A stretch of DNA of 64,000 nucleotides, taken from assembly GCF_007164525.1 (NCBI RefSeq), contig NZ_AP019791.1, positions 62,001 to 126,000 on the forward strand. The letters run 5' to 3'. The position numbers and the translations under genes are program-made. Origin of the DNA: Rubrobacter xylanophilus. GTDB lineage: Bacteria; Actinomycetota; Rubrobacteria; Rubrobacterales; Rubrobacteraceae. Numbering within the stretch: the stretch's first letter is position 1; the number at the start of each line of letters is the position of its first letter. The notes beneath the pieces are model-generated. The model was not told the DNA's origin, ran no database searches, and saw only the letters and a program-made list of their open reading frames with translations. Positions 1 through 64,000 of the stretch are shown here, one piece after another.

Positions 1-584
1 ACAAGCTGATCGGCAACTTCCAGCTGGTGGGAATCCCGCCCGCCCCGCGGGGGATGCCCCAGATCGAGGTGACCTTCGACATCGACGCCAACGGCATCCT
101 GAACGTGGGGGCGAAGGATCTCGGAACCGGCAAGGAGCAGAAGATCACGATAACCGCCTCCAGCGGCCTCTCCGACCAGGAGATCGAGCAGATGGTCCGC
201 GATGCCGAGGCCCACGCCGAGGAGGACCGCAGGAAGCGGGAGGAGGCGGAGATCCGCAACAACGCGGACAACCTGGTCTACTCCGTCGAGCGCTCCCTGA
301 AGGAGGTCGACGGCAAGGTGGACGCCTCCACGAAGGAGGAGATCGAGCAGGCCATCAGGGAAACCAAGGAGGCCCTCGCCGGCGACGACATAGAGGAGAT
401 AAAGCGGAAGCAGGAGGCGCTGATGTCCGCCTCCCACAAGCTCTCGCAGGTCCTCTACCAGCAGGCCCAGGAGCAGCAGCAGCAGTCCGGCTCCTCGGGC
501 GGAAACAGCTCCTCCGATGAGGACGTGGTGGAGGACGCCGAGATCGTCGATGAGGAGGACGAGGAGAAGCGCGACGATAGATGA
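1..584 (+). CDS. dnaK: Hsp70 chaperone DnaK, C-terminal part (5' end outside window)
   Basis: This is the C-terminal third of the ATP-dependent chaperone DnaK. Coding is already open at base 3, in frame with [16 protein letters not shown], the end of the beta substrate-binding domain. [18 protein letters not shown] and the helical lid follow. The tail has a Q/S/G-rich linker and an acidic end near [11 protein letters not shown], as is usual for bacterial DnaK. The internal GTG at 27 is not the real start. It opens the dnaK-grpE-dnaJ-hspR operon typical of actinobacteria. The promoter lies outside the window, so HspR operators cannot be checked. Confidence 0.97.
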
Positions 585-598
585 GAGTTCTCCCGTGA

Positions 599-635
599 GA
601 TGGCTCCGGCTTCTTCGAAGGGGGCCGGAGCCATC
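599..635 (+). promoter_or_regulatory. Stem-loop between dnaK and grpE
   Basis: A perfect 12-bp inverted repeat pairs 599-610 with 624-635 around a 13-nt loop. It starts 14 nt after the dnaK stop. No T-run follows, so it is not a classical terminator. It may stabilise or process the dnaK mRNA end, or partly attenuate transcription so that DnaK exceeds GrpE and DnaJ. The role is inferred. Confidence 0.5.
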
Positions 636-673
636 CGGGATGAAGACCGTACCATGAGGAGGGCGATGGAGTC

Positions 674-1291
674 TTGAGCAACGAGGATCGCAAGGAGCGC
701 GGACCGGAAGAGGAGCCGCAGGCCGAAGAGAAAGTGCAGGAGCCTCAGGGATCCCCCGGGGATCCCGCCTCGGTAGAGGAACCCGCACCGGCCGAGGTCG
801 TCGGTGAAGAACCTCCTTCCCCGGAGGAGCCAGCCAGCGAAGATGAGCTCGCACAGCTCCGCGAGGAGCTGGAAACCATCCGCCGGGAACGTGACGAATA
901 CCTCAATGCCCTGCGCCGCCTGAAGGCCGAGTTCGAGAACTCCCGCAAGCGGATGGAGCGCGAGACGCAGCGGATCCGCGAAGCCGCCGCCGAACGGCTC
1001 GTGGCCGAACTCCTCCCGGTCCTCGATAACCTGGACCGCGCCCTGGAGGCCGAAGGAGATATCCGGGAGGGCGTGAGGGCCACCCGGGACCAGCTCACCG
1101 ACGTCCTCGCCCGGGAGGGACTGACCCCGATCGCCTCCGACGGTCAGCACTTCGACCCCAGCGTCCACGAGGCCGTCATGAGCCAGCCCTCCGAAGAGCA
1201 CGAAGAAGGAACCATCATACAAACCTTCGAGCGGGGCTACATGTTCAACGGCCGGCCCATCCGGCCGGCAAAGGTTGTAGTTGCAACTTAG
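674..1291 (+). CDS. grpE: Nucleotide exchange factor GrpE
   Basis: GrpE releases ADP from DnaK and completes the chaperone cycle in the cytoplasm. The 205-residue protein has a long acidic, proline-rich N-terminus (about 1-55) and a coiled coil (about 57-115, with the [17 protein letters not shown] stretch). The C-terminal beta domain ends in [19 protein letters not shown], the family signature. The TTG start at 674 follows an AGGAGGG ribosome site at about 657-663. It lies between dnaK and dnaJ in the heat-shock operon. Confidence 0.96.
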
Positions 1292-1311
1292 GTTTACAGT
1301 GAATCTATAGT
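1281..1311 (+). promoter_or_regulatory. Possible internal promoter for dnaJ-hspR
   Basis: TTGCAA (1281-1286) and TATAGT (1306-1311) are 19 bp apart in a short AT-rich patch. The dnaJ ATG comes 9 nt after the -10, and no clear ribosome site intervenes. Transcription from here would give a nearly leaderless dnaJ-hspR mRNA. The long spacer makes this tentative. Confidence 0.35.
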
Positions 1312-1319
1312 AAAGGTTT

Positions 1320-2435
1320 ATGAAGACGAAGGATCTCTACAAGATTCTCGGCGTGGACCGGGGGGCATCGCAGGAGGAGATCCGGCGCGCCTACCGGAAG
1401 CTGGCGCGCCGGTACCATCCGGATGCCAACCCCGGGGACAAGGAGGCCGAGGAGCGGTTCAAGGAGATCCAGCACGCCTACGAGGTTCTCTCGAACCCGG
1501 AGAAGCGTCGGGAGTACGATGAAGGACCGCGCACCTTCTTCGGGGGGGGTAGGCCGGGCGGCGGCTTTGGTGCCGGTGGGTTCTCGGACCTCTCGGATCT
1601 CTTCGAGGGGTTCGGCGGTCTCGGTGATATCTTCGGCCGCGCCGGGCGGCGGGAGACCGGCCCCCGCCGGGGCGAAGACGTTACGGTGAGCGTCAGCTTG
1701 AGGTTCAGTGATGCGTTGGAGGGGGTCACCACGCGGGTCAGCGTTCCGGTGGAGGCGGTATGCGAGCCCTGTCGGGGCACGGGGGCCGCTCCGGGGACCG
1801 CGCCCCGGCGGTGTCCGCAGTGTGAGGGGCGGGGCATGAGGAGCCGGGACCAGGGGCTGTTCGCCTTTTCCGAGCCGTGTCCGGCGTGTGGCGGGCGGGG
1901 GGTCGTCATAGACAGGCCGTGCTCGGCGTGTGGTGGTGGAGGCCGGGTACGGACGAACCGTCGGGTGACGGTGAGGATCCCTCCCGGTGCGCGGGACGGC
2001 ATGAAGATTCGGGTGCCGGGACGGGGCAGTGCCGGCCGGGACGGCGGGCCGCCGGGCGATCTCTACGTGGTGACCCGGGTGGAGGAGCACCCGGTCTTCA
2101 AGCGGCGCGGGGACGATTTCGTGGTCGAGGTGCCGGTGAGCTTCGTGGAGGCCGCGCTCGGTGCGGAGATAGATGTTCCGCGCCCGGAGGGCGGGAGGCT
2201 CCGTTTGCGACTGCCGGCCGGCACCCAGGAGGGGCGGCAGTTCAGGGTGCGGGGGGCCGGGGCGCCGAAGGCCCGCAGCCGCGGCGGAGAGCGGGGGGAT
2301 CTTATCGTCCGGGTGCACGTGGTCGTGCCCCGGAAGCTCCGGCGGCGGGAACGTGAGATACTCGAGGCGTTCGCCGAGGAGCGCGGCGAGGACGTGCGGG
2401 AAGAGCTGTTCAAGAAGGTGGAGTCGTGGACGTGA
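1320..2435 (+). CDS. dnaJ: Co-chaperone DnaJ (Hsp40)
   Basis: DnaJ delivers clients to DnaK and stimulates its ATPase. The 371-residue type I protein has a J domain at about 4-70 with the HPD motif at 33-35, and a Gly/Phe-rich region (about 75-115). A zinc domain with four CxxCxGxG-type repeats follows (CEPCRGTG, CPQCEGRG, CPACGGRG, CSACGGGG), then the C-terminal client-binding domains. The stop overlaps the hspR start by 10 bp, which suggests translational coupling with the repressor. Confidence 0.97.
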   Translation: MKTKDLYKILGVDRGASQEEIRRAYRKLARRYHPDANPGDKEAEERFKEIQHAYEVLSNPEKRREYDEGPRTFFGGGRPGGGFGAGGFSDLSDLFEGFGGLGDIFGRAGRRETGPRRGEDVTVSVSLRFSDALEGVTTRVSVPVEAVCEPCRGTGAAPGTAPRRCPQCEGRGMRSRDQGLFAFSEPCPACGGRGVVIDRPCSACGGGGRVRTNRRVTVRIPPGARDGMKIRVPGRGSAGRDGGPPGDLYVVTRVEEHPVFKRRGDDFVVEVPVSFVEAALGAEIDVPRPEGGRLRLRLPAGTQEGRQFRVRGAGAPKARSRGGERGDLIVRVHVVVPRKLRRREREILEAFAEERGEDVREELFKKVESWT

Positions 2436-2836
2436 GGAAGAGGCCGGTGTTCATGATCGGGGTGGCCGCCGAGCTGATCGGGGTCCATCCCCAGACCCTG
2501 CGGATGTACGAACAGAAGGGGTTGCTCCGTCCGCGCAAGAGCCTCAAGAACACTCGCCTCTACTCCCAGGAGGACATAGAGCTTGGCCGCTACATCCAGC
2601 GGCTCACCCAGGAGATGGGCATGAACCTCGCCGGGGTGAAGAAGATCCTGGAGCTGGAGCGCCAGATACAGGACCTCAGGGCCGAGAACGAGCGGCTGCG
2701 CCAGGAGATGGAACGCAGGGAGCGCGAACACGAGCGCCTGATAGCCGAGGTGCACCGCAGCTACCGGCGCGAGATCGTCCTCATGCCGCGCCGCGAGATC
2801 ACCCCCCTCCGTCAGCCTCGCCGGGAGACCTACTGA
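2426..2836 (+). CDS. hspR: Heat-shock repressor HspR (MerR family)
   Basis: HspR represses the dnaK operon in actinobacteria and is thought to sense free DnaK. The 136-residue protein has a MerR winged helix (about 8-75, core VHPQTLRMYEQKGLLRP) and a dimerising coiled coil (about 75-110). The GTG start at 2426 lies inside the end of dnaJ. Its position as last chaperone-operon gene fits autoregulation. No HAIR-type operator (CTTGAGT-N7-ACTCAAG) is visible inside the window; it would be upstream of dnaK. Confidence 0.94.
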   Translation: MDVRKRPVFMIGVAAELIGVHPQTLRMYEQKGLLRPRKSLKNTRLYSQEDIELGRYIQRLTQEMGMNLAGVKKILELERQIQDLRAENERLRQEMERREREHERLIAEVHRSYRREIVLMPRREITPLRQPRRETY

Positions 2837-2838
2837 AA

Positions 2839-3324
2839 ATGTCCTCCGAGCCGATGCGCTGCTACCGCCATCCGGACCGGGAGACCCGGGTCTCCTGCGC
2901 TACCTGCGGACGCCCCATCTGCACCGATTGCATGGTCCCCACCGACGTCGGAATAAAGTGCCCCGAGGACGCAAAACTGCCCCGCCATGCCCGCGCGGGC
3001 GCCATGCGCCCCAGACAGCTCGCAAAGAGCCTCCTCGCAGGCGCCGGGGTCGCCCTGGCCGGTTTTCCGGTGGTCTACACCATCTTCCAGATAGGCTTCC
3101 TCACCCTCCTGCTCTCCCTCGCCGCCGGATACGGCGCCGGAACGCTCATCCACCGCGCCGGCGGGCGTAACGGAGGGCCACCGGCCATGGCCATCTCCGG
3201 CGTCTCGGTGGCCATACCCTACCTGGTGCTCCTCGCTCCCGAACTGCTCGTCGGCGGTCTACCAGTCATCCGGCTCGCGGCCGCAGCCATAGCCGTCGTA
3301 GCCGCCGTGTACACCAGCCGCTGA
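2839..3324 (+). CDS. B-box zinc-finger membrane protein of unknown function
   Basis: The 161-residue protein begins with a B-box-like zinc module (about 6-40: CYRHPDRETRVSCATC, then CTDC and a further Cys). Such modules precede rhomboid-type or other membrane domains in actinobacteria. The rest is hydrophobic, with three to four likely transmembrane segments (about 65-85, 88-103, 115-135, 140-158). There is no rhomboid catalytic GxSG motif. The ATG at 2839 lies 2 nt after the hspR stop, so it probably shares the heat-shock transcript. Its role there is unknown. Confidence 0.82.
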   Translation: MSSEPMRCYRHPDRETRVSCATCGRPICTDCMVPTDVGIKCPEDAKLPRHARAGAMRPRQLAKSLLAGAGVALAGFPVVYTIFQIGFLTLLLSLAAGYGAGTLIHRAGGRNGGPPAMAISGVSVAIPYLVLLAPELLVGGLPVIRLAAAAIAVVAAVYTSR

Positions 3325-3494
3325 AGGTCCCCACCAGACCACGCGAACGATCGCCCCTGACCAGATCCTCCACCCACCCTGAATCCCCACTCCAAATTGT
3401 GCCGCATGTGGACAACTTCCCGAAAACCGCTTTGTGAAGCGGGAAAGTACCCTCGCCCTGCCTGCTCCGAAGGGTACCTGAGCCTCAGATACAA

Positions 3495-3535
3495 TTACAC
3501 TTACCCTTAAGATAAAATTATACCTTAACTTAAGG
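3495..3535 (+). promoter_or_regulatory. AT-rich promoter with palindromic operator
   Basis: TTACAC (3495-3500) and TTATAC (3518-3523) are 17 bp apart. A perfect 6-1-6 palindrome, CCTTAACTTAAGG (3523-3535), covers the expected start of transcription. A related CCCTTAAG half-site lies at 3504-3511. The island (about 3480-3565) is strikingly AT-rich for this genome. The layout suggests a repressor-controlled promoter for the SepIVA-like gene. Confidence 0.5.
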
Positions 3536-3560
3536 TCCAGCTTCAAAAATTTCTTTCAGA

Positions 3561-3595
3561 AACCCTAGCGTAGCCTCAAGACGCGTGCTAGGGTT
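3561..3595 (+). promoter_or_regulatory. Inverted repeat in the leader of the SepIVA-like gene
   Basis: AACCCTAGC (3561-3569) is perfectly repeated in inverted orientation as GCTAGGGTT (3587-3595), with 17 nt between. The right arm ends 7 nt before the ATG at 3603. It could be a second operator or an RNA hairpin covering the initiation region. Confidence 0.5.
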
Positions 3596-3602
3596 GGTAG
3601 CC

Positions 3603-4133
3603 ATGAGAGAGGACATGCAGTTCATAAGCGGGATATTGGACGAGCTGGAGGCAATCGTTCAGGATGCGTCGGGAGTACCGATGCGGCGCGGGAGGGTGGT
3701 TGTGGACCGCAGCGACCTTCTGGCGACGCTGGACGAGTTGCGGGGAGCGCTGCCGCGGGAATTGGCGGAGGCGGAGTCCGTCCGTAGGGAATGTGCGGCG
3801 ATGGTCTCTGCTGCCAGGGAGGAGGCCGAGCGCATCGTTCAGGATGCCCATCGGCGGGCTGATGATCGGGTCTATGAGACCGAGGTGTACCGCCGGGCGC
3901 AGCGCCGGGCCGGGGAGGTGATCGAGCGAGCCGAGCGCTATGCGGAGGAGGTTGCCCGGGGGTCGGAGGTCTACAGGGATCGGGTGATGGGACAGTTGGA
4001 GAGCTGGTTCCAGGACTCGCTGGTATCTGTTGCGGAGTCCCGCCAGGAGCTCAGCGGCGTACCGGTGCGTCGTCAGGAGCACGAGGTGTCCGAGGACGAG
4101 GAGCCGGGGGGCTGGAGGGCCAGCTCGGCTTAG
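3603..4133 (+). CDS. SepIVA-like DivIVA-family coiled-coil protein
   Basis: The 176-residue, charged, soluble protein resembles mycobacterial SepIVA, which regulates septation and elongation. The shared N-terminal block reads LDELEAIVQDASGVPM, followed by DLLATLDELRGALPRELAEA. A long coiled coil (about 60-130) and a C-terminal EDSLVSVAESRQEL-like region (here WFQDSLVSVAESRQEL) follow. It is clearly shorter than mycobacterial SepIVA because the coil is reduced. ATG 3603 is preferred; GTG 3585 and TTG 3594 are in frame but lie inside an inverted repeat. Family comparison is from memory. Confidence 0.72.
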   Translation: MREDMQFISGILDELEAIVQDASGVPMRRGRVVVDRSDLLATLDELRGALPRELAEAESVRRECAAMVSAAREEAERIVQDAHRRADDRVYETEVYRRAQRRAGEVIERAERYAEEVARGSEVYRDRVMGQLESWFQDSLVSVAESRQELSGVPVRRQEHEVSEDEEPGGWRASSA

Positions 4134-4219
4134 GGGTTTGCGTTCGCTCTGCGGGGGCGATCCACCTTTCCGCAAGGAGTTCGATGGCTGCGTGACCTCT
4201 CTTTACGGGGCCGTCCGGG

Positions 4220-4963
4220 TCATCCGGGCGGCTGGTTTCTTTTCCGTGGGAGATCGCCGGGCGAGCGCATGAGGTGTTTCAGGGCTTCCAGGCGGAGGTT
4301 CAGTTCGTCGAGGGAGGAATTGATGTCGGTGGTTCGCTCTGGGGCTCGGGCATCGTCGATGGAGGCTCGCACCACCTGGGCCCTCAGGGTCAGCAAACGT
4401 TGAGAGAGGTTCGAGATCTCCTCGTCCGCCGCGCCGATGTGTTCTTCCAGGCGCCGGGCTTCCTCGAGGCTTTCTGGGGAGGGAGAGGGGCTGTCATGGA
4501 TCTCTTGCACCGCGCCCGCGGCCTTCTCTCGACTCTCGGCCACCTCGATCAGCCGCTCGGCGGCCGTGCGCAGCTTCGGGAGCGCGTCGTCGAGCAGTTC
4601 GCGGGTCGTCTCGTCGGCCTCCTCTATGGCGAGCACCAGCCGGTGGTAGATTTCCAGCGCTTCCTCGACCTTCCGGCGGGTCTCGCCGCGCGGCAGCCAG
4701 CGCGCCCGGCGCTCCGGCGTTACGCTGGAGCGGCCCGGTGGCATGTGGGGGGGTGGGAAGGCGTTTTCCTCCAGCGTCTTCCGCCGGAAGAGCGGATCCC
4801 GGTACGAGAGGTAGACGAGAGACGAGTAGGTCAGCAAGGTCAGGGGGAGTATCCACCACAGCTGGGAGGTTGCGAAGACCCCCAGGCCGAGCACCAGCGA
4901 GAGCAGGTTCACGGGACGCAGCAGCGCCGCTCGGAGCATCCGGCTGCGTTCCTGTGGCTCCAT
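4220..4963 (-). CDS. Membrane-anchored coiled-coil protein, unknown function
   Basis: The 247-residue protein is not recognised. It has two adjacent hydrophobic segments near the N-terminus (about 16-34 and 37-53), a basic linker, and a long alpha-helical, probably coiled-coil cytoplasmic region (about 90-235). It is the last gene of a minus-strand operon, starting 5 bp after the SAM hydrolase-like gene. The FemAB-like partner suggests an envelope-related role, but nothing in the sequence proves it. Confidence 0.72.
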   Translation of the reverse strand: MEPQERSRMLRAALLRPVNLLSLVLGLGVFATSQLWWILPLTLLTYSSLVYLSYRDPLFRRKTLEENAFPPPHMPPGRSSVTPERRARWLPRGETRRKVEEALEIYHRLVLAIEEADETTRELLDDALPKLRTAAERLIEVAESREKAAGAVQEIHDSPSPSPESLEEARRLEEHIGAADEEISNLSQRLLTLRAQVVRASIDDARAPERTTDINSSLDELNLRLEALKHLMRSPGDLPRKRNQPPG

Positions 4964-4968
4964 ACCTC

Positions 4969-5766
4969 TCAGCGCCTCAGGCGCACCCGACTGCCGAGCC
5001 GGAGTCCCAGCGCCTGGGCTGCGTTGCCCTTATTGATGGCGATGCTGAGCCTCCAGTGGGAGTCGGGGACCAGGATCAGCTCTCCGGGTTTCGCCGCGCC
5101 GAAGGTCTCCACGTAGCGGATGGCCATGTCCCCGTCCCCGGTGTCCAATGTGAGCTCGTCGCCGTACTCCAGCGCGCAGCCCTCCTGCTTGATGGAGAGC
5201 CGGGCGTTGCCAAAGCGGTCGAGGTCTATGACCCGGGCCGAGACCTCGTCGCCCGACCACTCGTCCTCTATCGGGCTCTCCGGACGGGACAGCGAGCCGG
5301 GGGCTATGCGCTCCCCGAGCTCTCCGAGCTCGAGCCCGGCCGCGAGGTGGGCCGCTGCGGGGGCGAAGATGTCCCGCCCATGGAAGGTGCTGGAGACGGG
5401 GTGCAGGTGGTAGCGGGCGTTCGTGAGCTGCACGGCCTCCGCGATGCCGCCGAGGGACTCCGCGGCCGGGACCAACAGGCCGTTGTCCGGCCCCACGAGC
5501 AGCGCCCCACTCCTGGAGCGCAGGGCCACCGGCCTCCGGCCCGTGCCCACCCCCGGGTCCACGACCGCCAGGTAAACGGCGTCCTCCGGCATGTAGCGGG
5601 TGGCGTGCTGCAGGATCTCCGCCCCGGACTCCACCTGGAAGCCCGGCACCTCGTGCGTGAGGTCTATGACGCTTACCCCGGGCGCTATGCGGACCATGAC
5701 GCCCTTGCAGGTGCCGACGAAATCGTCGGCGAGCCCGAAATCCGACAGAAAGCAGATCGGCCTCAT
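4969..5766 (-). CDS. SAM hydroxide adenosyltransferase (SAM hydrolase, DUF62 family)
   Basis: This family hydrolyses S-adenosylmethionine to adenosine and methionine and is related to fluorinase and chlorinase. The 265-residue protein opens with CFLSDFGLADDFVGTCKG and has LTHEVPGFQVESGAEIL, VVDPGVGTGRRPVAL and the DNG motif in LLVGPDNGLL, all hallmarks of the family. It is the middle gene of the operon with the FemAB-like and coiled-coil genes. The in vivo role of the family is poorly understood. Confidence 0.9.
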   Translation of the reverse strand: MRPICFLSDFGLADDFVGTCKGVMVRIAPGVSVIDLTHEVPGFQVESGAEILQHATRYMPEDAVYLAVVDPGVGTGRRPVALRSRSGALLVGPDNGLLVPAAESLGGIAEAVQLTNARYHLHPVSSTFHGRDIFAPAAAHLAAGLELGELGERIAPGSLSRPESPIEDEWSGDEVSARVIDLDRFGNARLSIKQEGCALEYGDELTLDTGDGDMAIRYVETFGAAKPGELILVPDSHWRLSIAINKGNAAQALGLRLGSRVRLRR

Positions 5767-5784
5767 CCCACAGCTTAGTATAGC

Positions 5785-6804
5785 TCAGTCGACCAGCGGG
5801 CCCGAGCTTTTGCCTCGCAGCCGCTGCAACAGGTAGTACCCCCGGATCGCCGCCTCCGCCGCCCGGGCCCGCAGCGGGCGCAGCTCCCGCCGCAGCGTCC
5901 CGACGTACCGTTCCTGACGCCCGCCGAACTTCTTCTTGAACTTGTAGACGCCCCACATGGGATGCCCCTCGTGGGGCCGGCAGGGGATGCCCCACATGTC
6001 GTAGCGGCGGACCCCGGCGCGCCGGGCCTCTTCCAGCGCTTCGAACTGGACGAGGTAGGAGGCGTAGAGGTTCTCGCCTTCCCGCGAGGAGGCGCCGTAG
6101 AGGTAGTATGCCTCCTCCCCGAAGGTCAGAATGACGGCCCCCGCGAGGAGCCGCTCCTCGCCTTCCCTGCGGGCCACGATGAGTCGGGCGGGCAGGTCGC
6201 GCATGAACTGCCGGTAATACTCGCGCGGCCGCAGCGCGAACCCCTGCCTCCGGGCCGTCTCCTCGTGAAGATCCATGAACGCCTCGAGATCCCCCCCGTC
6301 CCGGGAGGTGGCGGCCACGATCCCCTCCCGACGGGCCCGCCGTACGCCGTAGCGGGTGTCCTTGGGCAGCGCGGAGAGCTGCTCCTCGGCGTCGCCGCGC
6401 ACCTCCACGACCAGCGTGCATCGCGGCTGCACGCTGGTTCCGCTCGCGGAAAACCCCGGGGCTTTGAACCCGGAGTCCTCGGGTTGCCGGGGTTCCACGT
6501 CGATCAGGACGGCGCCGAGTCCCCGAGCATGCTCCGCCGCCGCTGCTGCTGCCTCCGCCACCGTCGAAGCGTCGCTCGCAACGGGGCCATGCGGGGCGTA
6601 GGCCAGCGCCCCCGAGACCCCCGACGCTGGAAGGGGTCTCACCAATAGCTGGACCGCAGCTTCCTCCGAGCCCAGCCGTACCGGCCGCCAGCCGTGCCGA
6701 CCCCTGAACTCGCCCCATTCCCACGACTGCAGAACACTCCCGCCCAGCCTGCAGACCAGGGCGTTCCATTCCTCGCGTTCGTCGATCTTCCGTAAGACCA
6801 CCAA
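5785..6804 (-). CDS. FemAB-like peptidoglycan-bridge aminoacyltransferase
   Basis: The 339-residue protein belongs to the FemABX superfamily (double GNAT fold), which adds amino acids to lipid II side chains using aminoacyl-tRNA. Marks include the N-terminal SVLQSWEWGEFRGRHGW, YAPHGPV, LPKDTRYGVRRARREGI, and the C-terminal YDMWGIP followed by YKFKKKFGG. GTG start at 6804. It is the first gene of a three-gene minus-strand operon. The substrate cannot be told from sequence. Confidence 0.9.
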   Translation of the reverse strand: MVVLRKIDEREEWNALVCRLGGSVLQSWEWGEFRGRHGWRPVRLGSEEAAVQLLVRPLPASGVSGALAYAPHGPVASDASTVAEAAAAAAEHARGLGAVLIDVEPRQPEDSGFKAPGFSASGTSVQPRCTLVVEVRGDAEEQLSALPKDTRYGVRRARREGIVAATSRDGGDLEAFMDLHEETARRQGFALRPREYYRQFMRDLPARLIVARREGEERLLAGAVILTFGEEAYYLYGASSREGENLYASYLVQFEALEEARRAGVRRYDMWGIPCRPHEGHPMWGVYKFKKKFGGRQERYVGTLRRELRPLRARAAEAAIRGYYLLQRLRGKSSGPLVD

Positions 6805-6841
6805 AGGTCTCCAGCCTCCGATCTATCCGACGACCCGGCCA

Positions 6842-6871
6842 ATTATCCAGGAAACGGCCCCCGGCTGACAA
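6842..6871 (-). promoter_or_regulatory. Promoter of the FemAB-like operon
   Basis: On the minus strand TTGTCA (6871-6866) and GATAAT (6847-6842) are 18 bp apart, with a predicted start near 6835 and the first codon at 6804. Both boxes are close to the housekeeping sigma consensus. Confidence 0.6.
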
Positions 6872-7091
6872 CGCCTCCACTCCCCATCGACCACCCCGGA
6901 AGGAGCTTTTGTGCCAACGCGATATGCAGTAGTGTAACCCTAAACTATAAGGACATGTAAGCCTATACTACAAGAACGGCGGGCATTCTGCGTTTTCTTT
7001 GCCTCCAAGATGTTGGGGGTGAATCTCGGGTTCATGCGCAGGAGTAGTGGTATGGGGGGGTGAGGAGGGATTGCCGCGGGATTTCGGAGGG

Positions 7092-7120
7092 TTGCGTAGT
7101 GTAACCGGTGGTGCTATCTT
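7092..7120 (+). promoter_or_regulatory. Orphan plus-strand promoter
   Basis: TTGCGT (7092-7097) and TATCTT (7115-7120) are 17 bp apart. A TG two bases upstream of the -10 makes it an extended -10. No plus-strand protein gene follows; a hairpin with a T-rich tail begins about 60 nt downstream. A GTAGTGTAACC stretch here also occurs at about 6928-6938. Confidence 0.4.
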
Positions 7121-7126
7121 CGTGAG

Positions 7127-7230
7127 GTGTGTGGGGTCTTGCCCCTACAGGTTTCTGGGGTGAGGCGCCGCGTTTCTGTCGGGGACCTCGCTGGTTGGAG
7201 GGGGGCAGCGGGGTCCATTTTTATATTTTC
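7127..7230 (+). ncRNA. Candidate small RNA ending in an intrinsic terminator
   Basis: Downstream of the orphan promoter, an 11-bp stem (7183-7193 with 7206-7216, one wobble pair) with a 12-nt loop is followed by the T-rich tail ATTTTTATATTTTC (7217-7230). This is a good plus-strand terminator, yet both flanking protein genes run on the minus strand. An RNA of about 100 nt, or about 280 nt from a weaker promoter near 6909-6938, would explain it. The family is not recognised. The rest of the gap 6872-7091 shows no gene. Confidence 0.4.
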
Positions 7231-7257
7231 TCTGGGTTTCGTGTGCGTTTTTCTTTT

Positions 7258-8817
7258 CTAGGGGGTATCCAGGAACAGGGAGGAGGCTTCGCTGGCGTAG
7301 GCGGTGAGCCAGTGGAGGTCTTCCTCGTTGAAGGGTTCTGTGGAGTGGCGGGTGGCGTAGACGACGCCCACGATCCTACCGTTGTGGGAGACGGGGACGG
7401 CCACCGAGTTGCTCCATCGGGTATTGGTGCGGGCCTGGGGCAGGCGGCGCGGGCCGGTAACTGTCAGGGTGGGGGTGCCTGTACGGGAGACCATCTCGAT
7501 GACGCTGCGGTCCTGGTCCTGGAGCCTCGAGGCGGGGTTTGTGGTCAGGGGGATCATCTCGGGCATGCGCACCAGGGCGACCCTTTCGGCCTTCAGTTCC
7601 TGGCGGATCTCCTCCGCCGTCCGTTCGGGCGGGAGGGCGGGGTCCAGCTTTCTCTGGTGGGGGCGTCGGAAGACCAACCGGGAGGAGAGGATGAAGTTCA
7701 CGCTCGTTCCGGCGGCGATCCCCAGCAGGTTGAAGAGGACGTAGTAGGGAAATTCGTCCGAGACGTACTTCAGGAGCGGGTAGTAGACGGCGAAGTTGGC
7801 CCCGATGCCCATGATGGCGACCGGGTAGGCCAGCGCTCCCCGCAGCAGGAAGTGGATCCTGCTGGAGTGGCGGACGTCTCGCCAGGTGAAGGCGTTGTTC
7901 AGCAGGAAGTTGCTCAGGATGCTCACGCCGACGGCGAACATCCAGGCTATTACCTTGTGGGCGTCGAAGTATTCGGCCAGCGTGATCAGGGTGAAGTTGT
8001 TCACCAGTACGCCGGAGGCTCCGACCATCGCGAACTTCCAGAAGCGGCCCGCCGAGGGGACGTACCAGAACAGGCTGGCTATGTGCGCCAGGTACTCCAG
8101 TCCCTGGTGCAGCGTGGCCTTCGAGACACCCGCGTTGCGCGCCTCGAATTTCAGGGGGATCTCCACCACCTTCAGCTCCGGAGCGCAGACCAGGATCTCC
8201 AGAAGGACCTTGAAGCCCGTGGGGCGGAACTGGATGTCCTGCACCGCCTCGTTGCGTATTAGAAAGAAACCGGACATCGGGTCCGAGGTCTTGCGGGCCT
8301 CGCCGAAGATCAGCTGCGCGAGGTACTTGCTGCCCAGTGAGACGACCTTCCGCAGCGGGCCCTGCAGGCCGGCGTAGCTCCCGCCCCGGGCGTAGCGGCT
8401 GGCCACCACCACGTCCGCGTTCGTGCTTTGGGCGGTCTGAAGCATCTGACGCACCTTGTGCGGGGGGTGCTGCAGGTCGGCATCCATCACGCAGGTGTAG
8501 ACGCTGCCCGAGGCCACCTCGTCGAGCCCCCGGGTCACCGCGGTGGAGAGGCCGCCCTCCCTCTCCGGTCCCTCGCGCCGGATCAGGGAGATCCTGCCGT
8601 CCTCCCGTCCCAGGGACCGGATGATCTCCGGGGTCTCGTCGGTCGAATCGTCCACGAAGACCACCCGATAGTCCAGATCCCCGAGGCTCTCGCGCAGCCT
8701 CCGTATCAGCAGGGGCACGTTCTCCGCCTCGTTGCGGGTGGGGATGACCAGCGTCAGCAGAACCTTCCTCCGCCGCCCGGTGCCGACGCCCGCGACCGTG
8801 CGCTCCTCCACGCCCAT
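7258..8817 (-). CDS. Family 2 glycosyltransferase fused to GtrA and GAF-like domains
   Basis: The 519-residue protein joins three modules. Residues about 20-250 are a GT2 domain like polyprenyl-phosphate sugar synthases (LVIPTRNEAENVPLLIRRL, metal motif in MDADLQHPP). Residues about 262-385 are a GtrA domain with four transmembrane segments, often linked to moving lipid-linked sugars across the membrane. Residues about 400-519 look like a GAF sensory domain (NSVAVPVSHNGRIVGVVYA, FNEEDLHWLTAYASEAS). The GT2-GtrA pair is common; the GAF tail is unusual. It appears monocistronic. Confidence 0.88.
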   Translation of the reverse strand: MGVEERTVAGVGTGRRRKVLLTLVIPTRNEAENVPLLIRRLRESLGDLDYRVVFVDDSTDETPEIIRSLGREDGRISLIRREGPEREGGLSTAVTRGLDEVASGSVYTCVMDADLQHPPHKVRQMLQTAQSTNADVVVASRYARGGSYAGLQGPLRKVVSLGSKYLAQLIFGEARKTSDPMSGFFLIRNEAVQDIQFRPTGFKVLLEILVCAPELKVVEIPLKFEARNAGVSKATLHQGLEYLAHIASLFWYVPSAGRFWKFAMVGASGVLVNNFTLITLAEYFDAHKVIAWMFAVGVSILSNFLLNNAFTWRDVRHSSRIHFLLRGALAYPVAIMGIGANFAVYYPLLKYVSDEFPYYVLFNLLGIAAGTSVNFILSSRLVFRRPHQRKLDPALPPERTAEEIRQELKAERVALVRMPEMIPLTTNPASRLQDQDRSVIEMVSRTGTPTLTVTGPRRLPQARTNTRWSNSVAVPVSHNGRIVGVVYATRHSTEPFNEEDLHWLTAYASEASSLFLDTP

Positions 8818-8918
8818 GACCGCACTAGGCTAGCATATCGGGTGAAAGCCCCCAAGATGCGTGGTTAACTTGCCTTGTCCGAAGGAGCGTCTTCGGCACG
8901 TCGCATCGAAAGGAGGGC

Positions 8919-9206
8919 ATGGAGAGAGAAGCGCGGAGAAAGCGGGTCCACGTCTACGTCTCTGGCCGGGTCCAGGGAGTGTTCTTCCGGGACTCCACCC
9001 GTGAGCGGGCACGGCGTCTCGGGGTCTCCGGCTGGGTGTGCAACCTGCCGGACGGCCGGGTGGAGGCGGTCTTCGAGGGCGAGTCCGGGGCGGTGGACGA
9101 GATGGTGCGCTGGTGCCACGAGGGGCCGCCGCACGCCCGGGTGGAGAGCGTCGAGGCCGAGGAGGAGCCGGTCTCCGGGGGCTCGGAGGAGTTCGAGGTG
9201 CGGTGA
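8919..9206 (+). CDS. acyP: Acylphosphatase
   Basis: This small enzyme hydrolyses the carboxyl-phosphate bond of acylphosphates. The 95-residue protein has the family pattern GRVQGVFFRDSTRERARRLG with the phosphate-binding Arg, then GWVCNLPDGRVEAVFEG with the catalytic Asn. The ATG at 8919 follows a strong AAAGGAGGG site. It overlaps the rnhC start by 4 bp. Confidence 0.95.
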   Translation: MEREARRKRVHVYVSGRVQGVFFRDSTRERARRLGVSGWVCNLPDGRVEAVFEGESGAVDEMVRWCHEGPPHARVESVEAEEEPVSGGSEEFEVR

Positions 9207-10114
9207 GCGGGCTCCCCGAGAACCTCAGGCGTTATCTGGAGGAGCACGGGGTGGAGGTCGCGGGCTCGCGCCGGATAGACCACGGCACCCAGTACCGGCT
9301 CGTCCGAGGCAGCGAGGAGGCGACCCTGAACGTCTACGACACGGGGAGGGTTCTGGAGGGGGGAAGGGCCACCGGACTGCGAGAGCTCCTGCGCGGCTGG
9401 CGGGAGGGGAACCAGGGAGCACCGGCGCGGCGGTTCCGCGGATCCGCGGCCCCCGGCCCCAACCCGCTGCCCAGGATCGGGATCGACGAGGCCGGCAAGG
9501 GGGAGTATTTGGGACCGCTGGTGGTGGCCGGGGTGCGGCTCGCGGGCGCGGCGGAGGACCTGCGGCTGCGGGAGCTCGGGGTGCGGGATTCCAAAGCCCT
9601 CAATCCGGAGCGGGTGCTGCGGCTCGCCGGGGCGATAAGGGAGGAGCTCGGAGGGGGGGCGGTGTGCGTGATCTCGCTTGCTCCCCGGGAGTACGAGCGG
9701 CGCCGGAGGGCCGCCGGGGGAAACGTCAACCGGCTTCTGGCCGAGCTGAATCTGGAGATCACGGAGAGCCTCATGGACGGTACGGTGCGGGTGGTCGTCG
9801 TGGACTCTTTCGGCGAGCGTGCGCGGTCGTACATCGAGGGGCGGCTACCTCCCGGGCTGCGGCTTGAGGTCCGGCCCCGGGCGGAGGACGACGTGGCGGT
9901 GGCGGCCGCCTCGGTGCTGGCCCGGGCGCGGTACCTGGAGGAGATGGAGGAGCTCTCCCGCCGGTTGGGCGTGGTGCTACCCCGGGGGAGCTCGGAGCGG
10001 GTGCTCGAGGTCGCCCGGCGGGTATACGAGGAGCGGGGCGAGGAGGGGCTCGCCGAGATCGCCAAGCTGCACTTCGCCACCACCGGGCGGGTGGTCTCAC
10101 GCGCCGAACGTTAG
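9203..10114 (+). CDS. rnhC: Ribonuclease HIII
   Basis: RNase HIII cleaves RNA in RNA/DNA hybrids during replication and repair. The 303-residue protein has the extra N-terminal TBP-like domain of HIII enzymes (about 1-75, ending NVYDTGRVLEGG). The catalytic domain begins RIGIDEAGKGEYLGPLVVAG, where GEYLGP is closer to HIII than to HII. Further acidic sites are in VRDSKAL and VVDSFGE. The GTG start at 9203 overlaps the acylphosphatase stop. Confidence 0.9.
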   Translation: MSGLPENLRRYLEEHGVEVAGSRRIDHGTQYRLVRGSEEATLNVYDTGRVLEGGRATGLRELLRGWREGNQGAPARRFRGSAAPGPNPLPRIGIDEAGKGEYLGPLVVAGVRLAGAAEDLRLRELGVRDSKALNPERVLRLAGAIREELGGGAVCVISLAPREYERRRRAAGGNVNRLLAELNLEITESLMDGTVRVVVVDSFGERARSYIEGRLPPGLRLEVRPRAEDDVAVAAASVLARARYLEEMEELSRRLGVVLPRGSSERVLEVARRVYEERGEEGLAEIAKLHFATTGRVVSRAER

Positions 10115-10146
10115 CAGAGAGAGATATATAGAGGAGGATTCTTTTC

Positions 10147-11169
10147 ATGATCGACCTTCGCAGCGACACGGTGACCCGGCCCTCGGAGGGTATGCGCCGG
10201 GCGATGTACGAGGCGCCGGTGGGGGACGACGTCTTCCGGGAGGACCCGACGGTGAACCGGCTGGAGGAGTACGTGGCGGATTTGCTCGGCAAGGAGGCCG
10301 CCCTCTACGCGCCCTCCGGCACCATGACGAACCAGATCGGGATCCACGTGAACACCTCGCGGGGCGACGAGATCCTGGTCCACGAGGGGGCCCACGTCTA
10401 CAACTACGAGGCCGGGGCCCCGGCGCTGCTCTCCGGGGTCCAGATCCGGCCGCTCCCCGGGGAGGGCGGCGTCATAGCCCCCGAAACCTTGCGGGATGCG
10501 ATCCGGCCCGAGAACGACCACTTCCCCCGGACCCGGCTGCTCTGCCTGGAGAACACCCACAACGCGGCGGGCGGCAGGATCTACCCGCTGGAGAACTTCG
10601 CCGCCGCCGCTGCCGAGGCGCGCCGGCACGGCCTGAGGGTTCACCTCGACGGTGCCCGGCTCTTCAACGCCCAGGTGGCCACCGGCATCCCGGCCCGCGA
10701 GTGGGCTGCACACGCCGATACGGTCTCCGTGTGCGCCTCGAAGGGGCTCGGGGCCCCGGTCGGTTCCCTGCTCGCCGGGGATGAGGAGACAATCCGGGAA
10801 GCCCGGAGGGTGCGCAAGGCGTTCGGCGGCGGGATGCGCCAGGCCGGCGTCGTAGCGGCCGCCGCCCTCTACGCCTTCGAGAACAACGTCGAGCGCCTGG
10901 CGGAGGACCACGAGCGGGCCCGGCGCCTCGCCGGGGGGCTCGCCGCGGCCGGCTACGAGGTGGAGCCGCCGGAGACGAACATGGTGCTGGTCCGGGTGGA
11001 GGACGTGCCGGGCTTTCTGCGGGAGCTGGCGCGCAGGGAGGTGCTCGCCACCCCCGGACGCCCGGGATACGTCCGGTTCTGCACCCATCTCGACATCGGC
11101 GACGAGGAGATAGAGCGGGCGGTGGAGCGGGTCGCGGGGCTCGTCTCGGTGGCGGCCGGTCGCCATTGA
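10147..11169 (+). CDS. ltaE: Low-specificity L-threonine aldolase
   Basis: This PLP enzyme splits threonine or allo-threonine into glycine and acetaldehyde. The 340-residue protein starts MIDLRSDTVTRPSEGMRRAM, the classic N-terminus. It has VGDDVFREDPTVNRLE, the HLDGARLFNA segment, and the PLP lysine in SVCASKGLGAPVGS. A GAGGAGG site precedes the ATG. Its stop overlaps the next acetyltransferase start by 3 bp. Confidence 0.95.
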   Translation: MIDLRSDTVTRPSEGMRRAMYEAPVGDDVFREDPTVNRLEEYVADLLGKEAALYAPSGTMTNQIGIHVNTSRGDEILVHEGAHVYNYEAGAPALLSGVQIRPLPGEGGVIAPETLRDAIRPENDHFPRTRLLCLENTHNAAGGRIYPLENFAAAAAEARRHGLRVHLDGARLFNAQVATGIPAREWAAHADTVSVCASKGLGAPVGSLLAGDEETIREARRVRKAFGGGMRQAGVVAAAALYAFENNVERLAEDHERARRLAGGLAAAGYEVEPPETNMVLVRVEDVPGFLRELARREVLATPGRPGYVRFCTHLDIGDEEIERAVERVAGLVSVAAGRH

Positions 11170-11636
11170 GCTTCGGGGTCCGCAGGGCGAAGCCCGGAGA
11201 GCTGGCCCCGGCGTTGCGGTTCCTGGAGGAGGGCCTCCGTGGCGGCCGGTCGTTCCCGGAGAGCATCACGGGGAGGATCTGCCGGGACGTCGCCGCCGGC
11301 GACATGGAAATCTTCGTGGCCCGCTCCGGGCGGGGTGTTGTCGGGGTTCTCACCCTCGCCTACCGGACGAGTCTCGCCTCGGGGGAGGTCTTCGCCAGCA
11401 TCGAGGACCTCTACGTCCTGCCGCCCGAACGGGGGCGCGGTGCGGGCGGCGCCCTGCTCGCGGCCGCCGAAGACCGGTGCCGGGAGCGGGGCGTCTCCTA
11501 CCTGGAGGTCCAGGCCGACGGCGAGGCGGCGCAAGGCTTCTACGCCTCCAGGGGGTTCGTCGGGGCGTCCGGCATCAGGGTGATGTCTCGGTCCCTTCCC
11601 CTAGCTCCAGCACCTCGTAGACGGAGATCTCCCTGA
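11166..11636 (+). CDS. GNAT-family N-acetyltransferase
   Basis: The 156-residue protein has a single GNAT fold. The acetyl-CoA loop is in LYVLPPERGRGAGGALLAAA (about 80-100), followed by YLEVQADGEAAQGFYASRGF. Substrate unknown. The TTG start at 11166 overlaps the ltaE stop, so it is probably co-translated. Its last 60 or so bases overlap the convergent GNAT gene tail-to-tail; the arginine-rich last residues look like read-on beyond the fold. Confidence 0.83.
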   Translation: MSFGVRRAKPGELAPALRFLEEGLRGGRSFPESITGRICRDVAAGDMEIFVARSGRGVVGVLTLAYRTSLASGEVFASIEDLYVLPPERGRGAGGALLAAAEDRCRERGVSYLEVQADGEAAQGFYASRGFVGASGIRVMSRSLPLAPAPRRRRSP

Positions 11637-12084
11637 AGCCCAGCCGCCGGTAGAACTCCCGACCCCTTCTGTTGGCTGCCGCGACCTGCAGGGAGATCCC
11701 GGCGGCCCCCTTCTCGCGGGCCCACCGCTTCACCTCCTCGAGCAGCGCCCTGCCGGCGCCCCTGCTCCGGTGTTCGGGAACCACGAAGACGTCGTCCACC
11801 GCGGCCCAGGTCCGCGAGTTGAAGGTCGGCGAGCCCTCCCGCAACTCGCCGGAGACGAACCCGATCAGGCGCCCGTCCTTCTCCGCCACGAACAGGAAAG
11901 AATGGGCGCTCGAGGCTAAATCCGCCAGAAAACGGCGCATGATCCGCTCGGCGTTCGCCGAGGTGGCGTAGATGGGATCGTAAGAGGCATGCTCGGCGGC
12001 GCTCTGCATCCAGAGCCGGGCCGCCGCCGTTGCATCCTCGCGGCGCCCCGGGCGAATGCTGAATTCTTTCGGCTCGCGTGCCAC
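11575..12084 (-). CDS. GNAT-family N-acetyltransferase
   Basis: The 169-residue protein has a GNAT domain with the loop VFVVPEHRSRGAGRALLEEV (about 95-115), and ISLQVAAANRRGREFYRRLG after it. The N-terminal FSIRPGRREDATAAARLW is typical. The gene is convergent with the plus-strand GNAT gene and overlaps it by 62 bp. The two are not close copies. Substrate unknown. Confidence 0.83.
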   Translation of the reverse strand: MAREPKEFSIRPGRREDATAAARLWMQSAAEHASYDPIYATSANAERIMRRFLADLASSAHSFLFVAEKDGRLIGFVSGELREGSPTFNSRTWAAVDDVFVVPEHRSRGAGRALLEEVKRWAREKGAAGISLQVAAANRRGREFYRRLGFREISVYEVLELGEGTETSP

Positions 12085-12131
12085 CCGCCAATCTTAGCCC
12101 ATGCGCCGCTGGCCTTTCTCGCCGGGATCCG

Positions 12132-12160
12132 TGGACTTTTCCGCTGCGGGCGGGTAGAGT
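12132..12160 (+). promoter_or_regulatory. Possible promoter of the glmS transcript
   Basis: TGGACT (12132-12137) and TAGAGT (12155-12160) are 17 bp apart, about 160 nt upstream of the ribozyme cleavage site. The long leader 12165-12315 shows no gene. A Shine-Dalgarno-like AAGGAGGTG at 12191-12199 has no ATG, GTG or TTG at proper spacing. Confidence 0.35.
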
Positions 12161-12316
12161 TAGATTCCTCACGGTGTCGGCGCGCGAGAGAAGGAGGTGT
12201 CGCCGGAGAGAGATACACCCCGACGCCTTTCGGGCATGAGCGTGGAACGGGTCGGACGGGAAGGAAGCCCCAGGCACGAGAGAGGCGGAGGAGAGGACGA
12301 AACGGGAAAATCCGTG

Positions 12317-12454
12317 TATAAGCGCCAGGACTCCGGATCGGCGGGTCCGGAGTTGACGAGGTAGACGTTTATCGAGCTTTCGGCGGGTGCGTCTCGGCCC
12401 TCGGGCGGTCGTTAGGGCGGCGACAAATCCCGGCGGCGACGTCGGGGACAAAAC
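12317..12454 (+). ncRNA. glmS ribozyme (glucosamine-6-phosphate-sensing)
   Basis: This self-cleaving riboswitch uses glucosamine-6-phosphate as cofactor and lowers glmS expression. The hallmark blocks occur in order: ATAAGCGCCAGGACT with the cleavage site between A12321 and G12322; a P2 stem (ACTCCGG with TCCGGAGT); TTGACGAGG; TTATCGAGCTTTCGGCGG; a P3 stem AGACG/CGTCT (12363-12367 with 12390-12394); a GCCCT/AGGGC stem; and a terminal stem ending GGGGACAAAAC. This matches the Bacillus subtilis glmS ribozyme as I remember it. It lies 114 nt before the glmS ATG. Confidence 0.9.
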
Positions 12455-12567
12455 GCCGGCCCGGGCCCGGAGCGGGGTATTTGCGTGCGTTGTCCCGCTC
12501 GCGGTCCTTCCTCTGCCTTTTGCCGGGCTTCCCTCCCCTTCGAGAGAAGAGGAGGTTGTCAGGGAAG

Positions 12568-14406
12568 ATGTGTGGCATCGTCGGTTATGTGGGTCGCGAG
12601 GATCGCTGCGTGGAGGTGTTGCTCGAGGGGCTCAGGCATCTGGAGTACCGGGGCTATGATTCAGCCGGGCTTGCGTTGCAGCGCCCCGACCGGATAGAGC
12701 GGATACGCAGGGTGGGGCATCTGGAGAACCTGGAACGGGCCTTGCGGGAGCGCAACGGGGACTACTCCCGGGTGACCACCGGCGTGGGGCATACCCGCTG
12801 GGCCACCCACGGCCGCCCGAGCGAGGAGAACGCCCACCCGCACCTCGGAGGGAGCGGAGCGGTGGCCGTGGTGCACAACGGGATCATCGAGAACTTCGCC
12901 GCGCTCAAGGCCGAGCTGGAGGGACGGGGGGTGCGTTTCGACTCCGAGACCGACACCGAGGTCGTGGCCCACCTGCTGGAGGAGCGGGTGCTCGCCGGGG
13001 CCGGCCTGCGGGAGGCGTTCGCGGAGATCCTGCCCCGGCTGGAGGGTACGTTCGCCATCGCCGCGATAAGCATGAAGGAACCCGGCCGGATAGTGGCGGC
13101 CCGGCACCAGAGCCCCCTCGTGGTCGGGTTGGGCGAGGGAGAGAGCTTTCTGGCCAGCGGGATCCCGGCGCTGCTCGGCAGGACCCGGAGGTTCCTCCTC
13201 GTCGAGAACGGGGAGGTGGCCGAGCTGACCGCCGATTCGGCACGCATCTTCGATGCCGACGGGCGGCCCGTCGAGCGCGGGGTCTTCGAGGTGGACTGGG
13301 ATGCAGAGGCCGTCGAGCTCGGGGGATTCGAGAGCTACATGCTCAAGGAGATCCACGAGCAGCCCACGGCCCTGCGGGCGACCCTGGCCGAGTACCTGGG
13401 TCCCGAGGGGGAGGTGGACCTCTCGCCCGCGGGACTGTCCCTCGCCGATGTAGGACGGGTCGTGGTGGTCGCCTGCGGGACCGCCTACCACGCCGGTCTG
13501 CTCGGGAAGACCTACATAGAGCGGCTGGCGGGGCTGCCGGTGGAGGTCTCGGTGGCCAGCGAGTACCGCTACTCGGACCCGCTCGGGGACGAGAGGACGC
13601 TGGTGGTGGCCATCTCCCAGAGCGGCGAGACCATAGACACTCTCGCGGCGGTCGAGGCCGCCCGGGGATTCGGGGGGAAGGTGCTGGCGATCACCAACAC
13701 CCGCGGCTCCCTCATCACCCGAGAGGCCGACGCCGTCCTCCTCACCGGAGCCGGACCCGAGATCGGGGTGGCCGCCACCAAGACCTTCCTGACCCAGATC
13801 TCCGCCCTTCAGGCCCTCGCGCTCGCGCTCGCCGCGGCGCGCAAGACCCTCCCGGAGGACGAGCTGCTCCGGCTGGGGCGCGGCCTGCGGCGGCTGCCGG
13901 AGCGGGTGGAGGAGGCGCTCGGGCTCGCCGAGCCGGCGGCCTGGAAGGCCGCCGGTCTCTTCGAGGAGGCCCGCTGCGCCCTCTTCCTGGGGCGTGGTCC
14001 GGCCTATCCGGTGGCTCTCGAGGGGGCCCTGAAGCTCAAGGAGATCTCCTACCTCCCCGCCGAGGGTTACCCGGCGGGCGAGATGAAGCACGGACCCATC
14101 GCGCTGGTGGACGAGCGGTGCCCGGTGGTCGCCGTGATCGGGGAGGGGCTGCTGCGCGAGAAGACCCTCTCCAACATAGAGGAGACCGTGGCCCGCGGAG
14201 CACCCGTCGTGGCCGTCGCCGACCCCGGAGACCGGCAGGCTCGGCGCGTCTCGCGCCTGCTGCTGCCCGTACCCGGCGACGACGGCCTGCTGGGGCCCTA
14301 TCTCTGGACGGTGCCGCTGCAGCTGCTCGCCTACCACGTCGCTCGTGCCCGCGGGCTCGACGTGGACAAGCCGCGCAACCTGGCCAAGAGCGTCACCGTG
14401 GAGTAG
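12568..14406 (+). CDS. glmS: Glutamine-fructose-6-phosphate aminotransferase (isomerising)
   Basis: GlmS makes glucosamine-6-phosphate from fructose-6-phosphate and glutamine, the first step to UDP-GlcNAc and peptidoglycan. The 612-residue protein has the Ntn glutaminase domain (MCGIVGYVG with catalytic Cys2, HTRWATHG) and two SIS domains (from about 285, with SQSGETIDTLAA and TNTRGSLITREAD). It ends DVDKPRNLAKSVTVE, the standard tail. ATG 12568 is fixed by the essential Met-Cys N-terminus. The upstream ribozyme gives feedback control by product. Confidence 0.98.
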   Translation: MCGIVGYVGREDRCVEVLLEGLRHLEYRGYDSAGLALQRPDRIERIRRVGHLENLERALRERNGDYSRVTTGVGHTRWATHGRPSEENAHPHLGGSGAVAVVHNGIIENFAALKAELEGRGVRFDSETDTEVVAHLLEERVLAGAGLREAFAEILPRLEGTFAIAAISMKEPGRIVAARHQSPLVVGLGEGESFLASGIPALLGRTRRFLLVENGEVAELTADSARIFDADGRPVERGVFEVDWDAEAVELGGFESYMLKEIHEQPTALRATLAEYLGPEGEVDLSPAGLSLADVGRVVVVACGTAYHAGLLGKTYIERLAGLPVEVSVASEYRYSDPLGDERTLVVAISQSGETIDTLAAVEAARGFGGKVLAITNTRGSLITREADAVLLTGAGPEIGVAATKTFLTQISALQALALALAAARKTLPEDELLRLGRGLRRLPERVEEALGLAEPAAWKAAGLFEEARCALFLGRGPAYPVALEGALKLKEISYLPAEGYPAGEMKHGPIALVDERCPVVAVIGEGLLREKTLSNIEETVARGAPVVAVADPGDRQARRVSRLLLPVPGDDGLLGPYLWTVPLQLLAYHVARARGLDVDKPRNLAKSVTVE

Positions 14407-15279
14407 CTACCGGAGGACGGTGAGGGCCGAGGGCTCTATCCGGAAGGACATCGGCAGGCGGCCCCACGCCTCCCCGTCGAGCTGCACCGGCACCGGGGAC
14501 CCTCCCAGGGGCCGGGCCTCCACGCCGGGGACGGAGACCGAGGGCATCCGGCGGCTCAGGGGACGCTTGGCGAGGATCGTGGCCAGGATGTCTGGGCGGA
14601 GCAGGCTCCGCACCCGCTCCACCAGCACCACCTCCAGCCGGCCGTTCGTCAGCGAGGCGTGCTCGGCGGACCAGAAGTCCCCACCGTAGTTGTGGCCGTT
14701 GGCCACGATGGCGAAGCGCGCCCTGCGCCGCTCGCCGCCGCAGGAGACCTCGAACGGAGGAATCTCTGAGGTCAGGAAGACCTTGAAGGCCATCAGCGCG
14801 AACGCCGTGCGCCGCAGGCGCCGCTTGATGCCCGGTGTCACCTCCAGCACCACGCTCGCGTCGAAGCCGATGCCCGCCATGCACGCGAAGCGCCGCTCCG
14901 CCCCCGATGCGTCCCGGGCCACCCCGAGGTCTATCCGAACGGCCCTCCCCTCCAGGATCCTGCGGCAGGCCCGTTCCGGGCTCAGCGGGATGCCCAGCTC
15001 CCGGGCCAGCACGTTCGCCGTCCCCAGGGGCAGGATGCCGAGGCGCGCCTCCCGGTGCAATCCGTTGATCACCTCGTTTATAGTGCCGTCGCCGCCCGCC
15101 GCCACCACCAGCCGGGCGCCCGCCAGGGTGGCGAGCTCCGTGGCGTGCTTCGGTCGCTCCGTGGGCCAGACCTCCGCCCGCATGCCGCCCCGCTCCAGCG
15201 CCTCCGCGCACAGCTTCAGCCTGCGCATGCTCACCCGCCCGGAGGCCGGGTTGCCGATGATCACCGCCTCTTCGCGCAT
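14407..15279 (-). CDS. Diacylglycerol kinase-family lipid kinase (YegS/DgkB-like)
   Basis: This family phosphorylates diacylglycerol or related lipids. The roughly 290-residue protein has VIIGNPASGR at the N-terminus, the nucleotide-binding VVAAGGDGTINEVINGL, and LGILPLGTANVLARELGIP. A minus-strand TATGAT (15294-15289) touches an upstream in-frame ATG at 15288, so the ATG at 15279 is preferred and would be leaderless. The stop abuts the glmS stop (convergent). Exact lipid substrate unknown. Confidence 0.88.
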   Translation of the reverse strand: MREEAVIIGNPASGRVSMRRLKLCAEALERGGMRAEVWPTERPKHATELATLAGARLVVAAGGDGTINEVINGLHREARLGILPLGTANVLARELGIPLSPERACRRILEGRAVRIDLGVARDASGAERRFACMAGIGFDASVVLEVTPGIKRRLRRTAFALMAFKVFLTSEIPPFEVSCGGERRRARFAIVANGHNYGGDFWSAEHASLTNGRLEVVLVERVRSLLRPDILATILAKRPLSRRMPSVSVPGVEARPLGGSPVPVQLDGEAWGRLPMSFRIEPSALTVLR

Positions 15280-15322
15280 GCCGTGCATATCATAAGCTCT
15301 TTTTCACCGGTTAACTCTGGCG

Positions 15323-15328
15323 TAACAT
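15323..15328 (+). promoter_or_regulatory. -10 box of acpS, likely leaderless transcript
   Basis: TAACAT lies 6 nt before the acpS ATG at 15335, and no ribosome site is present. Transcription would start at or next to the ATG. The -35 region (about 15300-15307, T-rich) is weak. Confidence 0.4.
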
Positions 15329-15334
15329 AGGCGC

Positions 15335-15751
15335 ATGGACGGCAAAAACTACTTCGTGCCCGGGGTCGGGGTCGACGTGGTGGACGTCGAGCGCATGAAG
15401 CTCGCCCTGCAGAGGACCCCCAAGATCCGACAGCGCCTCTTCACGGAGGACGAGATCTCCTACTGCGAGAAGTTCCGCTTCGCCGAGCGCCACTACGCCG
15501 CCCGCTGGGCCGCCAAGGAGGCGGTGTGCAAGGCGCTGGGGTGCGGCCTGATCCAGTGGAACGGCGTGGAGGTCGTCCGCAGGCCGCGCCGGGCTCCCTC
15601 GGTGAGGATCCGGGGCAAGATAAAGCGCTTCGCCGATACGGTGGGCATCCGGGAGGAGGACCTCTTCATCTCCATAACCCACTCGGAGCTCTCCGCGGTG
15701 GCCGTATGCGTCGTGCGCCGGCAGGAGCCCGGCGGCGACGGACGGGCCTGA
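15335..15751 (+). CDS. acpS: Holo-[acyl-carrier-protein] synthase
   Basis: AcpS moves 4'-phosphopantetheine from CoA to acyl carrier protein. The 138-residue protein has the magnesium-binding GVGVDVVDVERMK, then FAERHYAARWAAKEAVCKALG (the Glu/Lys signature) and SITHSELSAVAVCV. It is followed by nnr and alr, a common bacterial order (acpS-nnr-alr). Confidence 0.96.
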   Translation: MDGKNYFVPGVGVDVVDVERMKLALQRTPKIRQRLFTEDEISYCEKFRFAERHYAARWAAKEAVCKALGCGLIQWNGVEVVRRPRRAPSVRIRGKIKRFADTVGIREEDLFISITHSELSAVAVCVVRRQEPGGDGRA

Positions 15752-15772
15752 TTGGGCTAATCTATCCCCGAC

Positions 15773-17329
15773 ATGAGGCTCTACACCGCAGAGGAGATGG
15801 GAAGCGCCGACCGGGCGGCCCAGGAGATGGGCATCACCGGTCGCATCCTCATGGAACGGGCGGGTGTGGGGATGGCCACCCTGGCGCTCGAGCGCTTCTC
15901 CCCGCGCCGGGCGGTGGCCGTCTGCGGGGGCGGCAACAACGGCGGCGACGGCTTCGTGGTGGCCCGCGAGCTGCACCGGGCCGGCGTGGAGGTGGAGGTA
16001 GTGGCCTCGAAGGAGACGTACCGGGGAGATCCGGAGGCGAACCTGCGGGCTCTCCGGGCGCTCGGGATTCGGGTCGTCGGGCCCGAAGGGCTGGAGGGGG
16101 TCCTCTCCGGGGCGGAGCTCGTCGTCGACGCCCTGCTGGGGACGGGTTTCTCCGGGGAGGTGCGGGAGCGGGAGGCCGCCATGATCCGGCAGATAAACGC
16201 CTCCCCCGCCCCGGTGCTGGCGGTGGACGTCCCCTCCGGGGTGGACGGTTCGACCGGGGAGGTGCGCGGCGCGGCCGTCCGGGCGGACCTGACGGTGTGC
16301 GCCCACGCGATCAAGGTGGGCTGCGTGGTCTCTCCGGGCAGGGAGCACGCCGGCCGGGTGGCCGTGGTGGACATCGGGATACCACCCGGCGCCGAGGTCG
16401 AACCCTCGGTCGTCCTGAACGACGCGGCTTCGCTCGCCGGTCTCATACCCCGCACCGCCGAGCCCGCCCACAAGTACTCCGCCGGGGCCCTGCTGGTGGT
16501 GGCCGGATCCCGGGCGATGACCGGAGCTGCGGTGATGACCGTCGCCGGGGCGCAGCGCGCGGGGTGCGGCATCGTCTTTCTCGTCACCGCCGCGGGCGCG
16601 GCCCCGCTCCTCGACGCCCGGCTCACCGAGGCCATCGTGGAGGGAGCGCCGGAGGACGCGGCGGGGCACATGGGCGAGGAGGCCCTCGACGCGGTGCTCG
16701 GGCGGGCCGGACGGGCCTCGGCGGTGGTCGTCGGCCCTGGCCTCGGGGTCGGGGAGGGAGGGCGGAGGCTCGTGGAGGGGATCCTGCGCGAGGTCGAGGC
16801 GCCGGTGCTGCTGGACGCCGACGCCATCACCAACCTCGCCGGCAGCGGGGCGCTCGCCCGGAGGGAGGCCCCCGCTGTCATCACCCCGCACGCCGGAGAG
16901 CTGGGGAGGATCATGGGTGCGGGGGCGCGTGAGATCTCCGCCTCCCGCCTCCGGTGCGCCCGGGAGGCCGCCCGCCGCCACCGCTGCTGCGTGCTCCTCA
17001 AGGGCTCGGACACGATAGTCGTGGAGGGGGACCGGGCCGCCGTGAACCCCACCGGGCACGTCGCGCTCGCCACTGCGGGCACGGGGGACGTGCTCTCCGG
17101 CGTGATCGGGGCTCTGCTCTCCCGGGGCGTGGAGCCCTACGATGCGGCCCGGGCCGGGGCCTGGGCTCACGGTCGGGCGGCCCGGCTGTGGCTGGAGGAG
17201 ACCGGGTGGCCCGCGGAGAGCCTCATCGCGACCGATCTGCTGTCGCACCTGCCGCGGGCGTTCGCAGAACTCCTCGGGAACTCGCCGGAGGCGGAGGGAC
17301 CGGCCGCACCGGGATCGGGAGCGGGATAG
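15773..17329 (+). CDS. nnr: Bifunctional NAD(P)H-hydrate epimerase/dehydratase
   Basis: The protein repairs hydrated NADH and NADPH. Residues about 1-215 are the YjeF epimerase domain (VCGGGNNGGDGFVVAREL, VDVPSGVDGSTGEV). Residues about 225-500 are the ribokinase-like ADP-dependent dehydratase (SAGALLVVAGSRAMTGA, VVGPGLGVGEGG, ATAGTGDVLSGVIGALL). The 518-residue length fits the fused form. The GC-rich antisense frame is open over its whole length, but it is a compositional shadow. Confidence 0.95.
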   Translation: MRLYTAEEMGSADRAAQEMGITGRILMERAGVGMATLALERFSPRRAVAVCGGGNNGGDGFVVARELHRAGVEVEVVASKETYRGDPEANLRALRALGIRVVGPEGLEGVLSGAELVVDALLGTGFSGEVREREAAMIRQINASPAPVLAVDVPSGVDGSTGEVRGAAVRADLTVCAHAIKVGCVVSPGREHAGRVAVVDIGIPPGAEVEPSVVLNDAASLAGLIPRTAEPAHKYSAGALLVVAGSRAMTGAAVMTVAGAQRAGCGIVFLVTAAGAAPLLDARLTEAIVEGAPEDAAGHMGEEALDAVLGRAGRASAVVVGPGLGVGEGGRRLVEGILREVEAPVLLDADAITNLAGSGALARREAPAVITPHAGELGRIMGAGAREISASRLRCAREAARRHRCCVLLKGSDTIVVEGDRAAVNPTGHVALATAGTGDVLSGVIGALLSRGVEPYDAARAGAWAHGRAARLWLEETGWPAESLIATDLLSHLPRAFAELLGNSPEAEGPAAPGSGAG

Positions 17330-17344
17330 TTTCGCGGGAGGACC

Positions 17345-17827
17345 ATGGAACAACAGGACATACGCAACCTGACGGTCGGTGACGTGATGCACGAGGACTG
17401 GCCCGCTCTGCGGCCGGAGGATACCGTCGAGACCGCGATAAAGCTCTTCGCCCGGGAGGGCATCTCCGGGGCTCCGGTGGTGCGGGAGGGGAGGCTGGTC
17501 GGCATCGTGACAGAGGGGGACCTGATCTTCCAGGACGCCGAGATAAAGTCCCCGGGCTTTCTGGACATTCTGGGCGGGATCATCCCGCTCGGAAGCTGGG
17601 AGGAGTATCGGGAGCAGACCCTCAAGAGCGCCGGGGTCACCGTCGAGGAGGTCATGACGCGGGACGTCGTGACCGTCGCTCCCGACACCCCGCTCCCCGA
17701 GGCGTCGACCATCATGGCCCGGCGCCGGATTAAGCTTCTGCCCGTGGTGGAGGGGGAGCGTCTTCTGCGCGGGATGATCTCGCGGATGGACATCCTCACG
17801 CTCCACGTGGTCCGTCCCCGGCGCTGA
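17345..17827 (+). CDS. CBS-domain pair protein
   Basis: The 160-residue protein is essentially two CBS motifs in a Bateman module (about 10-70 and 98-155). Signatures are VGDVMHEDWPALRPEDTVETA and VEEVMTRDVVTVAPDTPLPEA. Such stand-alone modules bind adenosyl nucleotides or metals and regulate partners. No catalytic domain is attached. It lies between nnr and alr, 15 and 9 nt from each. Partner unknown. Confidence 0.9.
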   Translation: MEQQDIRNLTVGDVMHEDWPALRPEDTVETAIKLFAREGISGAPVVREGRLVGIVTEGDLIFQDAEIKSPGFLDILGGIIPLGSWEEYREQTLKSAGVTVEEVMTRDVVTVAPDTPLPEASTIMARRRIKLLPVVEGERLLRGMISRMDILTLHVVRPRR

Positions 17828-17836
17828 GACGGACAT

Positions 17837-18928
17837 ATGGGGTTTCCGGGACGCGTCTGGGCCGAGGTGGATCTCGGAGCGATCCGGCACAACGTCCGCC
17901 TCCTGCGCCGCCGCTCCAGGGCTCCGCGCCTGATGGCGGTGGTGAAGGCCGACGCCTACGGCCACGGGGCGGTCCCGGTGGCCCGGGCGGCGCTCGCGGG
18001 CGGTGCCGACGGTCTCGCCGTGGCCACCGTCGCGGAGGGTTCCGAACTGCGGCGGGCCGGTATCCGGGCTCCCATACTGGTCTTCGGGGACCTTTCTCCG
18101 GTGGGTCTCCGGCTCGCCATCCGGGAACGCCTGGCGGTGAGCGTCCACTCCGTCCCCTCCGCCCGCCGCATCGCCGCCTCCGGCGTGGAGGTCCACCTGA
18201 AGGTGGACACCGGGATGAACCGGTGGGGACTCGAGCCCGCGGAGGTGGGCGAAGCCCTCAGGGCGCTGGGCCGACCCCCGGAGGGCGTATACACCCACCT
18301 CGCCTGCGCCGACTCCGATCCGGAGGCCACCCGGCGGCAGCTCGAGACCTTCGACGCCGTGCTCGCCGCCCACCCCTTCGGCGGGGCGCTGGTGCACGCC
18401 GCCAACTCCGCCGCCACGCTCTGGCATCCGCATGCCCACTATGGCTGCGTGCGCCCGGGCATAGCCCTCTATGGGCTCCACCCCGCCGGGGATGCCGGCG
18501 ACCCCGGAGGGGAGGGGCTGCGCCCCGCGCTCACGCTCAGGAGCTACGTCGCCGCCGTCCGGCGCCTCGAGTCCGGGGAGGGCGTATCCTACGGTCTGAC
18601 CTTCCGGGCTCCGGGGCCGATGCTCGCCGCGACCGTTCCCGTCGGGTACGCCGACGGCTACCGGCGGGCGCTCTCCGGGAGGGCCGAGGCGCTCGTGCGC
18701 GGCCGCCGGCGGCCGCTGCTCGGGCGGGTCTCCATGGACGCCTGCGTCTTCGGGGTGGACGGGGACGTGCGGTTGGGTGACGAGGTCGTGCTCCTCGGCA
18801 GACAGGGGGATGAGGTGGTTCCGGCCGAGGAGCTCGCCGCCTGGGCCGGCACGATAAACTACGAGATAACAACCGGCCTGAACCCCCGGCGTGTGGAGAG
18901 GAGCTACGCAGATGTTCAAGGATCTTGA
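17837..18928 (+). CDS. alr: Alanine racemase
   Basis: This PLP enzyme makes D-alanine for peptidoglycan. The 363-residue protein has VWAEVDLGAIRHNV and the PLP lysine K37 in MAVVKADAYGHGA. The second catalytic site is the tyrosine in GEGVSYGLTFRAP. It ends in the beta-barrel domain with NYEITTGLNPR, close to the usual C-terminus. The stop lies 17 nt inside the next gene. Confidence 0.96.
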   Translation: MGFPGRVWAEVDLGAIRHNVRLLRRRSRAPRLMAVVKADAYGHGAVPVARAALAGGADGLAVATVAEGSELRRAGIRAPILVFGDLSPVGLRLAIRERLAVSVHSVPSARRIAASGVEVHLKVDTGMNRWGLEPAEVGEALRALGRPPEGVYTHLACADSDPEATRRQLETFDAVLAAHPFGGALVHAANSAATLWHPHAHYGCVRPGIALYGLHPAGDAGDPGGEGLRPALTLRSYVAAVRRLESGEGVSYGLTFRAPGPMLAATVPVGYADGYRRALSGRAEALVRGRRRPLLGRVSMDACVFGVDGDVRLGDEVVLLGRQGDEVVPAEELAAWAGTINYEITTGLNPRRVERSYADVQGS

Positions 18929-19244
18929 CTGGAGGTCCGCCGCCCGGCGTTCGGCGGTGGTGGTCGCCATCTACCTGGGCGTCTTCTACCTGCTCAGCGT
19001 GGCGTTCCCGGAGAGCTTTCGCCTCAGGAGCAGCCAGGACGTCACCGCCCTGCTGATAAACGCGGTGTTCTTCTTCCTCATCTTCACCCTGATCTACGCC
19101 CTCCTGGACCGGCGGCGGGCCCGGATGATGGCGGAGGCCAGGAAGAAGCGCGAGGAGGGTTCCGCCCGGCCCGAACCCGGACCCCTGAAGGGCAAGCCGA
19201 ACCCGAACACCAGCCGCAGGAAGGCCGCCCGGCGCCGCCGGTAG
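18912..19244 (+). CDS. Small membrane protein with basic tail
   Basis: The 110-residue protein is not recognised. It has two transmembrane segments (about 14-33 and 46-66) and a very basic, lysine/arginine-rich C-terminal tail that is likely cytoplasmic. The ATG at 18912 overlaps alr by 17 bp, and its stop overlaps the following HD gene by 1 bp. The tight packing supports an expressed gene in the acpS-alr operon. Function unknown. Confidence 0.7.
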   Translation: MFKDLDWRSAARRSAVVVAIYLGVFYLLSVAFPESFRLRSSQDVTALLINAVFFFLIFTLIYALLDRRRARMMAEARKKREEGSARPEPGPLKGKPNPNTSRRKAARRRR

Positions 19245-19987
19245 TGGCTCTGCTGGACGCCCTCGGCCCGCCGCCGGACGAGGCGGCCATCCTGCGGCAG
19301 ATCCCGGAGCTCGGGCCTTCCCGGGGGCTGGAGCAGAGTCCGTACCACCACCTGGACACCTTCGGGCACACCCTAGAGGTCGTACGGCGGGTGGACGAGG
19401 AGCTGCGGGCAGGAAGCCTGGGCGCCCGGGTGGAGGCCGGGCGTGTGGAGGGCTTGCGTCTCGCGGCCCTCCTGCACGACGTGGCCAAGCCGGTCACCCG
19501 CGGGGAGCTCGGCGGGCGGGTGCTCTTCGTCGCCCACGACTCTTTGGGGGCGCTTCTGGTGCGCCGTATCTGCCGGCGGTTGGGGATCCCGGCGCTCCAT
19601 ACCGACATGGTCGTGACGCTCACCGCGCTGCACCTGAAGATCGGGTTCATGGAGCATCCCGAGTCGGACTACCCGCCGGAGCGGCTGGCGCTCGCCGCCG
19701 GACCCTTCGGAGAGGAGCTCGCGGTCCTCTCCTGGGCCGACCGGCTCGCTGCCCAGGGCCCGCGCCTGAAGGACGAGCACATCGAGCGCCACCGGAGGCT
19801 GTGCGTGCGCTTTCTGCGGGCGAGCCGCGCGCGGGATCCGCATCCCGCGCCGGCGTACGGGGAGCTCGCCCGGCTACTGCCCGGAGCCTCGGAGTCGGAC
19901 GTGGGATATGTCGCCGCGTGCGCGCGGCTCGTCGCCGCCCGCGGCGGGGGTGGGGATCCCCTCGCGCTCGCCGGGCGTCTACTCTGA
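19244..19987 (+). CDS. HD-domain protein, probable phosphohydrolase
   Basis: The 247-residue protein has an HD metal-binding domain (FGHTLEVVRRV, LAALLHDVAKPVT, HDSLGALLVRRICRRLGIP). It resembles the HD part of CCA-adding enzymes but has no nucleotidyltransferase domain, so it is probably a stand-alone phosphodiesterase or phosphatase. The GTG at 19244 overlaps the previous stop. Substrate unknown. Confidence 0.85.
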   Translation: MALLDALGPPPDEAAILRQIPELGPSRGLEQSPYHHLDTFGHTLEVVRRVDEELRAGSLGARVEAGRVEGLRLAALLHDVAKPVTRGELGGRVLFVAHDSLGALLVRRICRRLGIPALHTDMVVTLTALHLKIGFMEHPESDYPPERLALAAGPFGEELAVLSWADRLAAQGPRLKDEHIERHRRLCVRFLRASRARDPHPAPAYGELARLLPGASESDVGYVAACARLVAARGGGGDPLALAGRLL

Positions 19988-20058
19988 GGCCGGGACGGTC
20001 ATGATAGAATCGCTGTGGTCGGGCGTGCGTTCTTCCTGAGGGGAGGTCGAGAGGGATC

Positions 20059-20259
20059 TTGGGTATCAAACGGGCAAAGAGGGACCGCTGGATCCTGGGT
20101 GTGTGCGGGGGGATCGCCCACACCTACGGGTGGAGTCCGGCACTCGTACGGCTGCTCGCCGTGGTGCTGGCCATCTTCATCCCCGGGTTCAGCCTGATCC
20201 CGGCCATCATCGTCTACGTGGTGCTCGGCATGGTACTCCCCGAGAGCGAGGAGTTCTGA
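20059..20259 (+). CDS. PspC-domain membrane protein
   Basis: The 66-residue protein is a minimal PspC domain: DRWILGVCGGIAHTYGWSP, then a hydrophobic segment and VVLGMVLPESEEF. PspC domains are linked to the phage-shock envelope stress response. Start TTG 20059 follows a GGGGAGG site. Upstream TAGAAT (about 20004-20009) with a TG extension may be the -10. It lies 6 nt before the glycosylase gene. Confidence 0.88.
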   Translation: MGIKRAKRDRWILGVCGGIAHTYGWSPALVRLLAVVLAIFIPGFSLIPAIIVYVVLGMVLPESEEF

Positions 20260-20265
20260 GCCGCC

Positions 20266-20895
20266 TTGGAGTTCGCCGAGGCCCAGAAGGAGGCCCTGGA
20301 GTGCACCCGCTGTGGCCTCTGCCAGTCCCGCAGCCGCGTGGTCTTCGGCGAGGGGCCGCTCAACGCCCGGCTGTTCATCGTCGGGGAGGCCCCCGGATAT
20401 AACGAGGACGCCTCTGGAAGGCCCTTCCAGGGCGCCTCGGGGATGCTCCTGGAGAAGCTCTTGGGGACGGTGGGCCTCTCCAGGGAGGAGGTCTACCTCA
20501 CCACGCTCGTCAAGTGCCGGCCGCCGGGCATGCCGCCCCGTTCACCGCGGCCTTCCGAGGTGAGCAGCTGCCGCCGCTACCTGATCTCCCAGCTGGTCGC
20601 TGTGGATCCGAAGGTGGTCGTCGCCCTGGGCGAGCTGCCCTCTCGCATCCTCACCGGGCGCAAGGAATCGCTGCGGCGCATCCGGGGCCGGGCCATCCCC
20701 CTGGATCGGCGCTACGTGATCCCCACGTTCTCCCTGCAGCGGGCGCTGTACGTCCCGGCCGACCGGTCGCTCCTTGTCTCGGACTTCTCCCGGCTGCCGG
20801 AGCTGCTGGAGTCCGAGCGCCCGACCACCTACGAGACGTTGAACGTGCCGTCCCCCGCCTCGGAGCGCGAGCCCCTGCAGCCCGGTCTCTGGTGA
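20266..20895 (+). CDS. Uracil-DNA glycosylase, family 4 (iron-sulfur)
   Basis: The enzyme removes uracil from DNA. The 209-residue protein has four cysteines for a 4Fe-4S cluster: CTRCGLC at about 13-19, one in LVKCRPPG and one in SSCRRYL. The active-site motifs are GEAPGYNEDASGRPFQGASG and an uracil-pocket region near IPTFSLQRAL, where the usual HPS/HPA motif is replaced by SLQ. The TTG start and 4-bp overlap with tsaE place it in an operon. Activity is likely but the changed motif is worth noting. Confidence 0.88.
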   Translation: MEFAEAQKEALECTRCGLCQSRSRVVFGEGPLNARLFIVGEAPGYNEDASGRPFQGASGMLLEKLLGTVGLSREEVYLTTLVKCRPPGMPPRSPRPSEVSSCRRYLISQLVAVDPKVVVALGELPSRILTGRKESLRRIRGRAIPLDRRYVIPTFSLQRALYVPADRSLLVSDFSRLPELLESERPTTYETLNVPSPASEREPLQPGLW

Positions 20896-21344
20896 GGGTG
20901 ATCCGGGAGGGACTCGACGAGAGGGCTGTGAGGGAGCTGGCCGCGGAGGTGGCCCGTCGGTTGCTTCCGGGCGACGTGGTGGTGCTGGCGGGCGAGGTGG
21001 GCTCGGGGAAGAGCACCTTCGTCCGGGCCGCGGCCCGGGCGCTCGGGGTGAAGGAGAGGGTGACGAGCCCAACCTACCAGCTCGCCCGCTCCTACGAGGG
21101 CTCCATCGGCGGCCGGAGGGTGGCCGTGAACCACCTGGACCTCTACCGGGTTGAGGAGATCGGCGATTGGGATGCGCTCTCCCTGGATGACTACCTCTCC
21201 CCGGATGCGGTGACCTTCATCGAGTGGGCGGACCCCGCGCAGGGCCTGCTGGAGGATCCCACCCTGATCCGGCTGGAGCACGAGTCGCCGCGGACCCGCC
21301 GGGTGAGCATCGAGGGGCCGGTCGCGGAGCGGATGGAATGTTGA
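20892..21344 (+). CDS. tsaE: tRNA t6A threonylcarbamoyltransferase-complex ATPase TsaE
   Basis: TsaE is the ATPase that works with TsaB and TsaD to make t6A at position 37 of tRNAs reading ANN codons. The 150-residue protein has the P-loop VVLAGEVGSGKSTFVRAAA, SPTYQLARSYEG, HLDLYRVEEIGDWDALSLDD and FIEWADPAQ. GTG 20892 overlaps the glycosylase stop by 4 bp; GTG 20898 is an alternative. It overlaps tsaB by 7 bp. Confidence 0.95.
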   Translation: MRVIREGLDERAVRELAAEVARRLLPGDVVVLAGEVGSGKSTFVRAAARALGVKERVTSPTYQLARSYEGSIGGRRVAVNHLDLYRVEEIGDWDALSLDDYLSPDAVTFIEWADPAQGLLEDPTLIRLEHESPRTRRVSIEGPVAERMEC

Positions 21345-22009
21345 TCCTGGCTCTCGATGCCTCGACCTCCGTGGTGAGCGTCGCGCTGGGCCGGGTTGAG
21401 GGCGAAGAGCGCCGGGTGCTCGCCGAGATCTCGCTCGACGGCCGCGGGGCCTCGGAGGGACTGCTGCCGGCGGTGCACGCGGCGCTCGGGCTCGCCGGGG
21501 AGGAGCTCCGCTCGGTGGAGCGGATCGTCGCCGGTGTGGGTCCCGGAACCTTTACCGGCATCAGGATCGCGGCGGCCACCGCGCGTTCCCTCGCGCTCGG
21601 GAGCGGCATCCCCCTCTGCGCCAACCCCACGCTCGCGGCCCTCGCCGCCCCGGCCCTCTTCGTGAGTGGAGAGGTGCTCGCCGTGCTTGACGCAAAGCGC
21701 GGGGAGGTCTTCGCGCAGCCCTTCACCCCGGAGGGACCCTCCGGAGGGATCGTCTGCTGCAGGCCCGGAGAGTTGCGGGCCGGAGGCTCCCCGCTGGTCG
21801 TCGGGGACGGCGCGGTGCGCTACAGGGAGGAGCTCTCCGGGTTGGGCCGCATACCGCCCGACGACTCCCCGTTGCACCGGGTCTCCGCCGCGGGGCACGT
21901 CCTCTCCGCGGACCTGTCGCCCGTCGCCGCCGGGGAGGTCGTTCCGATCTACGTCCGCGAGCCGGACGCGGAGGTCCGGCGGGACCTGAACCCCTGGAGC
22001 CGCCCGTGA
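21338..22009 (+). CDS. tsaB: tRNA t6A biosynthesis protein TsaB
   Basis: TsaB is the inactive paralogue that scaffolds TsaD in t6A synthesis. The 223-residue protein has LILALDASTSVVSVALG, SEGLLPAVHAAL and VGPGTFTGIRIAAATARSLA, the TsaB signature. Its C-terminal region is short, as usual. The ATG 21338 overlaps tsaE by 7 bp, and the stop overlaps rimI by 4 bp. Confidence 0.95.
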   Translation: MLILALDASTSVVSVALGRVEGEERRVLAEISLDGRGASEGLLPAVHAALGLAGEELRSVERIVAGVGPGTFTGIRIAAATARSLALGSGIPLCANPTLAALAAPALFVSGEVLAVLDAKRGEVFAQPFTPEGPSGGIVCCRPGELRAGGSPLVVGDGAVRYREELSGLGRIPPDDSPLHRVSAAGHVLSADLSPVAAGEVVPIYVREPDAEVRRDLNPWSRP

Positions 22010-22461
22010 GGATCCGCCGGATGCGCCCGGAGGATCTTCCCGCCGTGATGGAGATAGAGGCCCTGAGCCTCCCGACCCCGTGGAGCGAGGATGTCTGGCG
22101 GCAGGAACTCGCGAGCCCCTTCGGGCTGTACCTGGTGCTCGAGGAAGGGGGGCGGGTGCGCGGTCAGATCGGAGCGCGGCGGGCCGCCGACGAGCTGCAC
22201 GTGACCACCCTCGCGGTCCATCCCGAGAGTCGCCGGCGGGGCTACGGACGGGCCCTGCTCGAGGCCGCGGTCACCGAGGAGCACGGGATCCGGCGGGTGT
22301 TGCTCGAGGTCCGGCCGAGCAACGCTCCGGCCCGCGCCTTCTACGCCGCCCTCGGCTTCCGCGAGACCGGACACCGCCCCCGCTACTACGGGGACGAAGA
22401 CGCACTGCTCATGACCCTCGACCTTCCCGGCGACGCCGCCGCTCCTCCCGCCGGCGCCTGA
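22006..22461 (+). CDS. rimI: Ribosomal protein S18 alanine N-acetyltransferase-like (RimI)
   Basis: The 151-residue GNAT protein has the RimI pattern: MRIRRMRPEDLPAVMEIEAL, PWSEDVWRQELASPFG, LAVHPESRRRGYGRALLEAA and PSNAPARAFYAALGFRETG. The gene order tsaE-tsaB-rimI-tsaD is conserved in many bacteria and supports the name. Actual acetylation target is not proven. The 3' end overlaps a small convergent membrane-protein gene by 53 bp. Confidence 0.92.
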   Translation: MRIRRMRPEDLPAVMEIEALSLPTPWSEDVWRQELASPFGLYLVLEEGGRVRGQIGARRAADELHVTTLAVHPESRRRGYGRALLEAAVTEEHGIRRVLLEVRPSNAPARAFYAALGFRETGHRPRYYGDEDALLMTLDLPGDAAAPPAGA

Positions 22462-22639
22462 GCGCCTCCCGGCTCTCGAAGGGCTTGAGCAGGTAGAGCG
22501 CGGGCGCCACGCAGGCCAGAAACCCCGCGGCTAGCACGGTCACGAAGATAGGGTCCACCGGCCCGCGCACCACGTAGAGCACCAGCTGCGCCAGCACCAC
22601 CAGGGCTATGAGCGCGAAGAGCAGGGAGAAGATGCGCAT
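22409..22639 (-). CDS. Small two-helix membrane protein
   Basis: The 76-residue protein has two hydrophobic segments (about 3-24 and 31-50) and a C-terminal tail packed with arginine and glutamate. A minus-strand TATACT (22654-22649) is followed by the ATG at 22639, giving a nearly leaderless transcript. It overlaps rimI tail-to-tail by 53 bp. Hydrophobic pattern and promoter support it; no family is recognised. Confidence 0.6.
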   Translation of the reverse strand: MRIFSLLFALIALVVLAQLVLYVVRGPVDPIFVTVLAAGFLACVAPALYLLKPFESREALRRRREERRRRREGRGS

Positions 22640-22667
22640 CGCCCCCCAAGTATACCCGGAGCCGTGC

Positions 22668-22673
22668 TATAAA
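22668..22673 (+). promoter_or_regulatory. Extended -10 promoter of tsaD
   Basis: TGCTATAAA gives an extended -10 (TATAAA at 22668-22673), 9 nt before the tsaD ATG at 22683. No ribosome site is visible, so a leaderless mRNA is likely. Confidence 0.5.
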
Positions 22674-22682
22674 ACCGGGCGT

Positions 22683-23672
22683 ATGATCCTCGCCATCGAG
22701 ACGTCCTGCGACGACACCTGCGCGGCCGTGGTGGAACCCTCGGGTCGCCGCGCGCTCTCCAACGTAGTCCACACCCAGACCGAGCACTCCCGCTACGGCG
22801 GCGTCGTCCCGGAGGTGGCCTCCCGCGCGCACCTCGAGCGCATGGACGGCGTGATCGAGAAGGCCCTCTCGGACGCGGGCGTCACGCTCGACGACGTGGA
22901 GCGCGTGGCCGTCACCGTCCGGCCCGGCCTGATCGGGGCTCTGCTCGTCGGGGTGGCCGCAGCCAAGGGGCTCGCCTACGCCCGGCGGCTCCCGCTCGTC
23001 CCCGTGAACCATCTGGAGGGGCACGTGGCCGCCGCCTACCTGGAGGATCCGGACCTGGAGCCGCCGTTCGTGGCGCTGGTCGCCTCCGGGGGACACACGG
23101 CGCTGTACGCGGTGGGGAAAGACCGCGCTATGCGCCTGCTCGGCGAGACGCTCGACGATGCCGCCGGTGAAGCGCTGGACAAGGGCGCGCGGATGCTGGG
23201 CCTGGGCTTCCCGGGCGGGCCGGCAATCTCCCGGGCCGCCGAGGGTGGGGACCCCGGGCGTTACGGGTTCCCGGTGGCGCTCAGGGAGAAGAACAGCCTG
23301 GACTTCTCTTTCTCCGGCCTGAAGACCAGCCTGCTCTACAGGATCCGGGAGTTGGGGCCCGAGCGGGTGCGGGAGGAGCTGGCGCATCTCGCGGCCGGCT
23401 ACGAGGCCGCCGTGGTGGAGGCGCTCGCCCGCAAGTTGCTGCGGGCCGCGGAACTCCAGCGCGCCGGGGCCGTGGTGGTCGCCGGGGGGGTCGCGGCCAA
23501 CGGCCGGCTGCGCCGGCGGCTCCGGGAGGAGTGCTCCGAGCGTGGCATCGGGCTCGTCGTTCCGCCGCCGGCCCTGTGCACGGACAACGCCGCCATGATC
23601 GGGGCGGCCGCGGTCCACACCCCCGAGATCTCCTGGCCCGGATACCTCGCGCTGAACGCCCGCAGCGTCTGA
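22683..23672 (+). CDS. tsaD: tRNA N6-adenosine threonylcarbamoyltransferase TsaD
   Basis: TsaD transfers threonylcarbamoyl to A37 of tRNA. The 329-residue ASKHA-fold protein has ILAIETSCDDTCAAVV, VVPEVASRAHLERM, the metal motif in VNHLEGHVAAAYL, VASGGHTALYAV and the later DNAAMIGAAA near the end. ATG 22683 is fixed by the conserved N-terminus. Separated from tsaE-tsaB-rimI by the small minus-strand gene and with its own promoter. Confidence 0.97.
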   Translation: MILAIETSCDDTCAAVVEPSGRRALSNVVHTQTEHSRYGGVVPEVASRAHLERMDGVIEKALSDAGVTLDDVERVAVTVRPGLIGALLVGVAAAKGLAYARRLPLVPVNHLEGHVAAAYLEDPDLEPPFVALVASGGHTALYAVGKDRAMRLLGETLDDAAGEALDKGARMLGLGFPGGPAISRAAEGGDPGRYGFPVALREKNSLDFSFSGLKTSLLYRIRELGPERVREELAHLAAGYEAAVVEALARKLLRAAELQRAGAVVVAGGVAANGRLRRRLREECSERGIGLVVPPPALCTDNAAMIGAAAVHTPEISWPGYLALNARSV

Positions 23673-23755
23673 AGCTCCTCCTTGACGGCGGGCTCCCGCC
23701 TGTGTGAGAGTACGCCTGCATATCGGTTGGAGGTTCGCAGGGACGGAGGGGGCGG

Positions 23756-25384
23756 GTGTCCGGGTTCGGCTGGACCAGGCTGGCCTATCTTCTGGCGGTG
23801 CTGGCGGTGCTCACCGCGCTGGTGAGGCTGGCCGAGCCGGCTTCTCCTGGGGGGACCGGCGAACCCGAGCGGGTGGGCTGGAGCGCCGAAGATCCCGCCC
23901 CGGAGAGCACCGCCTCTGAGCCCCGCGAACCGCCGCGGGGTGATGTGGTGTCCGCGCCCCGCGCCTCCTCCCGGGACCCCGCTTCGGCCCCCGCCTACGC
24001 CGCCGTGAGCCGCCGCAAGTCCCCGCCGGTCTTCTACCGGCCGGTGCGGCGGGAACCGGCAGGCTCCCCCTCCGCCGACCGTCCGACACCGGCGCCGCAA
24101 GGTCCGGCGGATCGGGTATGCCGCAGCGTAGGACAGGTGCCGGAGGGGGTGAGGATCGTCTTCCCGGTCCCCGAGGAACACTCCGGTTCCTACGAGGACA
24201 CCTGGGGCGCCCCGCGGCCGCAGGGTGGCCATGAGGGGACGGACCTGATGGTCCCGGAAGGGACCCCGCTCTACGCCATGACCGCCGGTACGGTCGTGCC
24301 GGTCGCCGGCTCCAACGGCAACGGCTGGAACACCCTGGGTGGGTACGCGGTGATGATCCGGGCCTACCACTCCATAGGCCCCGTTCGGGAGGGAGACCTC
24401 TTCTACTACGCCCACCTCCGCGAGCGAAGCCCGCTGGATATCGGCGGCCGGGTGCGTCCCGGGGAGGTGGTGGGCTTCGCCGGGGACACCGGTGAGGGCC
24501 CGGAGGGAACCCGGGGACGCTTCCCGCCCCACCTCCACCTCGGCTGGTACGACGGTGGTGGCGGCCGCTCGCAGCTCGCCTCCGGTGCGATGAACCCCTA
24601 CCCGCTGCTCGAGTGGATCCGGGAGCACGGCGGCTCTATCTCGGGAGGCTCCGACGCCCGCTACTGCATCGCTCCGCAAGAGGGGCCGCCGGTGCCGTCC
24701 GTGGGCGGGACCGGCTGGCTCTACCCCGACTCCCCCGGCGAGCGCCCGGATCTGGACACCGGTTCTTCGAGTCCGCACCCGAGCCCGGTAGTCCGGAGGC
24801 CCCGAAGCTCCGCCGAGCGGGCGCCGGTCGTGGAGAAGGTTCCCTCCCCCCGGAAGGAGCGCCCCCAGCTTCCGAACCGGTCCTCTCCGGAGCCGGAGGA
24901 GAGACCACGACCCCCCTCTCCCCCGGAGAAGACCGCCGGGGCTGTGTTCCCCGAGAAGACGGAGACGACCACCGCTTCCCGGCGATTGCCGGCTCCCTCC
25001 CTGCCCTCGGCACAGGAGATCCGGGAGTGGGTGCTGACCCTGATCCCCCGACCCTCCAAGGAGCCGGACCGTACGCCGCCGGAGAGAGCCGGCGAGCTCA
25101 CCGCTCCGGAGAGAGCTCCGGCGGAGCCCTGCGGCCGACATCGACCTTGCCGGGAGGACACGGAGCCCGAGTCCCGGCAGAAGAAACCCCGCAGAGCCGC
25201 CGCAGGCGAAGAAGAAACCACCGCCCCAGAGACCGCGCCGGAGAGCGCCACGACCGGGGGAGAGACCACCGCTTCGGAGGCGGGCGACGAGCCCACGTCC
25301 TCCGGGGAGGGAGAGACTACCGCTCCGGAGAGCGGCCCCGCGACTCAAGCTCCGAGAGAATCTCCTCCCGATCCCGCCCCTTGA
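23756..25384 (+). CDS. M23-family peptidase with long disordered tail
   Basis: The 542-residue protein has an N-terminal hydrophobic segment (about 6-26), a Pro/Ser/Arg-rich linker and an M23 metallopeptidase-like domain (about 135-290). The zinc motifs are HEGTD (HxxxD) and HLHLG (HxH), both intact. Residues about 320-542 are low complexity, rich in Pro, Glu, Thr and Ser, with recurring TTAPE/TTASE units. It probably acts on peptidoglycan at the cell surface, as a signal anchor or secreted protein. It overlaps the convergent zinc-ribbon gene by 68 bp. Confidence 0.87.
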   Translation: MSGFGWTRLAYLLAVLAVLTALVRLAEPASPGGTGEPERVGWSAEDPAPESTASEPREPPRGDVVSAPRASSRDPASAPAYAAVSRRKSPPVFYRPVRREPAGSPSADRPTPAPQGPADRVCRSVGQVPEGVRIVFPVPEEHSGSYEDTWGAPRPQGGHEGTDLMVPEGTPLYAMTAGTVVPVAGSNGNGWNTLGGYAVMIRAYHSIGPVREGDLFYYAHLRERSPLDIGGRVRPGEVVGFAGDTGEGPEGTRGRFPPHLHLGWYDGGGGRSQLASGAMNPYPLLEWIREHGGSISGGSDARYCIAPQEGPPVPSVGGTGWLYPDSPGERPDLDTGSSSPHPSPVVRRPRSSAERAPVVEKVPSPRKERPQLPNRSSPEPEERPRPPSPPEKTAGAVFPEKTETTTASRRLPAPSLPSAQEIREWVLTLIPRPSKEPDRTPPERAGELTAPERAPAEPCGRHRPCREDTEPESRQKKPRRAAAGEEETTAPETAPESATTGGETTASEAGDEPTSSGEGETTAPESGPATQAPRESPPDPAP

Positions 25385-25589
25385 TTACCGCGCTGCGCGC
25401 GCACGCCGCGCAGCTCTCCTGCAGGCTCTCCGCGTGCTCCTTGACGTAGAGAAACAGCACCCTCTTCGGTACCCGGTAGACGATGTGCTCCGTCTCCCTG
25501 CCACACCGCTCGCAGAACCGTTCCCGCCGCAGAAGCTCCTTCGGGATGCGGCTCAGACCAGGTATCCGCTCCGGACGGAAGATTCTCAT
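25317..25589 (-). CDS. Small zinc-ribbon protein
   Basis: The 90-residue protein carries two cysteine pairs, CERCG (about 29-33) and CAAC (about 71-74 from the start), likely binding one zinc. Basic residues dominate its N-terminus. ATG 25589 is preferred; GTG 25598 would reach almost into the groEL promoter. Its end overlaps the M23 gene tail by 68 bp. Function unknown. Confidence 0.65.
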   Translation of the reverse strand: MRIFRPERIPGLSRIPKELLRRERFCERCGRETEHIVYRVPKRVLFLYVKEHAESLQESCAACARSAVIKGRDREEILSELESRGRSPER

Positions 25590-25600
25590 CCCGGCCACGA

Positions 25601-25629
25601 TTGAATTACGGCCTCCGTGCTACTATACT
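25601..25629 (+). promoter_or_regulatory. groEL promoter
   Basis: TTGAAT (25601-25606) and TATACT (25624-25629) are separated by 17 bp, close to the housekeeping consensus. Transcription should begin near 25636, inside the CIRCE element. Confidence 0.75.
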
Positions 25630-25634
25630 TCGCG

Positions 25635-25661
25635 TTGGCACTCTCACTTGAAGAGTGCCGA
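25635..25661 (+). promoter_or_regulatory. CIRCE operator (HrcA binding site)
   Basis: TTGGCACTC (25635-25643), 9 nt, then GAGTGCCGA (25653-25661) match the CIRCE consensus TTAGCACTC-N9-GAGTGCTAA with few changes. The element covers the start of transcription. HrcA binding here represses groEL until heat stress. The hrcA gene is not in the window. Confidence 0.92.
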
Positions 25662-25694
25662 AGTTTTGCAGGGCACAGGGTAGAGTCAGTTTAG

Positions 25695-27338
<1,644 letters not shown>

Positions 27339-27369
27339 AGAGACTCTCGCAGGAGAGAGCACCCTCCGC

Positions 27370-27400
27370 GGCGGCTCCGGGGTTCCCCGGAGCCGCCGCT
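27370..27400 (+). terminator. Terminator after groEL
   Basis: An 11-bp GC-rich stem pairs GGCGGCTCCGG (27370-27380) with CCGGAGCCGCC (27387-27397), loop of 6. The tail CTCTCGTTT has few Ts. It starts 32 nt after the groEL stop. Confidence 0.75.
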
Positions 27401-27483
27401 CTCGTTTAAGAAACTTTAAGAGCGGGTAAAGAAAGCCTCGTTACAGGCAGCTGAGGAGCACACCGAAAGCGAGGTGAAGGCGC

Positions 27484-27564
27484 GTGCGTGGCGGAACCCT
27501 GTACACGGTGATCGCCGTCTTGGTGATCATCCTGCTCGTCATACTCATCTTGAGGCTGGTCTGA
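27484..27564 (+). CDS. 26-residue single-span membrane peptide
   Basis: The small open frame starts at GTG 27484 after GAGGTGAAGG. It encodes VRGGTLYTVIAVLVIILLVI, then LILRLV and TGA. After four polar residues almost all of it is a hydrophobic helix, and it ends with Arg-Leu-Val. A good ribosome site and a hydrophobic composition unlike chance argue for a real small membrane peptide. Function unknown; homologues in related genomes would confirm it. Confidence 0.6.
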   Translation: MRGGTLYTVIAVLVIILLVILILRLV

Positions 27565-27587
27565 GCCCGGCGTAATCCGGCTTCTCC

Positions 27588-27617
27588 TTGACCATCCTCG
27601 CCGTCCGGGTGTAGGAT
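27588..27617 (+). promoter_or_regulatory. guaB3-guaA promoter
   Basis: TTGACC (27588-27593) and TAGGAT (27612-27617) are 18 bp apart. Transcription should start near 27624, about 100 nt before guaB3. Confidence 0.6.
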
Positions 27618-27655
27618 GGATAGGACTTGCACAGCGCAGCCGAAAGAACCGTTCG

Positions 27656-27683
27656 CCCACGGGTATGTTTTCCCGTGGGTTTT
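27656..27683 (+). terminator. Leader hairpin with T-run upstream of guaB3 (possible attenuator)
   Basis: A perfect 8-bp stem, CCCACGGG (27656-27663) and CCCGTGGG (27672-27679), is followed at once by TTTT. It lies about 30 nt inside the predicted guaB3 leader, so it would stop transcripts from the guaB3 promoter, not only those from upstream. This suggests attenuation of the purine operon; the signal is unknown. Confidence 0.55.
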
Positions 27684-27726
27684 GCTGTACCGGTGAGAGC
27701 GACCCGCAAAGGAGCAGCTGGCGCCG

Positions 27727-28887
27727 ATGGACATCGAGATCGGGAAGGGAAAGACGGCCCGTCGGGCCTACGGGCTGGATGAGATCGCCATAGTACCCAG
27801 TCGTCGTACGCGCGATCCCGAGGACGTGGACATCTCCTGGAATTTGGGGGATCTGCACCTCGACCTGCCGTGCCTGGCGAGCGCGCTCGATGCGGCGGTG
27901 GATCCCACCACGGCCGGAATCATAGGGGAGCTCGGGGGGCTTGCGGTGCTCAATCTGGAGGGCATCCAGACCCGCTACGAGGATCCCGAGCCCGTCTTCG
28001 AGGAGATCGCGAGCCTGCCGCAGGAGAAGGCCACCCGGGTGATGCAGGAGATCTACTCCGAGCCTGTGAAGGAGGAGCTGATCTTCCGGCGGGTGCAGGA
28101 GATAAAGGACAAAGGGGTCATCGCCGCCGCCTCCCTGACCCCGCAGCGGGTCGAGAGGTATCACCGGGCGGCCATAGAGGCCGGGCTGGACGTGCTCGTC
28201 ATCCAGGGCACGGTGGTCTCCGCCGAGCACGTCTCCCGGCAGGTCAAACCGCTGAACCTCATGGAGTTCATCCCCTCGCTGAACGTGCCCGTGGTGGTCG
28301 GCGGCTGCGCCAGCTACTCGACGGCGCTGCACCTCATGCGCACCGGCGCGGTCGGGGTGCTGGTGGGGGTGGGGCCAGGGCGCATCTGCACCACCCGGGG
28401 CGTGCTCGGGGTGGGGGTTCCGCAGGCCACCGCCATCGCCGACGCCGCGGCGGCCCGCACCCGGCACTACATGGAGACCGGCCAGTACGTCAACGTCATC
28501 GCCGACGGCGGGATGCGCACCGGGGGGGACATAGCCAAAGCCGTGGCCTGCGGGGCCGACGCCGTGATGCTCGGCACCGCCTTCGCCCGGGCCGAGGAGG
28601 CGCCGGGGAGGGGCTACTCCTGGGGGATGGCCACCTTCCATCCCACCCTTCCCCGGGGGACCAGGATCAAGACCGGGACCGTGGGCACCCTGGAGGAGAT
28701 CCTGCTCGGCCCCGCCCACGAGAACGACGGTACGCTGAACCTGATGGGCGCGCTGCGCACCAGCATGGCCACCACCGGCTACCAGAACATCAAGGAGTTC
28801 CAGAAGGCCGAGGTCATGGTGGCCCCCGCGCTCGCCACGGAGGGCAAGCTGGAGCAGTTCTCCCAGCGGGTGGGGATGGGCCGGTAG
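27727..28887 (+). CDS. guaB3: GuaB3-type IMP dehydrogenase family protein
   Basis: The 386-residue TIM-barrel protein belongs to the GuaB3 branch typical of actinobacteria. It lacks the CBS pair of classic GuaB. It has the start [20 protein letters not shown], the catalytic loop [19 protein letters not shown] with the active-site Cys, and [20 protein letters not shown]. GuaB3 enzymes have been linked to IMP dehydrogenase or GMP reductase activity; which one applies here is unclear. It lies 3 nt before guaA. Confidence 0.92.
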
Positions 28888-28890
28888 CCC

Positions 28891-30411
28891 TTGATCGTCG
28901 TCCTGGACTTCGGGGGGCAGTACGCCCAGCTCATCGCCCGGCGCGTGCGGGAGGCCCGGGTCTTCAGCGAGCTCCTGCCCCACGACACCCCTGTCGAGGA
29001 GATAAGGCGCAAAGATCCCGAGGGGATCATCCTCTCCGGCGGTCCGAACAGCGTCTACGAGGAGGGGGCCCCGCGGGTGGACCCGGCCCTCTTCGAGCTC
29101 GGGGTGCCGGTTCTGGGCATCTGCTACGGGATGCAGCTGATGGCCCTCATGCTCGGCGGGGAGGTGAGGGCCGTGCAGATCCGGGAGTACGGCCGCTCGG
29201 AGCTGGAGGTCATGGAGCACGGAAAGCTCTTCTCCGGTACCCCCGACGAGCAGACCGTCTGGACGAGCCATGGCGACGCGGTGCTCGCCGCGCCGCCGGG
29301 CTTCCGGGTGACCGCGCGCACGCCCTCCGTCCCCATACTGGCCTTCGAGGAGCCCTCCAGGGGGCTCTACGGGGTGCAGTTCCACCCCGAGGTGCGGCAC
29401 ACCGAGTACGGGATGGAGATCCTGAAGAACTTCCTCTTCGAGGCGTGCGGCTGCGCGCCGGAGTGGACCCCGGTCAATATCGTCACCGAGGCGGTCGAGC
29501 GCATCCGGCGGCAGGTCGGGGATGCCAGGGCGATCTGCGCCCTCTCCGGCGGGGTGGACTCGGCCACCGCCGCCATGCTCGTCCACCGGGCCATCGGGGA
29601 GAACCTCACCTGCGTCTTCGTGGACCACGGTTTGCTGCGGCAGAACGAGGCGGAGCAGGTGGTGGAGGCCTTCCGGCGGGAGGCCGGGCTCCCGCTCGTC
29701 CACGTGGACGCGAGGGAGCGCTTCCTGGATAGGCTCGCCGGGGTCACCGACCCGGAGGCGAAGCGCAAGATCGTCGGCGAGGAGTTCATCCGGGTTTTCG
29801 AGGAGCAGGCACGGGAGATAGAGGACGCCCGCTTTCTGGTGCAGGGGACGCTCTACTCGGACGTGATCGAGAGCGGCACCCGCGACGCCGCCAGGATAAA
29901 GAGCCACCACAACGTCGGCGGGCTGCCGGAGGTGATGGACCTGGAGCTCGTCGAGCCCCTGCGTAACCTCTTCAAGGACGAGGTGCGGGTCGTGGCCGCC
30001 GAGCTCGGGATGCCCGAGCGTCTGGTCTGGCGCCAGCCGTTCCCCGGGCCGGGACTCGCCATCCGGATAATAGGTGAGGTGACGGCCGAGAGGCTCGAGA
30101 TCCTGCGCCGGGCCGACGCCGTGTTGCAGGACGAGATCCGCGCCGCCGGCTACTACCGCAGGCTCTGGCAGAGCTTCGCCGTCCTGCCCGCGGTGCAGTC
30201 GGTCGGGGTGATGGGTGACGCCCGCACCTACGCCTACCCGATCGTAATCCGGGCCGTCACCTCCGACGACGCGATGACGGCCGACTGGGCCCGCCTGCCG
30301 TACGACCTCCTGGAGCGCATCTCGAACCGCATCATAAACGAGGTGCCCGGGGTGAACCGGGTGGCGCTCGACATAACCAGCAAGCCCCCTGGCACCATCG
30401 AGTGGGAGTGA
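28891..30411 (+). CDS. guaA: GMP synthase (glutamine-hydrolysing)
   Basis: GuaA converts XMP to GMP. The 506-residue protein has a class I amidotransferase domain (about 1-190; nucleophile in GICYGMQL, His in VQFHPEV), an ATP-pyrophosphatase domain ([14 protein letters not shown]), and a dimerisation tail ending KPPGTIEWE. Start TTG 28891. Co-transcribed with guaB3. Confidence 0.97.
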
Positions 30412-30445
30412 GCGAGAAGGAGTCCACGCCAGGCGGGGGACAGCG

Positions 30446-31240
30446 GTGTACCCGCTGCGGGTGATGACCTTCAACGTCCGGGGCGCGTACCACCTGGACG
30501 GCCGCAACGTGTGGCGTCGCCGCCGGGGGCTGAACGCGAGGATCATCCGGGAGGCCTCTCCGGACCTGATCGGCTTCCAGGAGCTGCAGCGGGGCAATCT
30601 GGGCTTCTACGAGCGGGAGTTGCCCTCCTACCGGCACATGCTCGGCCCGGCGTACGAGAACCACCCTCCGCGCGCGTACAACGCCATCTTCTGGAACCCT
30701 GAGCTCCTCGAGCTCGCGGAGAGCGGGGGCTTCTGGCTGTCGGAGACCCCGGAGCGGTTCTCGCGCTCCTGGGGCTCCCGGCAGGTGCGCTCGGCGCACT
30801 GGGCGCGCTTTCGCGCTGTTCCGGAAGGGCCCGAGTTCGTGCACCTCAACACCCACCTCGACCACGTGAGCGGCGAGGCCCGCCGGCAGGGCAGCCGGCT
30901 CATCACCGGGTGGCTTGGGGAGGTCCGGTTGCCCGTGCTCGTGACCGGCGACTTCAACTGCAACCCCGGCTCGAAGACCTACGAGATCTTCGCCTCGGCG
31001 GGCTTCTCCGACGTGCACCGCAGGGCCGGGAACCCCCCGGAGAACACCTTCCACCGCTTCATGGGCGAAGGGTACGGCTCCGCAAAAGAGGGGAGGATCG
31101 ACTGGATCCTCGTGCGCGACGGGGCCGGGGCGCGTTGGGAGGTTCTCTCCTGCCGGACCGTGCGTGACTGCGAGCCCCCGCTCTACCCCAGCGACCACTA
31201 CCCCGTGGTCGCCGATCTCGCGCTCTCGCCCGGTGTTTAA
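30446..31240 (+). CDS. Endonuclease/exonuclease/phosphatase-family hydrolase
   Basis: The 264-residue protein has the EEP fold: VMTFNVRGAY (metal Asn), GFQELQ (metal Glu), LNTHLDHVS, VTGDFNCNPGS and the C-terminal SDHYPVVADL. No signal peptide is present. Substrate could be a phosphodiester or a sugar phosphate. It follows guaA by 34 nt and may be co-transcribed. Confidence 0.88.
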   Translation: MYPLRVMTFNVRGAYHLDGRNVWRRRRGLNARIIREASPDLIGFQELQRGNLGFYERELPSYRHMLGPAYENHPPRAYNAIFWNPELLELAESGGFWLSETPERFSRSWGSRQVRSAHWARFRAVPEGPEFVHLNTHLDHVSGEARRQGSRLITGWLGEVRLPVLVTGDFNCNPGSKTYEIFASAGFSDVHRRAGNPPENTFHRFMGEGYGSAKEGRIDWILVRDGAGARWEVLSCRTVRDCEPPLYPSDHYPVVADLALSPGV

Positions 31241-31264
31241 CACGGATTTAGCGCTCAGTTTACA
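31236..31264 (+). promoter_or_regulatory. Candidate Pho box (three 11-bp direct repeats)
   Basis: TTAACA (31237), TTAGCG (31248) and TTTACA (31259) recur exactly every 11 bp, as in the direct-repeat units bound by PhoB/PhoP regulators. The block lies upstream of the pst operon; a likely -10, TATCAT, is at 31296-31301. Phosphate control of pst is well established in bacteria; the response regulator is not in this window. Confidence 0.6.
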
Positions 31265-31388
31265 TAATTGAAACTACGGGGAAGGGGCCGTAGCCTATCA
31301 TCCCGCTCTGGAGGCCGGGACTTCCCCGGACCGGGGTCCGGCCGGTGTGGTTGGTGTATCGGTGTCGGCGTAGCAAAGGAGCCTGATC

Positions 31389-32498
31389 TTGAGCGAACTC
31401 AGGGGGTGGAAGCTGGTCTGCGCCGGGGTGGCGCTCTCCTCCATGCTTCTCGCGGGTTGCGCGACGGTGGACGAGTCCGCGTCTCAGGACACGAGTGGTA
31501 GCTCTGGAGGTGGGGAGGTCGCCCAGCGGATAAACGGTGCTGGTTCTTCGTTCGTTGCGCCGTTCATGGACTCGGTTGCCGGGCAGCTGGCCCAGGAGGA
31601 AGGGATAGAGGTCAACTACCAGTCCATCGGCTCCAGCGGCGGCCGCGAGCAGTTCATCCAGAAGACCGTCGCCTTCGGCGCCTCGGACGAGCCGATGAGC
31701 GATGAGGAGATGCAGGAGGCCGGCGGTAACCCGCTCCACATCGCGGCCGTGGGCGGAGCGGTGGTCCCCGTGTACAACCTGGAGGGCGTCGAGAGCGGGC
31801 TCAACTTCACCGGGGAGGTGCTCGCGGACATCTACCTTGGCAACATCACCCGCTGGAACGACCCGGCCATAGCCGAGCTCAACCCCGACGCTCAGCTGCC
31901 GGACGCCAAGATAGCGGTCGTCCACCGCTCCGACGGCTCCGGCACCACCAACATCTGGACCAGCTACCTGGCCGCGGTCAGCCCCAAGTGGGAGAGCGGT
32001 CCCGGCGCGGGCGGCGAGATAAAGTGGCCCACCGGCATCGGCGGCGACGGCAACGAGGGCGTGGCCGGGCTCGTCAAGCAGACCCCCAACTCCATCGGTT
32101 ACGTGGGGCTGGAGTACGCGGTGCAGAACGACCTCACCTACGGCAACGTCGGCGAGCAGGGGGCCTTCGTCGAGCCCAGCGTCGAGAGCGCCCGGGCGGC
32201 CATAGCGGCGGTCGGGGACGAGATCCCCGAGGACCTCAGGTTCACCGTCTCCTCGGCCAACCCGCAGGGGGAGGGGGTCTACCCGATCACCGGCCTCACC
32301 TGGGTGCTCGTGCGCCAGCAGATGGACGACCTGGCGCAGTGCAAAGCCGTGGCCCGGACCGCCTGGTACCTCACCCACGAGGGGCAGGAGCTCGCCCCGG
32401 ACCTCAACTACGTGCCGCTCCCAGAGAACATCGTCTCCCGGGACGAGGAGCTGATCCGGAGCATGGAGGCCGAAGGGCAGAAGTGCTACACGGAGTAG
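31389..32498 (+). CDS. pstS: Phosphate ABC transporter substrate-binding lipoprotein
   Basis: PstS captures phosphate outside the membrane. The 369-residue protein has a lipoprotein signal with lipobox LAGC (Cys about 25), then the phosphate-site motifs AGSSFVAPFMDSVAG, SIGSSGGREQF and HRSDGSGTTNIWTSYL. Start TTG 31389 after AAAGGAG. First gene of pstSCAB-phoU. Confidence 0.97.
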   Translation: MSELRGWKLVCAGVALSSMLLAGCATVDESASQDTSGSSGGGEVAQRINGAGSSFVAPFMDSVAGQLAQEEGIEVNYQSIGSSGGREQFIQKTVAFGASDEPMSDEEMQEAGGNPLHIAAVGGAVVPVYNLEGVESGLNFTGEVLADIYLGNITRWNDPAIAELNPDAQLPDAKIAVVHRSDGSGTTNIWTSYLAAVSPKWESGPGAGGEIKWPTGIGGDGNEGVAGLVKQTPNSIGYVGLEYAVQNDLTYGNVGEQGAFVEPSVESARAAIAAVGDEIPEDLRFTVSSANPQGEGVYPITGLTWVLVRQQMDDLAQCKAVARTAWYLTHEGQELAPDLNYVPLPENIVSRDEELIRSMEAEGQKCYTE

Positions 32499-32580
32499 AC
32501 CGGGAGGCCAGAGCCTTGCAAGGCGGGGGGCTGGCAGCTAGATTGGCCATCTTGATGAGCTCTGCGGGAGACGGGACGGT

Positions 32581-33528
32581 TTGAACCCCTTGAAGCGCCT
32601 GCGGCGGGGAAACCCCGGGGACGCCCTCTTCGGCGTCGTGGCGGTCCTCTTCGGGCTCTCCATCCTGGCGATAATGGCCGGGATCATCTTCCAGCTCTGG
32701 ATACAGAGCTCTGCCGCCCGGCAGGAGTTCGGCTGGAGTTTTCTGTGGAGCACCGAGTACGACCCGCAGGCCGAGGAGTACGGGGCGCTCGTCTTCGTCT
32801 ACGGCACGCTGGTGACCGCGGCGATCGCCATCCTGCTGGCCGGCCCCGTAGGGGTGGGGATCGCCGCCTACCTCGTCGAGATAGCCCCTCCCCGGCTCAA
32901 CCGGTTCGTGGGTTTCATGGTGGAGCTGCTCGCGGCCATCCCCTCGATCGTCTACGGGATCTGGGGGTTCTTCGTGCTCGCCCCGTTCCTCAGGGAGTAC
33001 GTGGTGCCGGTGATACAGGCCTCCCCCCTGGGGTGGCTGCCGATCTTCGGCGGCACCTTCTTCGGGCCGACCGTCTTCACCGCGAGCATCGTGCTCGCGG
33101 TGATGATCTTGCCGACCGTGGCGGCCGTCTCCCGGGACGTCATCGGGGCGGTGCCGCGCGACCAGCGGGAGGGGATGCTCGCTCTGGGGGCGACCCGGTG
33201 GGAGATGTTCCGCTGGGCCGTCCTTCCCTATGCACGCAACGGGGTGCTCGGCGCCATCATCCTGGGGCTGGGCCGGGCCGCCGGGGAGACCATGGCCGTG
33301 ACCTTCATCATCGGGAACAAGCCGCAGATCTTCACCTCGCTCTTCGACCAGGGGGCGACCATAGCCAGCCAGATCGCCGCCCAGTTCCCGGAAGCCGGGG
33401 GCATCCTGCTCTCTGTGCTCATCGAGTTGGGGCTGGTGCTCTTCGTGATCACGATAATCATCAACGTGGGGGCGCGCCTTCTGGTCTACCTTCTGAGCGG
33501 GGCGCCGAAGGGGGGTGTGAGGGTGTGA
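32581..33528 (+). CDS. pstC: Phosphate ABC transporter permease PstC
   Basis: PstC is one of two permease subunits of the high-affinity phosphate importer. The 315-residue protein has six predicted transmembrane segments and the coupling loop with RDVIGAVPRDQREGMLALGATRWEMF, then GLGRAAGETMAVTFIIG. TTG start 32581. The 82-nt gap from pstS holds a GCCTTGCAAGGC palindrome. Overlaps pstA by 4 bp. Confidence 0.96.
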   Translation: MNPLKRLRRGNPGDALFGVVAVLFGLSILAIMAGIIFQLWIQSSAARQEFGWSFLWSTEYDPQAEEYGALVFVYGTLVTAAIAILLAGPVGVGIAAYLVEIAPPRLNRFVGFMVELLAAIPSIVYGIWGFFVLAPFLREYVVPVIQASPLGWLPIFGGTFFGPTVFTASIVLAVMILPTVAAVSRDVIGAVPRDQREGMLALGATRWEMFRWAVLPYARNGVLGAIILGLGRAAGETMAVTFIIGNKPQIFTSLFDQGATIASQIAAQFPEAGGILLSVLIELGLVLFVITIIINVGARLLVYLLSGAPKGGVRV

Positions 33529-34400
33529 GCAGGAGGCCACTGGCAGAGGCCACGACCCGCTACAGGCGCAGGAAGCTCATAGACCGCCTCATGACGGTGC
33601 TCGCCTACCTGTGCACCGCGGCCGCCATAGTCCCGCTGACCTGGATCGTAATCTACGTGATCTACCGGGGCCTCGGGGCCTGGGATGTGGAGTTCTTCAC
33701 CGCCCTGCCCCAGCTCTACGGCGACGGTGGAGGGGTGCGCAACGGGATCGTCGGCACCCTCCTCATCGTCGGGATGGCCACCCTGATGGGGGTGCCCGTG
33801 GGGATCATGGCCGGCATCTACCTCGCCGAGTACGGGAGCAACCGCCTCGGAGGGGTGGTGCGCTTCATGGCGGATACCCTCACCGGCGTCCCCTCGATCG
33901 TGGTCGGCCTGTTCGCCTTCGGGGTCGTCGTGGTGAGCATGGGAGGGTTCAACGCCTTCGCCGGGGCCTTCGCGCTGGCGATCATGATGGTCCCGGTCAT
34001 CACCCGGACGACCGAGGAGATCCTGCGTCTGGTCCCCAACTCCATCCGGGAGGCCTCGCTGGCCCTCGGCATCCCGCGCTGGAAGACGATCCTGCGGGTG
34101 GTGGTCCCCACCGCGCTGAGCGGCATCGTGACCGGGGTGCTGCTCGCGGTGGCCCGGGTGGCCGGGGAGACGGCGCCGCTCATCCTCACCATCCTGGGGA
34201 CCAACTTCCCCATAAGCCTCAACCCCTTCGAGGGGCCCTCCACGACGCTCTCGTTGCAGATCTACCAGCTCGCCGGACAGCCCTCGCCGCAGGTGGTGGA
34301 GGTGGCCTGGGGGGCGGCGCTGCTGCTGGTACTGATGGTGCTGGGCCTGAGCCTGGTGGCGCGGTTGATCTTCCGGGGCAACGCGCACACCAGGTTCTAG
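33525..34400 (+). CDS. pstA: Phosphate ABC transporter permease PstA
   Basis: PstA is the partner permease. The 291-residue protein has six transmembrane segments, [12 protein letters not shown], the coupling loop [22 protein letters not shown], and [18 protein letters not shown] 33525 overlaps the pstC stop, so the two are translationally coupled. Confidence 0.96.
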
Positions 34401-34428
34401 ACCCGGTGAGGAAGGGGGTATCATTGGT

Positions 34429-35289
34429 ATGGAGCCGAAGAAGACTTTGCAGCAGGCCGAGCCTCGCAGGGGCAGGACGGAGGAGACCGGTGCGATGAGG
34501 AGAGGTGACGACGCCCCCGCCGTGATGACGGTGGAGGGCCTCAACATGTACTACGGCTCCTTCATGGCCCTCAAGGACGTCAGCATGATCATCCGCAGAA
34601 ACCGGATCACCGCCCTCATCGGCCCCTCCGGATGCGGCAAGAGCACCTTCATCCGCAGTCTGAACCGGATGCACGAGATCGTCCCGGGCGCCCGGGTGGA
34701 GGGAAGGGTGACGCTGGACGGCGAGGACATCTATGCCCCGGAGGTGGACCCGGTGCGGGTCCGGCGGCGGGTGGGGATGGTCTTCCAGAAGCCCAACCCG
34801 TTCCCCACCATGTCCATCTACGACAACGTGATCGCCGGGCTCAAGCTGGGGCGCAAGCGGAAGAAGAGCGAGCTGGACGAGATCGTGGAGCGGACGCTGC
34901 GGCAGGCGGCGCTGTGGGACGAGGTGAAGAACAAGCTGGGCGAGAGCGGGACCTCCCTCTCCGGCGGCCAGCAGCAGCGGCTGTGCATCGCCCGGACGCT
35001 GGCGCTGGAACCGGAGGTGATCCTGATGGACGAGCCCGCCTCGGCGCTGGACCCGGTCTCCACCCAGAAGATCGAGGACGCGATGCTGGAGCTCAAGGAG
35101 CAGTACACGGTGGTGATCGTCACCCACAACATGCAGCAGGCGGCCCGGGTCTCGGACTACACGGGGTTCTTCTTCATCGAGGACATGGGCCAGCCGGGCC
35201 AGCTCTGGGAGTTCGGCGAGACGGAGAAGATCTTCTCCAACCCCGACAGGAAGGAGACGGAGGACTACGTGACGGGCAGGTTCGGTTAG
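34429..35289 (+). CDS. pstB: Phosphate ABC transporter ATPase PstB
   Basis: PstB powers phosphate import. The 286-residue protein has Walker [10 protein letters not shown], the Q-loop in [21 protein letters not shown] signature LSGGQQQRL, Walker [14 protein letters not shown] and the H-loop THNM. A 25-residue N-terminal extension precedes the core; an internal ATG at 34495 could be an alternative start. Confidence 0.97.
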
Positions 35290-35292
35290 AAG

Positions 35293-35988
35293 ATGCCGCG
35301 GGAGACCTTTCAGCAGGAGCTGGACAACCTGGTCGCCGGGGTCATGGACCTCGGGCGCGAGGTGCTGGGCTCCCTGGACGACATGGTCGAGGCGCTGGAG
35401 AGCGGTGACCTCGGGGCGGCGAACCGGGAGATAGGAGTCGACGCCCGCTACAAGGCGCGGGGTACGGAGATAGAGCGGGACTGCATGCTCCTGCAGGCCC
35501 GGCAGGCCCCGGTGGCCAAGGATCTGCGCCTGATCTACACGGTGATGTCGCTCACCAACCACCTGGTCCGCTCGGGGACCCTGTGCGAGCACATCTGCCA
35601 CGCGGTGGCCGACACCGCCGGGCAGGAGCGCAACGAGGAGCTGCAGCGGACCCTCGTGGAGATGGCCCGCACCGCCCGCGACATCTTCCACGACGGGCTG
35701 GAGATCTTCGAGTCCCGCGACATAGAGCGGGCCCGGGAGCTCCAGGCCTCCGACGACCGGGTGGATCTTCTGTACTCCGAGGCGCTCAACCTCATCGCCA
35801 ACCCCCCCGCCGACGGCAACACCGGCTCCCCGGAGTGGCGGATGCGGGCGGCCCTCATCGTGCACTACCTGGAGCGCATCGCCGACCACGGGGTGGACAT
35901 CGGCGGCCTCACGGTCTTCCTGGTCACCGGGGAGCGGATAGAGGACGCCATGGAGCAGTACATGAACCGCGGCAACCGCGGGGGCTGA
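35293..35988 (+). CDS. phoU: Phosphate-signalling regulator PhoU
   Basis: PhoU links PstB to the PhoR sensor kinase and prevents excess phosphate uptake. The 231-residue all-helical protein has two PhoU repeats with the metal-binding ESRDIERA and IADHGVDIGG motifs. The ATG lies 3 nt after pstB. The operon ends in a terminator just downstream. Confidence 0.95.
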   Translation: MPRETFQQELDNLVAGVMDLGREVLGSLDDMVEALESGDLGAANREIGVDARYKARGTEIERDCMLLQARQAPVAKDLRLIYTVMSLTNHLVRSGTLCEHICHAVADTAGQERNEELQRTLVEMARTARDIFHDGLEIFESRDIERARELQASDDRVDLLYSEALNLIANPPADGNTGSPEWRMRAALIVHYLERIADHGVDIGGLTVFLVTGERIEDAMEQYMNRGNRGG

Positions 35989-36008
35989 AGCCCGGACCCG
36001 TTCCCCCG

Positions 36009-36033
36009 GCCTCCCCGCCGGGGAGGCTCTTTT
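36009..36033 (+). terminator. Terminator of the pst-phoU operon
   Basis: GCCTCCCC (36009-36016) pairs perfectly with GGGGAGGC (36020-36027) over a 3-nt loop, followed by TCTTTT. It lies 20 nt after phoU. Confidence 0.85.
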
Positions 36034-36083
36034 CTGGTATCATTTGAGGCGTAGCCTGGATTTCTAGTTGAGGTTTCGTTCTC

Positions 36084-36536
36084 GTGAGGCTTACCAAGAA
36101 GAGCAAGTACGCGGTGAGGGCGCTGGTGGAGGTCGTGCTCCGCGGCTCCGGCGGACCGGTCGGGGTCTCGGAGATCGCGCGGCGCCAGCGCATACCCGAG
36201 CGGTTTCTGGAGCAGATCTTCGGCGAGTTGCGCCGGGCGGGGATCCTGGAGAGCCACCGCGGGGCGCACGGTGGTTACAGCTTCTCCATGCCGCCCGAGG
36301 AGGTTACGGTGCTGGACATCGTGGAGGTGCTGGACGGTGAGATCCGACCCGCCCGGTGCAGCGCGGGCGGGGTCTGTTACATCGACGACGCGCCGCTGTG
36401 CTCCACGAGCCGGGTCTGGGACGAGGCCCGGGTGGCGCTCGAGGGGGTCTTCGGGCGCTACAGCATCGCCCAGCTCGCCGCGGCCGAGCGGGAGATCCGC
36501 GCCGGCCGGGAGGAGGCCGCCCCCATAGGCAAGTAG
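36084..36536 (+). CDS. Rrf2-family transcription regulator (IscR-like)
   Basis: The 150-residue protein has an Rrf2 winged helix (about 1-80: KKSKYAVRALVEV, GVSEIARRQRIPERFLEQIFGELRRAGI). Three cysteines in the dimer region (C-x5-C then C eight residues on) probably bind an iron-sulfur cluster. Such regulators sense cluster status, redox or nitric oxide. No suf/isc genes are nearby, so the regulon is unknown. Start GTG 36084; -10 TATCAT at 36038-36043. Confidence 0.88.
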   Translation: MRLTKKSKYAVRALVEVVLRGSGGPVGVSEIARRQRIPERFLEQIFGELRRAGILESHRGAHGGYSFSMPPEEVTVLDIVEVLDGEIRPARCSAGGVCYIDDAPLCSTSRVWDEARVALEGVFGRYSIAQLAAAEREIRAGREEAAPIGK

Positions 36537-36594
36537 TCCCCTGGAGCGGCTGCTGTACCATCTGGAGGGCCGCACCGGCCTCTCGGAGAGCCGG

Positions 36595-37203
36595 GTGCGG
36601 GTGGGAGGGGAGGACTACAGGATCGTCCATCCTGAGGCCGCCGAGGCCCTCATAGACGAGGCGGACTTCGAGCGGGACGAGCGGCTCCCCTACTGGGCCG
36701 ACCTGTGGCCGAGCGCGATCGCCCTGGCCGAGCGCCTGGCCGCGGAGGACCTCCGCGGCGTGCAGGCCATCGAGCTCGGTTGCGGTGTGGGTCTTCCCTC
36801 GGTCGTGGCGCTGCGTCACGGTTCCGAGGTGCTCGCCACCGACCACTACGGGGCCGCACTGGACTTCGCCGCGTACAACGCCCGGATCAACACCGGGAAG
36901 AACCTCTCCACCGCCCTGCTCGACTGGCACGCTCCCGATCTTCGTGGGTTTCGCGGGCGTTTCGAGCTGGTGTTCGCCGCCGACGTGCTCTACGAGGGGC
37001 GGCACGCCGAGGCGCTCGCCCGGCTCGTGCCCCGGTTGCTTGATCCGGGCGGAGCGGCCCTCGTAGCCGACCCCGGGCGCGAGGGGTGCGCGGCCTTCCT
37101 CGCTGTTATGCGGCGGAGCGGGTTCCGGGTCGAGAGCGAGCGCCGGGAGGTGCGGCGGCCGGGCAGGGGCGTAAGCATCCTCGTGCACCGGATAAGCCGC
37201 TGA
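36595..37203 (+). CDS. SAM-dependent methyltransferase (METTL/lysine-methyltransferase-like)
   Basis: The 202-residue class I methyltransferase has YWADLWPSAIALAERLA, the SAM motif IELGCGVGLPSVVAL, and FAADVLYEGRHAEAL. This arrangement resembles METTL21/ETFB-type protein lysine methyltransferases. The GTG at 36595 is the first ordinary start. The preceding in-frame stretch from a CTG at 36541 (LERLLYHLEGRTGLSESR) looks coding, so the true N-terminus may be 18 residues longer. Substrate unknown. Confidence 0.8.
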   Translation: MRVGGEDYRIVHPEAAEALIDEADFERDERLPYWADLWPSAIALAERLAAEDLRGVQAIELGCGVGLPSVVALRHGSEVLATDHYGAALDFAAYNARINTGKNLSTALLDWHAPDLRGFRGRFELVFAADVLYEGRHAEALARLVPRLLDPGGAALVADPGREGCAAFLAVMRRSGFRVESERREVRRPGRGVSILVHRISR

Positions 37204-37212
37204 GCGTACTGC

Positions 37213-37218
37213 TATACT
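37213..37218 (+). promoter_or_regulatory. Extended -10 promoter of pcrA
   Basis: TGCTATACT gives an extended -10 (TATACT 37213-37218), 8 nt before the GTG at 37227. Transcription would start at or next to the start codon, giving a leaderless mRNA. Confidence 0.5.
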
Positions 37219-37226
37219 CTTCCCCG

Positions 37227-39347
37227 GTGCTTCTGGAGTCCCTAAATCCGAGCCAGCTTGAGGCAGTAGAGCACACCGAGGGACCGCTACTCGTGCTGGC
37301 GGGGGCCGGCAGCGGCAAGACCCGGGTGCTCACCCACCGCATAGCCTACCTGCTCGAGCGGGGGTTCGCAGGCCCGGACGAGGTGCTCGCCATCACCTTC
37401 ACCAACAAGGCCGCCGGCGAGATGAAGGAGCGGGTGGCCCTGCTCTGCGGGCAGGAGGCCCGCAGGATGTGGGTCTCGACCTTCCACTCCTTCTGTGCCC
37501 GGGTGTTGCGGGCGCACGCCGGGAGGCTCGGCTACAGGCGAGGGTTCACCATCTACGACCAGGGCGACAGCGTCCGGCTCGTCAAGCGGTGCATCGTCGA
37601 GCTCGGCAAGGACCCCAAGCGCTTCAACCCGCGCTCCTTTGCGGCCCAGATCTCCGACGCCAAGAACCGGCTCGTCGGGCCCGACGACTACCTGCGGCAC
37701 ACCGAGGGCTACGTGGCGGAGAACGTCGCCGAGGTCTACGGCCTCTACCAGCAGCGGCTCTACGAGAACAACGCCATGGACTTCGACGACCTCATCATGC
37801 AGACCGTGGCCCTCCTGGAGCTCTTCCCGGAGGTCCGGGAGCGCTACCAGGAGCGCTTCCGGTACATCCACATCGACGAGTACCAGGACACCAACCACGC
37901 CCAGTACCGGCTGGTCAACATCCTGGCCGCGAGACACAGAAACCTCTGCGTGGTGGGGGACGACGACCAGAGCGTCTACTCCTGGCGCGGGGCGGACATC
38001 CGGAACATCCTGGACTTCGAGCGGGACTATCCGGAGGCGAAGGTCGTCAAGCTGGAGCAGAACTATCGCTCCACCCAGACCATCCTGGAGGCGGCCAACG
38101 CCGTGGTCGCCAACAACGTCTCGCGCAAGGCCAAGCGGCTGTGGACCGCCGGGGAGGAGGGGGAGAGGATCCGGGTCTTCGCCGCCGGTGACGAGCACGC
38201 CGAGGCCCGCTTCGTGGTCTCCGAGATAAGGCGCCTGCTGGACGGCGGGGCCCGGCCCTCCGATGTGGCGGTCTTCTACCGGACGAACGCCCAGAGCCGC
38301 GCCCTGGAGGACGTGCTCGTGCGGGAGGGGATCCCTTACCAGGTCATCGGCGGGCTGCGCTTCTACGAGCGGGCGGAGATAAAGGACGCGATGGCCTACC
38401 TCTCGGTCGTCGCCAACCCCGCCGACGACGTCTCGCTGGAGCGGATCGCCAACGTCCCCCGGCGGGGACTCGGGGCCACCTCTCTGGGGAGGCTGCAAGA
38501 GCACGCCAGGAGGAATGGGACCACGCTCTACGAGGCGCTCGCCGAGCCGGAGGCCGCCGGGCTCTCCGGGAAGGCGCGGCGGGCGTGCGGGGAGCTGCGG
38601 CGGCTCTTCGAGGGCTGGCGGGTGGCCGCGAAGGAGCTGGGGCCCGCCGAGCTCCTTGAGGCGGTGCTCGACGAGTCGGGGTACCGGGGCGAGCTCGAGG
38701 CCGAGCGGACCGTCGAGGCCGAGCAGCGGCTGGACAACCTGGAGGAGCTCATAAATGCCGCCCGGGCCTACGAGGCGTCCGATCCCGAGCCCGGCCTGGA
38801 GGGGTTCCTGCAGGAGCTGGCGCTCTACTCCGAACAGGACGCGCTGGACACCGGCGGGGGCAGCGTGACGCTCATGACGCTGCACAACGCCAAGGGGCTG
38901 GAGTTCCCGCACGTGTTCATCGTGGGGATGGAGGAGGGGACCTTCCCTCACGCCCGCGCGCTGGACGAGCAGAACCTGGAGGAGGAGCGGCGGCTGTGCT
39001 ACGTGGGGATCACCCGGGCGATGAGGAGCCTCACGCTCTCCTACGCCCGGGTCCGTTCCAGCTGGGGCGAGCGGGAGCCCCGGGTTCCCTCACGCTTCCT
39101 CGCCGAGATCCCGGAACGGTTCAAGGCCGGAGGGCCGTCCGGGGGATGGGGGGTCTTCTCTCGGCGACCGGAGCGCCGGGAGGCCGCTCAGGAGCCTCCG
39201 GTGCGCTTCCGGGCCGGCGAGCGGGTGCGGCACGCCAAGTTCGGTCTCGGGGAAGTCGTCGAGGCAGGTGGGGGCCGGGTGGTCGTGAGGTTCGGGACCC
39301 GGGAGAGAACCTTCGTCCCGGAACTGGCGCCTCTCAGGAAGGCCTGA
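37227..39347 (+). CDS. pcrA: ATP-dependent DNA helicase PcrA/UvrD
   Basis: This superfamily I 3'-5' helicase acts in repair and replication. The 706-residue protein has LNPSQLEAVEHTEGPLLVLA, Walker A AGAGSGKT, IHIDEYQDTNHAQYRL (motif II), DDDQSVYSWRGAD (III), QNYRST (IV), TLMTLHNAKGLEFPHVF (V) and ITRAMRSLTLSYA (VI). The C-terminal FGLGEVVEAGGGRVVVRFG is the PcrA-type Tudor-like domain. A longer in-frame extension into the upstream gene has no family match, so GTG 37227 is chosen. Confidence 0.96.
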   Translation: MLLESLNPSQLEAVEHTEGPLLVLAGAGSGKTRVLTHRIAYLLERGFAGPDEVLAITFTNKAAGEMKERVALLCGQEARRMWVSTFHSFCARVLRAHAGRLGYRRGFTIYDQGDSVRLVKRCIVELGKDPKRFNPRSFAAQISDAKNRLVGPDDYLRHTEGYVAENVAEVYGLYQQRLYENNAMDFDDLIMQTVALLELFPEVRERYQERFRYIHIDEYQDTNHAQYRLVNILAARHRNLCVVGDDDQSVYSWRGADIRNILDFERDYPEAKVVKLEQNYRSTQTILEAANAVVANNVSRKAKRLWTAGEEGERIRVFAAGDEHAEARFVVSEIRRLLDGGARPSDVAVFYRTNAQSRALEDVLVREGIPYQVIGGLRFYERAEIKDAMAYLSVVANPADDVSLERIANVPRRGLGATSLGRLQEHARRNGTTLYEALAEPEAAGLSGKARRACGELRRLFEGWRVAAKELGPAELLEAVLDESGYRGELEAERTVEAEQRLDNLEELINAARAYEASDPEPGLEGFLQELALYSEQDALDTGGGSVTLMTLHNAKGLEFPHVFIVGMEEGTFPHARALDEQNLEEERRLCYVGITRAMRSLTLSYARVRSSWGEREPRVPSRFLAEIPERFKAGGPSGGWGVFSRRPERREAAQEPPVRFRAGERVRHAKFGLGEVVEAGGGRVVVRFGTRERTFVPELAPLRKA

Positions 39348-39390
39348 GGAGGGTGGAAAGGACGAGAAGGAGACGAGGAGGAGTCTGAAG

Positions 39391-41013
39391 TTGGCGCACG
39401 TATACGTTACCGGGCACAAGAACCCCGACACCGACACCATCGCTTCGGCCATCGCCTACGCCGAGTTCAAGAACCTCGTAGATCCGGACAACGTCTATGC
39501 CCCGGCCCGGCTCGGGGAGCCCAACAGCCAGACCAGATGGGCCCTCGAGAAAAGCGGGGCAAAACCTCCCAAGCTCATCCGGCACATAATGCTGCGGGTC
39601 AAGGACGTGATGAACAAGGACCTCATCACCGCCAACCGGAACGACCCGCTGCACAGCGTGGGGCTCGCGATGGCCAAGAACAACATCGGTCAGATCCCGA
39701 TCCTGGACGACGACCGGACGCTGGTCGGGATCATCACCGAGCGGGATCTGGCCCGGATGTACATCCGGGAGTCCCGTGACCCCTCCACCTTCGCCCACAC
39801 CCCGGTCTCCGTGGGGAGCATAGTGGAGGTGCTGGAGGGCGAGCTGCTGGCCGGGGAGGACCGAGAGACCTCGGGCAAGCTCTGGGTCATCTCCATGAGC
39901 GTGGACTCCATGGGGCGCCAGATGGAGCCCGGTGACATCGTGGTCATCGGGGACCGCACCGATGCCCAGCTGCGGGCCATAGAGCTCGGGGCGGGCATCC
40001 TGGTGGTCTCCAACGGTGTCCGGCCCGACGGGGAGGTTCTGAGGCTGGCCGACGAGAAGGGGACTTCGGTGGTGCTCTCGCCGCTCGACTCCTACGTCAC
40101 CAGCCGCATGATCCAGCTCTCGGTCCCCTGCTGGGAGGTGATGAGCGAGAACCCGCTCACCGTCCATCCGGACGACCTCATCTCGGACATCACCCAGCAG
40201 GTGATGGAGGTCCACTACCGGGCGGCGATCGCCGTGGACGAGGACAAGGTGCCCGTGGGCATCGTCTCCCGGACCGACCTGGTGAACCCCGAGCCGCGGA
40301 AGGTGCTCCTGGTGGACCACGCCGAGGTGGGGCAGAGCGTCGAGGGGGTGGAGCGGGCCCAGATCGTGGAGATCCTGGACCACCATCACATCGGCGACAT
40401 CGAGACCCCGACCCCCATACCGGCTACCTTCGACCCGGTGGGCTCCACGGCCACCCTAATCGTGGAGCGGTTCCGCGAGAGAGGCCTGGAGCCCGAGCGG
40501 TCCACGGCGATGATGCTGCTTGCGGCGGTGCTCTCGGACACGGTGATCCTGAACTCCCCCACGACCACGGAGCGGGACCACGAGGTGGTCCGCTATCTGG
40601 AGGGTCTGCTGGGGCTGGACGCCCGGGAGTTCGGGATGGAGATGTTCGAGGCCTCCTCGGACGTCTCGGGCCTCTCGGCCGAGGAGATCGTCACCCGCGA
40701 CGCCAAGGAGTACGGGACCAGCGGCGGCGACAGGCTGTGCATCGCCCAGGTGGAGACGGTGGGCAAGGGGTTACTGGACCGCAGGGGGGAGCTGCTCGAG
40801 GCGCTGGAGCGGATGCGCCGGGAGAAGGGCTACGTGGTGGCGGCGCTCATGGTCACGGATATCATGGAGCGGGGGACGGAGCTTCTGTGCGTGGGGGACC
40901 GCTCGATCGTGGAGCGGGCCTTCGGCGGCAGGATCGAGGACGGCAGCCTGCACCTTCCCGGCGTGATGAGCCGCAAGAAGCAGGTGGCCCCGAAGATACT
41001 GGCGGTGGCCTGA
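39391..41013 (+). CDS. ppaC: Manganese-dependent inorganic pyrophosphatase with CBS and DRTGG domains
   Basis: This family II pyrophosphatase splits PPi. The 540-residue protein has DHH-type N-terminal motifs (TGHKNPDTDTIASAIAYAEF). An insertion (about 65-295) carries a CBS pair (VKDVMNKDLITANRND, WEVMSENPLTVHPDD) with a DRTGG domain between. The catalytic fold resumes with ILDHHHIGD, VGSTATLIVERFRERGL and a DHHA2 end (SRKKQ). Family members are inhibited by AMP/ADP and activated by ATP or diadenosine polyphosphates through CBS. TTG start. Confidence 0.95.
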   Translation: MAHVYVTGHKNPDTDTIASAIAYAEFKNLVDPDNVYAPARLGEPNSQTRWALEKSGAKPPKLIRHIMLRVKDVMNKDLITANRNDPLHSVGLAMAKNNIGQIPILDDDRTLVGIITERDLARMYIRESRDPSTFAHTPVSVGSIVEVLEGELLAGEDRETSGKLWVISMSVDSMGRQMEPGDIVVIGDRTDAQLRAIELGAGILVVSNGVRPDGEVLRLADEKGTSVVLSPLDSYVTSRMIQLSVPCWEVMSENPLTVHPDDLISDITQQVMEVHYRAAIAVDEDKVPVGIVSRTDLVNPEPRKVLLVDHAEVGQSVEGVERAQIVEILDHHHIGDIETPTPIPATFDPVGSTATLIVERFRERGLEPERSTAMMLLAAVLSDTVILNSPTTTERDHEVVRYLEGLLGLDAREFGMEMFEASSDVSGLSAEEIVTRDAKEYGTSGGDRLCIAQVETVGKGLLDRRGELLEALERMRREKGYVVAALMVTDIMERGTELLCVGDRSIVERAFGGRIEDGSLHLPGVMSRKKQVAPKILAVA

Positions 41014-41867
41014 TGGCCCGGGTGCTCGATGGGAGGGCGGTGGCCGCCCGGATCCGGGAGGAGGTGGCCGGGGGGGTCTCTGAGCTCGCGGCACGCGGGG
41101 TGCCGGTCAGGTTGGACGTGATCCTCGCGGGCGAAGATCCGGCCTCGGTGACCTACGTCTCCAACAAGCGCCGGGACTGCGCCGAGGTGGGGATAGAGTC
41201 CCGCCTGCACGCCTTCCCGGCGGACGTCTCGCAGAAGGAGCTGCTCGCGCTGGTGGAGCGGCTGAACGGCGATCCGGAGGTCTCAGGCTTCTTCATCCAG
41301 CTGCCGCTGCCCGGCAGGATGGACCCGCTGCCGCTCCTCTCGGCTATAGATCCCTCCAAGGACGTCGACGGGCTCTCCCCGCAGAGCGCCGGGAGGCTCG
41401 CCGTGGGGCTCCCGTGCCTCCTGCCGTGCACCCCGCACGGCGTCATACAGCTGCTTGGGCGATGCGGGGTGGAGCTGGAGGGTCGTGAGGCGGTGGTGGT
41501 GGGGCGCTCGAACCTGGTGGGCAAGCCGCTGGCCCTGCTGCTGCTGCGTGAGAACGCGACGGTCACCGTCTGTCACTCCCGGACCCGCGATCTCGCGGAG
41601 GTGACTCGGAGAGCCGAGGTGCTCGTGGTGGCCGCTGGAAGGCGCGGGATGATCGGTGCGGAGCACGTGCGCGAGGGCGCGGTGGTGGTGGACGTCGGCA
41701 TCCACCGCACGGAAGACGGCGGGCTCACCGGAGACGTGCGTCAGGAGGAGGTCTCCGGCAGGGCGTCCGCCATGACGCCGGTGCCCGGTGGCGTGGGACC
41801 GATGACCCGGGCGATGCTCCTCTACAACACCCTCGAGGCCGCGAGACTGCAGGCGGGTCTCTCGTAG
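41013..41867 (+). CDS. folD: Methylenetetrahydrofolate dehydrogenase/cyclohydrolase
   Basis: FolD interconverts 5,10-methylene-, methenyl- and 10-formyl-THF. The 284-residue protein has the catalytic lysine region in SVTYVSNKRRDCAEVGI, FFIQLPLPGRMD, SKDVDGLSPQSAGRL, the NADP site VVGRSNLVGKPLALLL and TPVPGGVGPMTRAML. ATG 41013 overlaps the ppaC stop by 1 bp. It supplies one-carbon units to the methionine and purine genes in this window. Confidence 0.97.
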   Translation: MARVLDGRAVAARIREEVAGGVSELAARGVPVRLDVILAGEDPASVTYVSNKRRDCAEVGIESRLHAFPADVSQKELLALVERLNGDPEVSGFFIQLPLPGRMDPLPLLSAIDPSKDVDGLSPQSAGRLAVGLPCLLPCTPHGVIQLLGRCGVELEGREAVVVGRSNLVGKPLALLLLRENATVTVCHSRTRDLAEVTRRAEVLVVAAGRRGMIGAEHVREGAVVVDVGIHRTEDGGLTGDVRQEEVSGRASAMTPVPGGVGPMTRAMLLYNTLEAARLQAGLS

Positions 41868-41886
41868 CGCCGGATTTCTCTGCTCT

Positions 41887-41892
41887 CTATAC
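41887..41892 (+). promoter_or_regulatory. -10 box of the secreted protease gene
   Basis: TATACT lies 38 nt before the GTG at 41931. The -35 region is weak. A GGATCC-type inverted repeat (about 41895-41913) follows in the leader. Confidence 0.35.
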
Positions 41893-41930
41893 TGGGATCC
41901 GTCCCGCGGGATCCACAGGAGAGGGGGATT

Positions 41931-42824
41931 GTGTTGCGTGCTCCGTTGTTCAGTCTGTCCGCCGTCGTCCTGGCTTGGCTCGTGGCCGCGCTGTTCCTGA
42001 CATCTGCCGCGCCGGGCGCCGGGGCGGAGATCTACGAGCCGCAGGTGGTCGGGGGAGAGGGGGTCCCTTCCGGGAAGTATCCGTTCATAGCCTCCATACA
42101 GAGCAGCCGCGTCTACACTCCCTCCGGGCACTTCTGCGCAGGCACCCTCATCGACCGCGACAGCGTGCTCACCGCGGCCCACTGTGCGGAGATCATCACC
42201 CGCCGCCCAACCCACTCGTCCCTCTCCTACAGGGAGGTGCGGGTGGTCGTCGGCCGGACGCTGCTCCGGAGCGACCAGGGGCAGGTGCGCCGGATAGGGA
42301 GCTTCTCGGACATCAGGGTCCACCCGGGCTACAGGAACTTCGCGTTCGACGTCGCGGTGATCAACCTGGACCGCCCGGTCAGCGGCATCCGCCCGGTCCG
42401 GCTGGCCACCGCCGGCCAGGACTATCTGGAGCGTCCGGGCCGGATGGTGACGGCGGCGGGCTGGGGCAACACCGTACCGCAGTCGCTGGTGGATTCGTTG
42501 TTCGGGACCGGCGGGCTCCGGGTGCCCAACCGGATGCAGGAGGTGAGCGTTCCGGTGGTCTCCGACCGGTTCGCGCAGCAGACCTACGGCTCTCTCGACT
42601 GGTCCTACGTCCCGCGGCTCATGGTGGCGGCCGGGGACAGCGACCTCGACACCTGCCAGGGGGACTCCGGCGGCCCGCTCTTCGACCGCACGGGCGGCGG
42701 GTACGCCCAGATCGGGATAACCAGCTTCGGCCTCGGCTGCGGGGTGCTGAACTTCCCCGGGGTCTACACCGAGGTGAACGCGCCTAAGATCCGGGCCTTC
42801 ATCGTGCGGGCCGCGGGTCTCTGA
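41931..42824 (+). CDS. Secreted trypsin-like serine protease (S1 family)
   Basis: The 297-residue protein has a signal peptide (about 1-32, ending APGAGA) and an S1 domain beginning VVGGEGVPSGKYPFIASI. The triad is intact: His in VLTAAHC, Asp in FAFDVAVINL, Ser in CQGDSGGPL. Asp six residues before the serine (LDTCQGDSGG) predicts trypsin-like Arg/Lys specificity. Several cysteines could form disulfides outside the cell. GTG start. No inhibitor or partner gene is seen nearby. Confidence 0.92.
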   Translation: MLRAPLFSLSAVVLAWLVAALFLTSAAPGAGAEIYEPQVVGGEGVPSGKYPFIASIQSSRVYTPSGHFCAGTLIDRDSVLTAAHCAEIITRRPTHSSLSYREVRVVVGRTLLRSDQGQVRRIGSFSDIRVHPGYRNFAFDVAVINLDRPVSGIRPVRLATAGQDYLERPGRMVTAAGWGNTVPQSLVDSLFGTGGLRVPNRMQEVSVPVVSDRFAQQTYGSLDWSYVPRLMVAAGDSDLDTCQGDSGGPLFDRTGGGYAQIGITSFGLGCGVLNFPGVYTEVNAPKIRAFIVRAAGL

Positions 42825-42899
42825 GCGAGACTCCGCAACGCCCGCATCCGGTGCGCTAAGATAAGCGCGGCTCTGGAGCGCTACCGGCGGAGGTGCCCG

Positions 42900-43181
42900 A
42901 TGATATCCGAAGAGCAGGTGCGTCACGTGGCGGAGCTCGCCCGGCTGGGGCTCACCGACGAGGAGGTGGCCCGGATGGGCGGCCAGCTGGGAGCCATCCT
43001 GGACAGCATAGAGAAGATCCGGGAGCTGGACCTGGAGGGGGTGCCCCCGACCGCGAACCCCCTGAACCTGACGAACGTCCTGCGCCCCGACGAGCCGCGC
43101 GAGAGCCTGCCGCGCGAGGAGGCCCTTGCTGCCGCCCCCGAGGCAGAGGACGGCATGTTCGCCGTTCCGAGGATCGACTGA
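42900..43181 (+). CDS. gatC: Asp/Glu-tRNA amidotransferase subunit C
   Basis: GatC stabilises GatAB, which makes Gln-tRNA(Gln) and Asn-tRNA(Asn) by transamidation. The 93-residue protein has ISEEQVRHVAELARLGLTDEE, LEGVPPTANPLNLTNVLRPDE and EDGMFAVPRID. ATG 42900 after GGAGG. It lies 4 nt before gatA. Confidence 0.96.
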   Translation: MISEEQVRHVAELARLGLTDEEVARMGGQLGAILDSIEKIRELDLEGVPPTANPLNLTNVLRPDEPRESLPREEALAAAPEAEDGMFAVPRID

Positions 43182-43185
43182 GCCG

Positions 43186-44631
43186 ATGCTGGAGCTGAGC
43201 GCCTTCGAACTAGCCGAGAGGGTGCTGTCCCGCGAGGTCTCCGCCACCGAGGCGGCCGCGACCGCCAACGCCCGGGTGGAGGAGGTGGAGGGGAGGCTCA
43301 ACTCGTTCATCACCGGCACGCCGGAGCTGGCGCTGGAGCGGGCCGCCCGGGTGGACGAGCGCCTGCGCCGCGGTGAGGAAGTGCGGCCCTGGGAGTGCGT
43401 CCCGATCGCGATAAAGGACGTGCTCTCCACCCGCGGGGTCCGGACGACCTGCGGCTCGCGGATCCTGGAGAACTTCGAGCCGGTCTACGAGGCCTCTGCG
43501 CTCGCGAACTTCGGCCCAGACCCGATCATGGTGGGCAAGGCGAACATGGACGAGTTCGCGATGGGCTCTTCCACGGAGAACTCGGCCTACGGCCCCACCC
43601 GCAACCCCTGGGACCTCTCGCGGGTGCCGGGAGGGTCCTCCGGGGGCTCGGCGGCGGCGGTGGCCGCCGGAGAGGGCTGGTGGGCCCTGGGGACGGACAC
43701 GGGGGGCTCGGTGCGCCAGCCGGCCGCCTTCTGCGGGTTGGTGGGCCTGAAGCCCACCTACGGCCGCGTCTCGCGCTACGGGCTCATTGCCTTCGCCTCC
43801 TCGCTGGACCAGATCGGGCCGATGACCCGCGACGTCCGGGACGCCGCGCTCCTGTTGCAGGCGATCGCCGGACACGATCCCAGGGACTCGACCAGCGCCG
43901 ACGTGGAGGTGCCGGATTACCTCTCCTCCTTGGAGAGCGGCGTGGAGGGGCTCAGGATCGGGATCGTCCGGGAGCTCACGGAGGCCGAGGGCGTGGAGGA
44001 GGCGGTGCGCGAGATCTCACTGCGCACCGCCCGTTCCCTGGAGGAGGCCGGGGCCGAGGTCGGGGAGGTGAGCCTGCCGCACGCCAGCTACGGCCTCCCC
44101 GCCTACTACATCATCGCTCCGGCAGAGGTCTCCTCGAACCTGGCCCGCTACGACGGAGTCCGCTACGGGCTCCGGGTCCCGGCCGACGGGGTGCACGAGA
44201 TGTACCGCCGGACCCGTGCCCGGGGCTTCGGCGACGAGGTGAAACGCCGCATCATGCTCGGCACCTACGCCCTCTCCGCCGGTTACTACGAGGCCTACTA
44301 CGGCCAGGCCCAGAAGGTGCGCACAAAGATTATCGAGGACTTCCGCAAAGCCTTCACCCGCTACGATGTCCTCCTCTCTCCGACCTGTCCCACGACAGCC
44401 TTCGAACTCGGCGAGAAGGTCGACGACCCCCTCGCCATGTACGCCAACGATATCTGCTCCATCCCCGCCAGCCTCGCCGGTATCCCCGCCATCAGCATCC
44501 CCGGCGGTACCTCCAGAGGCCTGCCCGTCGGGGTGCAGCTCATGGGCGACTACTTCTCCGAACCCACCCTCCTGCGCGCCGCCCGCGCCGCCGAACGGAC
44601 CTCGGACTTCCGCTTCCACCTCAAACCCTGA
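43186..44631 (+). CDS. gatA: Asp/Glu-tRNA amidotransferase subunit A
   Basis: GatA is the glutaminase of GatCAB. The 481-residue amidase-signature protein has the catalytic lysine in VPIAIKDVLSTRGV and the serines in RVPGGSSGGSAAAVAAG and GTDTGGSVRQPAAFCG. YGRVSRYGLIAFASSLDQIG is a GatA-specific block. ATG 43186 is right after gatC. Unusually, gatB is about 4 kb away, behind a sugar cassette. Confidence 0.97.
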   Translation: MLELSAFELAERVLSREVSATEAAATANARVEEVEGRLNSFITGTPELALERAARVDERLRRGEEVRPWECVPIAIKDVLSTRGVRTTCGSRILENFEPVYEASALANFGPDPIMVGKANMDEFAMGSSTENSAYGPTRNPWDLSRVPGGSSGGSAAAVAAGEGWWALGTDTGGSVRQPAAFCGLVGLKPTYGRVSRYGLIAFASSLDQIGPMTRDVRDAALLLQAIAGHDPRDSTSADVEVPDYLSSLESGVEGLRIGIVRELTEAEGVEEAVREISLRTARSLEEAGAEVGEVSLPHASYGLPAYYIIAPAEVSSNLARYDGVRYGLRVPADGVHEMYRRTRARGFGDEVKRRIMLGTYALSAGYYEAYYGQAQKVRTKIIEDFRKAFTRYDVLLSPTCPTTAFELGEKVDDPLAMYANDICSIPASLAGIPAISIPGGTSRGLPVGVQLMGDYFSEPTLLRAARAAERTSDFRFHLKP

Positions 44632-44644
44632 CCGCATGCCGCTG

Positions 44645-44692
44645 TTGACCCGCCTCCAGCAGCGGCGTACACTTTGGGAAAACGATTTCACA
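44645..44692 (+). promoter_or_regulatory. Promoter and LacI-type operator of the sugar cassette
   Basis: TTGACC (44645-44650) and TACACT (44668-44673) are 17 bp apart. A near-palindrome GAAAACGATTTC (44678-44689) with a central CG, typical of LacI-family operators, begins 4 nt after the -10. A repressor here would block transcription start, so the downstream LacI-type gene probably represses itself and the two enzyme genes. Confidence 0.65.
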
Positions 44693-44710
44693 GGGGGTGG
44701 AAGGCGGCGG

Positions 44711-45700
44711 ATGAAGATGCGGGACGTGGCGCGGCGGGCGGGGGTTTCGCCGGCGACGGTATCGCGGGTGCTCAACGGGGTACCGACGGTGGGGGAGGAG
44801 CACCGGCGGCGGGTGTTACGGGCGATCGAGGAGCTCGGCTACCGGCCGAACAAGCTGGCGAGCAATCTGCGGCGGCAGAAGGCCGAGATGATCGGGGTGG
44901 TCGTTTCGGACATCGAGAACCCGCACTTCACGGAGATGGTACGGGCGGTGGAGGATGCGGCCTACCGGCGGGGGTACAGGGTGCTTTTATGCAACACCGA
45001 CGAGACGCCGCAGAAGCAGCGGGCGTATCTGGAGGTGCTCGCGGCCGAGCGGGTTCTGGGGGTCATCCTCTCGCCCTCGGATCCGGAGGACGGGGGGATA
45101 GGGGAGCTCATGGACCTGAAGATTCCGGTCGTGGCCTTCGACCGGACGGTCGCCGACCCGCGGGCTGACGCGGTGGTGGTGGACAACGTCGGCGGGGTAC
45201 GGATGGCGACCCGGCGGCTCATCGCGGCCGGGCACGAGAGGATAGGCTTCATCAGCGGATCGGAGGGGATAGAGACCGGGAGCGGGCGGCTGGCCGGCTA
45301 CCGGGAGGCGATGCTCGAGGCCGGGCTCGGGTTGCGGGTGGCCCACGGGGGCTTCCGGATAGAGGGGGGGAGGGAGGCCGCGCGGCGGTTGCTCTCCGGG
45401 GGGGAGGGGATCACGGCGCTCATCGTCGGCAACAACCTGATGACCATCGGCGCCCTGAAGGCGCTCCGGGAGCGCGGGGTGCGGGTGCCCGACGACGTGG
45501 CGCTCGTCGCCGTCGACGATCCCTTCTGGGCCGAGCTCGTCGAGCCGCCGCTCACCGCGCTGGCCCAGCCGGTGCGCCGGATGGCCGGCTGCGCCATGGA
45601 GATGCTGCTGGAGAGGATCTCCGGCGGGAGGAGCGCGCCCCGCAGGGAGGTTTTCGGGTTGGAGCTGCGGGTCCGTGGCTCCTGCGGCACCGCGGCGTAG
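44711..45700 (+). CDS. LacI-family transcription repressor
   Basis: The 329-residue protein has a LacI helix-turn-helix (MKMRDVARRAGVSPATVSRV), hinge helix (RPNKLASNLRRQK) and a periplasmic-binding-like sugar domain (about 62-325: MIGVVVSDIENPHFTEMV, VVAFDRTVADPRADAVVVDN). It should bind the operator just upstream. The ligand is unknown, likely the sugar handled by the next two genes. Start ATG 44711. Confidence 0.93.
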   Translation: MKMRDVARRAGVSPATVSRVLNGVPTVGEEHRRRVLRAIEELGYRPNKLASNLRRQKAEMIGVVVSDIENPHFTEMVRAVEDAAYRRGYRVLLCNTDETPQKQRAYLEVLAAERVLGVILSPSDPEDGGIGELMDLKIPVVAFDRTVADPRADAVVVDNVGGVRMATRRLIAAGHERIGFISGSEGIETGSGRLAGYREAMLEAGLGLRVAHGGFRIEGGREAARRLLSGGEGITALIVGNNLMTIGALKALRERGVRVPDDVALVAVDDPFWAELVEPPLTALAQPVRRMAGCAMEMLLERISGGRSAPRREVFGLELRVRGSCGTAA

Positions 45701-45724
45701 GAAGGATCTCAGAGAGGAGGAGAA

Positions 45725-47158
45725 GTGGCGAGGATAGGCATCCTGACCATGTCCGATGGCAGGGACTTCGTGCACAAAGACGTCGAGAAGTTCTGCCGCA
45801 AGGTGGAGGCCAAGATCTCCTCCGCCCTCGAAGCCGCCGGTCACGAGGTCGTGCGCGCCCGCGAGGTCGTCTGGACGAACCGGCTCGCCGTGAGCGAGGC
45901 GCGGCGCGTCGCCGACGCGCGGCCGGACCTCACGGTCTTCAACATCCCCGTGTGGGCCTTCCCGCACTTCTCGATGCTCGCCGCCGCGGAGACGCCGGGG
46001 CCGCTGCTGCTCTTCTCCAACGTGGACCCGCGGTATCCCGGCATGGTCGGGATGCTCGCGGCGGCGGGCGGGCTCGACCAGGTTGGGCGCACCTACGGCC
46101 GCGTCTGGGGCGACGTCTCCGAGCCCGAGGTGCTCGCCAGACTCGAGGCGCACGCGCGGGCGGCGCGGGCGGTAAACGGTCTTCGCGGGAGCACCTTCGG
46201 GAGGGTAGGCGGCAGGCCCATGGGCATGTACACCGCCGTCTCCAACCCCGACCAGTGGATGCAGAAGTTCGGGGTGGACGTCGAGGAGATCGACCAGTGG
46301 GAGCTCGTGCGCCGCTCGGAAGGGGTGGAGGCCAGGAAGGTCCGCGAGGCTAGGGAGTGGCTCGAGCGTCACGCCGCGGGCGTCCACTACGACGGCAAAC
46401 AGCTCACGCCCGAGCTGTTGGAGCGCCAGATCCGCTCCTACTACGCGATGCGCGAGCTGATAGAGGAGTGGAACCTAGACTTCTCCGGCATAAAGGCCCA
46501 GCCCGAGCTCACCACCCACTTCTGCACCATGGACGTCACCGAGGCCTTCCTCAACGACCCCTACGACTGGGACGGCGAGAAGGAGGTGCACGTCTGCGCC
46601 ACCGAGGCGGACATGGATGCCGCCCTCACCATGCAGATCCTGAAAGGCATGAGCGAGACGCCCGTGCTCTTCGCCGACGTCCGTCATTACCACGCCGACC
46701 GGGACATCTGGGACCTCGTGAACTCCGGCCAGCACGCCACCTGGTTCGCCGAGCGGAGCGACGACCCGGCGGAGAACCTGCGCCGCGTCCACCTCTACCC
46801 CGAGGGCTTCTACTTCCCCGCCGGCGGGGCGAGCGTGCACCACCTGGCCGCACCCGGCGAGTTCACCTTCGCCCGCCTGACGCGAAAGGAAGGACGCTAC
46901 CGGATGCACGTGCTCAAGGGCTCCTTCGAGCGCTACGATGCGGCGACCAACGAAGAGCTCATGCGCCAGTCCACCTACGAGTGGCCCCACGCCTTCGCCC
47001 GCTTCGAGGCGGAGGCCGACGAGGTGCTCTCCCGCTACGGCTCGAACCACATCCACGCCGTACCCGGCGACCGCATCCAGGAGCTGCGCGCCGTCTGCGA
47101 GCTCCTGGACATCGACTACGACGGGTTCGGCTCCGCCGGTGGTGGGGAGAGGAGATGA
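45725..47158 (+). CDS. L-fucose/arabinose isomerase-like sugar isomerase
   Basis: The 477-residue protein belongs to the L-fucose isomerase superfamily (aldose-ketose isomerases using Mn). The N-terminal Rossmann part has GRDFVHKDVEKFC and FNIPVWAFPHFSML. The catalytic region has TEADMDAALTMQILKG (metal Glu), LFADVRHY (metal Asp) and a C-terminal His in YRMHVLKG. It lies between LacI and an FGGY kinase, so it turns an aldose into a ketose that is then phosphorylated. The exact sugar cannot be read from sequence. GTG start. Confidence 0.85.
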   Translation: MARIGILTMSDGRDFVHKDVEKFCRKVEAKISSALEAAGHEVVRAREVVWTNRLAVSEARRVADARPDLTVFNIPVWAFPHFSMLAAAETPGPLLLFSNVDPRYPGMVGMLAAAGGLDQVGRTYGRVWGDVSEPEVLARLEAHARAARAVNGLRGSTFGRVGGRPMGMYTAVSNPDQWMQKFGVDVEEIDQWELVRRSEGVEARKVREAREWLERHAAGVHYDGKQLTPELLERQIRSYYAMRELIEEWNLDFSGIKAQPELTTHFCTMDVTEAFLNDPYDWDGEKEVHVCATEADMDAALTMQILKGMSETPVLFADVRHYHADRDIWDLVNSGQHATWFAERSDDPAENLRRVHLYPEGFYFPAGGASVHHLAAPGEFTFARLTRKEGRYRMHVLKGSFERYDAATNEELMRQSTYEWPHAFARFEAEADEVLSRYGSNHIHAVPGDRIQELRAVCELLDIDYDGFGSAGGGERR

Positions 47159-48651
47159 GCGGCGAGCTGCTCCTCGGGGTGGACATCGGCACCTCATCCA
47201 CCAAGGGCGTCCTCGCCCGGCCCGGCGGCGAGGTCGTTGCGACCGCCGAGCGGCCCCACGGGCTCAGCATGCCCCGCCCCGGATGGGCCGAGCACGACGC
47301 CGAGGGGGTGTGGTGGGCCGACTTCGCCGCCATCTGCCGCGAGCTGCTGGAGCAGGCCGACGGCCGGGTGGCCGCCGTGTGCACCAGCGGCATCGGGGCG
47401 TGTCTCTTGCCAGCGGACGAAGCCGGCAACCCCTTGCGGCCCGCCATCCTCTACGGGATAGACACGCGGGCGGAGAGGGAGATCGAGGAGCTTACCGGGC
47501 GCTACGGCGAGGAGGAGCTGCTGCGGAGGTGCGGCTCCGTCCTGACCACCCAGGCCGTGGGGCCCAAGCTCCTGTGGCTCAGGCGCAACGAGCCCGGGGT
47601 CTGGGAGAGGACGCGCAAGTTCTTCATGGCCAGTTCCTTTCTCGTGTGGCGCCTCACCGGGGAGTATGTCCTCGACCACCACTCCGCCAGCCAGTGTGAC
47701 CCTTTGTACGACCTGCGGGGGTGCCGCTGGATCGAGGAGTGGGCCGAAGAGATAGCGCCGGGCCTGCCGCTGCCGCGGCTGCTGTGGCCCGCCGAGGTCG
47801 CCGGGGAGGTCACCCCGGAGGCCGCCGAGGAGACCGGCATCCCCGCCGGCACCCCGGTCGCCGCCGGCACCATAGACGCCTGGAGCGAGGGCGCGAGCGT
47901 CGGGGTGCAGGAGCCCGGGGACCTCATGCTCATGTACGGGACGACGATGTTCATCATCGAGGTCGTGCGCGAGCCGCTCCACCATCCCGGCCTCTGGGGC
48001 ACCACCGGCATCCTGCCCGGGACCCGCAACCTCGCCGCCGGGATGGCGACCTCCGGGGCGCTCACCGGGTGGCTGCGCGAGATCTCCGGCGGCCTCCCCT
48101 ATGAGCGGCTCACCCGAGAGGCCGCCGCCGTCGCGCCCGGGTCCGACGGCCTCGTCGTGCTGCCGTACTTCGCCGGGGAGCGCACCCCCATCTTCGACCC
48201 AAGGGCCCGCGGGCTCATCTCCGGCCTCACCCTCAGGCACGGGCGGGGGCATCTGTACAGGGCGGTGCTCGAGGCCACCGCCTACGGCGTCCGGCACATC
48301 TTCGAGTCGATGCGCGAGGCCGGGGGCGGTGGGGAGCGGCTCGTCGCAGTCGGCGGCGGGACGAAGGGCGGGCTGTGGACGCAGATAGTCTCCGACGTCA
48401 CCGGTCGGCCGCAGCAGCTCCCCGAGCAGACCATCGGCGCCGCCTACGGCGATGCGCTGCTGGCGGCGAGGGCCGCAGGGCTCGCGGGACGGGACGAGGA
48501 CTGGAGCCGCATCTCCGCCACCGTCGAGCCCGACGAGCGCAACCGCGGCCTCTACGACGAGCTCTATCGCGTCTACCGGGAGCTGTATCCGGCGACCCGC
48601 GAGCAGATGCACCGGCTCGCGGACCTGCAGCGGGAGGAGGGCTCCGGATAG
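47155..48651 (+). CDS. FGGY-family carbohydrate kinase
   Basis: The 498-residue kinase has the ATP motif LLGVDIGTSSTKGVLARPGG, the catalytic Asp in GTIDAWSEGASVGV, GTTMFII, LVVLPYFAGERTPIFDPRARG, and the GGTKGGLWTQIVSDVTGRP adenosine motif. It resembles xylulokinase/ribulokinase-type FGGY enzymes. ATG 47155 overlaps the isomerase stop by 4 bp, so both enzymes are co-translated. Probably phosphorylates the ketose made by the isomerase. Confidence 0.9.
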   Translation: MSGELLLGVDIGTSSTKGVLARPGGEVVATAERPHGLSMPRPGWAEHDAEGVWWADFAAICRELLEQADGRVAAVCTSGIGACLLPADEAGNPLRPAILYGIDTRAEREIEELTGRYGEEELLRRCGSVLTTQAVGPKLLWLRRNEPGVWERTRKFFMASSFLVWRLTGEYVLDHHSASQCDPLYDLRGCRWIEEWAEEIAPGLPLPRLLWPAEVAGEVTPEAAEETGIPAGTPVAAGTIDAWSEGASVGVQEPGDLMLMYGTTMFIIEVVREPLHHPGLWGTTGILPGTRNLAAGMATSGALTGWLREISGGLPYERLTREAAAVAPGSDGLVVLPYFAGERTPIFDPRARGLISGLTLRHGRGHLYRAVLEATAYGVRHIFESMREAGGGGERLVAVGGGTKGGLWTQIVSDVTGRPQQLPEQTIGAAYGDALLAARAAGLAGRDEDWSRISATVEPDERNRGLYDELYRVYRELYPATREQMHRLADLQREEGSG

Positions 48652-48666
48652 CCTCCGCGGGGGTGT

Positions 48667-48672
48667 TAGAAT
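48667..48672 (+). promoter_or_regulatory. Extended -10 promoter of gatB
   Basis: TGTTAGAAT gives an extended -10 (TAGAAT about 48667-48672), roughly 45 nt before gatB. It would let gatB be transcribed independently of the sugar cassette. Confidence 0.4.
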
Positions 48673-48717
48673 GTCTCACCGGCACGGTTCCCCGGAGAGC
48701 AGCGAGGTGCAGGTGGC

Positions 48718-50175
48718 TTGGAGCTGAAGGACGGTAAAGCTTACCAGGCGGTGATCGGGCTGGAGTTCCACGTCCATCTCTCCACCCGCACCAAGATGTT
48801 CTGCGGCTGCCGGGTGACCTACGGCGAGCCGCCCAACACGCACGTCTGCCCGGTGTGTCTCGGCCACCCCGGGGCGCTGCCGGTCATCAACGAACGGGCC
48901 GTGGAGCTCGGGGTGATGGCCGGGCTCGCGCTCAACTGCCGGGTCGCCGGGCGGGCCGTCTTCGCCCGCAAGAACTACTTCTACCCCGACCTGCCGAAGG
49001 GCTATCAGATCTCCCAGTACGAGGAGCCCATCTGCACCGGCGGCCACATCGAAGTGCCCACCTCCGATGGTACGGTGAGGGTGAGGATCCGGCGGCTGCA
49101 CCTGGAGGAGGACACGGCGAAGAACGTACACGTGGGGGAGTCGGGCCGGATGCATGGATCTGTGGGCTCGCTCATAGACTTCAACCGCAGCGGGGTGCCT
49201 CTCATGGAGATCGTCACCGAGCCGGACATCCCCTCCCCCGAGGCGGCCCGGCAGACCGCCATGCGGCTCAGGGAGATCCTGCAGGCCGTCGGGGCCTCGG
49301 AGGCGGACATGGAGAAGGGCCAGATGCGCTGCGAGGCGAACGTCTCGCTGCGCGGCCCGGACGGCACGCCCGGAACCCGCACGGAGCTCAAGAACATCAA
49401 CTCGTTCCGCTTTATGGAGCGGGGGCTGGTGCGGGAGCTGCGGCGCCAGCGGGAGGTGCTGGAGGCCGGCGGCGAGGTGCAGCAGGCCACCATCCACTAC
49501 GATCCGGTCGCCGACGAGGTGCATGAGCTGAGGAGCAAGGAGTTCGCCGAGGACTACCGCTACTTCCCCGAGCCGGACCTGCTGCCGCTGGAGCTCTCCC
49601 CGGCCTGGGTCGGGGAGCTTCGCCGGCTCCTCCCGGAGCTCCCGGAGCAGACCCGCCGCCGCTTCGTCGAGCAGTACGGGCTCCCGGAGTCCGACGCGGC
49701 GGTGCTCACCGCCGAGAGGGAGATGGCCGCCTTCTACGAGAGGGTGGCCTCCGAGGTGGACCCCAGGCAGGCGGCGAACTGGATCTCCGGCGACCTCCGG
49801 GCCCTCCTGAACGAGGCTCAGATGGGCATCTCCGACTCCAGGGTTCGCCCGGAGCACATGGTCGAGCTGATCCGGCTCGTGCAGGAGGGGGCGGTCTCCC
49901 GCTCGGCAGCCAAGACGGTGCTGGGGAAGGTCTTCGAGAGCGGCGAGCGGCCCTCCGAAGTGGTCGAGCGCGAGGGGCTCGCCCAGATGGGGGCCGACGA
50001 GCTCGGCGGGATAGTGGACCAGGTGATCTCCTCGAACCCCGAGGAGGCCGAGCGGGTGAGAAACGGCGACCAGAAGGTGGTGGGCTTCCTTATCGGCCAG
50101 GTGATGCGGGCGACCCGGGGCCAGGCCGACGGCGGCCGGGTGCGCCAGCTGATCCTGGAGAGGCTCGGCTCCTAG
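48718..50175 (+). CDS. gatB: Asp/Glu-tRNA amidotransferase subunit B
   Basis: GatB binds the misacylated tRNA and activates it. The 485-residue protein has [69 protein letters not shown] and KNINSFRF, and a C-terminal YqeY-like helical domain with [16 protein letters not shown]. The zinc cysteines CGC and CPVC are present. TTG start. Separated from gatCA by the sugar cassette. Confidence 0.97.
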
Positions 50176-50178
50176 CCT

Positions 50179-51423
50179 TTGGCCGAGCCGGGCAGACCGC
50201 TGGTGGGGATCGCCGCCCCGGAGACCTCCGAACTGGCCGAGTCGGTGCTGGAGTCCGGCGGCGAGCCGCTGGAGATCCCGTTCCCCGGCGCTCCGCTGGA
50301 ATGGGGCGTGGCCCTCTGCCGCGAGTGGACGGCCGACGCGCTGGAGGTGAACCTCAGGACCCTCTCTCCGGAGGCGCTGCTCTTCGACGCGCCCTCCCCC
50401 GCCGGGCTGGCCGCCGCGCTCGCCGCGGCCGTGCGCACGGGGCTTCCGGCGGTCTGCGCGGCATCTCCGCAGCGGAACACCTTCGCCGCGGCCCTGGCCG
50501 GCCTCGGAGCGCTTCCCCTGCGCGAGGATCCCGCCGCCTGCGCCGTCCGGCTGGCCGGCGAGGGAAGGCCACGGGCGGGCGACCTGATCGAGGACTTCGC
50601 GCTGGCGAACGCCCTCCGGGCAGGCGCCGCCGTGGGCTGCGGACCGGAGGCCTTCGTCCACCTGGCTGCCCTGGCCCGGGAGGCCGAGGTCGGGGGCTTC
50701 GACCGGATGGTCCGGGCGATAGTCCCCGGAGCGCCCGGAATTGCCCGCCCGGACTCCCCCTGGCTGAAGGAGCACGGCCTCCCCGGCCTGCTCGCCCGGC
50801 TCGGCGACGACCTCCACGACACCCTTACCGTCTGCGGGCGCATCCGGGAGTTTCTCCCCCCCGATCCCCCGTCCCCGCCCCAGGACCCCCCGCAGGGCCG
50901 CTTCGCGTTCGTCGAGGCCCGGGCCTCCGGCGCCGAGGCGCTCTGCAGCCTCCCCGGAGAGGCCGGGGAGCCCGCGGGCGAGTGCAGCGTCTACCTCTCA
51001 GAGAAGAGCGCCGCCCGGGCGGTCAGGTGGGAGCGGGTCGAGCCCGGCTCCATCGTCGTCGTGGTCGGGTGCGGCCCGCGCGGCGCCCCCGGCCTGCGCC
51101 GGCTCGACGCCCTCGAGGAGGCCATGCAGGAGGCGGGCTTCCGGGTGCCGGTGCTCACCGACGGCCTCGCCCCCGAGGGGGCGGGGGGCGTCTGGATCTC
51201 CGCGTTCACCCCCGAGTCCGCCGCCGAAGGGGTGATAGGCCGCCTGCGACAGGGCGACTTCCTCCGCATAGACCTCGAGCGCCGGGCCATCAGGACCAGC
51301 GCCGACCCCGAGGCGTTCGCCCGGCGCGACTACTTCGGAACCTCCCGGGCCCGGGGTCACGGCTACGCATCCCGCTACGCCCGCTCCGCCCTCCCCGCCC
51401 TCGACGGCGCGTCCTTCGGCTAG
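50179..51423 (+). CDS. Degenerate IlvD/Edd-family (dihydroxy-acid dehydratase-like) protein
   Basis: The 414-residue protein keeps the outline of IlvD: a middle segment DFALANALRAGAAVGCGPEAF followed by VHLAALAREAEV, a late segment VVVVGCGPRGAPGLRRL, then VPVLTDGLAPEGAGGVW, FLRIDLERRAIRT, and the tail YARSALPALDGASFG. It is about 140 residues shorter than IlvD. The expected cysteine motifs (such as CDK) are replaced, for example by APSPAG. A catalytic 2Fe-2S cluster is therefore unlikely. It starts 3 nt after gatB. Homology is by eye; function unknown. Confidence 0.72.
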   Translation: MAEPGRPLVGIAAPETSELAESVLESGGEPLEIPFPGAPLEWGVALCREWTADALEVNLRTLSPEALLFDAPSPAGLAAALAAAVRTGLPAVCAASPQRNTFAAALAGLGALPLREDPAACAVRLAGEGRPRAGDLIEDFALANALRAGAAVGCGPEAFVHLAALAREAEVGGFDRMVRAIVPGAPGIARPDSPWLKEHGLPGLLARLGDDLHDTLTVCGRIREFLPPDPPSPPQDPPQGRFAFVEARASGAEALCSLPGEAGEPAGECSVYLSEKSAARAVRWERVEPGSIVVVVGCGPRGAPGLRRLDALEEAMQEAGFRVPVLTDGLAPEGAGGVWISAFTPESAAEGVIGRLRQGDFLRIDLERRAIRTSADPEAFARRDYFGTSRARGHGYASRYARSALPALDGASFG

Positions 51424-51557
51424 CCGCGGTAGCGCACGAGCGGTTGCAATTTCATATTTTTTCGATCAAGGGGCGGCGTATGTGTAGCTAGCACCTAGTT
51501 TCGGGACTAAAATGGTGACCGCCATGTCGGCCGAAGCAGCGGAGGAAGGTTAGCCCG

Positions 51558-52715
51558 ATGCAGAACAAGTACCGCCTGATGTCTCCCGGACCCACCCCCA
51601 TTCCACCCGAGGTCTCCGCGGCCGGTGCGCTGCCGATCATCCACCACCGGACCCCGGAGTTCGGTGAGGTCTTCACCCGGGTAAACGAGAACCTCAAGCG
51701 GGTCTTCCTGACGGAGAACGACATCTTCACCTACGCGGCCAGCGGAACGGGATCCTTCGAGGGGGCGCTGCAGAACCTCTTCTCGCCCGGCGACAGGGTG
51801 CTCGTGGTCAACAACGGGAACTTCGGCGGCCGCTGGGTCAAGATGAGCCGGGCCTTCGGGCTGGAGGTCACCGAGCTCACCTACGAGTGGGGGCAGAAGG
51901 CGGACAACGACGAGGTCGCCGAGGCGCTCGCGGCCGACCCGCAGATAAAGGGGGCCATCTGCGTGCTCTCCGAGACCTCCACCGGGACGGTCAACGACAT
52001 CCGGGGCTTCGCGAAGGCCACGGAGAACGTGCTGACCATCGTGGACGCCGTCAGCGGTCTGGGGGCGTGCGAGCTCAGGACCGACGAGTGGGGGGTCGAC
52101 GTGGTGGTCGCCGGCAGCCAGAAGGCGCTCATGACCCCGCCGGGCCTGGGGTTCGTCAGCGTCTCCGAGCGGGCCTGGCGGGCGCACGAGGAGGCCCGGC
52201 TGCCGCGCTACTACTTCGACTGGACGGCGGCCAGGAAGGCCTACAGGAAAGACCCGCCCCAGACCCCGTGGACCCCGGCGGTGAGCGTGATCATACAGCT
52301 CGATCTGGCGCTGCAGCAGATCCTGGAGGAGGGGCTGGAGAACGTCCTGGAGCGGCACGTGTTGCTGGGGCGGGCGGCGCGCGCGGGGGTCAAGGGGATG
52401 GGCCTCAGGCTCTTCGGGCCCGACGAGGACATGAACACCGCGGTCACCGCCGCGTGGGTCCCCGAGGGGATCGACGGCAAGCAGCTCGTGCGGATGGTCT
52501 TCCGGGAGCACGGGATACAGGTTGCCGGTGGTCAGGGGCCGATGGAGGGCAAGATCTTCCGGATCGGCCACTGCGGCTACTTCGACGCCTACGACATCAT
52601 CGCCACCGTCGCGGCCATCGAGCTCGCGCTGGAGTCCCTCGGACATCCGGTCGAGCTGGGCAAGGGCGTGGGCGCCGCGCAGCGGGTCTTCTCGAAGAGC
52701 GGGGTGGCCGCTTGA
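51558..52715 (+). CDS. Class V aminotransferase (serine/phosphoserine aminotransferase type)
   Basis: The 385-residue PLP enzyme starts RLMSPGPTPIPPEV and has the PLP lysine in VVAGSQKALMTPPG, DAVSGLGACELRTDEWGVD and a C-terminal FRIGHCGYFDAYDII. It is closest in pattern to serine-glyoxylate/alanine-glyoxylate-type enzymes. Coupling to serA by a 4-bp overlap suggests it makes (phospho)serine in place of SerC. The 134-nt upstream gap (51424-51557) has short hairpins but no assigned riboswitch. Confidence 0.9.
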   Translation: MQNKYRLMSPGPTPIPPEVSAAGALPIIHHRTPEFGEVFTRVNENLKRVFLTENDIFTYAASGTGSFEGALQNLFSPGDRVLVVNNGNFGGRWVKMSRAFGLEVTELTYEWGQKADNDEVAEALAADPQIKGAICVLSETSTGTVNDIRGFAKATENVLTIVDAVSGLGACELRTDEWGVDVVVAGSQKALMTPPGLGFVSVSERAWRAHEEARLPRYYFDWTAARKAYRKDPPQTPWTPAVSVIIQLDLALQQILEEGLENVLERHVLLGRAARAGVKGMGLRLFGPDEDMNTAVTAAWVPEGIDGKQLVRMVFREHGIQVAGGQGPMEGKIFRIGHCGYFDAYDIIATVAAIELALESLGHPVELGKGVGAAQRVFSKSGVAA

Positions 52716-54295
52716 GGGTCCTCGTAACCGAGAGGCTCGCCGAGAGCGGCATCGAGCTCCTCAGGAGGGAGTTCGAGGTGGACGTTCTCCTCGGGCTCTC
52801 GCCCGGAGAGCTGGTGGAGAAGATCGGGGAGTACGACGGCCTGATCGTCCGCAGCGCCACGAAGGTGACGGCGGAGGTCATAGAGGCCGCCGGGAGGCTC
52901 AAAGCCATCGGGCGCGCCGGGATCGGGGTGGACAACATAGACATCGAGGCGGCGACCAAGCGGGGCATCCTGGTCGCCAATGCCCCGGAGAGCAACACGG
53001 TGGCCGCCGCCGAGCACACCCTGGGGCTGATGCTCGCCGTCGCCCGCCGCATCCCGGCCGCCGACGCCTCGCTGCGCCGCGGAGAGTGGAACCGCAGCGC
53101 CTTCAAGGGCGTGGAGGTCGCGGAGAAGACGCTCGGTCTGGTGGGGCTGGGACACGTGGGCTCCATCGTGGCCCGGGGCGCCCTGGGGATGGGGATGCGG
53201 GTGCTCGCCTACGACCCCTACGTCTCCGAGGAGAGGATGCGCTCGATGAACGTCGAGCGCGCGGCCTCCCTGGAGGAGGTCCTCGAAGAGGCCGACTTCG
53301 TCTCGCTGCACGTGCCCCGGACGCCGCAGACCACGGGCATGGTGGACGAGGAGGCCCTGGCCCGGATGAAGCCCACCGCCTACCTGATAAACGTGGCCCG
53401 GGGCGGGATCGTGGACGAGACGGCCCTCTACAACGCTCTCAAGCAGGGCGAGATAGCGGGGGCCGCGCTCGACGTCTTCGCCGAGGAGCCGACGACCGAG
53501 TCGCCCCTCTTCACCCTCCCGAACGTGGTCGTCACCCCGCACCTGGGGGCCAGCACCGCCGAGGCTCAGGACCGGGCGGGCGTCACGGCGGCCGAGCAGG
53601 TGGCGGCGGCCCTCCGGGGCGAGGTGCCGGTCCACGCCATAAACGCGCCGGTGCCGGCTGGTGAGGGGGCGGAGTTCGTCTCCCAGTTCGCCGGGCTCTG
53701 CGAGACGCTGGGGAGGCTGCTCTACCAGCTCACGGACCGGCCCGGCAGCCACCTCAGGATAGAGTACCGGGGCGAGATCGGGGCCTACGACACCCGGCTG
53801 CTGGACGTCTCTGTGCAGAAGGGGCTGCTGACCCGGATGGTGCACGAGCCGCTGAACTACGTTAACACGCCCATCCTGGCGAAGGAGCGGGGCCTGAAGG
53901 TGGAGACCTCCAAGACCTCAGAGAGCTCGGACTACACCAACCTGGTGGTGGCCAGGATCGAGAGCAACGGCGGCGAGAGCGTGGTGAGCGGTACTCTCAC
54001 CGGCCCCCGGATGCAGCCCCGGCTGGTGGAGGCCCTCGGCCACACGCTGGACATCGTCCCGGAGCGGCACATGCTCTTCATCCGCAACAGGGACGTGCCG
54101 GGCATGATCGGGAAGGTCGGCACGATCCTGGGCGAGCACGGGATCAACATCGGCAACATGGCCGTGGGCCGCGGCGAACCGGGCAGCCGGGCGGCGATGG
54201 CGGTGACCGTGGACGAACCGGTGCCCCAGGAGGTCATAGAGAACCTCCTGAAGATCCCGGGTTTCGAAGACGCCCGGGCGGTCACCCTCTACTAG
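52712..54295 (+). CDS. serA: D-3-phosphoglycerate dehydrogenase
   Basis: SerA starts serine synthesis from 3-phosphoglycerate. The 527-residue protein has the substrate/NAD domains (VRSATKVTAEVIEAA, AGIGVDNIDI, the NAD motif LVGLGHVGSIVA, RGGIVDETALYNAL, PHLGAST), an intervening ASB domain, and a C-terminal ACT domain (about 455-527: MLFIRNRDVPGMIGKVGTIL) for serine feedback. TTG 52712 overlaps the aminotransferase stop. Confidence 0.97.
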   Translation: MRVLVTERLAESGIELLRREFEVDVLLGLSPGELVEKIGEYDGLIVRSATKVTAEVIEAAGRLKAIGRAGIGVDNIDIEAATKRGILVANAPESNTVAAAEHTLGLMLAVARRIPAADASLRRGEWNRSAFKGVEVAEKTLGLVGLGHVGSIVARGALGMGMRVLAYDPYVSEERMRSMNVERAASLEEVLEEADFVSLHVPRTPQTTGMVDEEALARMKPTAYLINVARGGIVDETALYNALKQGEIAGAALDVFAEEPTTESPLFTLPNVVVTPHLGASTAEAQDRAGVTAAEQVAAALRGEVPVHAINAPVPAGEGAEFVSQFAGLCETLGRLLYQLTDRPGSHLRIEYRGEIGAYDTRLLDVSVQKGLLTRMVHEPLNYVNTPILAKERGLKVETSKTSESSDYTNLVVARIESNGGESVVSGTLTGPRMQPRLVEALGHTLDIVPERHMLFIRNRDVPGMIGKVGTILGEHGINIGNMAVGRGEPGSRAAMAVTVDEPVPQEVIENLLKIPGFEDARAVTLY

Positions 54296-54303
54296 ACCCA
54301 AAG

Positions 54304-54333
54304 AAAGGGGCTCCGGATGCCCGGAGCCCCTTT
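54304..54333 (+). terminator. Bidirectional terminator between serA and the DUF4383 gene
   Basis: A perfect 13-bp stem pairs AAAGGGGCTCCGG (54304-54316) with CCGGAGCCCCTTT (54321-54333) over a 4-nt loop. A-run on the left and T-run on the right let it work for both convergent genes. Confidence 0.88.
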
Positions 54334-54346
54334 ACTCATCCTTCGT

Positions 54347-54745
54347 TCAGGTCGTGGGGGAGACCCGACCGCTGTACTGCGGGGCGAACCCGAAGTAGGC
54401 GGCGACGGCGCCCACCACCAGGTGCAGCAGGTTGTCCGCCAGGTTCACGTGGATGATGCCGAGCAGCATGTCGCCGCCGACCGTGATCCCAGGTATGAAC
54501 CCCAGCACCCCGATGACCAGGTACACCACCCCGAGCACCTGACAGTAGAGCCGCGCGTACCGCTCCCAGTAGTAGGCCGCGATGCCCAGCACGCCTACCA
54601 CCAGATGCACCACGTTGTGTAGCGCGTTTACCGCGAAGATGCCCAGCAGATAGCCCTCGCCCGTGGTCACCCCCGGTACGAACCCGAGGATCCCGATCAG
54701 CAGGAACACCACCCCTAGTACCAGCGCTACCGTCCTGACCACCAT
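54347..54745 (-). CDS. DUF4383-type four-helix membrane protein
   Basis: The 132-residue protein has four transmembrane segments made of two similar halves. The first half reads VLGVVFLLIGILGFVPG with LHNVVHLVVG; the second VLGVVYLVIGVLGFIPG with LADNLLHLVVG. It fits the DUF4383 family of actinobacteria and cyanobacteria. An ATG at 54745 follows GAGGAGG. Function unknown. Confidence 0.88.
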   Translation of the reverse strand: MVVRTVALVLGVVFLLIGILGFVPGVTTGEGYLLGIFAVNALHNVVHLVVGVLGIAAYYWERYARLYCQVLGVVYLVIGVLGFIPGITVGGDMLLGIIHVNLADNLLHLVVGAVAAYFGFAPQYSGRVSPTT

Positions 54746-54773
54746 GTCGCCTCCTCTCTCTGCTTACCCACAT

Positions 54774-54802
54774 TTGTTACCTGTCTTGCTAGATAATTAT
54801 AC
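54774..54802 (+). promoter_or_regulatory. Divergent promoter region (plus-strand boxes)
   Basis: TTGTTA (54774-54779) and TTATAC (54797-54802) are 17 bp apart on the plus strand. On the minus strand the same bases contain TATAAT (54801-54796), a likely -10 for the DUF4383 gene. The two overlapping -10 boxes mean that polymerases would compete. Confidence 0.5.
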
Positions 54803-54907
54803 GATGTGGGATGGCACCTGGATCATTAATTTCTTGCGAAATGTGTGCTAAGGGAGGTTAAACTGGTATCCGAGTGCAGGCCGGAGAGCGGGAGGTGTTT
54901 TTCAGGC

Positions 54908-55123
54908 ATGGCTGCATCGGTAGAGGAGGTGCTCGCGCGCTACAGGCCCGAGGGGGAGGTCTACCGGCCGGGTCAGCGGGCGCCTTTTTCGGGGACGTAC
55001 GTGTGTGACCGGGGGACGATGCTGGCGCCGGTGAGGGTGCAGCTCTCCCGGGGGGAGGAGTTCCCGCAGGTCGCGGGGCTCGGGGAGCACACCCGCTGGA
55101 GGGCCACGAACATCCAGGCTTAG
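54908..55123 (+). CDS. YjzC-like small protein
   Basis: The 71-residue protein contains YRPGQRAPFSGTYVC and RGEEFPQVAGLGEHTRW, a pattern recalling the Bacillus YjzC family (RPGxxAPxxGxY). ATG 54908 follows GGGAGGTG; an in-frame upstream start at 54845 is possible but poorly supported. Function unknown. Confidence 0.65.
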   Translation: MAASVEEVLARYRPEGEVYRPGQRAPFSGTYVCDRGTMLAPVRVQLSRGEEFPQVAGLGEHTRWRATNIQA

Positions 55124-55177
55124 TACCGCTCGTGATGTAGAATCCGGTAGGCTGGTTCTCTCACCGGAGGATATCTC

Positions 55178-55816
55178 GTGGGCAGGAAGAGCGGTGGGTT
55201 CGGGACGACGCTGGCGTTGGCGTTCGCCCTCGTGCTGGTGAGCGTGGCGCTCGGCGTCGGGATAAGCCGCTTCGGGTTCGTGGAGCGTCTTCCCGTCGTC
55301 GGGCCGCTGCTCTTCGAGGAGCGCCCGGCCCGGACCACGACCGGGCCGGTGGTCGTCGAGGGGATACGGGAGCTCGACCAGCTCGCCACCGTGCGCTGGA
55401 CCGAGTCCGTCCCCGTCACCCGGGAGAGCGGCGGCACGGCCATCGAGCGGATCTTTACCGGCGAGAGGGTCCTCCTCATAGCCACCGGCGAGGTCGAGGC
55501 GGGGGTGGACCTCTCCGAGATAGGCTCAGACGACGTCCGCGTGAGCGGCGAGAGCGTCACCATCCGGCTGCCGGAGCCGCAGATCCTCTCCGTCAGCCTG
55601 AACGAGCGGGAGACCCGCGTCTACGACCGCGATTTCTCCCCCCTGAACCTGCGTCCGGACGATGAGCTCGTCGAGGAGGCGCGGGTGGCGGCACTGGAGG
55701 AGATAGAGGATGCCGCCCGGGAGAACGGCATCCTCGACGCTGCCGGACGCAACGCCGAGGACTCCATCCGCGCCTTCGTCACCACCCTGGGCTTCGAGGA
55801 GGTCAGGTTCGAGTAG
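55178..55816 (+). CDS. DUF4230-type membrane-anchored protein
   Basis: The 212-residue protein has an N-terminal signal anchor (about 9-30) and an extracytoplasmic domain typical of DUF4230: ELDQLATVRWTESVPV, LLIATGEVEAGVDLSEI and VTIRLPEPQILSVSLNE. The C-terminal helices (ARVAALEEIEDAARENGI) follow. GTG start after CCGGAGG; -10 TAGAAT near 55137. Function unknown. Confidence 0.82.
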   Translation: MGRKSGGFGTTLALAFALVLVSVALGVGISRFGFVERLPVVGPLLFEERPARTTTGPVVVEGIRELDQLATVRWTESVPVTRESGGTAIERIFTGERVLLIATGEVEAGVDLSEIGSDDVRVSGESVTIRLPEPQILSVSLNERETRVYDRDFSPLNLRPDDELVEEARVAALEEIEDAARENGILDAAGRNAEDSIRAFVTTLGFEEVRFE

Positions 55817-55873
55817 GGCGGGGCGACGCCGCGCCGGGCGGCTGCGTCCGGGCCTGGCGGGAGGGATTCGACG

Positions 55874-56512
55874 GTGAAGTCCGCGCCTCCATCGAGTACA
55901 ACCGCGGCATCGTGTTGTGGGGCTGCTCGGATAGGGGTCTCGCGGTGGACCAAGCTGATCTACGCTTCGATCGCGTCGCTCGACGGATACGTGGCGGACG
56001 AGGACGACAACTTCGGCTGGGCCGTCCCGGACGAGGAGGTGCACGCCTTCATCAACGACCTCCAGCGCACGGTCGGCACCTACCTGTACGGGCGCCGGAT
56101 GTACGAGACGATGCTCGGCTGGGAGACCGACCCCACGCTCGCCGACGGCTCACCCGTCACGCGCGGCTTCGCGGAGATCTGGCGGTCCGCCGAGAAGGTC
56201 GTGTACTCCGGGACGCTGGAGACGGCGCTCACCGCCAGGACGCGGATCGAGCGCGGCTTCGATCCCGAGGCGGTCCGGCGGATGAAGGCCCTGGCGGCGT
56301 GCGACCTCGGGGTGGGCGGTCCCGAGCTCGCCGCTCAGGCGTTCGGGGCCGGGTTGGTAGACGAATGCCACCTCTTCGTCGCCCCGGTGGTGGTCGGTGG
56401 CGGCAAGCGGTCCCTGCCGTCCGGCCTGAGGCTGGATCTCGAATTGCTGGACGAGCGCCGTTTCGGCGGAGGTATGGTCTACCTCCGCTACCGAGTCGCG
56501 GCGACGGGGTGA
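55874..56512 (+). CDS. Dihydrofolate reductase/RibD C-terminal-family protein
   Basis: The protein has the RibD-C/DHFR-like fold of the YyaP/YwjB type: KLIYASIASLDGYVADEDDNF, YLYGRRMYETMLGWE, ACDLGVGGPELAAQAFGAGL and CHLFVAPVVVGGGKR. The family core normally begins M-T-K-L, but here the expected Met is Trp. The only upstream in-frame start is GTG 55874, adding about 25 residues of unlike composition. The start is uncertain or the original start codon was lost. Substrate unknown. Confidence 0.78.
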   Translation: MKSAPPSSTTAASCCGAARIGVSRWTKLIYASIASLDGYVADEDDNFGWAVPDEEVHAFINDLQRTVGTYLYGRRMYETMLGWETDPTLADGSPVTRGFAEIWRSAEKVVYSGTLETALTARTRIERGFDPEAVRRMKALAACDLGVGGPELAAQAFGAGLVDECHLFVAPVVVGGGKRSLPSGLRLDLELLDERRFGGGMVYLRYRVAATG

Positions 56513-56561
56513 TCCGCCCGCGCAGTCCGGGGCGGTCGGTGCCCGAGGAGCGCCCGACCGC

Positions 56562-56756
56562 CTACCGTTCGGGGTCGTAGGCGAGGATGGGGGCGAGCCA
56601 CCTCTCGGCCTCCTCGAGGGTCCAGCCCTTGCGCGCGGCGTAGTCGGCGGCCTGGTCGCGGCCTATCTCAGAGACGCCGAAGTAGCGGGACTCGGGGTGC
56701 GAGAAGTAGGAGCCGCGGCGGGCGGTCGTTGCCGGGAGGTGCGTCTCAGGCGCCGT
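56562..56756 (-). pseudogene. Remnant of the MetH (B12-dependent methionine synthase) C-terminus
   Basis: Downstream of the core MetE gene, in its +1 frame, lies an open stretch of 64 codons with no start codon. It reads [20 protein letters not shown], then [20 protein letters not shown] and [10 protein letters not shown] before TAG. This is the last part of the MetH activation domain, as recalled from the family (HPESxYFxVG-IGxDQVxDYAxRKG). Nothing of the other MetH domains remains. It suggests that a former metH was replaced by the MetE-type genes. Confidence 0.75.
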
Positions 56757-57903
56757 TCAGCGCCGCCTCGGCCAGCCGGGTGCCCTCGACCATGTTCCTG
56801 AGCTTCTCGAAGGCCACCTCCCAGGTGCGGGTCCGCAGGCCGCAGTCGGTGTTCACCTCTATGCGCTCCGGTCCGAGCACCGAGGAGGCGTGGAGGATCC
56901 TGTCGCGCACCAGTTCCGGCGGCTCTATGAAGTCCGTGTGGATGTCTATGACGCCGAGCCCGATCTTCCCGTCCCACTCGCTCTCGGCGAACCGCTTCAG
57001 CACCGCGTAGCCGGGACGGTCGCCGTCCTTCGTTCCGGTCTCCCTGGAGTCCCGGTTGGCGAACTCCAGCTGCAGCTCGTAGCAGTCCTGCAGGCGCTCG
57101 ATGTGGGGGAACAGGCAATCGTAGTCCGAGAAGCAGATGTGCATGCTCGCCCGGGCCTCGATCCCCTCGCGGGTGGCGTTGAAGGCCTCCACCACCAGCG
57201 GGACCTCCTCCGGGCGGGTGGTGGCCGCGGGCTCGTCTATCTGGATCCAGTCGGCCCCCGCCCGGACGATGCCCGCCACGTTCGGCCGCACCACGTCGCG
57301 GGCGACGTCTATGCCGAAGCGCCGCCGGGCCTCCGTCCGGCGTTCGGCCGGGGCGCCGAGCAGCCCGCTCCCCGCTGCGTAGTGCTCGTCGTAGGACCAG
57401 TCCATGATCGTGTAGGCGCCGGTGAACGGCACCTTCACCCGCCGGTCGGTGTGCTCCCGGACGAACCGGTACTCCTCCAGATCGTAGGCCTCCTCCACCT
57501 TGGGTCGCTCCACCACCGCGGCCTTCGTGTAGTACTTGTTGTCGAAGGAGCGCACCGTGCCCCGCGCCTCGAAGCCCCGGGCGTGCTTCACCGCGTGATC
57601 GTACATCTCGCTCCGGCGCTGCTCGCCGTCGTAGACCACATCCAGCCCGGCGCTCTCCAGCAGGCGGATGGCGTACAGGGCGGCGAAGTCCTGGATCCTG
57701 GCCTTCTCCTCCTCGGTGAAGCCGGAGCCCTTGCCGAGCAGCTCCACGAGCTCCTCGTGTCCCTCGACCCCGAGCCGCTCGCCCCACCGGCGGGCGTCCT
57801 CCACGTCGCCGTCATTCAATGGGCGCCCGACGACGGACTTCACCCGCCAGCCGGGCTTGGAGAGGCTGCCGATCTCGCGGGTCGTGAACCGGATCTCTGC
57901 CAT
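56746..57903 (-). CDS. Core MetE-type methionine synthase (catalytic domain only)
   Basis: The 385-residue protein matches the C-terminal catalytic half of cobalamin-independent methionine synthase. Zinc ligands are intact: HxC in [10 protein letters not shown], Glu in [11 protein letters not shown], and Cys in [29 protein letters not shown] and the N-terminal [11 protein letters not shown] fit the family. It lacks the N-terminal half of full MetE, which appears as the preceding separate gene. It starts 3 nt after that gene, in the SAM-riboswitch operon. The methyl donor (folate or corrinoid) is unresolved. Confidence 0.88.
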
Positions 57904-57906
57904 CTT

Positions 57907-58836
57907 CTACCGCTCCTCCTTCAGGATCTTCGCCGCCTCGCCGAGTCGGGCGAGCTTCTGCCGGGCTATCCCCTCCGGGACGAACTGCAGGTCCCCGTTC
58001 GGGACCAGGTGCAGCTCGCCCTCCAGTTCCTCGAGCAGGGCCCGCCCGAACTTGGCCACCTCCCGCGGGTCCTCCAGCAGCGAGTTGCGGGCATCGATCA
58101 CCCCGGCCAGCAGGGTCTTCGGGAAGGGGCGCGGGAGCGCCTCCACGTCCGTGGAGTAGAAGTCGACCCCGACGGCCTCCACCTCCAGCTCCACCAGCTC
58201 TCCGAGCACCTCCCCCGCGTCCCCGAAGGGGAGCTGCAGGGCCAGCGGCAGCGGCCCCTTGAGCTCCTCGAGCGCCGCCGCCAGGGGCCGCAGGTCGACG
58301 TTCCCGCCGAAGAGCGCCGCCTCCTGCAGCACCACCAGGGCGCAGCCGTTCTCCGCCAGCCACTCTATCTGGGGCCGGAGCACCCGCCTGGCCAGCTCCC
58401 GGGCGTCCACCTTCCCGGAGGCGAAGGCCGCCATCGCGTGCGGCGAGGGGAGCGTCGCCACCCACCGCCCGCGGGGAAGCTCTTCCGCCTCGAAATACGG
58501 CGGTCCGAGCGGGCTCTCCAGGGCCGGCGGCTCCCCGGAGGGTGCCGGGGCCCGGTAGAACGTGTTCGTGTTCAGAAAACGGGTCAGCGGGCCCGGCTCG
58601 AGCCCCCGCGCGGCCTCGCAGAACGGGCGGAAGATGTCCTGCCACGCCAGCAGACCGTCGGAGAGGTAGTCCAGCCCCGCCTCTTCCTGGACCCGCAGCA
58701 AAGACGCGAGGTCTTTCTGGCGCTGCCGCTCCACCGCCTCCCGCGTGGTCCGGCCGCGGTCCAGATCCCGGGTGGCCTGCACCAGCTCCTCCGATCTGGG
58801 ATAGATCCCCGGCGCGTAAGCCTTTATCTCTGGCAC
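57907..58836 (-). CDS. MetE N-terminal-domain-like protein
   Basis: The 309-residue protein resembles the folate-binding N-terminal half of MetE: YPRSEELVQATRDLDRGRTT, TRFLNTNTFYRAP (compare WFDTNYHY), VGVDFYSTDVEALP and LLAGVIDARNSLLED. It lacks the HxC zinc motif, as expected for this half. GTG 58836 after GGAGG. It may assemble with the core MetE protein encoded next to it. Homology is judged by eye. Confidence 0.78.
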   Translation of the reverse strand: MPEIKAYAPGIYPRSEELVQATRDLDRGRTTREAVERQRQKDLASLLRVQEEAGLDYLSDGLLAWQDIFRPFCEAARGLEPGPLTRFLNTNTFYRAPAPSGEPPALESPLGPPYFEAEELPRGRWVATLPSPHAMAAFASGKVDARELARRVLRPQIEWLAENGCALVVLQEAALFGGNVDLRPLAAALEELKGPLPLALQLPFGDAGEVLGELVELEVEAVGVDFYSTDVEALPRPFPKTLLAGVIDARNSLLEDPREVAKFGRALLEELEGELHLVPNGDLQFVPEGIARQKLARLGEAAKILKEER

Positions 58837-58882
58837 CTCCGAAGCCTCCTCTCTTCTCTCTCCTGCGCGACCGGGGGCCGCC

Positions 58883-60715
58883 TCACCGGAGCGCCTCCAT
58901 CACCTCTGCGGCGAGCTCCGGAGCGCTCGCAGGGGGCATGATGTACGCCCCGCTGACCAGCGGCCGGGCCCGCGCCAGCAGGTTCCTGGCGACCTCCACC
59001 CCGTAGCGGGGCGCGTCCTGCGGCGGGAGCTCCGCCAGCTTCCCCCGGATCTCCTCCGGAATCTCCACCCCCGGCACCTCGTGGTGCAGAAACTCGGCCT
59101 GGCGGGCGCTCCGCAGCGGCATCAAGCCCAGCAGGATCCTTGCCGGCGTGTCCCCCAGCCGCTCCAGCGCCCGCTCCAGAGCGGACATCTCGAAGACCGG
59201 CTGGGTCCAGAACGCGTGCGCTCCGGCCTCCAGCTTCCGCCGCAGCCGCTCCACCTCCGCGTCCAGATCCTCGGCAGTGGGGTTGAAGGCCGCCCCGATC
59301 AGAAAACCCGGCGCATGGCCGATGGCGTTCCCCGCGAGATCCTCCCCCCGGTTCATCCTGGAGAGGATGTGCACCAGCCCCACCGCGTCGGTGTCGAAGA
59401 CGCCGGTGGCCTCCGGGTAGTCTCCGATCTGCGCCGGGTCCCCGGTGACCGCCAGGATGTTCCTGACCCCGAGCGCCGCGGCCGCCAGGAGATCTGCCTG
59501 CAGGCCCAGTATGTTCCGGTCGCGGCAGGACATGTGGGCGACCACCTCTATCCCGGCCCGCTCCTGCACGATCCGGGCCGCGGCGACCGGATGCATCCGG
59601 AGCCTGGCCCGGGCTCCGTCGGAGATGTCTATGGCATCCGCCCCCCGCTCCCGCAGACGCCGTGCCGCTTCGACCACCCCCGAGAGGTCGTTGCCCCGGG
59701 GGAGATCCACCTCCACAGCGACGGGGAACCCGCCGCCGAGCAGCTTTTTCGCGAGCTCCGAGCGCGGGCCGGCGGCGTCCCTCCGATCGTCTTCCCGGAG
59801 GTCTCCGGGAGCGCGGCGGAGCGCGACGGAGGTCTTCCGCGGCCGGAAGTCCCGCAGGGCTTCCGAGAGGGCCCGGATGTGCTCCGGGGTGGTGCCGCAG
59901 CACCCCCCGATGAACCGCGCTCCGGCCTCCGCGAGCCTGCGGCCGTAGCGGGCGAAGTGCTCCACGTCGCGGCTGTAGCGGACGGAGCCCTCCACGAGCT
60001 GCGGCAGTCCCGGGTTGGGGAAGGCGGCCACCGGGCCGACGGCGGACATCTGCTCCACGATGCCGAGCATCCGCTGCGGGCCGACGGTGCAGTTGGAGCC
60101 CACCAGCTCCACGCCCCAGCCGGAGATCTCCCGCGCCACCCGCTCCGGCAGCCCCTCGGCGAGCGTTTCGCCGTCCTCGACGAAGGTCTTGTAGGCGAGG
60201 ACAGGCGCTCCGAGATCGCGCACCGCCTCCCAGGCCAGGCGCAACTCCCCCAGGTCGGTGAAGGTCTCCAGGAGCAGCGCGTCCGCCCCGCCTCCCAGCA
60301 GCGCCTCCGCCTGCTCCCGGAAGAGGGCGCGGGCCTCCTCGCGCGGGATGTTGCCGACCGGCGCGAGCGGGCGGCCCAGCGGACCTATTGCTCCGAGCAC
60401 CAGCACCCGCTCTCCGGCCTCCTCCACGGCCCGGCGCGCCAGGCGCGCCCCCGACTCGTTGATCTCCCGCACCCGCTCCTCCAGCCGGTGCCCGGCGAGC
60501 TTCACCCGGTTGGCGGAGAAGGTGTTGGTCTCTATGGCTTGGGCTCCGGCCCGCACGTACTCGGCGTGCAGTTGCTCCACCAGCTCCGGATGCGTGAGGT
60601 TCGCCCGGGCGTAGGGATGACCGTAGCCGACCCCCCGGTCGGCCAGCAGCGTCCCCATGGCTCCGTCACCGACGAGTACCCGGCCCTCGAGAAGATCCCT
60701 GAAGCTCAACCCCAA
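58883..60715 (-). CDS. Bifunctional homocysteine S-methyltransferase / 5,10-methylene-THF reductase
   Basis: The roughly 610-residue protein resembles B. subtilis YitJ. Residues about 1-300 are a homocysteine methyltransferase (LVGDGAMGTLLADRG; zinc Cys in GSNCTVGP and IGGCCGTTPEH). Residues about 320-610 are MetF-type reductase (PVAVEVDLPRGNDLSGV, NILAVTGDPAQIGDYPEATG, FWTQPVFEMSALERAL). No cobalamin domain is attached. TTG 60715 (or 60709) follows GGAGAAAGG. The frame stays open upstream, but that part is the riboswitch. Confidence 0.9.
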   Translation of the reverse strand: MGLSFRDLLEGRVLVGDGAMGTLLADRGVGYGHPYARANLTHPELVEQLHAEYVRAGAQAIETNTFSANRVKLAGHRLEERVREINESGARLARRAVEEAGERVLVLGAIGPLGRPLAPVGNIPREEARALFREQAEALLGGGADALLLETFTDLGELRLAWEAVRDLGAPVLAYKTFVEDGETLAEGLPERVAREISGWGVELVGSNCTVGPQRMLGIVEQMSAVGPVAAFPNPGLPQLVEGSVRYSRDVEHFARYGRRLAEAGARFIGGCCGTTPEHIRALSEALRDFRPRKTSVALRRAPGDLREDDRRDAAGPRSELAKKLLGGGFPVAVEVDLPRGNDLSGVVEAARRLRERGADAIDISDGARARLRMHPVAAARIVQERAGIEVVAHMSCRDRNILGLQADLLAAAALGVRNILAVTGDPAQIGDYPEATGVFDTDAVGLVHILSRMNRGEDLAGNAIGHAPGFLIGAAFNPTAEDLDAEVERLRRKLEAGAHAFWTQPVFEMSALERALERLGDTPARILLGLMPLRSARQAEFLHHEVPGVEIPEEIRGKLAELPPQDAPRYGVEVARNLLARARPLVSGAYIMPPASAPELAAEVMEALR

Positions 60716-60722
60716 AGGTCTA

Positions 60723-60784
60723 CCAGCCTTTCTCCATCGTCCTACCGCGCGGGCGCGCCCGTCCGGAGGGAGGAGAGAGGCTGG
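60723..60784 (-). promoter_or_regulatory. Riboswitch expression platform with RBS-sequestering element
   Basis: In minus-strand RNA, CCAGCCTCTCTCC (60784-60772) can pair at 12 of 13 positions with GGAGAAAGGCTGG (60735-60723), which contains the Shine-Dalgarno of the methyltransferase gene. A GGCCG/CGGCC hairpin at about 60796-60782 competes with the first bases. No T-run terminator is present. This supports translational control by SAM. Confidence 0.65.
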
Positions 60785-60802
60785 CCGAAGACCGGCCGCC
60801 GG

Positions 60803-60908
60803 CTCATCTCTCGGAGTCTCCTCCGCGGGAATTGGCACCTGACGCGGATGGCGCGTCCGCCGGTTGCCGCGGCTTCGCAGGGCCCGTCCCTCCACCGCTC
60901 TCGATGAG
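60803..60908 (-). ncRNA. SAM-I riboswitch (S-box)
   Basis: The minus strand holds the S-box landmarks in order: P1 strand CTCATC, CGAGAGCGGTGGAGGGA, GGCCCTGCGAAGCC, CGGCAACC, a P3 stem GACGCG/CGCGTC, AGGTGCCAATTCC, a P4 hairpin CGGAG-GAGA-CTCCG, and GATGAG, which closes a 6-bp P1. SAM binding is expected to lower expression of the methionine operon. The match is to the consensus recalled from B. subtilis S-box leaders. Confidence 0.95.
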
Positions 60909-60929
60909 CGCCCGGAAACAGCCTGAGGA

Positions 60930-60958
60930 ATTACACCACGATCACGGTCCGGTTGCAA
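60930..60958 (-). promoter_or_regulatory. Promoter of the SAM riboswitch operon
   Basis: On the minus strand TTGCAA (60958-60953) and TGTAAT (60935-60930) are exactly 17 bp apart, with the start expected near 60923, 15 nt before the aptamer. It overlaps the end of crtB. Confidence 0.7.
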
Positions 60959-61886
60959 TCCTGGCCGGGCAGAGCCCCGAGAGGACCTCCCCCGGCTCCC
61001 GGAAGGCGCAGCCGGCCGCGAGCGCGAGCTTCTGCGGCCAGGAGGTCTGCGCCCGGCGGTAGAAGACGTCGTAGCCGGCCTCCTCGATCCTGTCGAGGAT
61101 CGCGGCGTAGAGCTCCCGGGCCACCAGCACCGCGTAGCGCCGCCCTCGCGGGATGTAGTCCATCCCTTCGTCGGCCACCGCGTACAGCCCCCGGGCCCGG
61201 AGGATCTCGAAGCACATCAGCCCGGCGAACCTCTCGTCCACCACGCCGGCCCCGAGCTCCTCCTCCCGGTAACCGAACCGCTCGAGATCCTCCAGCGGCA
61301 GATAGACCCGCCCGCGCCGCCAGTCCTCGGCGATGTCCCGCAGGAAGTTGGTGAGCTGCATCGCCGTGCCCAGCGCCTCGGCGTGCGGGTAGGCCCGATC
61401 GTCCTCGACCCCGAGGACCCGGCACATCATGATCCCCACCACCGCCGCGCTGCCGTAAGTGTATTCCTCCAGATCCCGGTAGGTGGGGTAGCGGGTCACG
61501 CCGACGTCCATCTTCATGCTCCGCATGAAGGAGCGGATGTGGCGCTCCCGTATGCCGCAGCGGCGCACCGTGTCGGCGAAGGCCCGGAGCACCGGGTTCT
61601 CGGTCCACCCGCCGCGGCAGGCGGCGAGCGCCTCCTCCTCCAGCCTTTCCAGGGCCGCGAGCCGTCCTTCCGGGGAGAGGCCTCCCGGATTGTCCACGAT
61701 CTCGTCGGCGTAGCGCATGAAGGCGTAGAGGGCGTGGACGCCGCGCCGGACCTCCGGCTCCAGAAGCCGGGTGGAGAAGTAGTAGGTCTTGCTGTGCGCT
61801 CGCTGGATGCTCCGGCACAGCCGGTAGCAACCCTCCAGCGAGAGGTCGCCGTCGGCGAGCGCTTTCCGGGTTGGATCCACCCTCAT
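60942..61886 (-). CDS. crtB: Phytoene/squalene synthase family protein (phytoene synthase)
   Basis: CrtB joins two geranylgeranyl diphosphates to phytoene. The 314-residue protein has KTYYFSTRLLEPEVRRGVHA, the first aspartate-rich site YADEIVDNPGG, and the second in LTNFLRDIAEDWRRGRVYLP. ATG 61886 overlaps the crtI stop by 4 bp. Together they start carotenoid synthesis, consistent with a pigmented, radiation- or light-tolerant organism. Confidence 0.94.
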   Translation of the reverse strand: MRVDPTRKALADGDLSLEGCYRLCRSIQRAHSKTYYFSTRLLEPEVRRGVHALYAFMRYADEIVDNPGGLSPEGRLAALERLEEEALAACRGGWTENPVLRAFADTVRRCGIRERHIRSFMRSMKMDVGVTRYPTYRDLEEYTYGSAAVVGIMMCRVLGVEDDRAYPHAEALGTAMQLTNFLRDIAEDWRRGRVYLPLEDLERFGYREEELGAGVVDERFAGLMCFEILRARGLYAVADEGMDYIPRGRRYAVLVARELYAAILDRIEEAGYDVFYRRAQTSWPQKLALAAGCAFREPGEVLSGLCPARIATGP

Positions 61887-63448
61887 GCCCGCCCCCCCGG
61901 CATCAGATCCCGCCGCATCCGTCCGGCGACCAGTCGCGCCCCGATCCCCACCAGCGGCACCCCGGTCCCGGGATGGGTGCTCGCTCCCACGAAGTACAGC
62001 CCGCGCACGCTGCGGGAGGCCAGCGGTGGCCTGAAGTAGCCCACTTGCAGGATGCCGTGTCCGAGACCGAACGCCGCACCCTGCTCCAGGTTGTACTCCG
62101 CGCGCCAGTCCTCGGGGGTACGCACCCTCTCGTAGAGCACCGAACCCCGGCCTATCCCGCAGCGCTTCTCCAGCAGTCCGTACACCCTCTCCCGGAAGCC
62201 CGCCTCCTCCCTGCGCCAGTCCACCCTGCCCCCCAGGTGCGGCACCGGCACCAGCACCAGCAGCGAATCACCGCCCTCCGGAGCCATGCCGGGGTCGGTG
62301 CGAGAGGGGGCGGCCACGTAGAAGGAGGGATCGTCGGGCAGCACCCGCCGGTGGAAGATGTCCTCGAAGTTCTCCCGGTAGCGCGCGGAGAGAAAGAAGT
62401 TGTGGTGGAGCAGTCCCTCCGCCCGGGTGCCGAGCCCCAGGTAGAGCATGTAGGCCGAGGCGGTGTAGCGGAGGCGGTCGCGGGGCCGGAGCCGGAAGTC
62501 CCCGTCGGCGGCACCGCCCAGGAGTTCACGGTGGGCGTACGGCAGGTCGGCGTTGACCAGCACCGCGTTGAACGGCAGATCCTCTCCCCCCACCCGGAGT
62601 CCTTCCGCCCGGCCTTTGGCGACGAGTATCCGCTCCACCGGGGTGCGCAGGTGGATCCTGACCCCCAGCTCCCGGGCCAGGCCCACAACCGCCTCCACCA
62701 GCGAGTACATCCCCCCGCGGGGGAACCACAGGCCGTCCTCCGCCAGCTCGGTGTAGGGGAGGAGCGCGTAGACCGCCGGGGCCTCGAACGGGGAGAGGCC
62801 CAGGTACATAGTCTGCAGGCTGAAGGCCTGCCGGAGTCTCTCGGTACGGAAGTGGCGGGAGACCACTCGGTAGTAGTTGGCCAGAGCCCCCGTGCGGAGC
62901 AGCAGCCGCAGGTTGCGTGGGGTGAAGAAATCCCGGGCCCGCTCGAAGTTTCGCTCCACGAACTCGCTGCGTCCCAGCCGGTACTTCAGGGCCGCGCTCT
63001 CCAGAAAGCGGTAGAAGCGCGGGGTGACGCCGGGCTCGATGCGCTCCAGCTCCCGCAGCAGCTCGGGCAGGGACCGGCGCATCGTCAGCGATTCGCCGTC
63101 GCCGAAGTGGATCCTGTAGTCCCCGTCGAGCGGGACGAGCTCCAGATGGTCCTCGAGCCTCCGCCCGGTGAAGCCGAAGAGCTCCCGGTAGACGTCGGTC
63201 ATGAGCAGCAGGGTCGGTCCGGTATCGAAGACGAAGCCCCCGCTCTCCAGCCGGCCCATCCTGCCGCCCGGAGCGGGGTTCTTCTCGAAGAGATGGACCT
63301 CGAAGCCCATCCTCTGGAGCCTGACGGCGGAGAAGAGCCCTCCGAGCCCGGCCCCCACCACGCCAACCCTCTTCTGCCCTCTCAGAGAGGTTTCCTCCGT
63401 TTCTTCCGGTGTATCCTTGGAGTATAGACGGGATGCTAGCAGGTGCAT
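61883..63448 (-). CDS. crtI: Phytoene desaturase family oxidoreductase
   Basis: The FAD enzyme introduces double bonds into phytoene. The protein has the FAD motif VGVVGAGLGGLFSAVRLQRMG, HLFEKNPAPGGRMG, WFPRGGMYSLVEAVVGLARE and the C-terminal FVGASTHPGTGVPLVGIGARL. ATG 63448 gives 521 residues. However, a minus-strand TATACT (63426-63421) and a GGAGGAAACC site support a shorter form starting at CTG 63385 (LRGQKRVGVVGAG, 500 residues). Product type (lycopene or other) unknown. Confidence 0.92.
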   Translation of the reverse strand: MHLLASRLYSKDTPEETEETSLRGQKRVGVVGAGLGGLFSAVRLQRMGFEVHLFEKNPAPGGRMGRLESGGFVFDTGPTLLLMTDVYRELFGFTGRRLEDHLELVPLDGDYRIHFGDGESLTMRRSLPELLRELERIEPGVTPRFYRFLESAALKYRLGRSEFVERNFERARDFFTPRNLRLLLRTGALANYYRVVSRHFRTERLRQAFSLQTMYLGLSPFEAPAVYALLPYTELAEDGLWFPRGGMYSLVEAVVGLARELGVRIHLRTPVERILVAKGRAEGLRVGGEDLPFNAVLVNADLPYAHRELLGGAADGDFRLRPRDRLRYTASAYMLYLGLGTRAEGLLHHNFFLSARYRENFEDIFHRRVLPDDPSFYVAAPSRTDPGMAPEGGDSLLVLVPVPHLGGRVDWRREEAGFRERVYGLLEKRCGIGRGSVLYERVRTPEDWRAEYNLEQGAAFGLGHGILQVGYFRPPLASRSVRGLYFVGASTHPGTGVPLVGIGARLVAGRMRRDLMPGGRA

Positions 63449-63481
63449 CCCGGTTTCCGGGTAAGGGGGTTTACTGAATCC

Positions 63482-64000
63482 TTGGGAGGGAAGGTTCCAG
63501 AGGCCGTGGTGAGCGGGCGCGGGGCGGCGCGCCTGCGGGCGGGACATCCCTGGGTGTACCGCTCCGACGTGCTCCGGGCCGGGGGCGAGGCCGGGGACGT
63601 CGTCCGGGTGGAGGACCGCCGGGGGCGCTTTCTGGGCTACGCCTTCTACAACCCGCGCAGCGAGATAACCCTGCGGGTGGCCGAGCGGCGCGAAGGGGTA
63701 AAGATCGGTGGGGAGTGGTTCTACGGGCGGCTGCGCGCCGCGCTGGAGTACCGGGCGGGCCTCGGGATGGACGGCGACGCCTGCCGGCTGCTCCACGCCG
63801 AGGCCGACGGGGTGCCGGGGCTGGTGGCCGACCGCTACGGAGACTACGTGGTGCTGCAGGTGGGCTCCGCGGCGGTGGAGCGGCGGCTGGAGATGGTGTC
63901 GGACGCTCTGGAGGAGCTCCTCTCGCCCGCCGGGGTGCTGCTCCGGGGAGATGCCGGTTCCCGCCGGCGGGAGGGCCTCCGGCGCACCGTCGCGGTGCTG
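63482..64000 (+). CDS. RlmI-like 23S rRNA cytosine-C5 methyltransferase, N-terminal part
   Basis: The open frame runs off the window after 173 codons. It begins with a PUA-like domain: RLRAGHPWVYRSDVLRAGGE, then RFLGYAFYNPRSEITLRVAE, followed by LLHAEADGVPGLVADRYGDY, which is typical of RlmI/RlmO-type class I rRNA methyltransferases. TTG 63482 fits the family N-terminus; a TTTACT (63470-63475) lies 6 nt before it, suggesting another leaderless start. Divergent from crtI with a 33-bp gap. Confidence 0.85.
   Translation, partial: MGGKVPEAVVSGRGAARLRAGHPWVYRSDVLRAGGEAGDVVRVEDRRGRFLGYAFYNPRSEITLRVAERREGVKIGGEWFYGRLRAALEYRAGLGMDGDACRLLHAEADGVPGLVADRYGDYVVLQVGSAAVERRLEMVSDALEELLSPAGVLLRGDAGSRRREGLRRTVAVL

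Follow-up and report, generated by a model that had tools for sequence, protein, structure and literature searches.

A candidate pseudoenzyme of the IlvD/Edd superfamily kept directly behind gatB across the class Rubrobacteria

The window, that is, the whole stretch of DNA analyzed here, comprises 64,000 nucleotides of the Rubrobacter xylanophilus genome (contig NZ_AP019791.1, positions 62,001 to 126,000). Its forward strand carries gatC (42900), gatA (about 43189-44631), and gatB (48718-50175), and behind gatB a gene of 414 codons with a TTG start (50179-51423), here called X, whose product appears to be a catalytically dead homologue of the IlvD/Edd dehydratases. The start codon of X lies 3 bases past the gatB stop at 50175. 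Downstream, on the same strand, are a class-V aminotransferase gene (51558-52715), whose spacing from X is variable, and serA (D-3-phosphoglycerate dehydrogenase with an ACT domain; about 52712-54295). A scan for promoters and terminators around X found none. The gatCAB operon is split in the window by an L-fucose isomerase-like gene and an FGGY carbohydrate kinase gene, both lying between gatA and gatB (45725-48651, forward strand). The sister species (G001) has the same pair at this place, and other genomes have other gaps there.

The X protein of the window alone matched two Pfam domains, ILV_EDD_C (3.1e-22) and ILVD_EDD_N (5.6e-5), and both were matched by all 32 full-length X orthologues, with best values of 4.2e-28 and 1.1e-13, respectively. 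The first-pass annotation had read X as an IlvD/Edd paralogue and had proposed an HMM-HMM comparison and a structure prediction as checks; both bear this reading out. The HHalign comparison of the X profile with a profile of 43 actinobacterial IlvDs gave a probability of 100% and an E value of 9e-41 over 404 aligned columns. With the NCBIfam ilvD models, X scored far under the cut-offs (TIGR00110, 68 bits vs. 618), as expected for a protein that is no longer a dihydroxy-acid dehydratase (DHAD).

The AlphaFold model of X, built from the 32 orthologues, was confident (mean pLDDT 90.1, pTM 0.91) and has the two-domain DHAD fold over the whole chain. It superposes on Synechocystis DHAD (6NTE) with a Z score of 36.5 over 406 of the 414 residues at 3.3 Å, and on M. 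tuberculosis IlvD (6OVT) with a Z score of 33.4 over 412 residues at 2.9 Å. The order of the motifs is the same as in DHAD, and X retains the SRE helix, the TDG loop, and the PEA segment; it differs from DHAD in being about 150 residues shorter, in lacking the Fe-S cysteines, the Mg ligands, and the catalytic serine, and in having both PROSITE signatures broken. The sugar-acid and 6-phosphogluconate dehydratases (5OYN, 5J84, 2GP4) share the fold with X as well (Z about 29-31), but their structural scores are below those of DHAD and their catalytic residues are likewise lost in X. Partial fold matches to RraA or to receiver domains (Z about 8) are resemblances of a single domain. Because the profile alignment and the superposition extend over the full length, X is best described as a complete IlvD from which pieces have been excised and not as a fragment; with both domains and the two-domain fold, it belongs to the IlvD/Edd superfamily by descent.

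IlvD/Edd enzymes are defined by three Fe-S cysteines, by the Mg ligands Asp80, Asp122, carbamylated Lys123, and Glu446, and by a serine that acts as the base (PMC5770437, PMC9543379). The signature CDK-x(2)-P-[GA] contains one Fe-S cysteine, an Mg-binding Asp, and the carbamylated Lys (PMC5770437), and the other two cysteines are at alignment positions 48 and 194 (PMC9543379). X has 414 residues versus 569 in the intact IlvD of the same genome, so that about 155 are missing, namely the N-terminal extension, the loop that carries Cys ligand 1, some 10 residues ahead of the SRE helix, and a segment of about 50 residues that includes Cys ligand 3. The segments of the first and third Fe-S cysteines are thus deleted, the site of the latter deletion, which also takes out the helix-loop-helix, being at 50473-50478 (codons 99-100). 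Where the CDK-x-x-P motif should supply Cys ligand 2 and the Mg ligands Asp and carbamylated Lys (50386-50409, codons 70-77), the window protein reads DAPSPAGL; the seven residues that stand at the signature itself, DAPSPAG, vary among the orthologues, and the signature is absent. Among the 32 orthologues, the Mg ligand Asp80 is replaced mostly by Gly at X position 42 and Glu446 mostly by Arg at position 308, the Glu being retained in a single one. The second signature, TD-[GA]-R-x-S-[GA], is also absent, the TDGRFSGG of IlvD having degenerated to TDGLAPEG (51157-51180, codons 327-334) with an invariant Pro332 in place of the catalytic Ser. By alignment, X has lost all three Fe-S cysteines, whose absence had been noted earlier from the window alone, as well as all four Mg ligands and the catalytic Ser, and it lacks the residues by which a functional DHAD is recognized.

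What X has kept and gained was examined in the 131 IlvD columns that are at least 95% conserved. X keeps 37 of these, including the TDG and PEA segments and the SRE helix; 59 have become variable, 22 are deleted, and at 13 X has a different residue, itself at least 90% conserved. Segments of the former active site hold several of these replacements (N276 to E157, A389-P390 to S250-G251, S474 to P332, and G483 to S341), and in another 44 columns conservation is confined to X. Codons 256, 269, and 298 (in the stretch 50944-51072) encode cysteines that occur in 28, 29, and 26 of the 32 orthologues, respectively, and are absent from the 43 IlvDs; in the secondary-structure prediction, C256 and C269 fall on consecutive strands. 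These positions could form a disulfide or bind a metal, though they are not strictly kept, and a strict three-cysteine metal site was rejected, all three residues being present together in only 22 of the 32. The new residues are what one would look for if X were a new enzyme, with the interdomain cleft rebuilt for another reaction, and the X-specific conserved W50, W195, R248, S250, and W339, with the three cysteines, would fit such a protein. However, a conserved metal-binding site or catalytic triad was not recognized in X, the cysteines are incompletely shared, and the fast rate of evolution and the scattered loss of polar residues are easier to reconcile with a non-catalytic protein. We regard a new enzymatic activity as unlikely, if still credible.

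The most invariant stretch of X is the helix that matches the SRE-x-x-AD helix of IlvD (50305-50361, codons 43-61), where G43, L46, R48, E49, W50, and D53 are the same in all 32 orthologues; 34 residues are invariant over the protein. In D-xylonate dehydratase the helix of residues 99-115 is the center of the dimer interface, and in the family the C-terminal end contributes to the active site of the partner subunit (PMC5770437); the correspondence between the helix of X and helix 99-115 was derived here. The C-terminal end of X is conserved too (Y396, R399, G410, and F413). A second, intact ilvD, proposed earlier as something to look for, is present elsewhere in the 3.02 Mb genome (G000), at 618 kb, with ilvC at 2419 kb, and nearly every X-bearing genome has an IlvD-length homologue. 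With the R, E, and D of the interface helix retained and the tail conserved, X could serve the intact IlvD as a regulatory or structural subunit, forming mixed dimers through the shared helix and so tuning or stabilizing branched-chain amino acid synthesis. This seems rather doubtful: X is unlinked to ilvD or ilvC in this genome, an X homodimer would need the same helix, and IlvD is near universal, so its co-occurrence with X is uninformative.

Orthologues of X were found in 37 of the 39 genomes of the Rubrobacteria class, and the two that lack it are incomplete assemblies (G005, 60% complete, and G030, 79%). Full-length open copies number 32; contig ends truncate a further four, and the G028 copy carries a frameshift. 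In a phylum sample of 396 genomes, all X matches fell in this class, the weakest being a fragment at 4.5e-54; X was found in none of the 358 other sampled phylum genomes, where the best match was an ilvD-length frame (3.1e-39). A single-protein scan of genome contigs gave as its only match a canonical-looking ilvD relative of Prosthecobacter and says little on spread outside the phylum. Pairwise dN/dS of X was 0.05-0.35 by NG86, the only method quoted because YN00 gave unstable results where dS was high, and was about 2-3 times that of gatB in most pairs; identity across the class is about 50% for X versus about 74% for GatB. These rates indicate that X is under purifying selection, less strict than its neighbors. 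With the catalytic residues lost across the 32 orthologues and purifying selection evident in many lineages, X has by sequence the properties of a pseudoenzyme. The two findings on which the first-pass annotation could have foundered were not encountered, the profile match being very strong and the gene being class-wide rather than confined to a single decaying strain, and its view that X is kept agrees with the survey of relatives.

A decaying pseudogene, or a passive relic held only by its place behind gatB, is very improbable: X does evolve faster than gatB, most copies start with TTG or GTG, and the G028 copy is frameshifted, but 32 complete copies are open over about 400 codons, dN/dS is well below 1, the invariant residues and the confident fold speak against decay, and the G028 frameshift is most likely due to assembly or sequencing indels, since the adjoining aminotransferase and serA genes (L043) are frameshifted as well. 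Pseudogene decay, contradicted by the open frames and dN/dS, was rejected. Hardly credible at all is a dehydratase that still works with a different, unrecognized cofactor arrangement, for which one might cite the ILV_EDD_C match over the Pfam cut-off and the three new conserved cysteines, but which would have to do without every Fe-S, Mg, and base position and with degenerate CDK and DGRxSG signatures.

The origin of X can be approached through gene order. Two other families provide five genomes (G052, G111, G150, G354, and G164) in which gatCAB is followed by a few genes and then by leuC-leuD-leuB-like genes, ilvD, ilvB, ilvH, ilvC, and an aminotransferase gene, with serA visible wherever the stretch extends that far; the family was checked for G354, and the other four were assigned by position and similarity. 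In a sixth genome (G096), a single gene separates gatB from ilvD, behind which come ilvB-, ilvH-, and ilvC-like genes. A placement of ilvD between gatB and serA, which the first-pass annotation had mentioned for some actinobacteria, is thus seen in the gene maps of the five genomes, and the sixth has gatB, one gene, and ilvD in that order. In three loci of a gat-ilvD cluster from another family (L143:4696-5733, L144:4273-5301, and L145:12972-13970), the gene after gatB encodes a protein that begins with zinc-ribbon-like CPxC motifs; an NCBIfam scan of the L143 copy gave no match.

With respect to gatB and the aminotransferase-serA pair, the ilvD of these gat clusters has the same place as X, but it is full-length and over the NCBIfam ilvD cut-off, and the leuCDB and ilvBHC genes of its surroundings are missing around X. 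In the tree, all X sequences form a single clade, whose stem measures 3.8 changes per column. Grouping X with Rubrobacter IlvD lowered the likelihood by 3.4 relative to the free tree (AU test, p = 0.44), and grouping it with the gat-cluster IlvD group gave a likelihood 8.7 better than the free tree (p = 0.69); neither was rejected, and the split joining X to the sugar-acid enzymes had a support of 0. Because of the long stem, the tree and the AU tests settle on no placement of X within the family. The likelihood slightly favors common descent with the gat-cluster ilvD over an origin from the Rubrobacter ilvD, not significantly. Since X stands where ilvD stands in relatives, it is plausibly the former ilvD of a gatCAB...leuCDB-ilvD-ilvBHC-aminotransferase-serA cluster, and the simplest reading would be that a vertically inherited ilvD became nonfunctional once another ilvD had assumed its role.

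X lies directly 3' of gatB, on the same strand, in all 36 genomes where this could be checked. With starts chosen by homology, the spacing is mostly 0-16 nt and is within about 25 nt in 33 of the 36, the three exceptions being estimated at 60-135 nt. The gatA and gatB genes are less than 200 nt apart in only eight loci and are often separated by 0.7-3.5 kb, and the distance from X to the aminotransferase gene ranges from about 0.1 to 3.9 kb or goes beyond the stretch read; gatB-X is therefore the single fixed junction. The first-pass annotation had placed X between gatB and the aminotransferase-serA pair, which is the gene order of the window, but across the class the tight, universal partner is gatB and not the pair. 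One genome (G025, L045:4998-7862) has a downstream partner other than the aminotransferase gene: a dihydropteroate synthase-like gene (Pterin_bind) that slightly overlaps X comes next, and with it a RibD_C reductase gene.

The G000 genome yielded only a single class-II synthetase of the Asp/Asn/Lys group of tRNA synthetases (PF00152; C1:639411-640724, L152), which suggests that there is no AsnRS and that the LysRS is of class I. With a single synthetase of this type, GatCAB is probably essential for Asn-tRNA, which would place X in an essential unit.

Taken together, X is probably a retained pseudoenzyme that is co-translated with GatB and serves as a non-catalytic partner protein. A single ancient DHAD copy would have lost its Fe-S/Mg site before Rubrobacteria radiated and would since have been kept as a folded, non-catalytic protein. 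The short junction is consistent with translational coupling to GatB, and X may still dimerize through the interface helix and the C-terminal tail that it has kept from IlvD. The emptied and remodeled interdomain cleft may be a docking site for a ligand or a protein, its segments having changed to the new conserved residues E157, S250, G251, P332, and S341, with R248, W339, and the cysteines nearby in sequence. X might then act in assembly, stability, or metabolite sensing, in an amount tied to GatB/GatCAB; if the amidotransferase is essential, the gatB transcript would be a dependable place for X and GatCAB a plausible partner. The homology, the loss of the active site, the fold of the confident model, the selection, the gatB adjacency, and the class-wide retention were computed.

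We advance only tentatively a bolder version, in which X, derived from a dead enzyme of branched-chain amino acid synthesis, was recruited as a lineage-specific added component of GatCAB and is translated together with GatB. Accessory proteins of tRNA amidotransferases and transamidosomes would be its functional analogue if X works with GatCAB. The adjacency to gatB may instead be an inherited position that offers convenient expression without a shared function, and the fast evolution of X implies that the constraint on any partner surface is moderate. The first-pass annotation had also suggested a new role for X, as a regulator or a scaffold. Its homology, ligand loss, retention, intact ilvD, and synteny stand, which supports its interpretation in part; such a role is conceivable.

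Pseudoenzymes are well known in signaling families. Our literature search found no pseudoenzyme described for the IlvD/Edd Fe-S dehydratases and no description of X, including its expression, partner, or phenotype. X is a candidate for a real, class-wide, long-kept pseudoenzyme. Its active-site loss is old, complete, and class-wide, and the presumed ancestral gene order can still be read in relatives, so that X offers a clean example from nature of a metabolic enzyme that has become something else. The invariant gatB-X junction points to a direct, testable partner, and if X is a component of GatCAB, it would link amino-acid supply to the formation of Asn/Gln-tRNA throughout Rubrobacteria.
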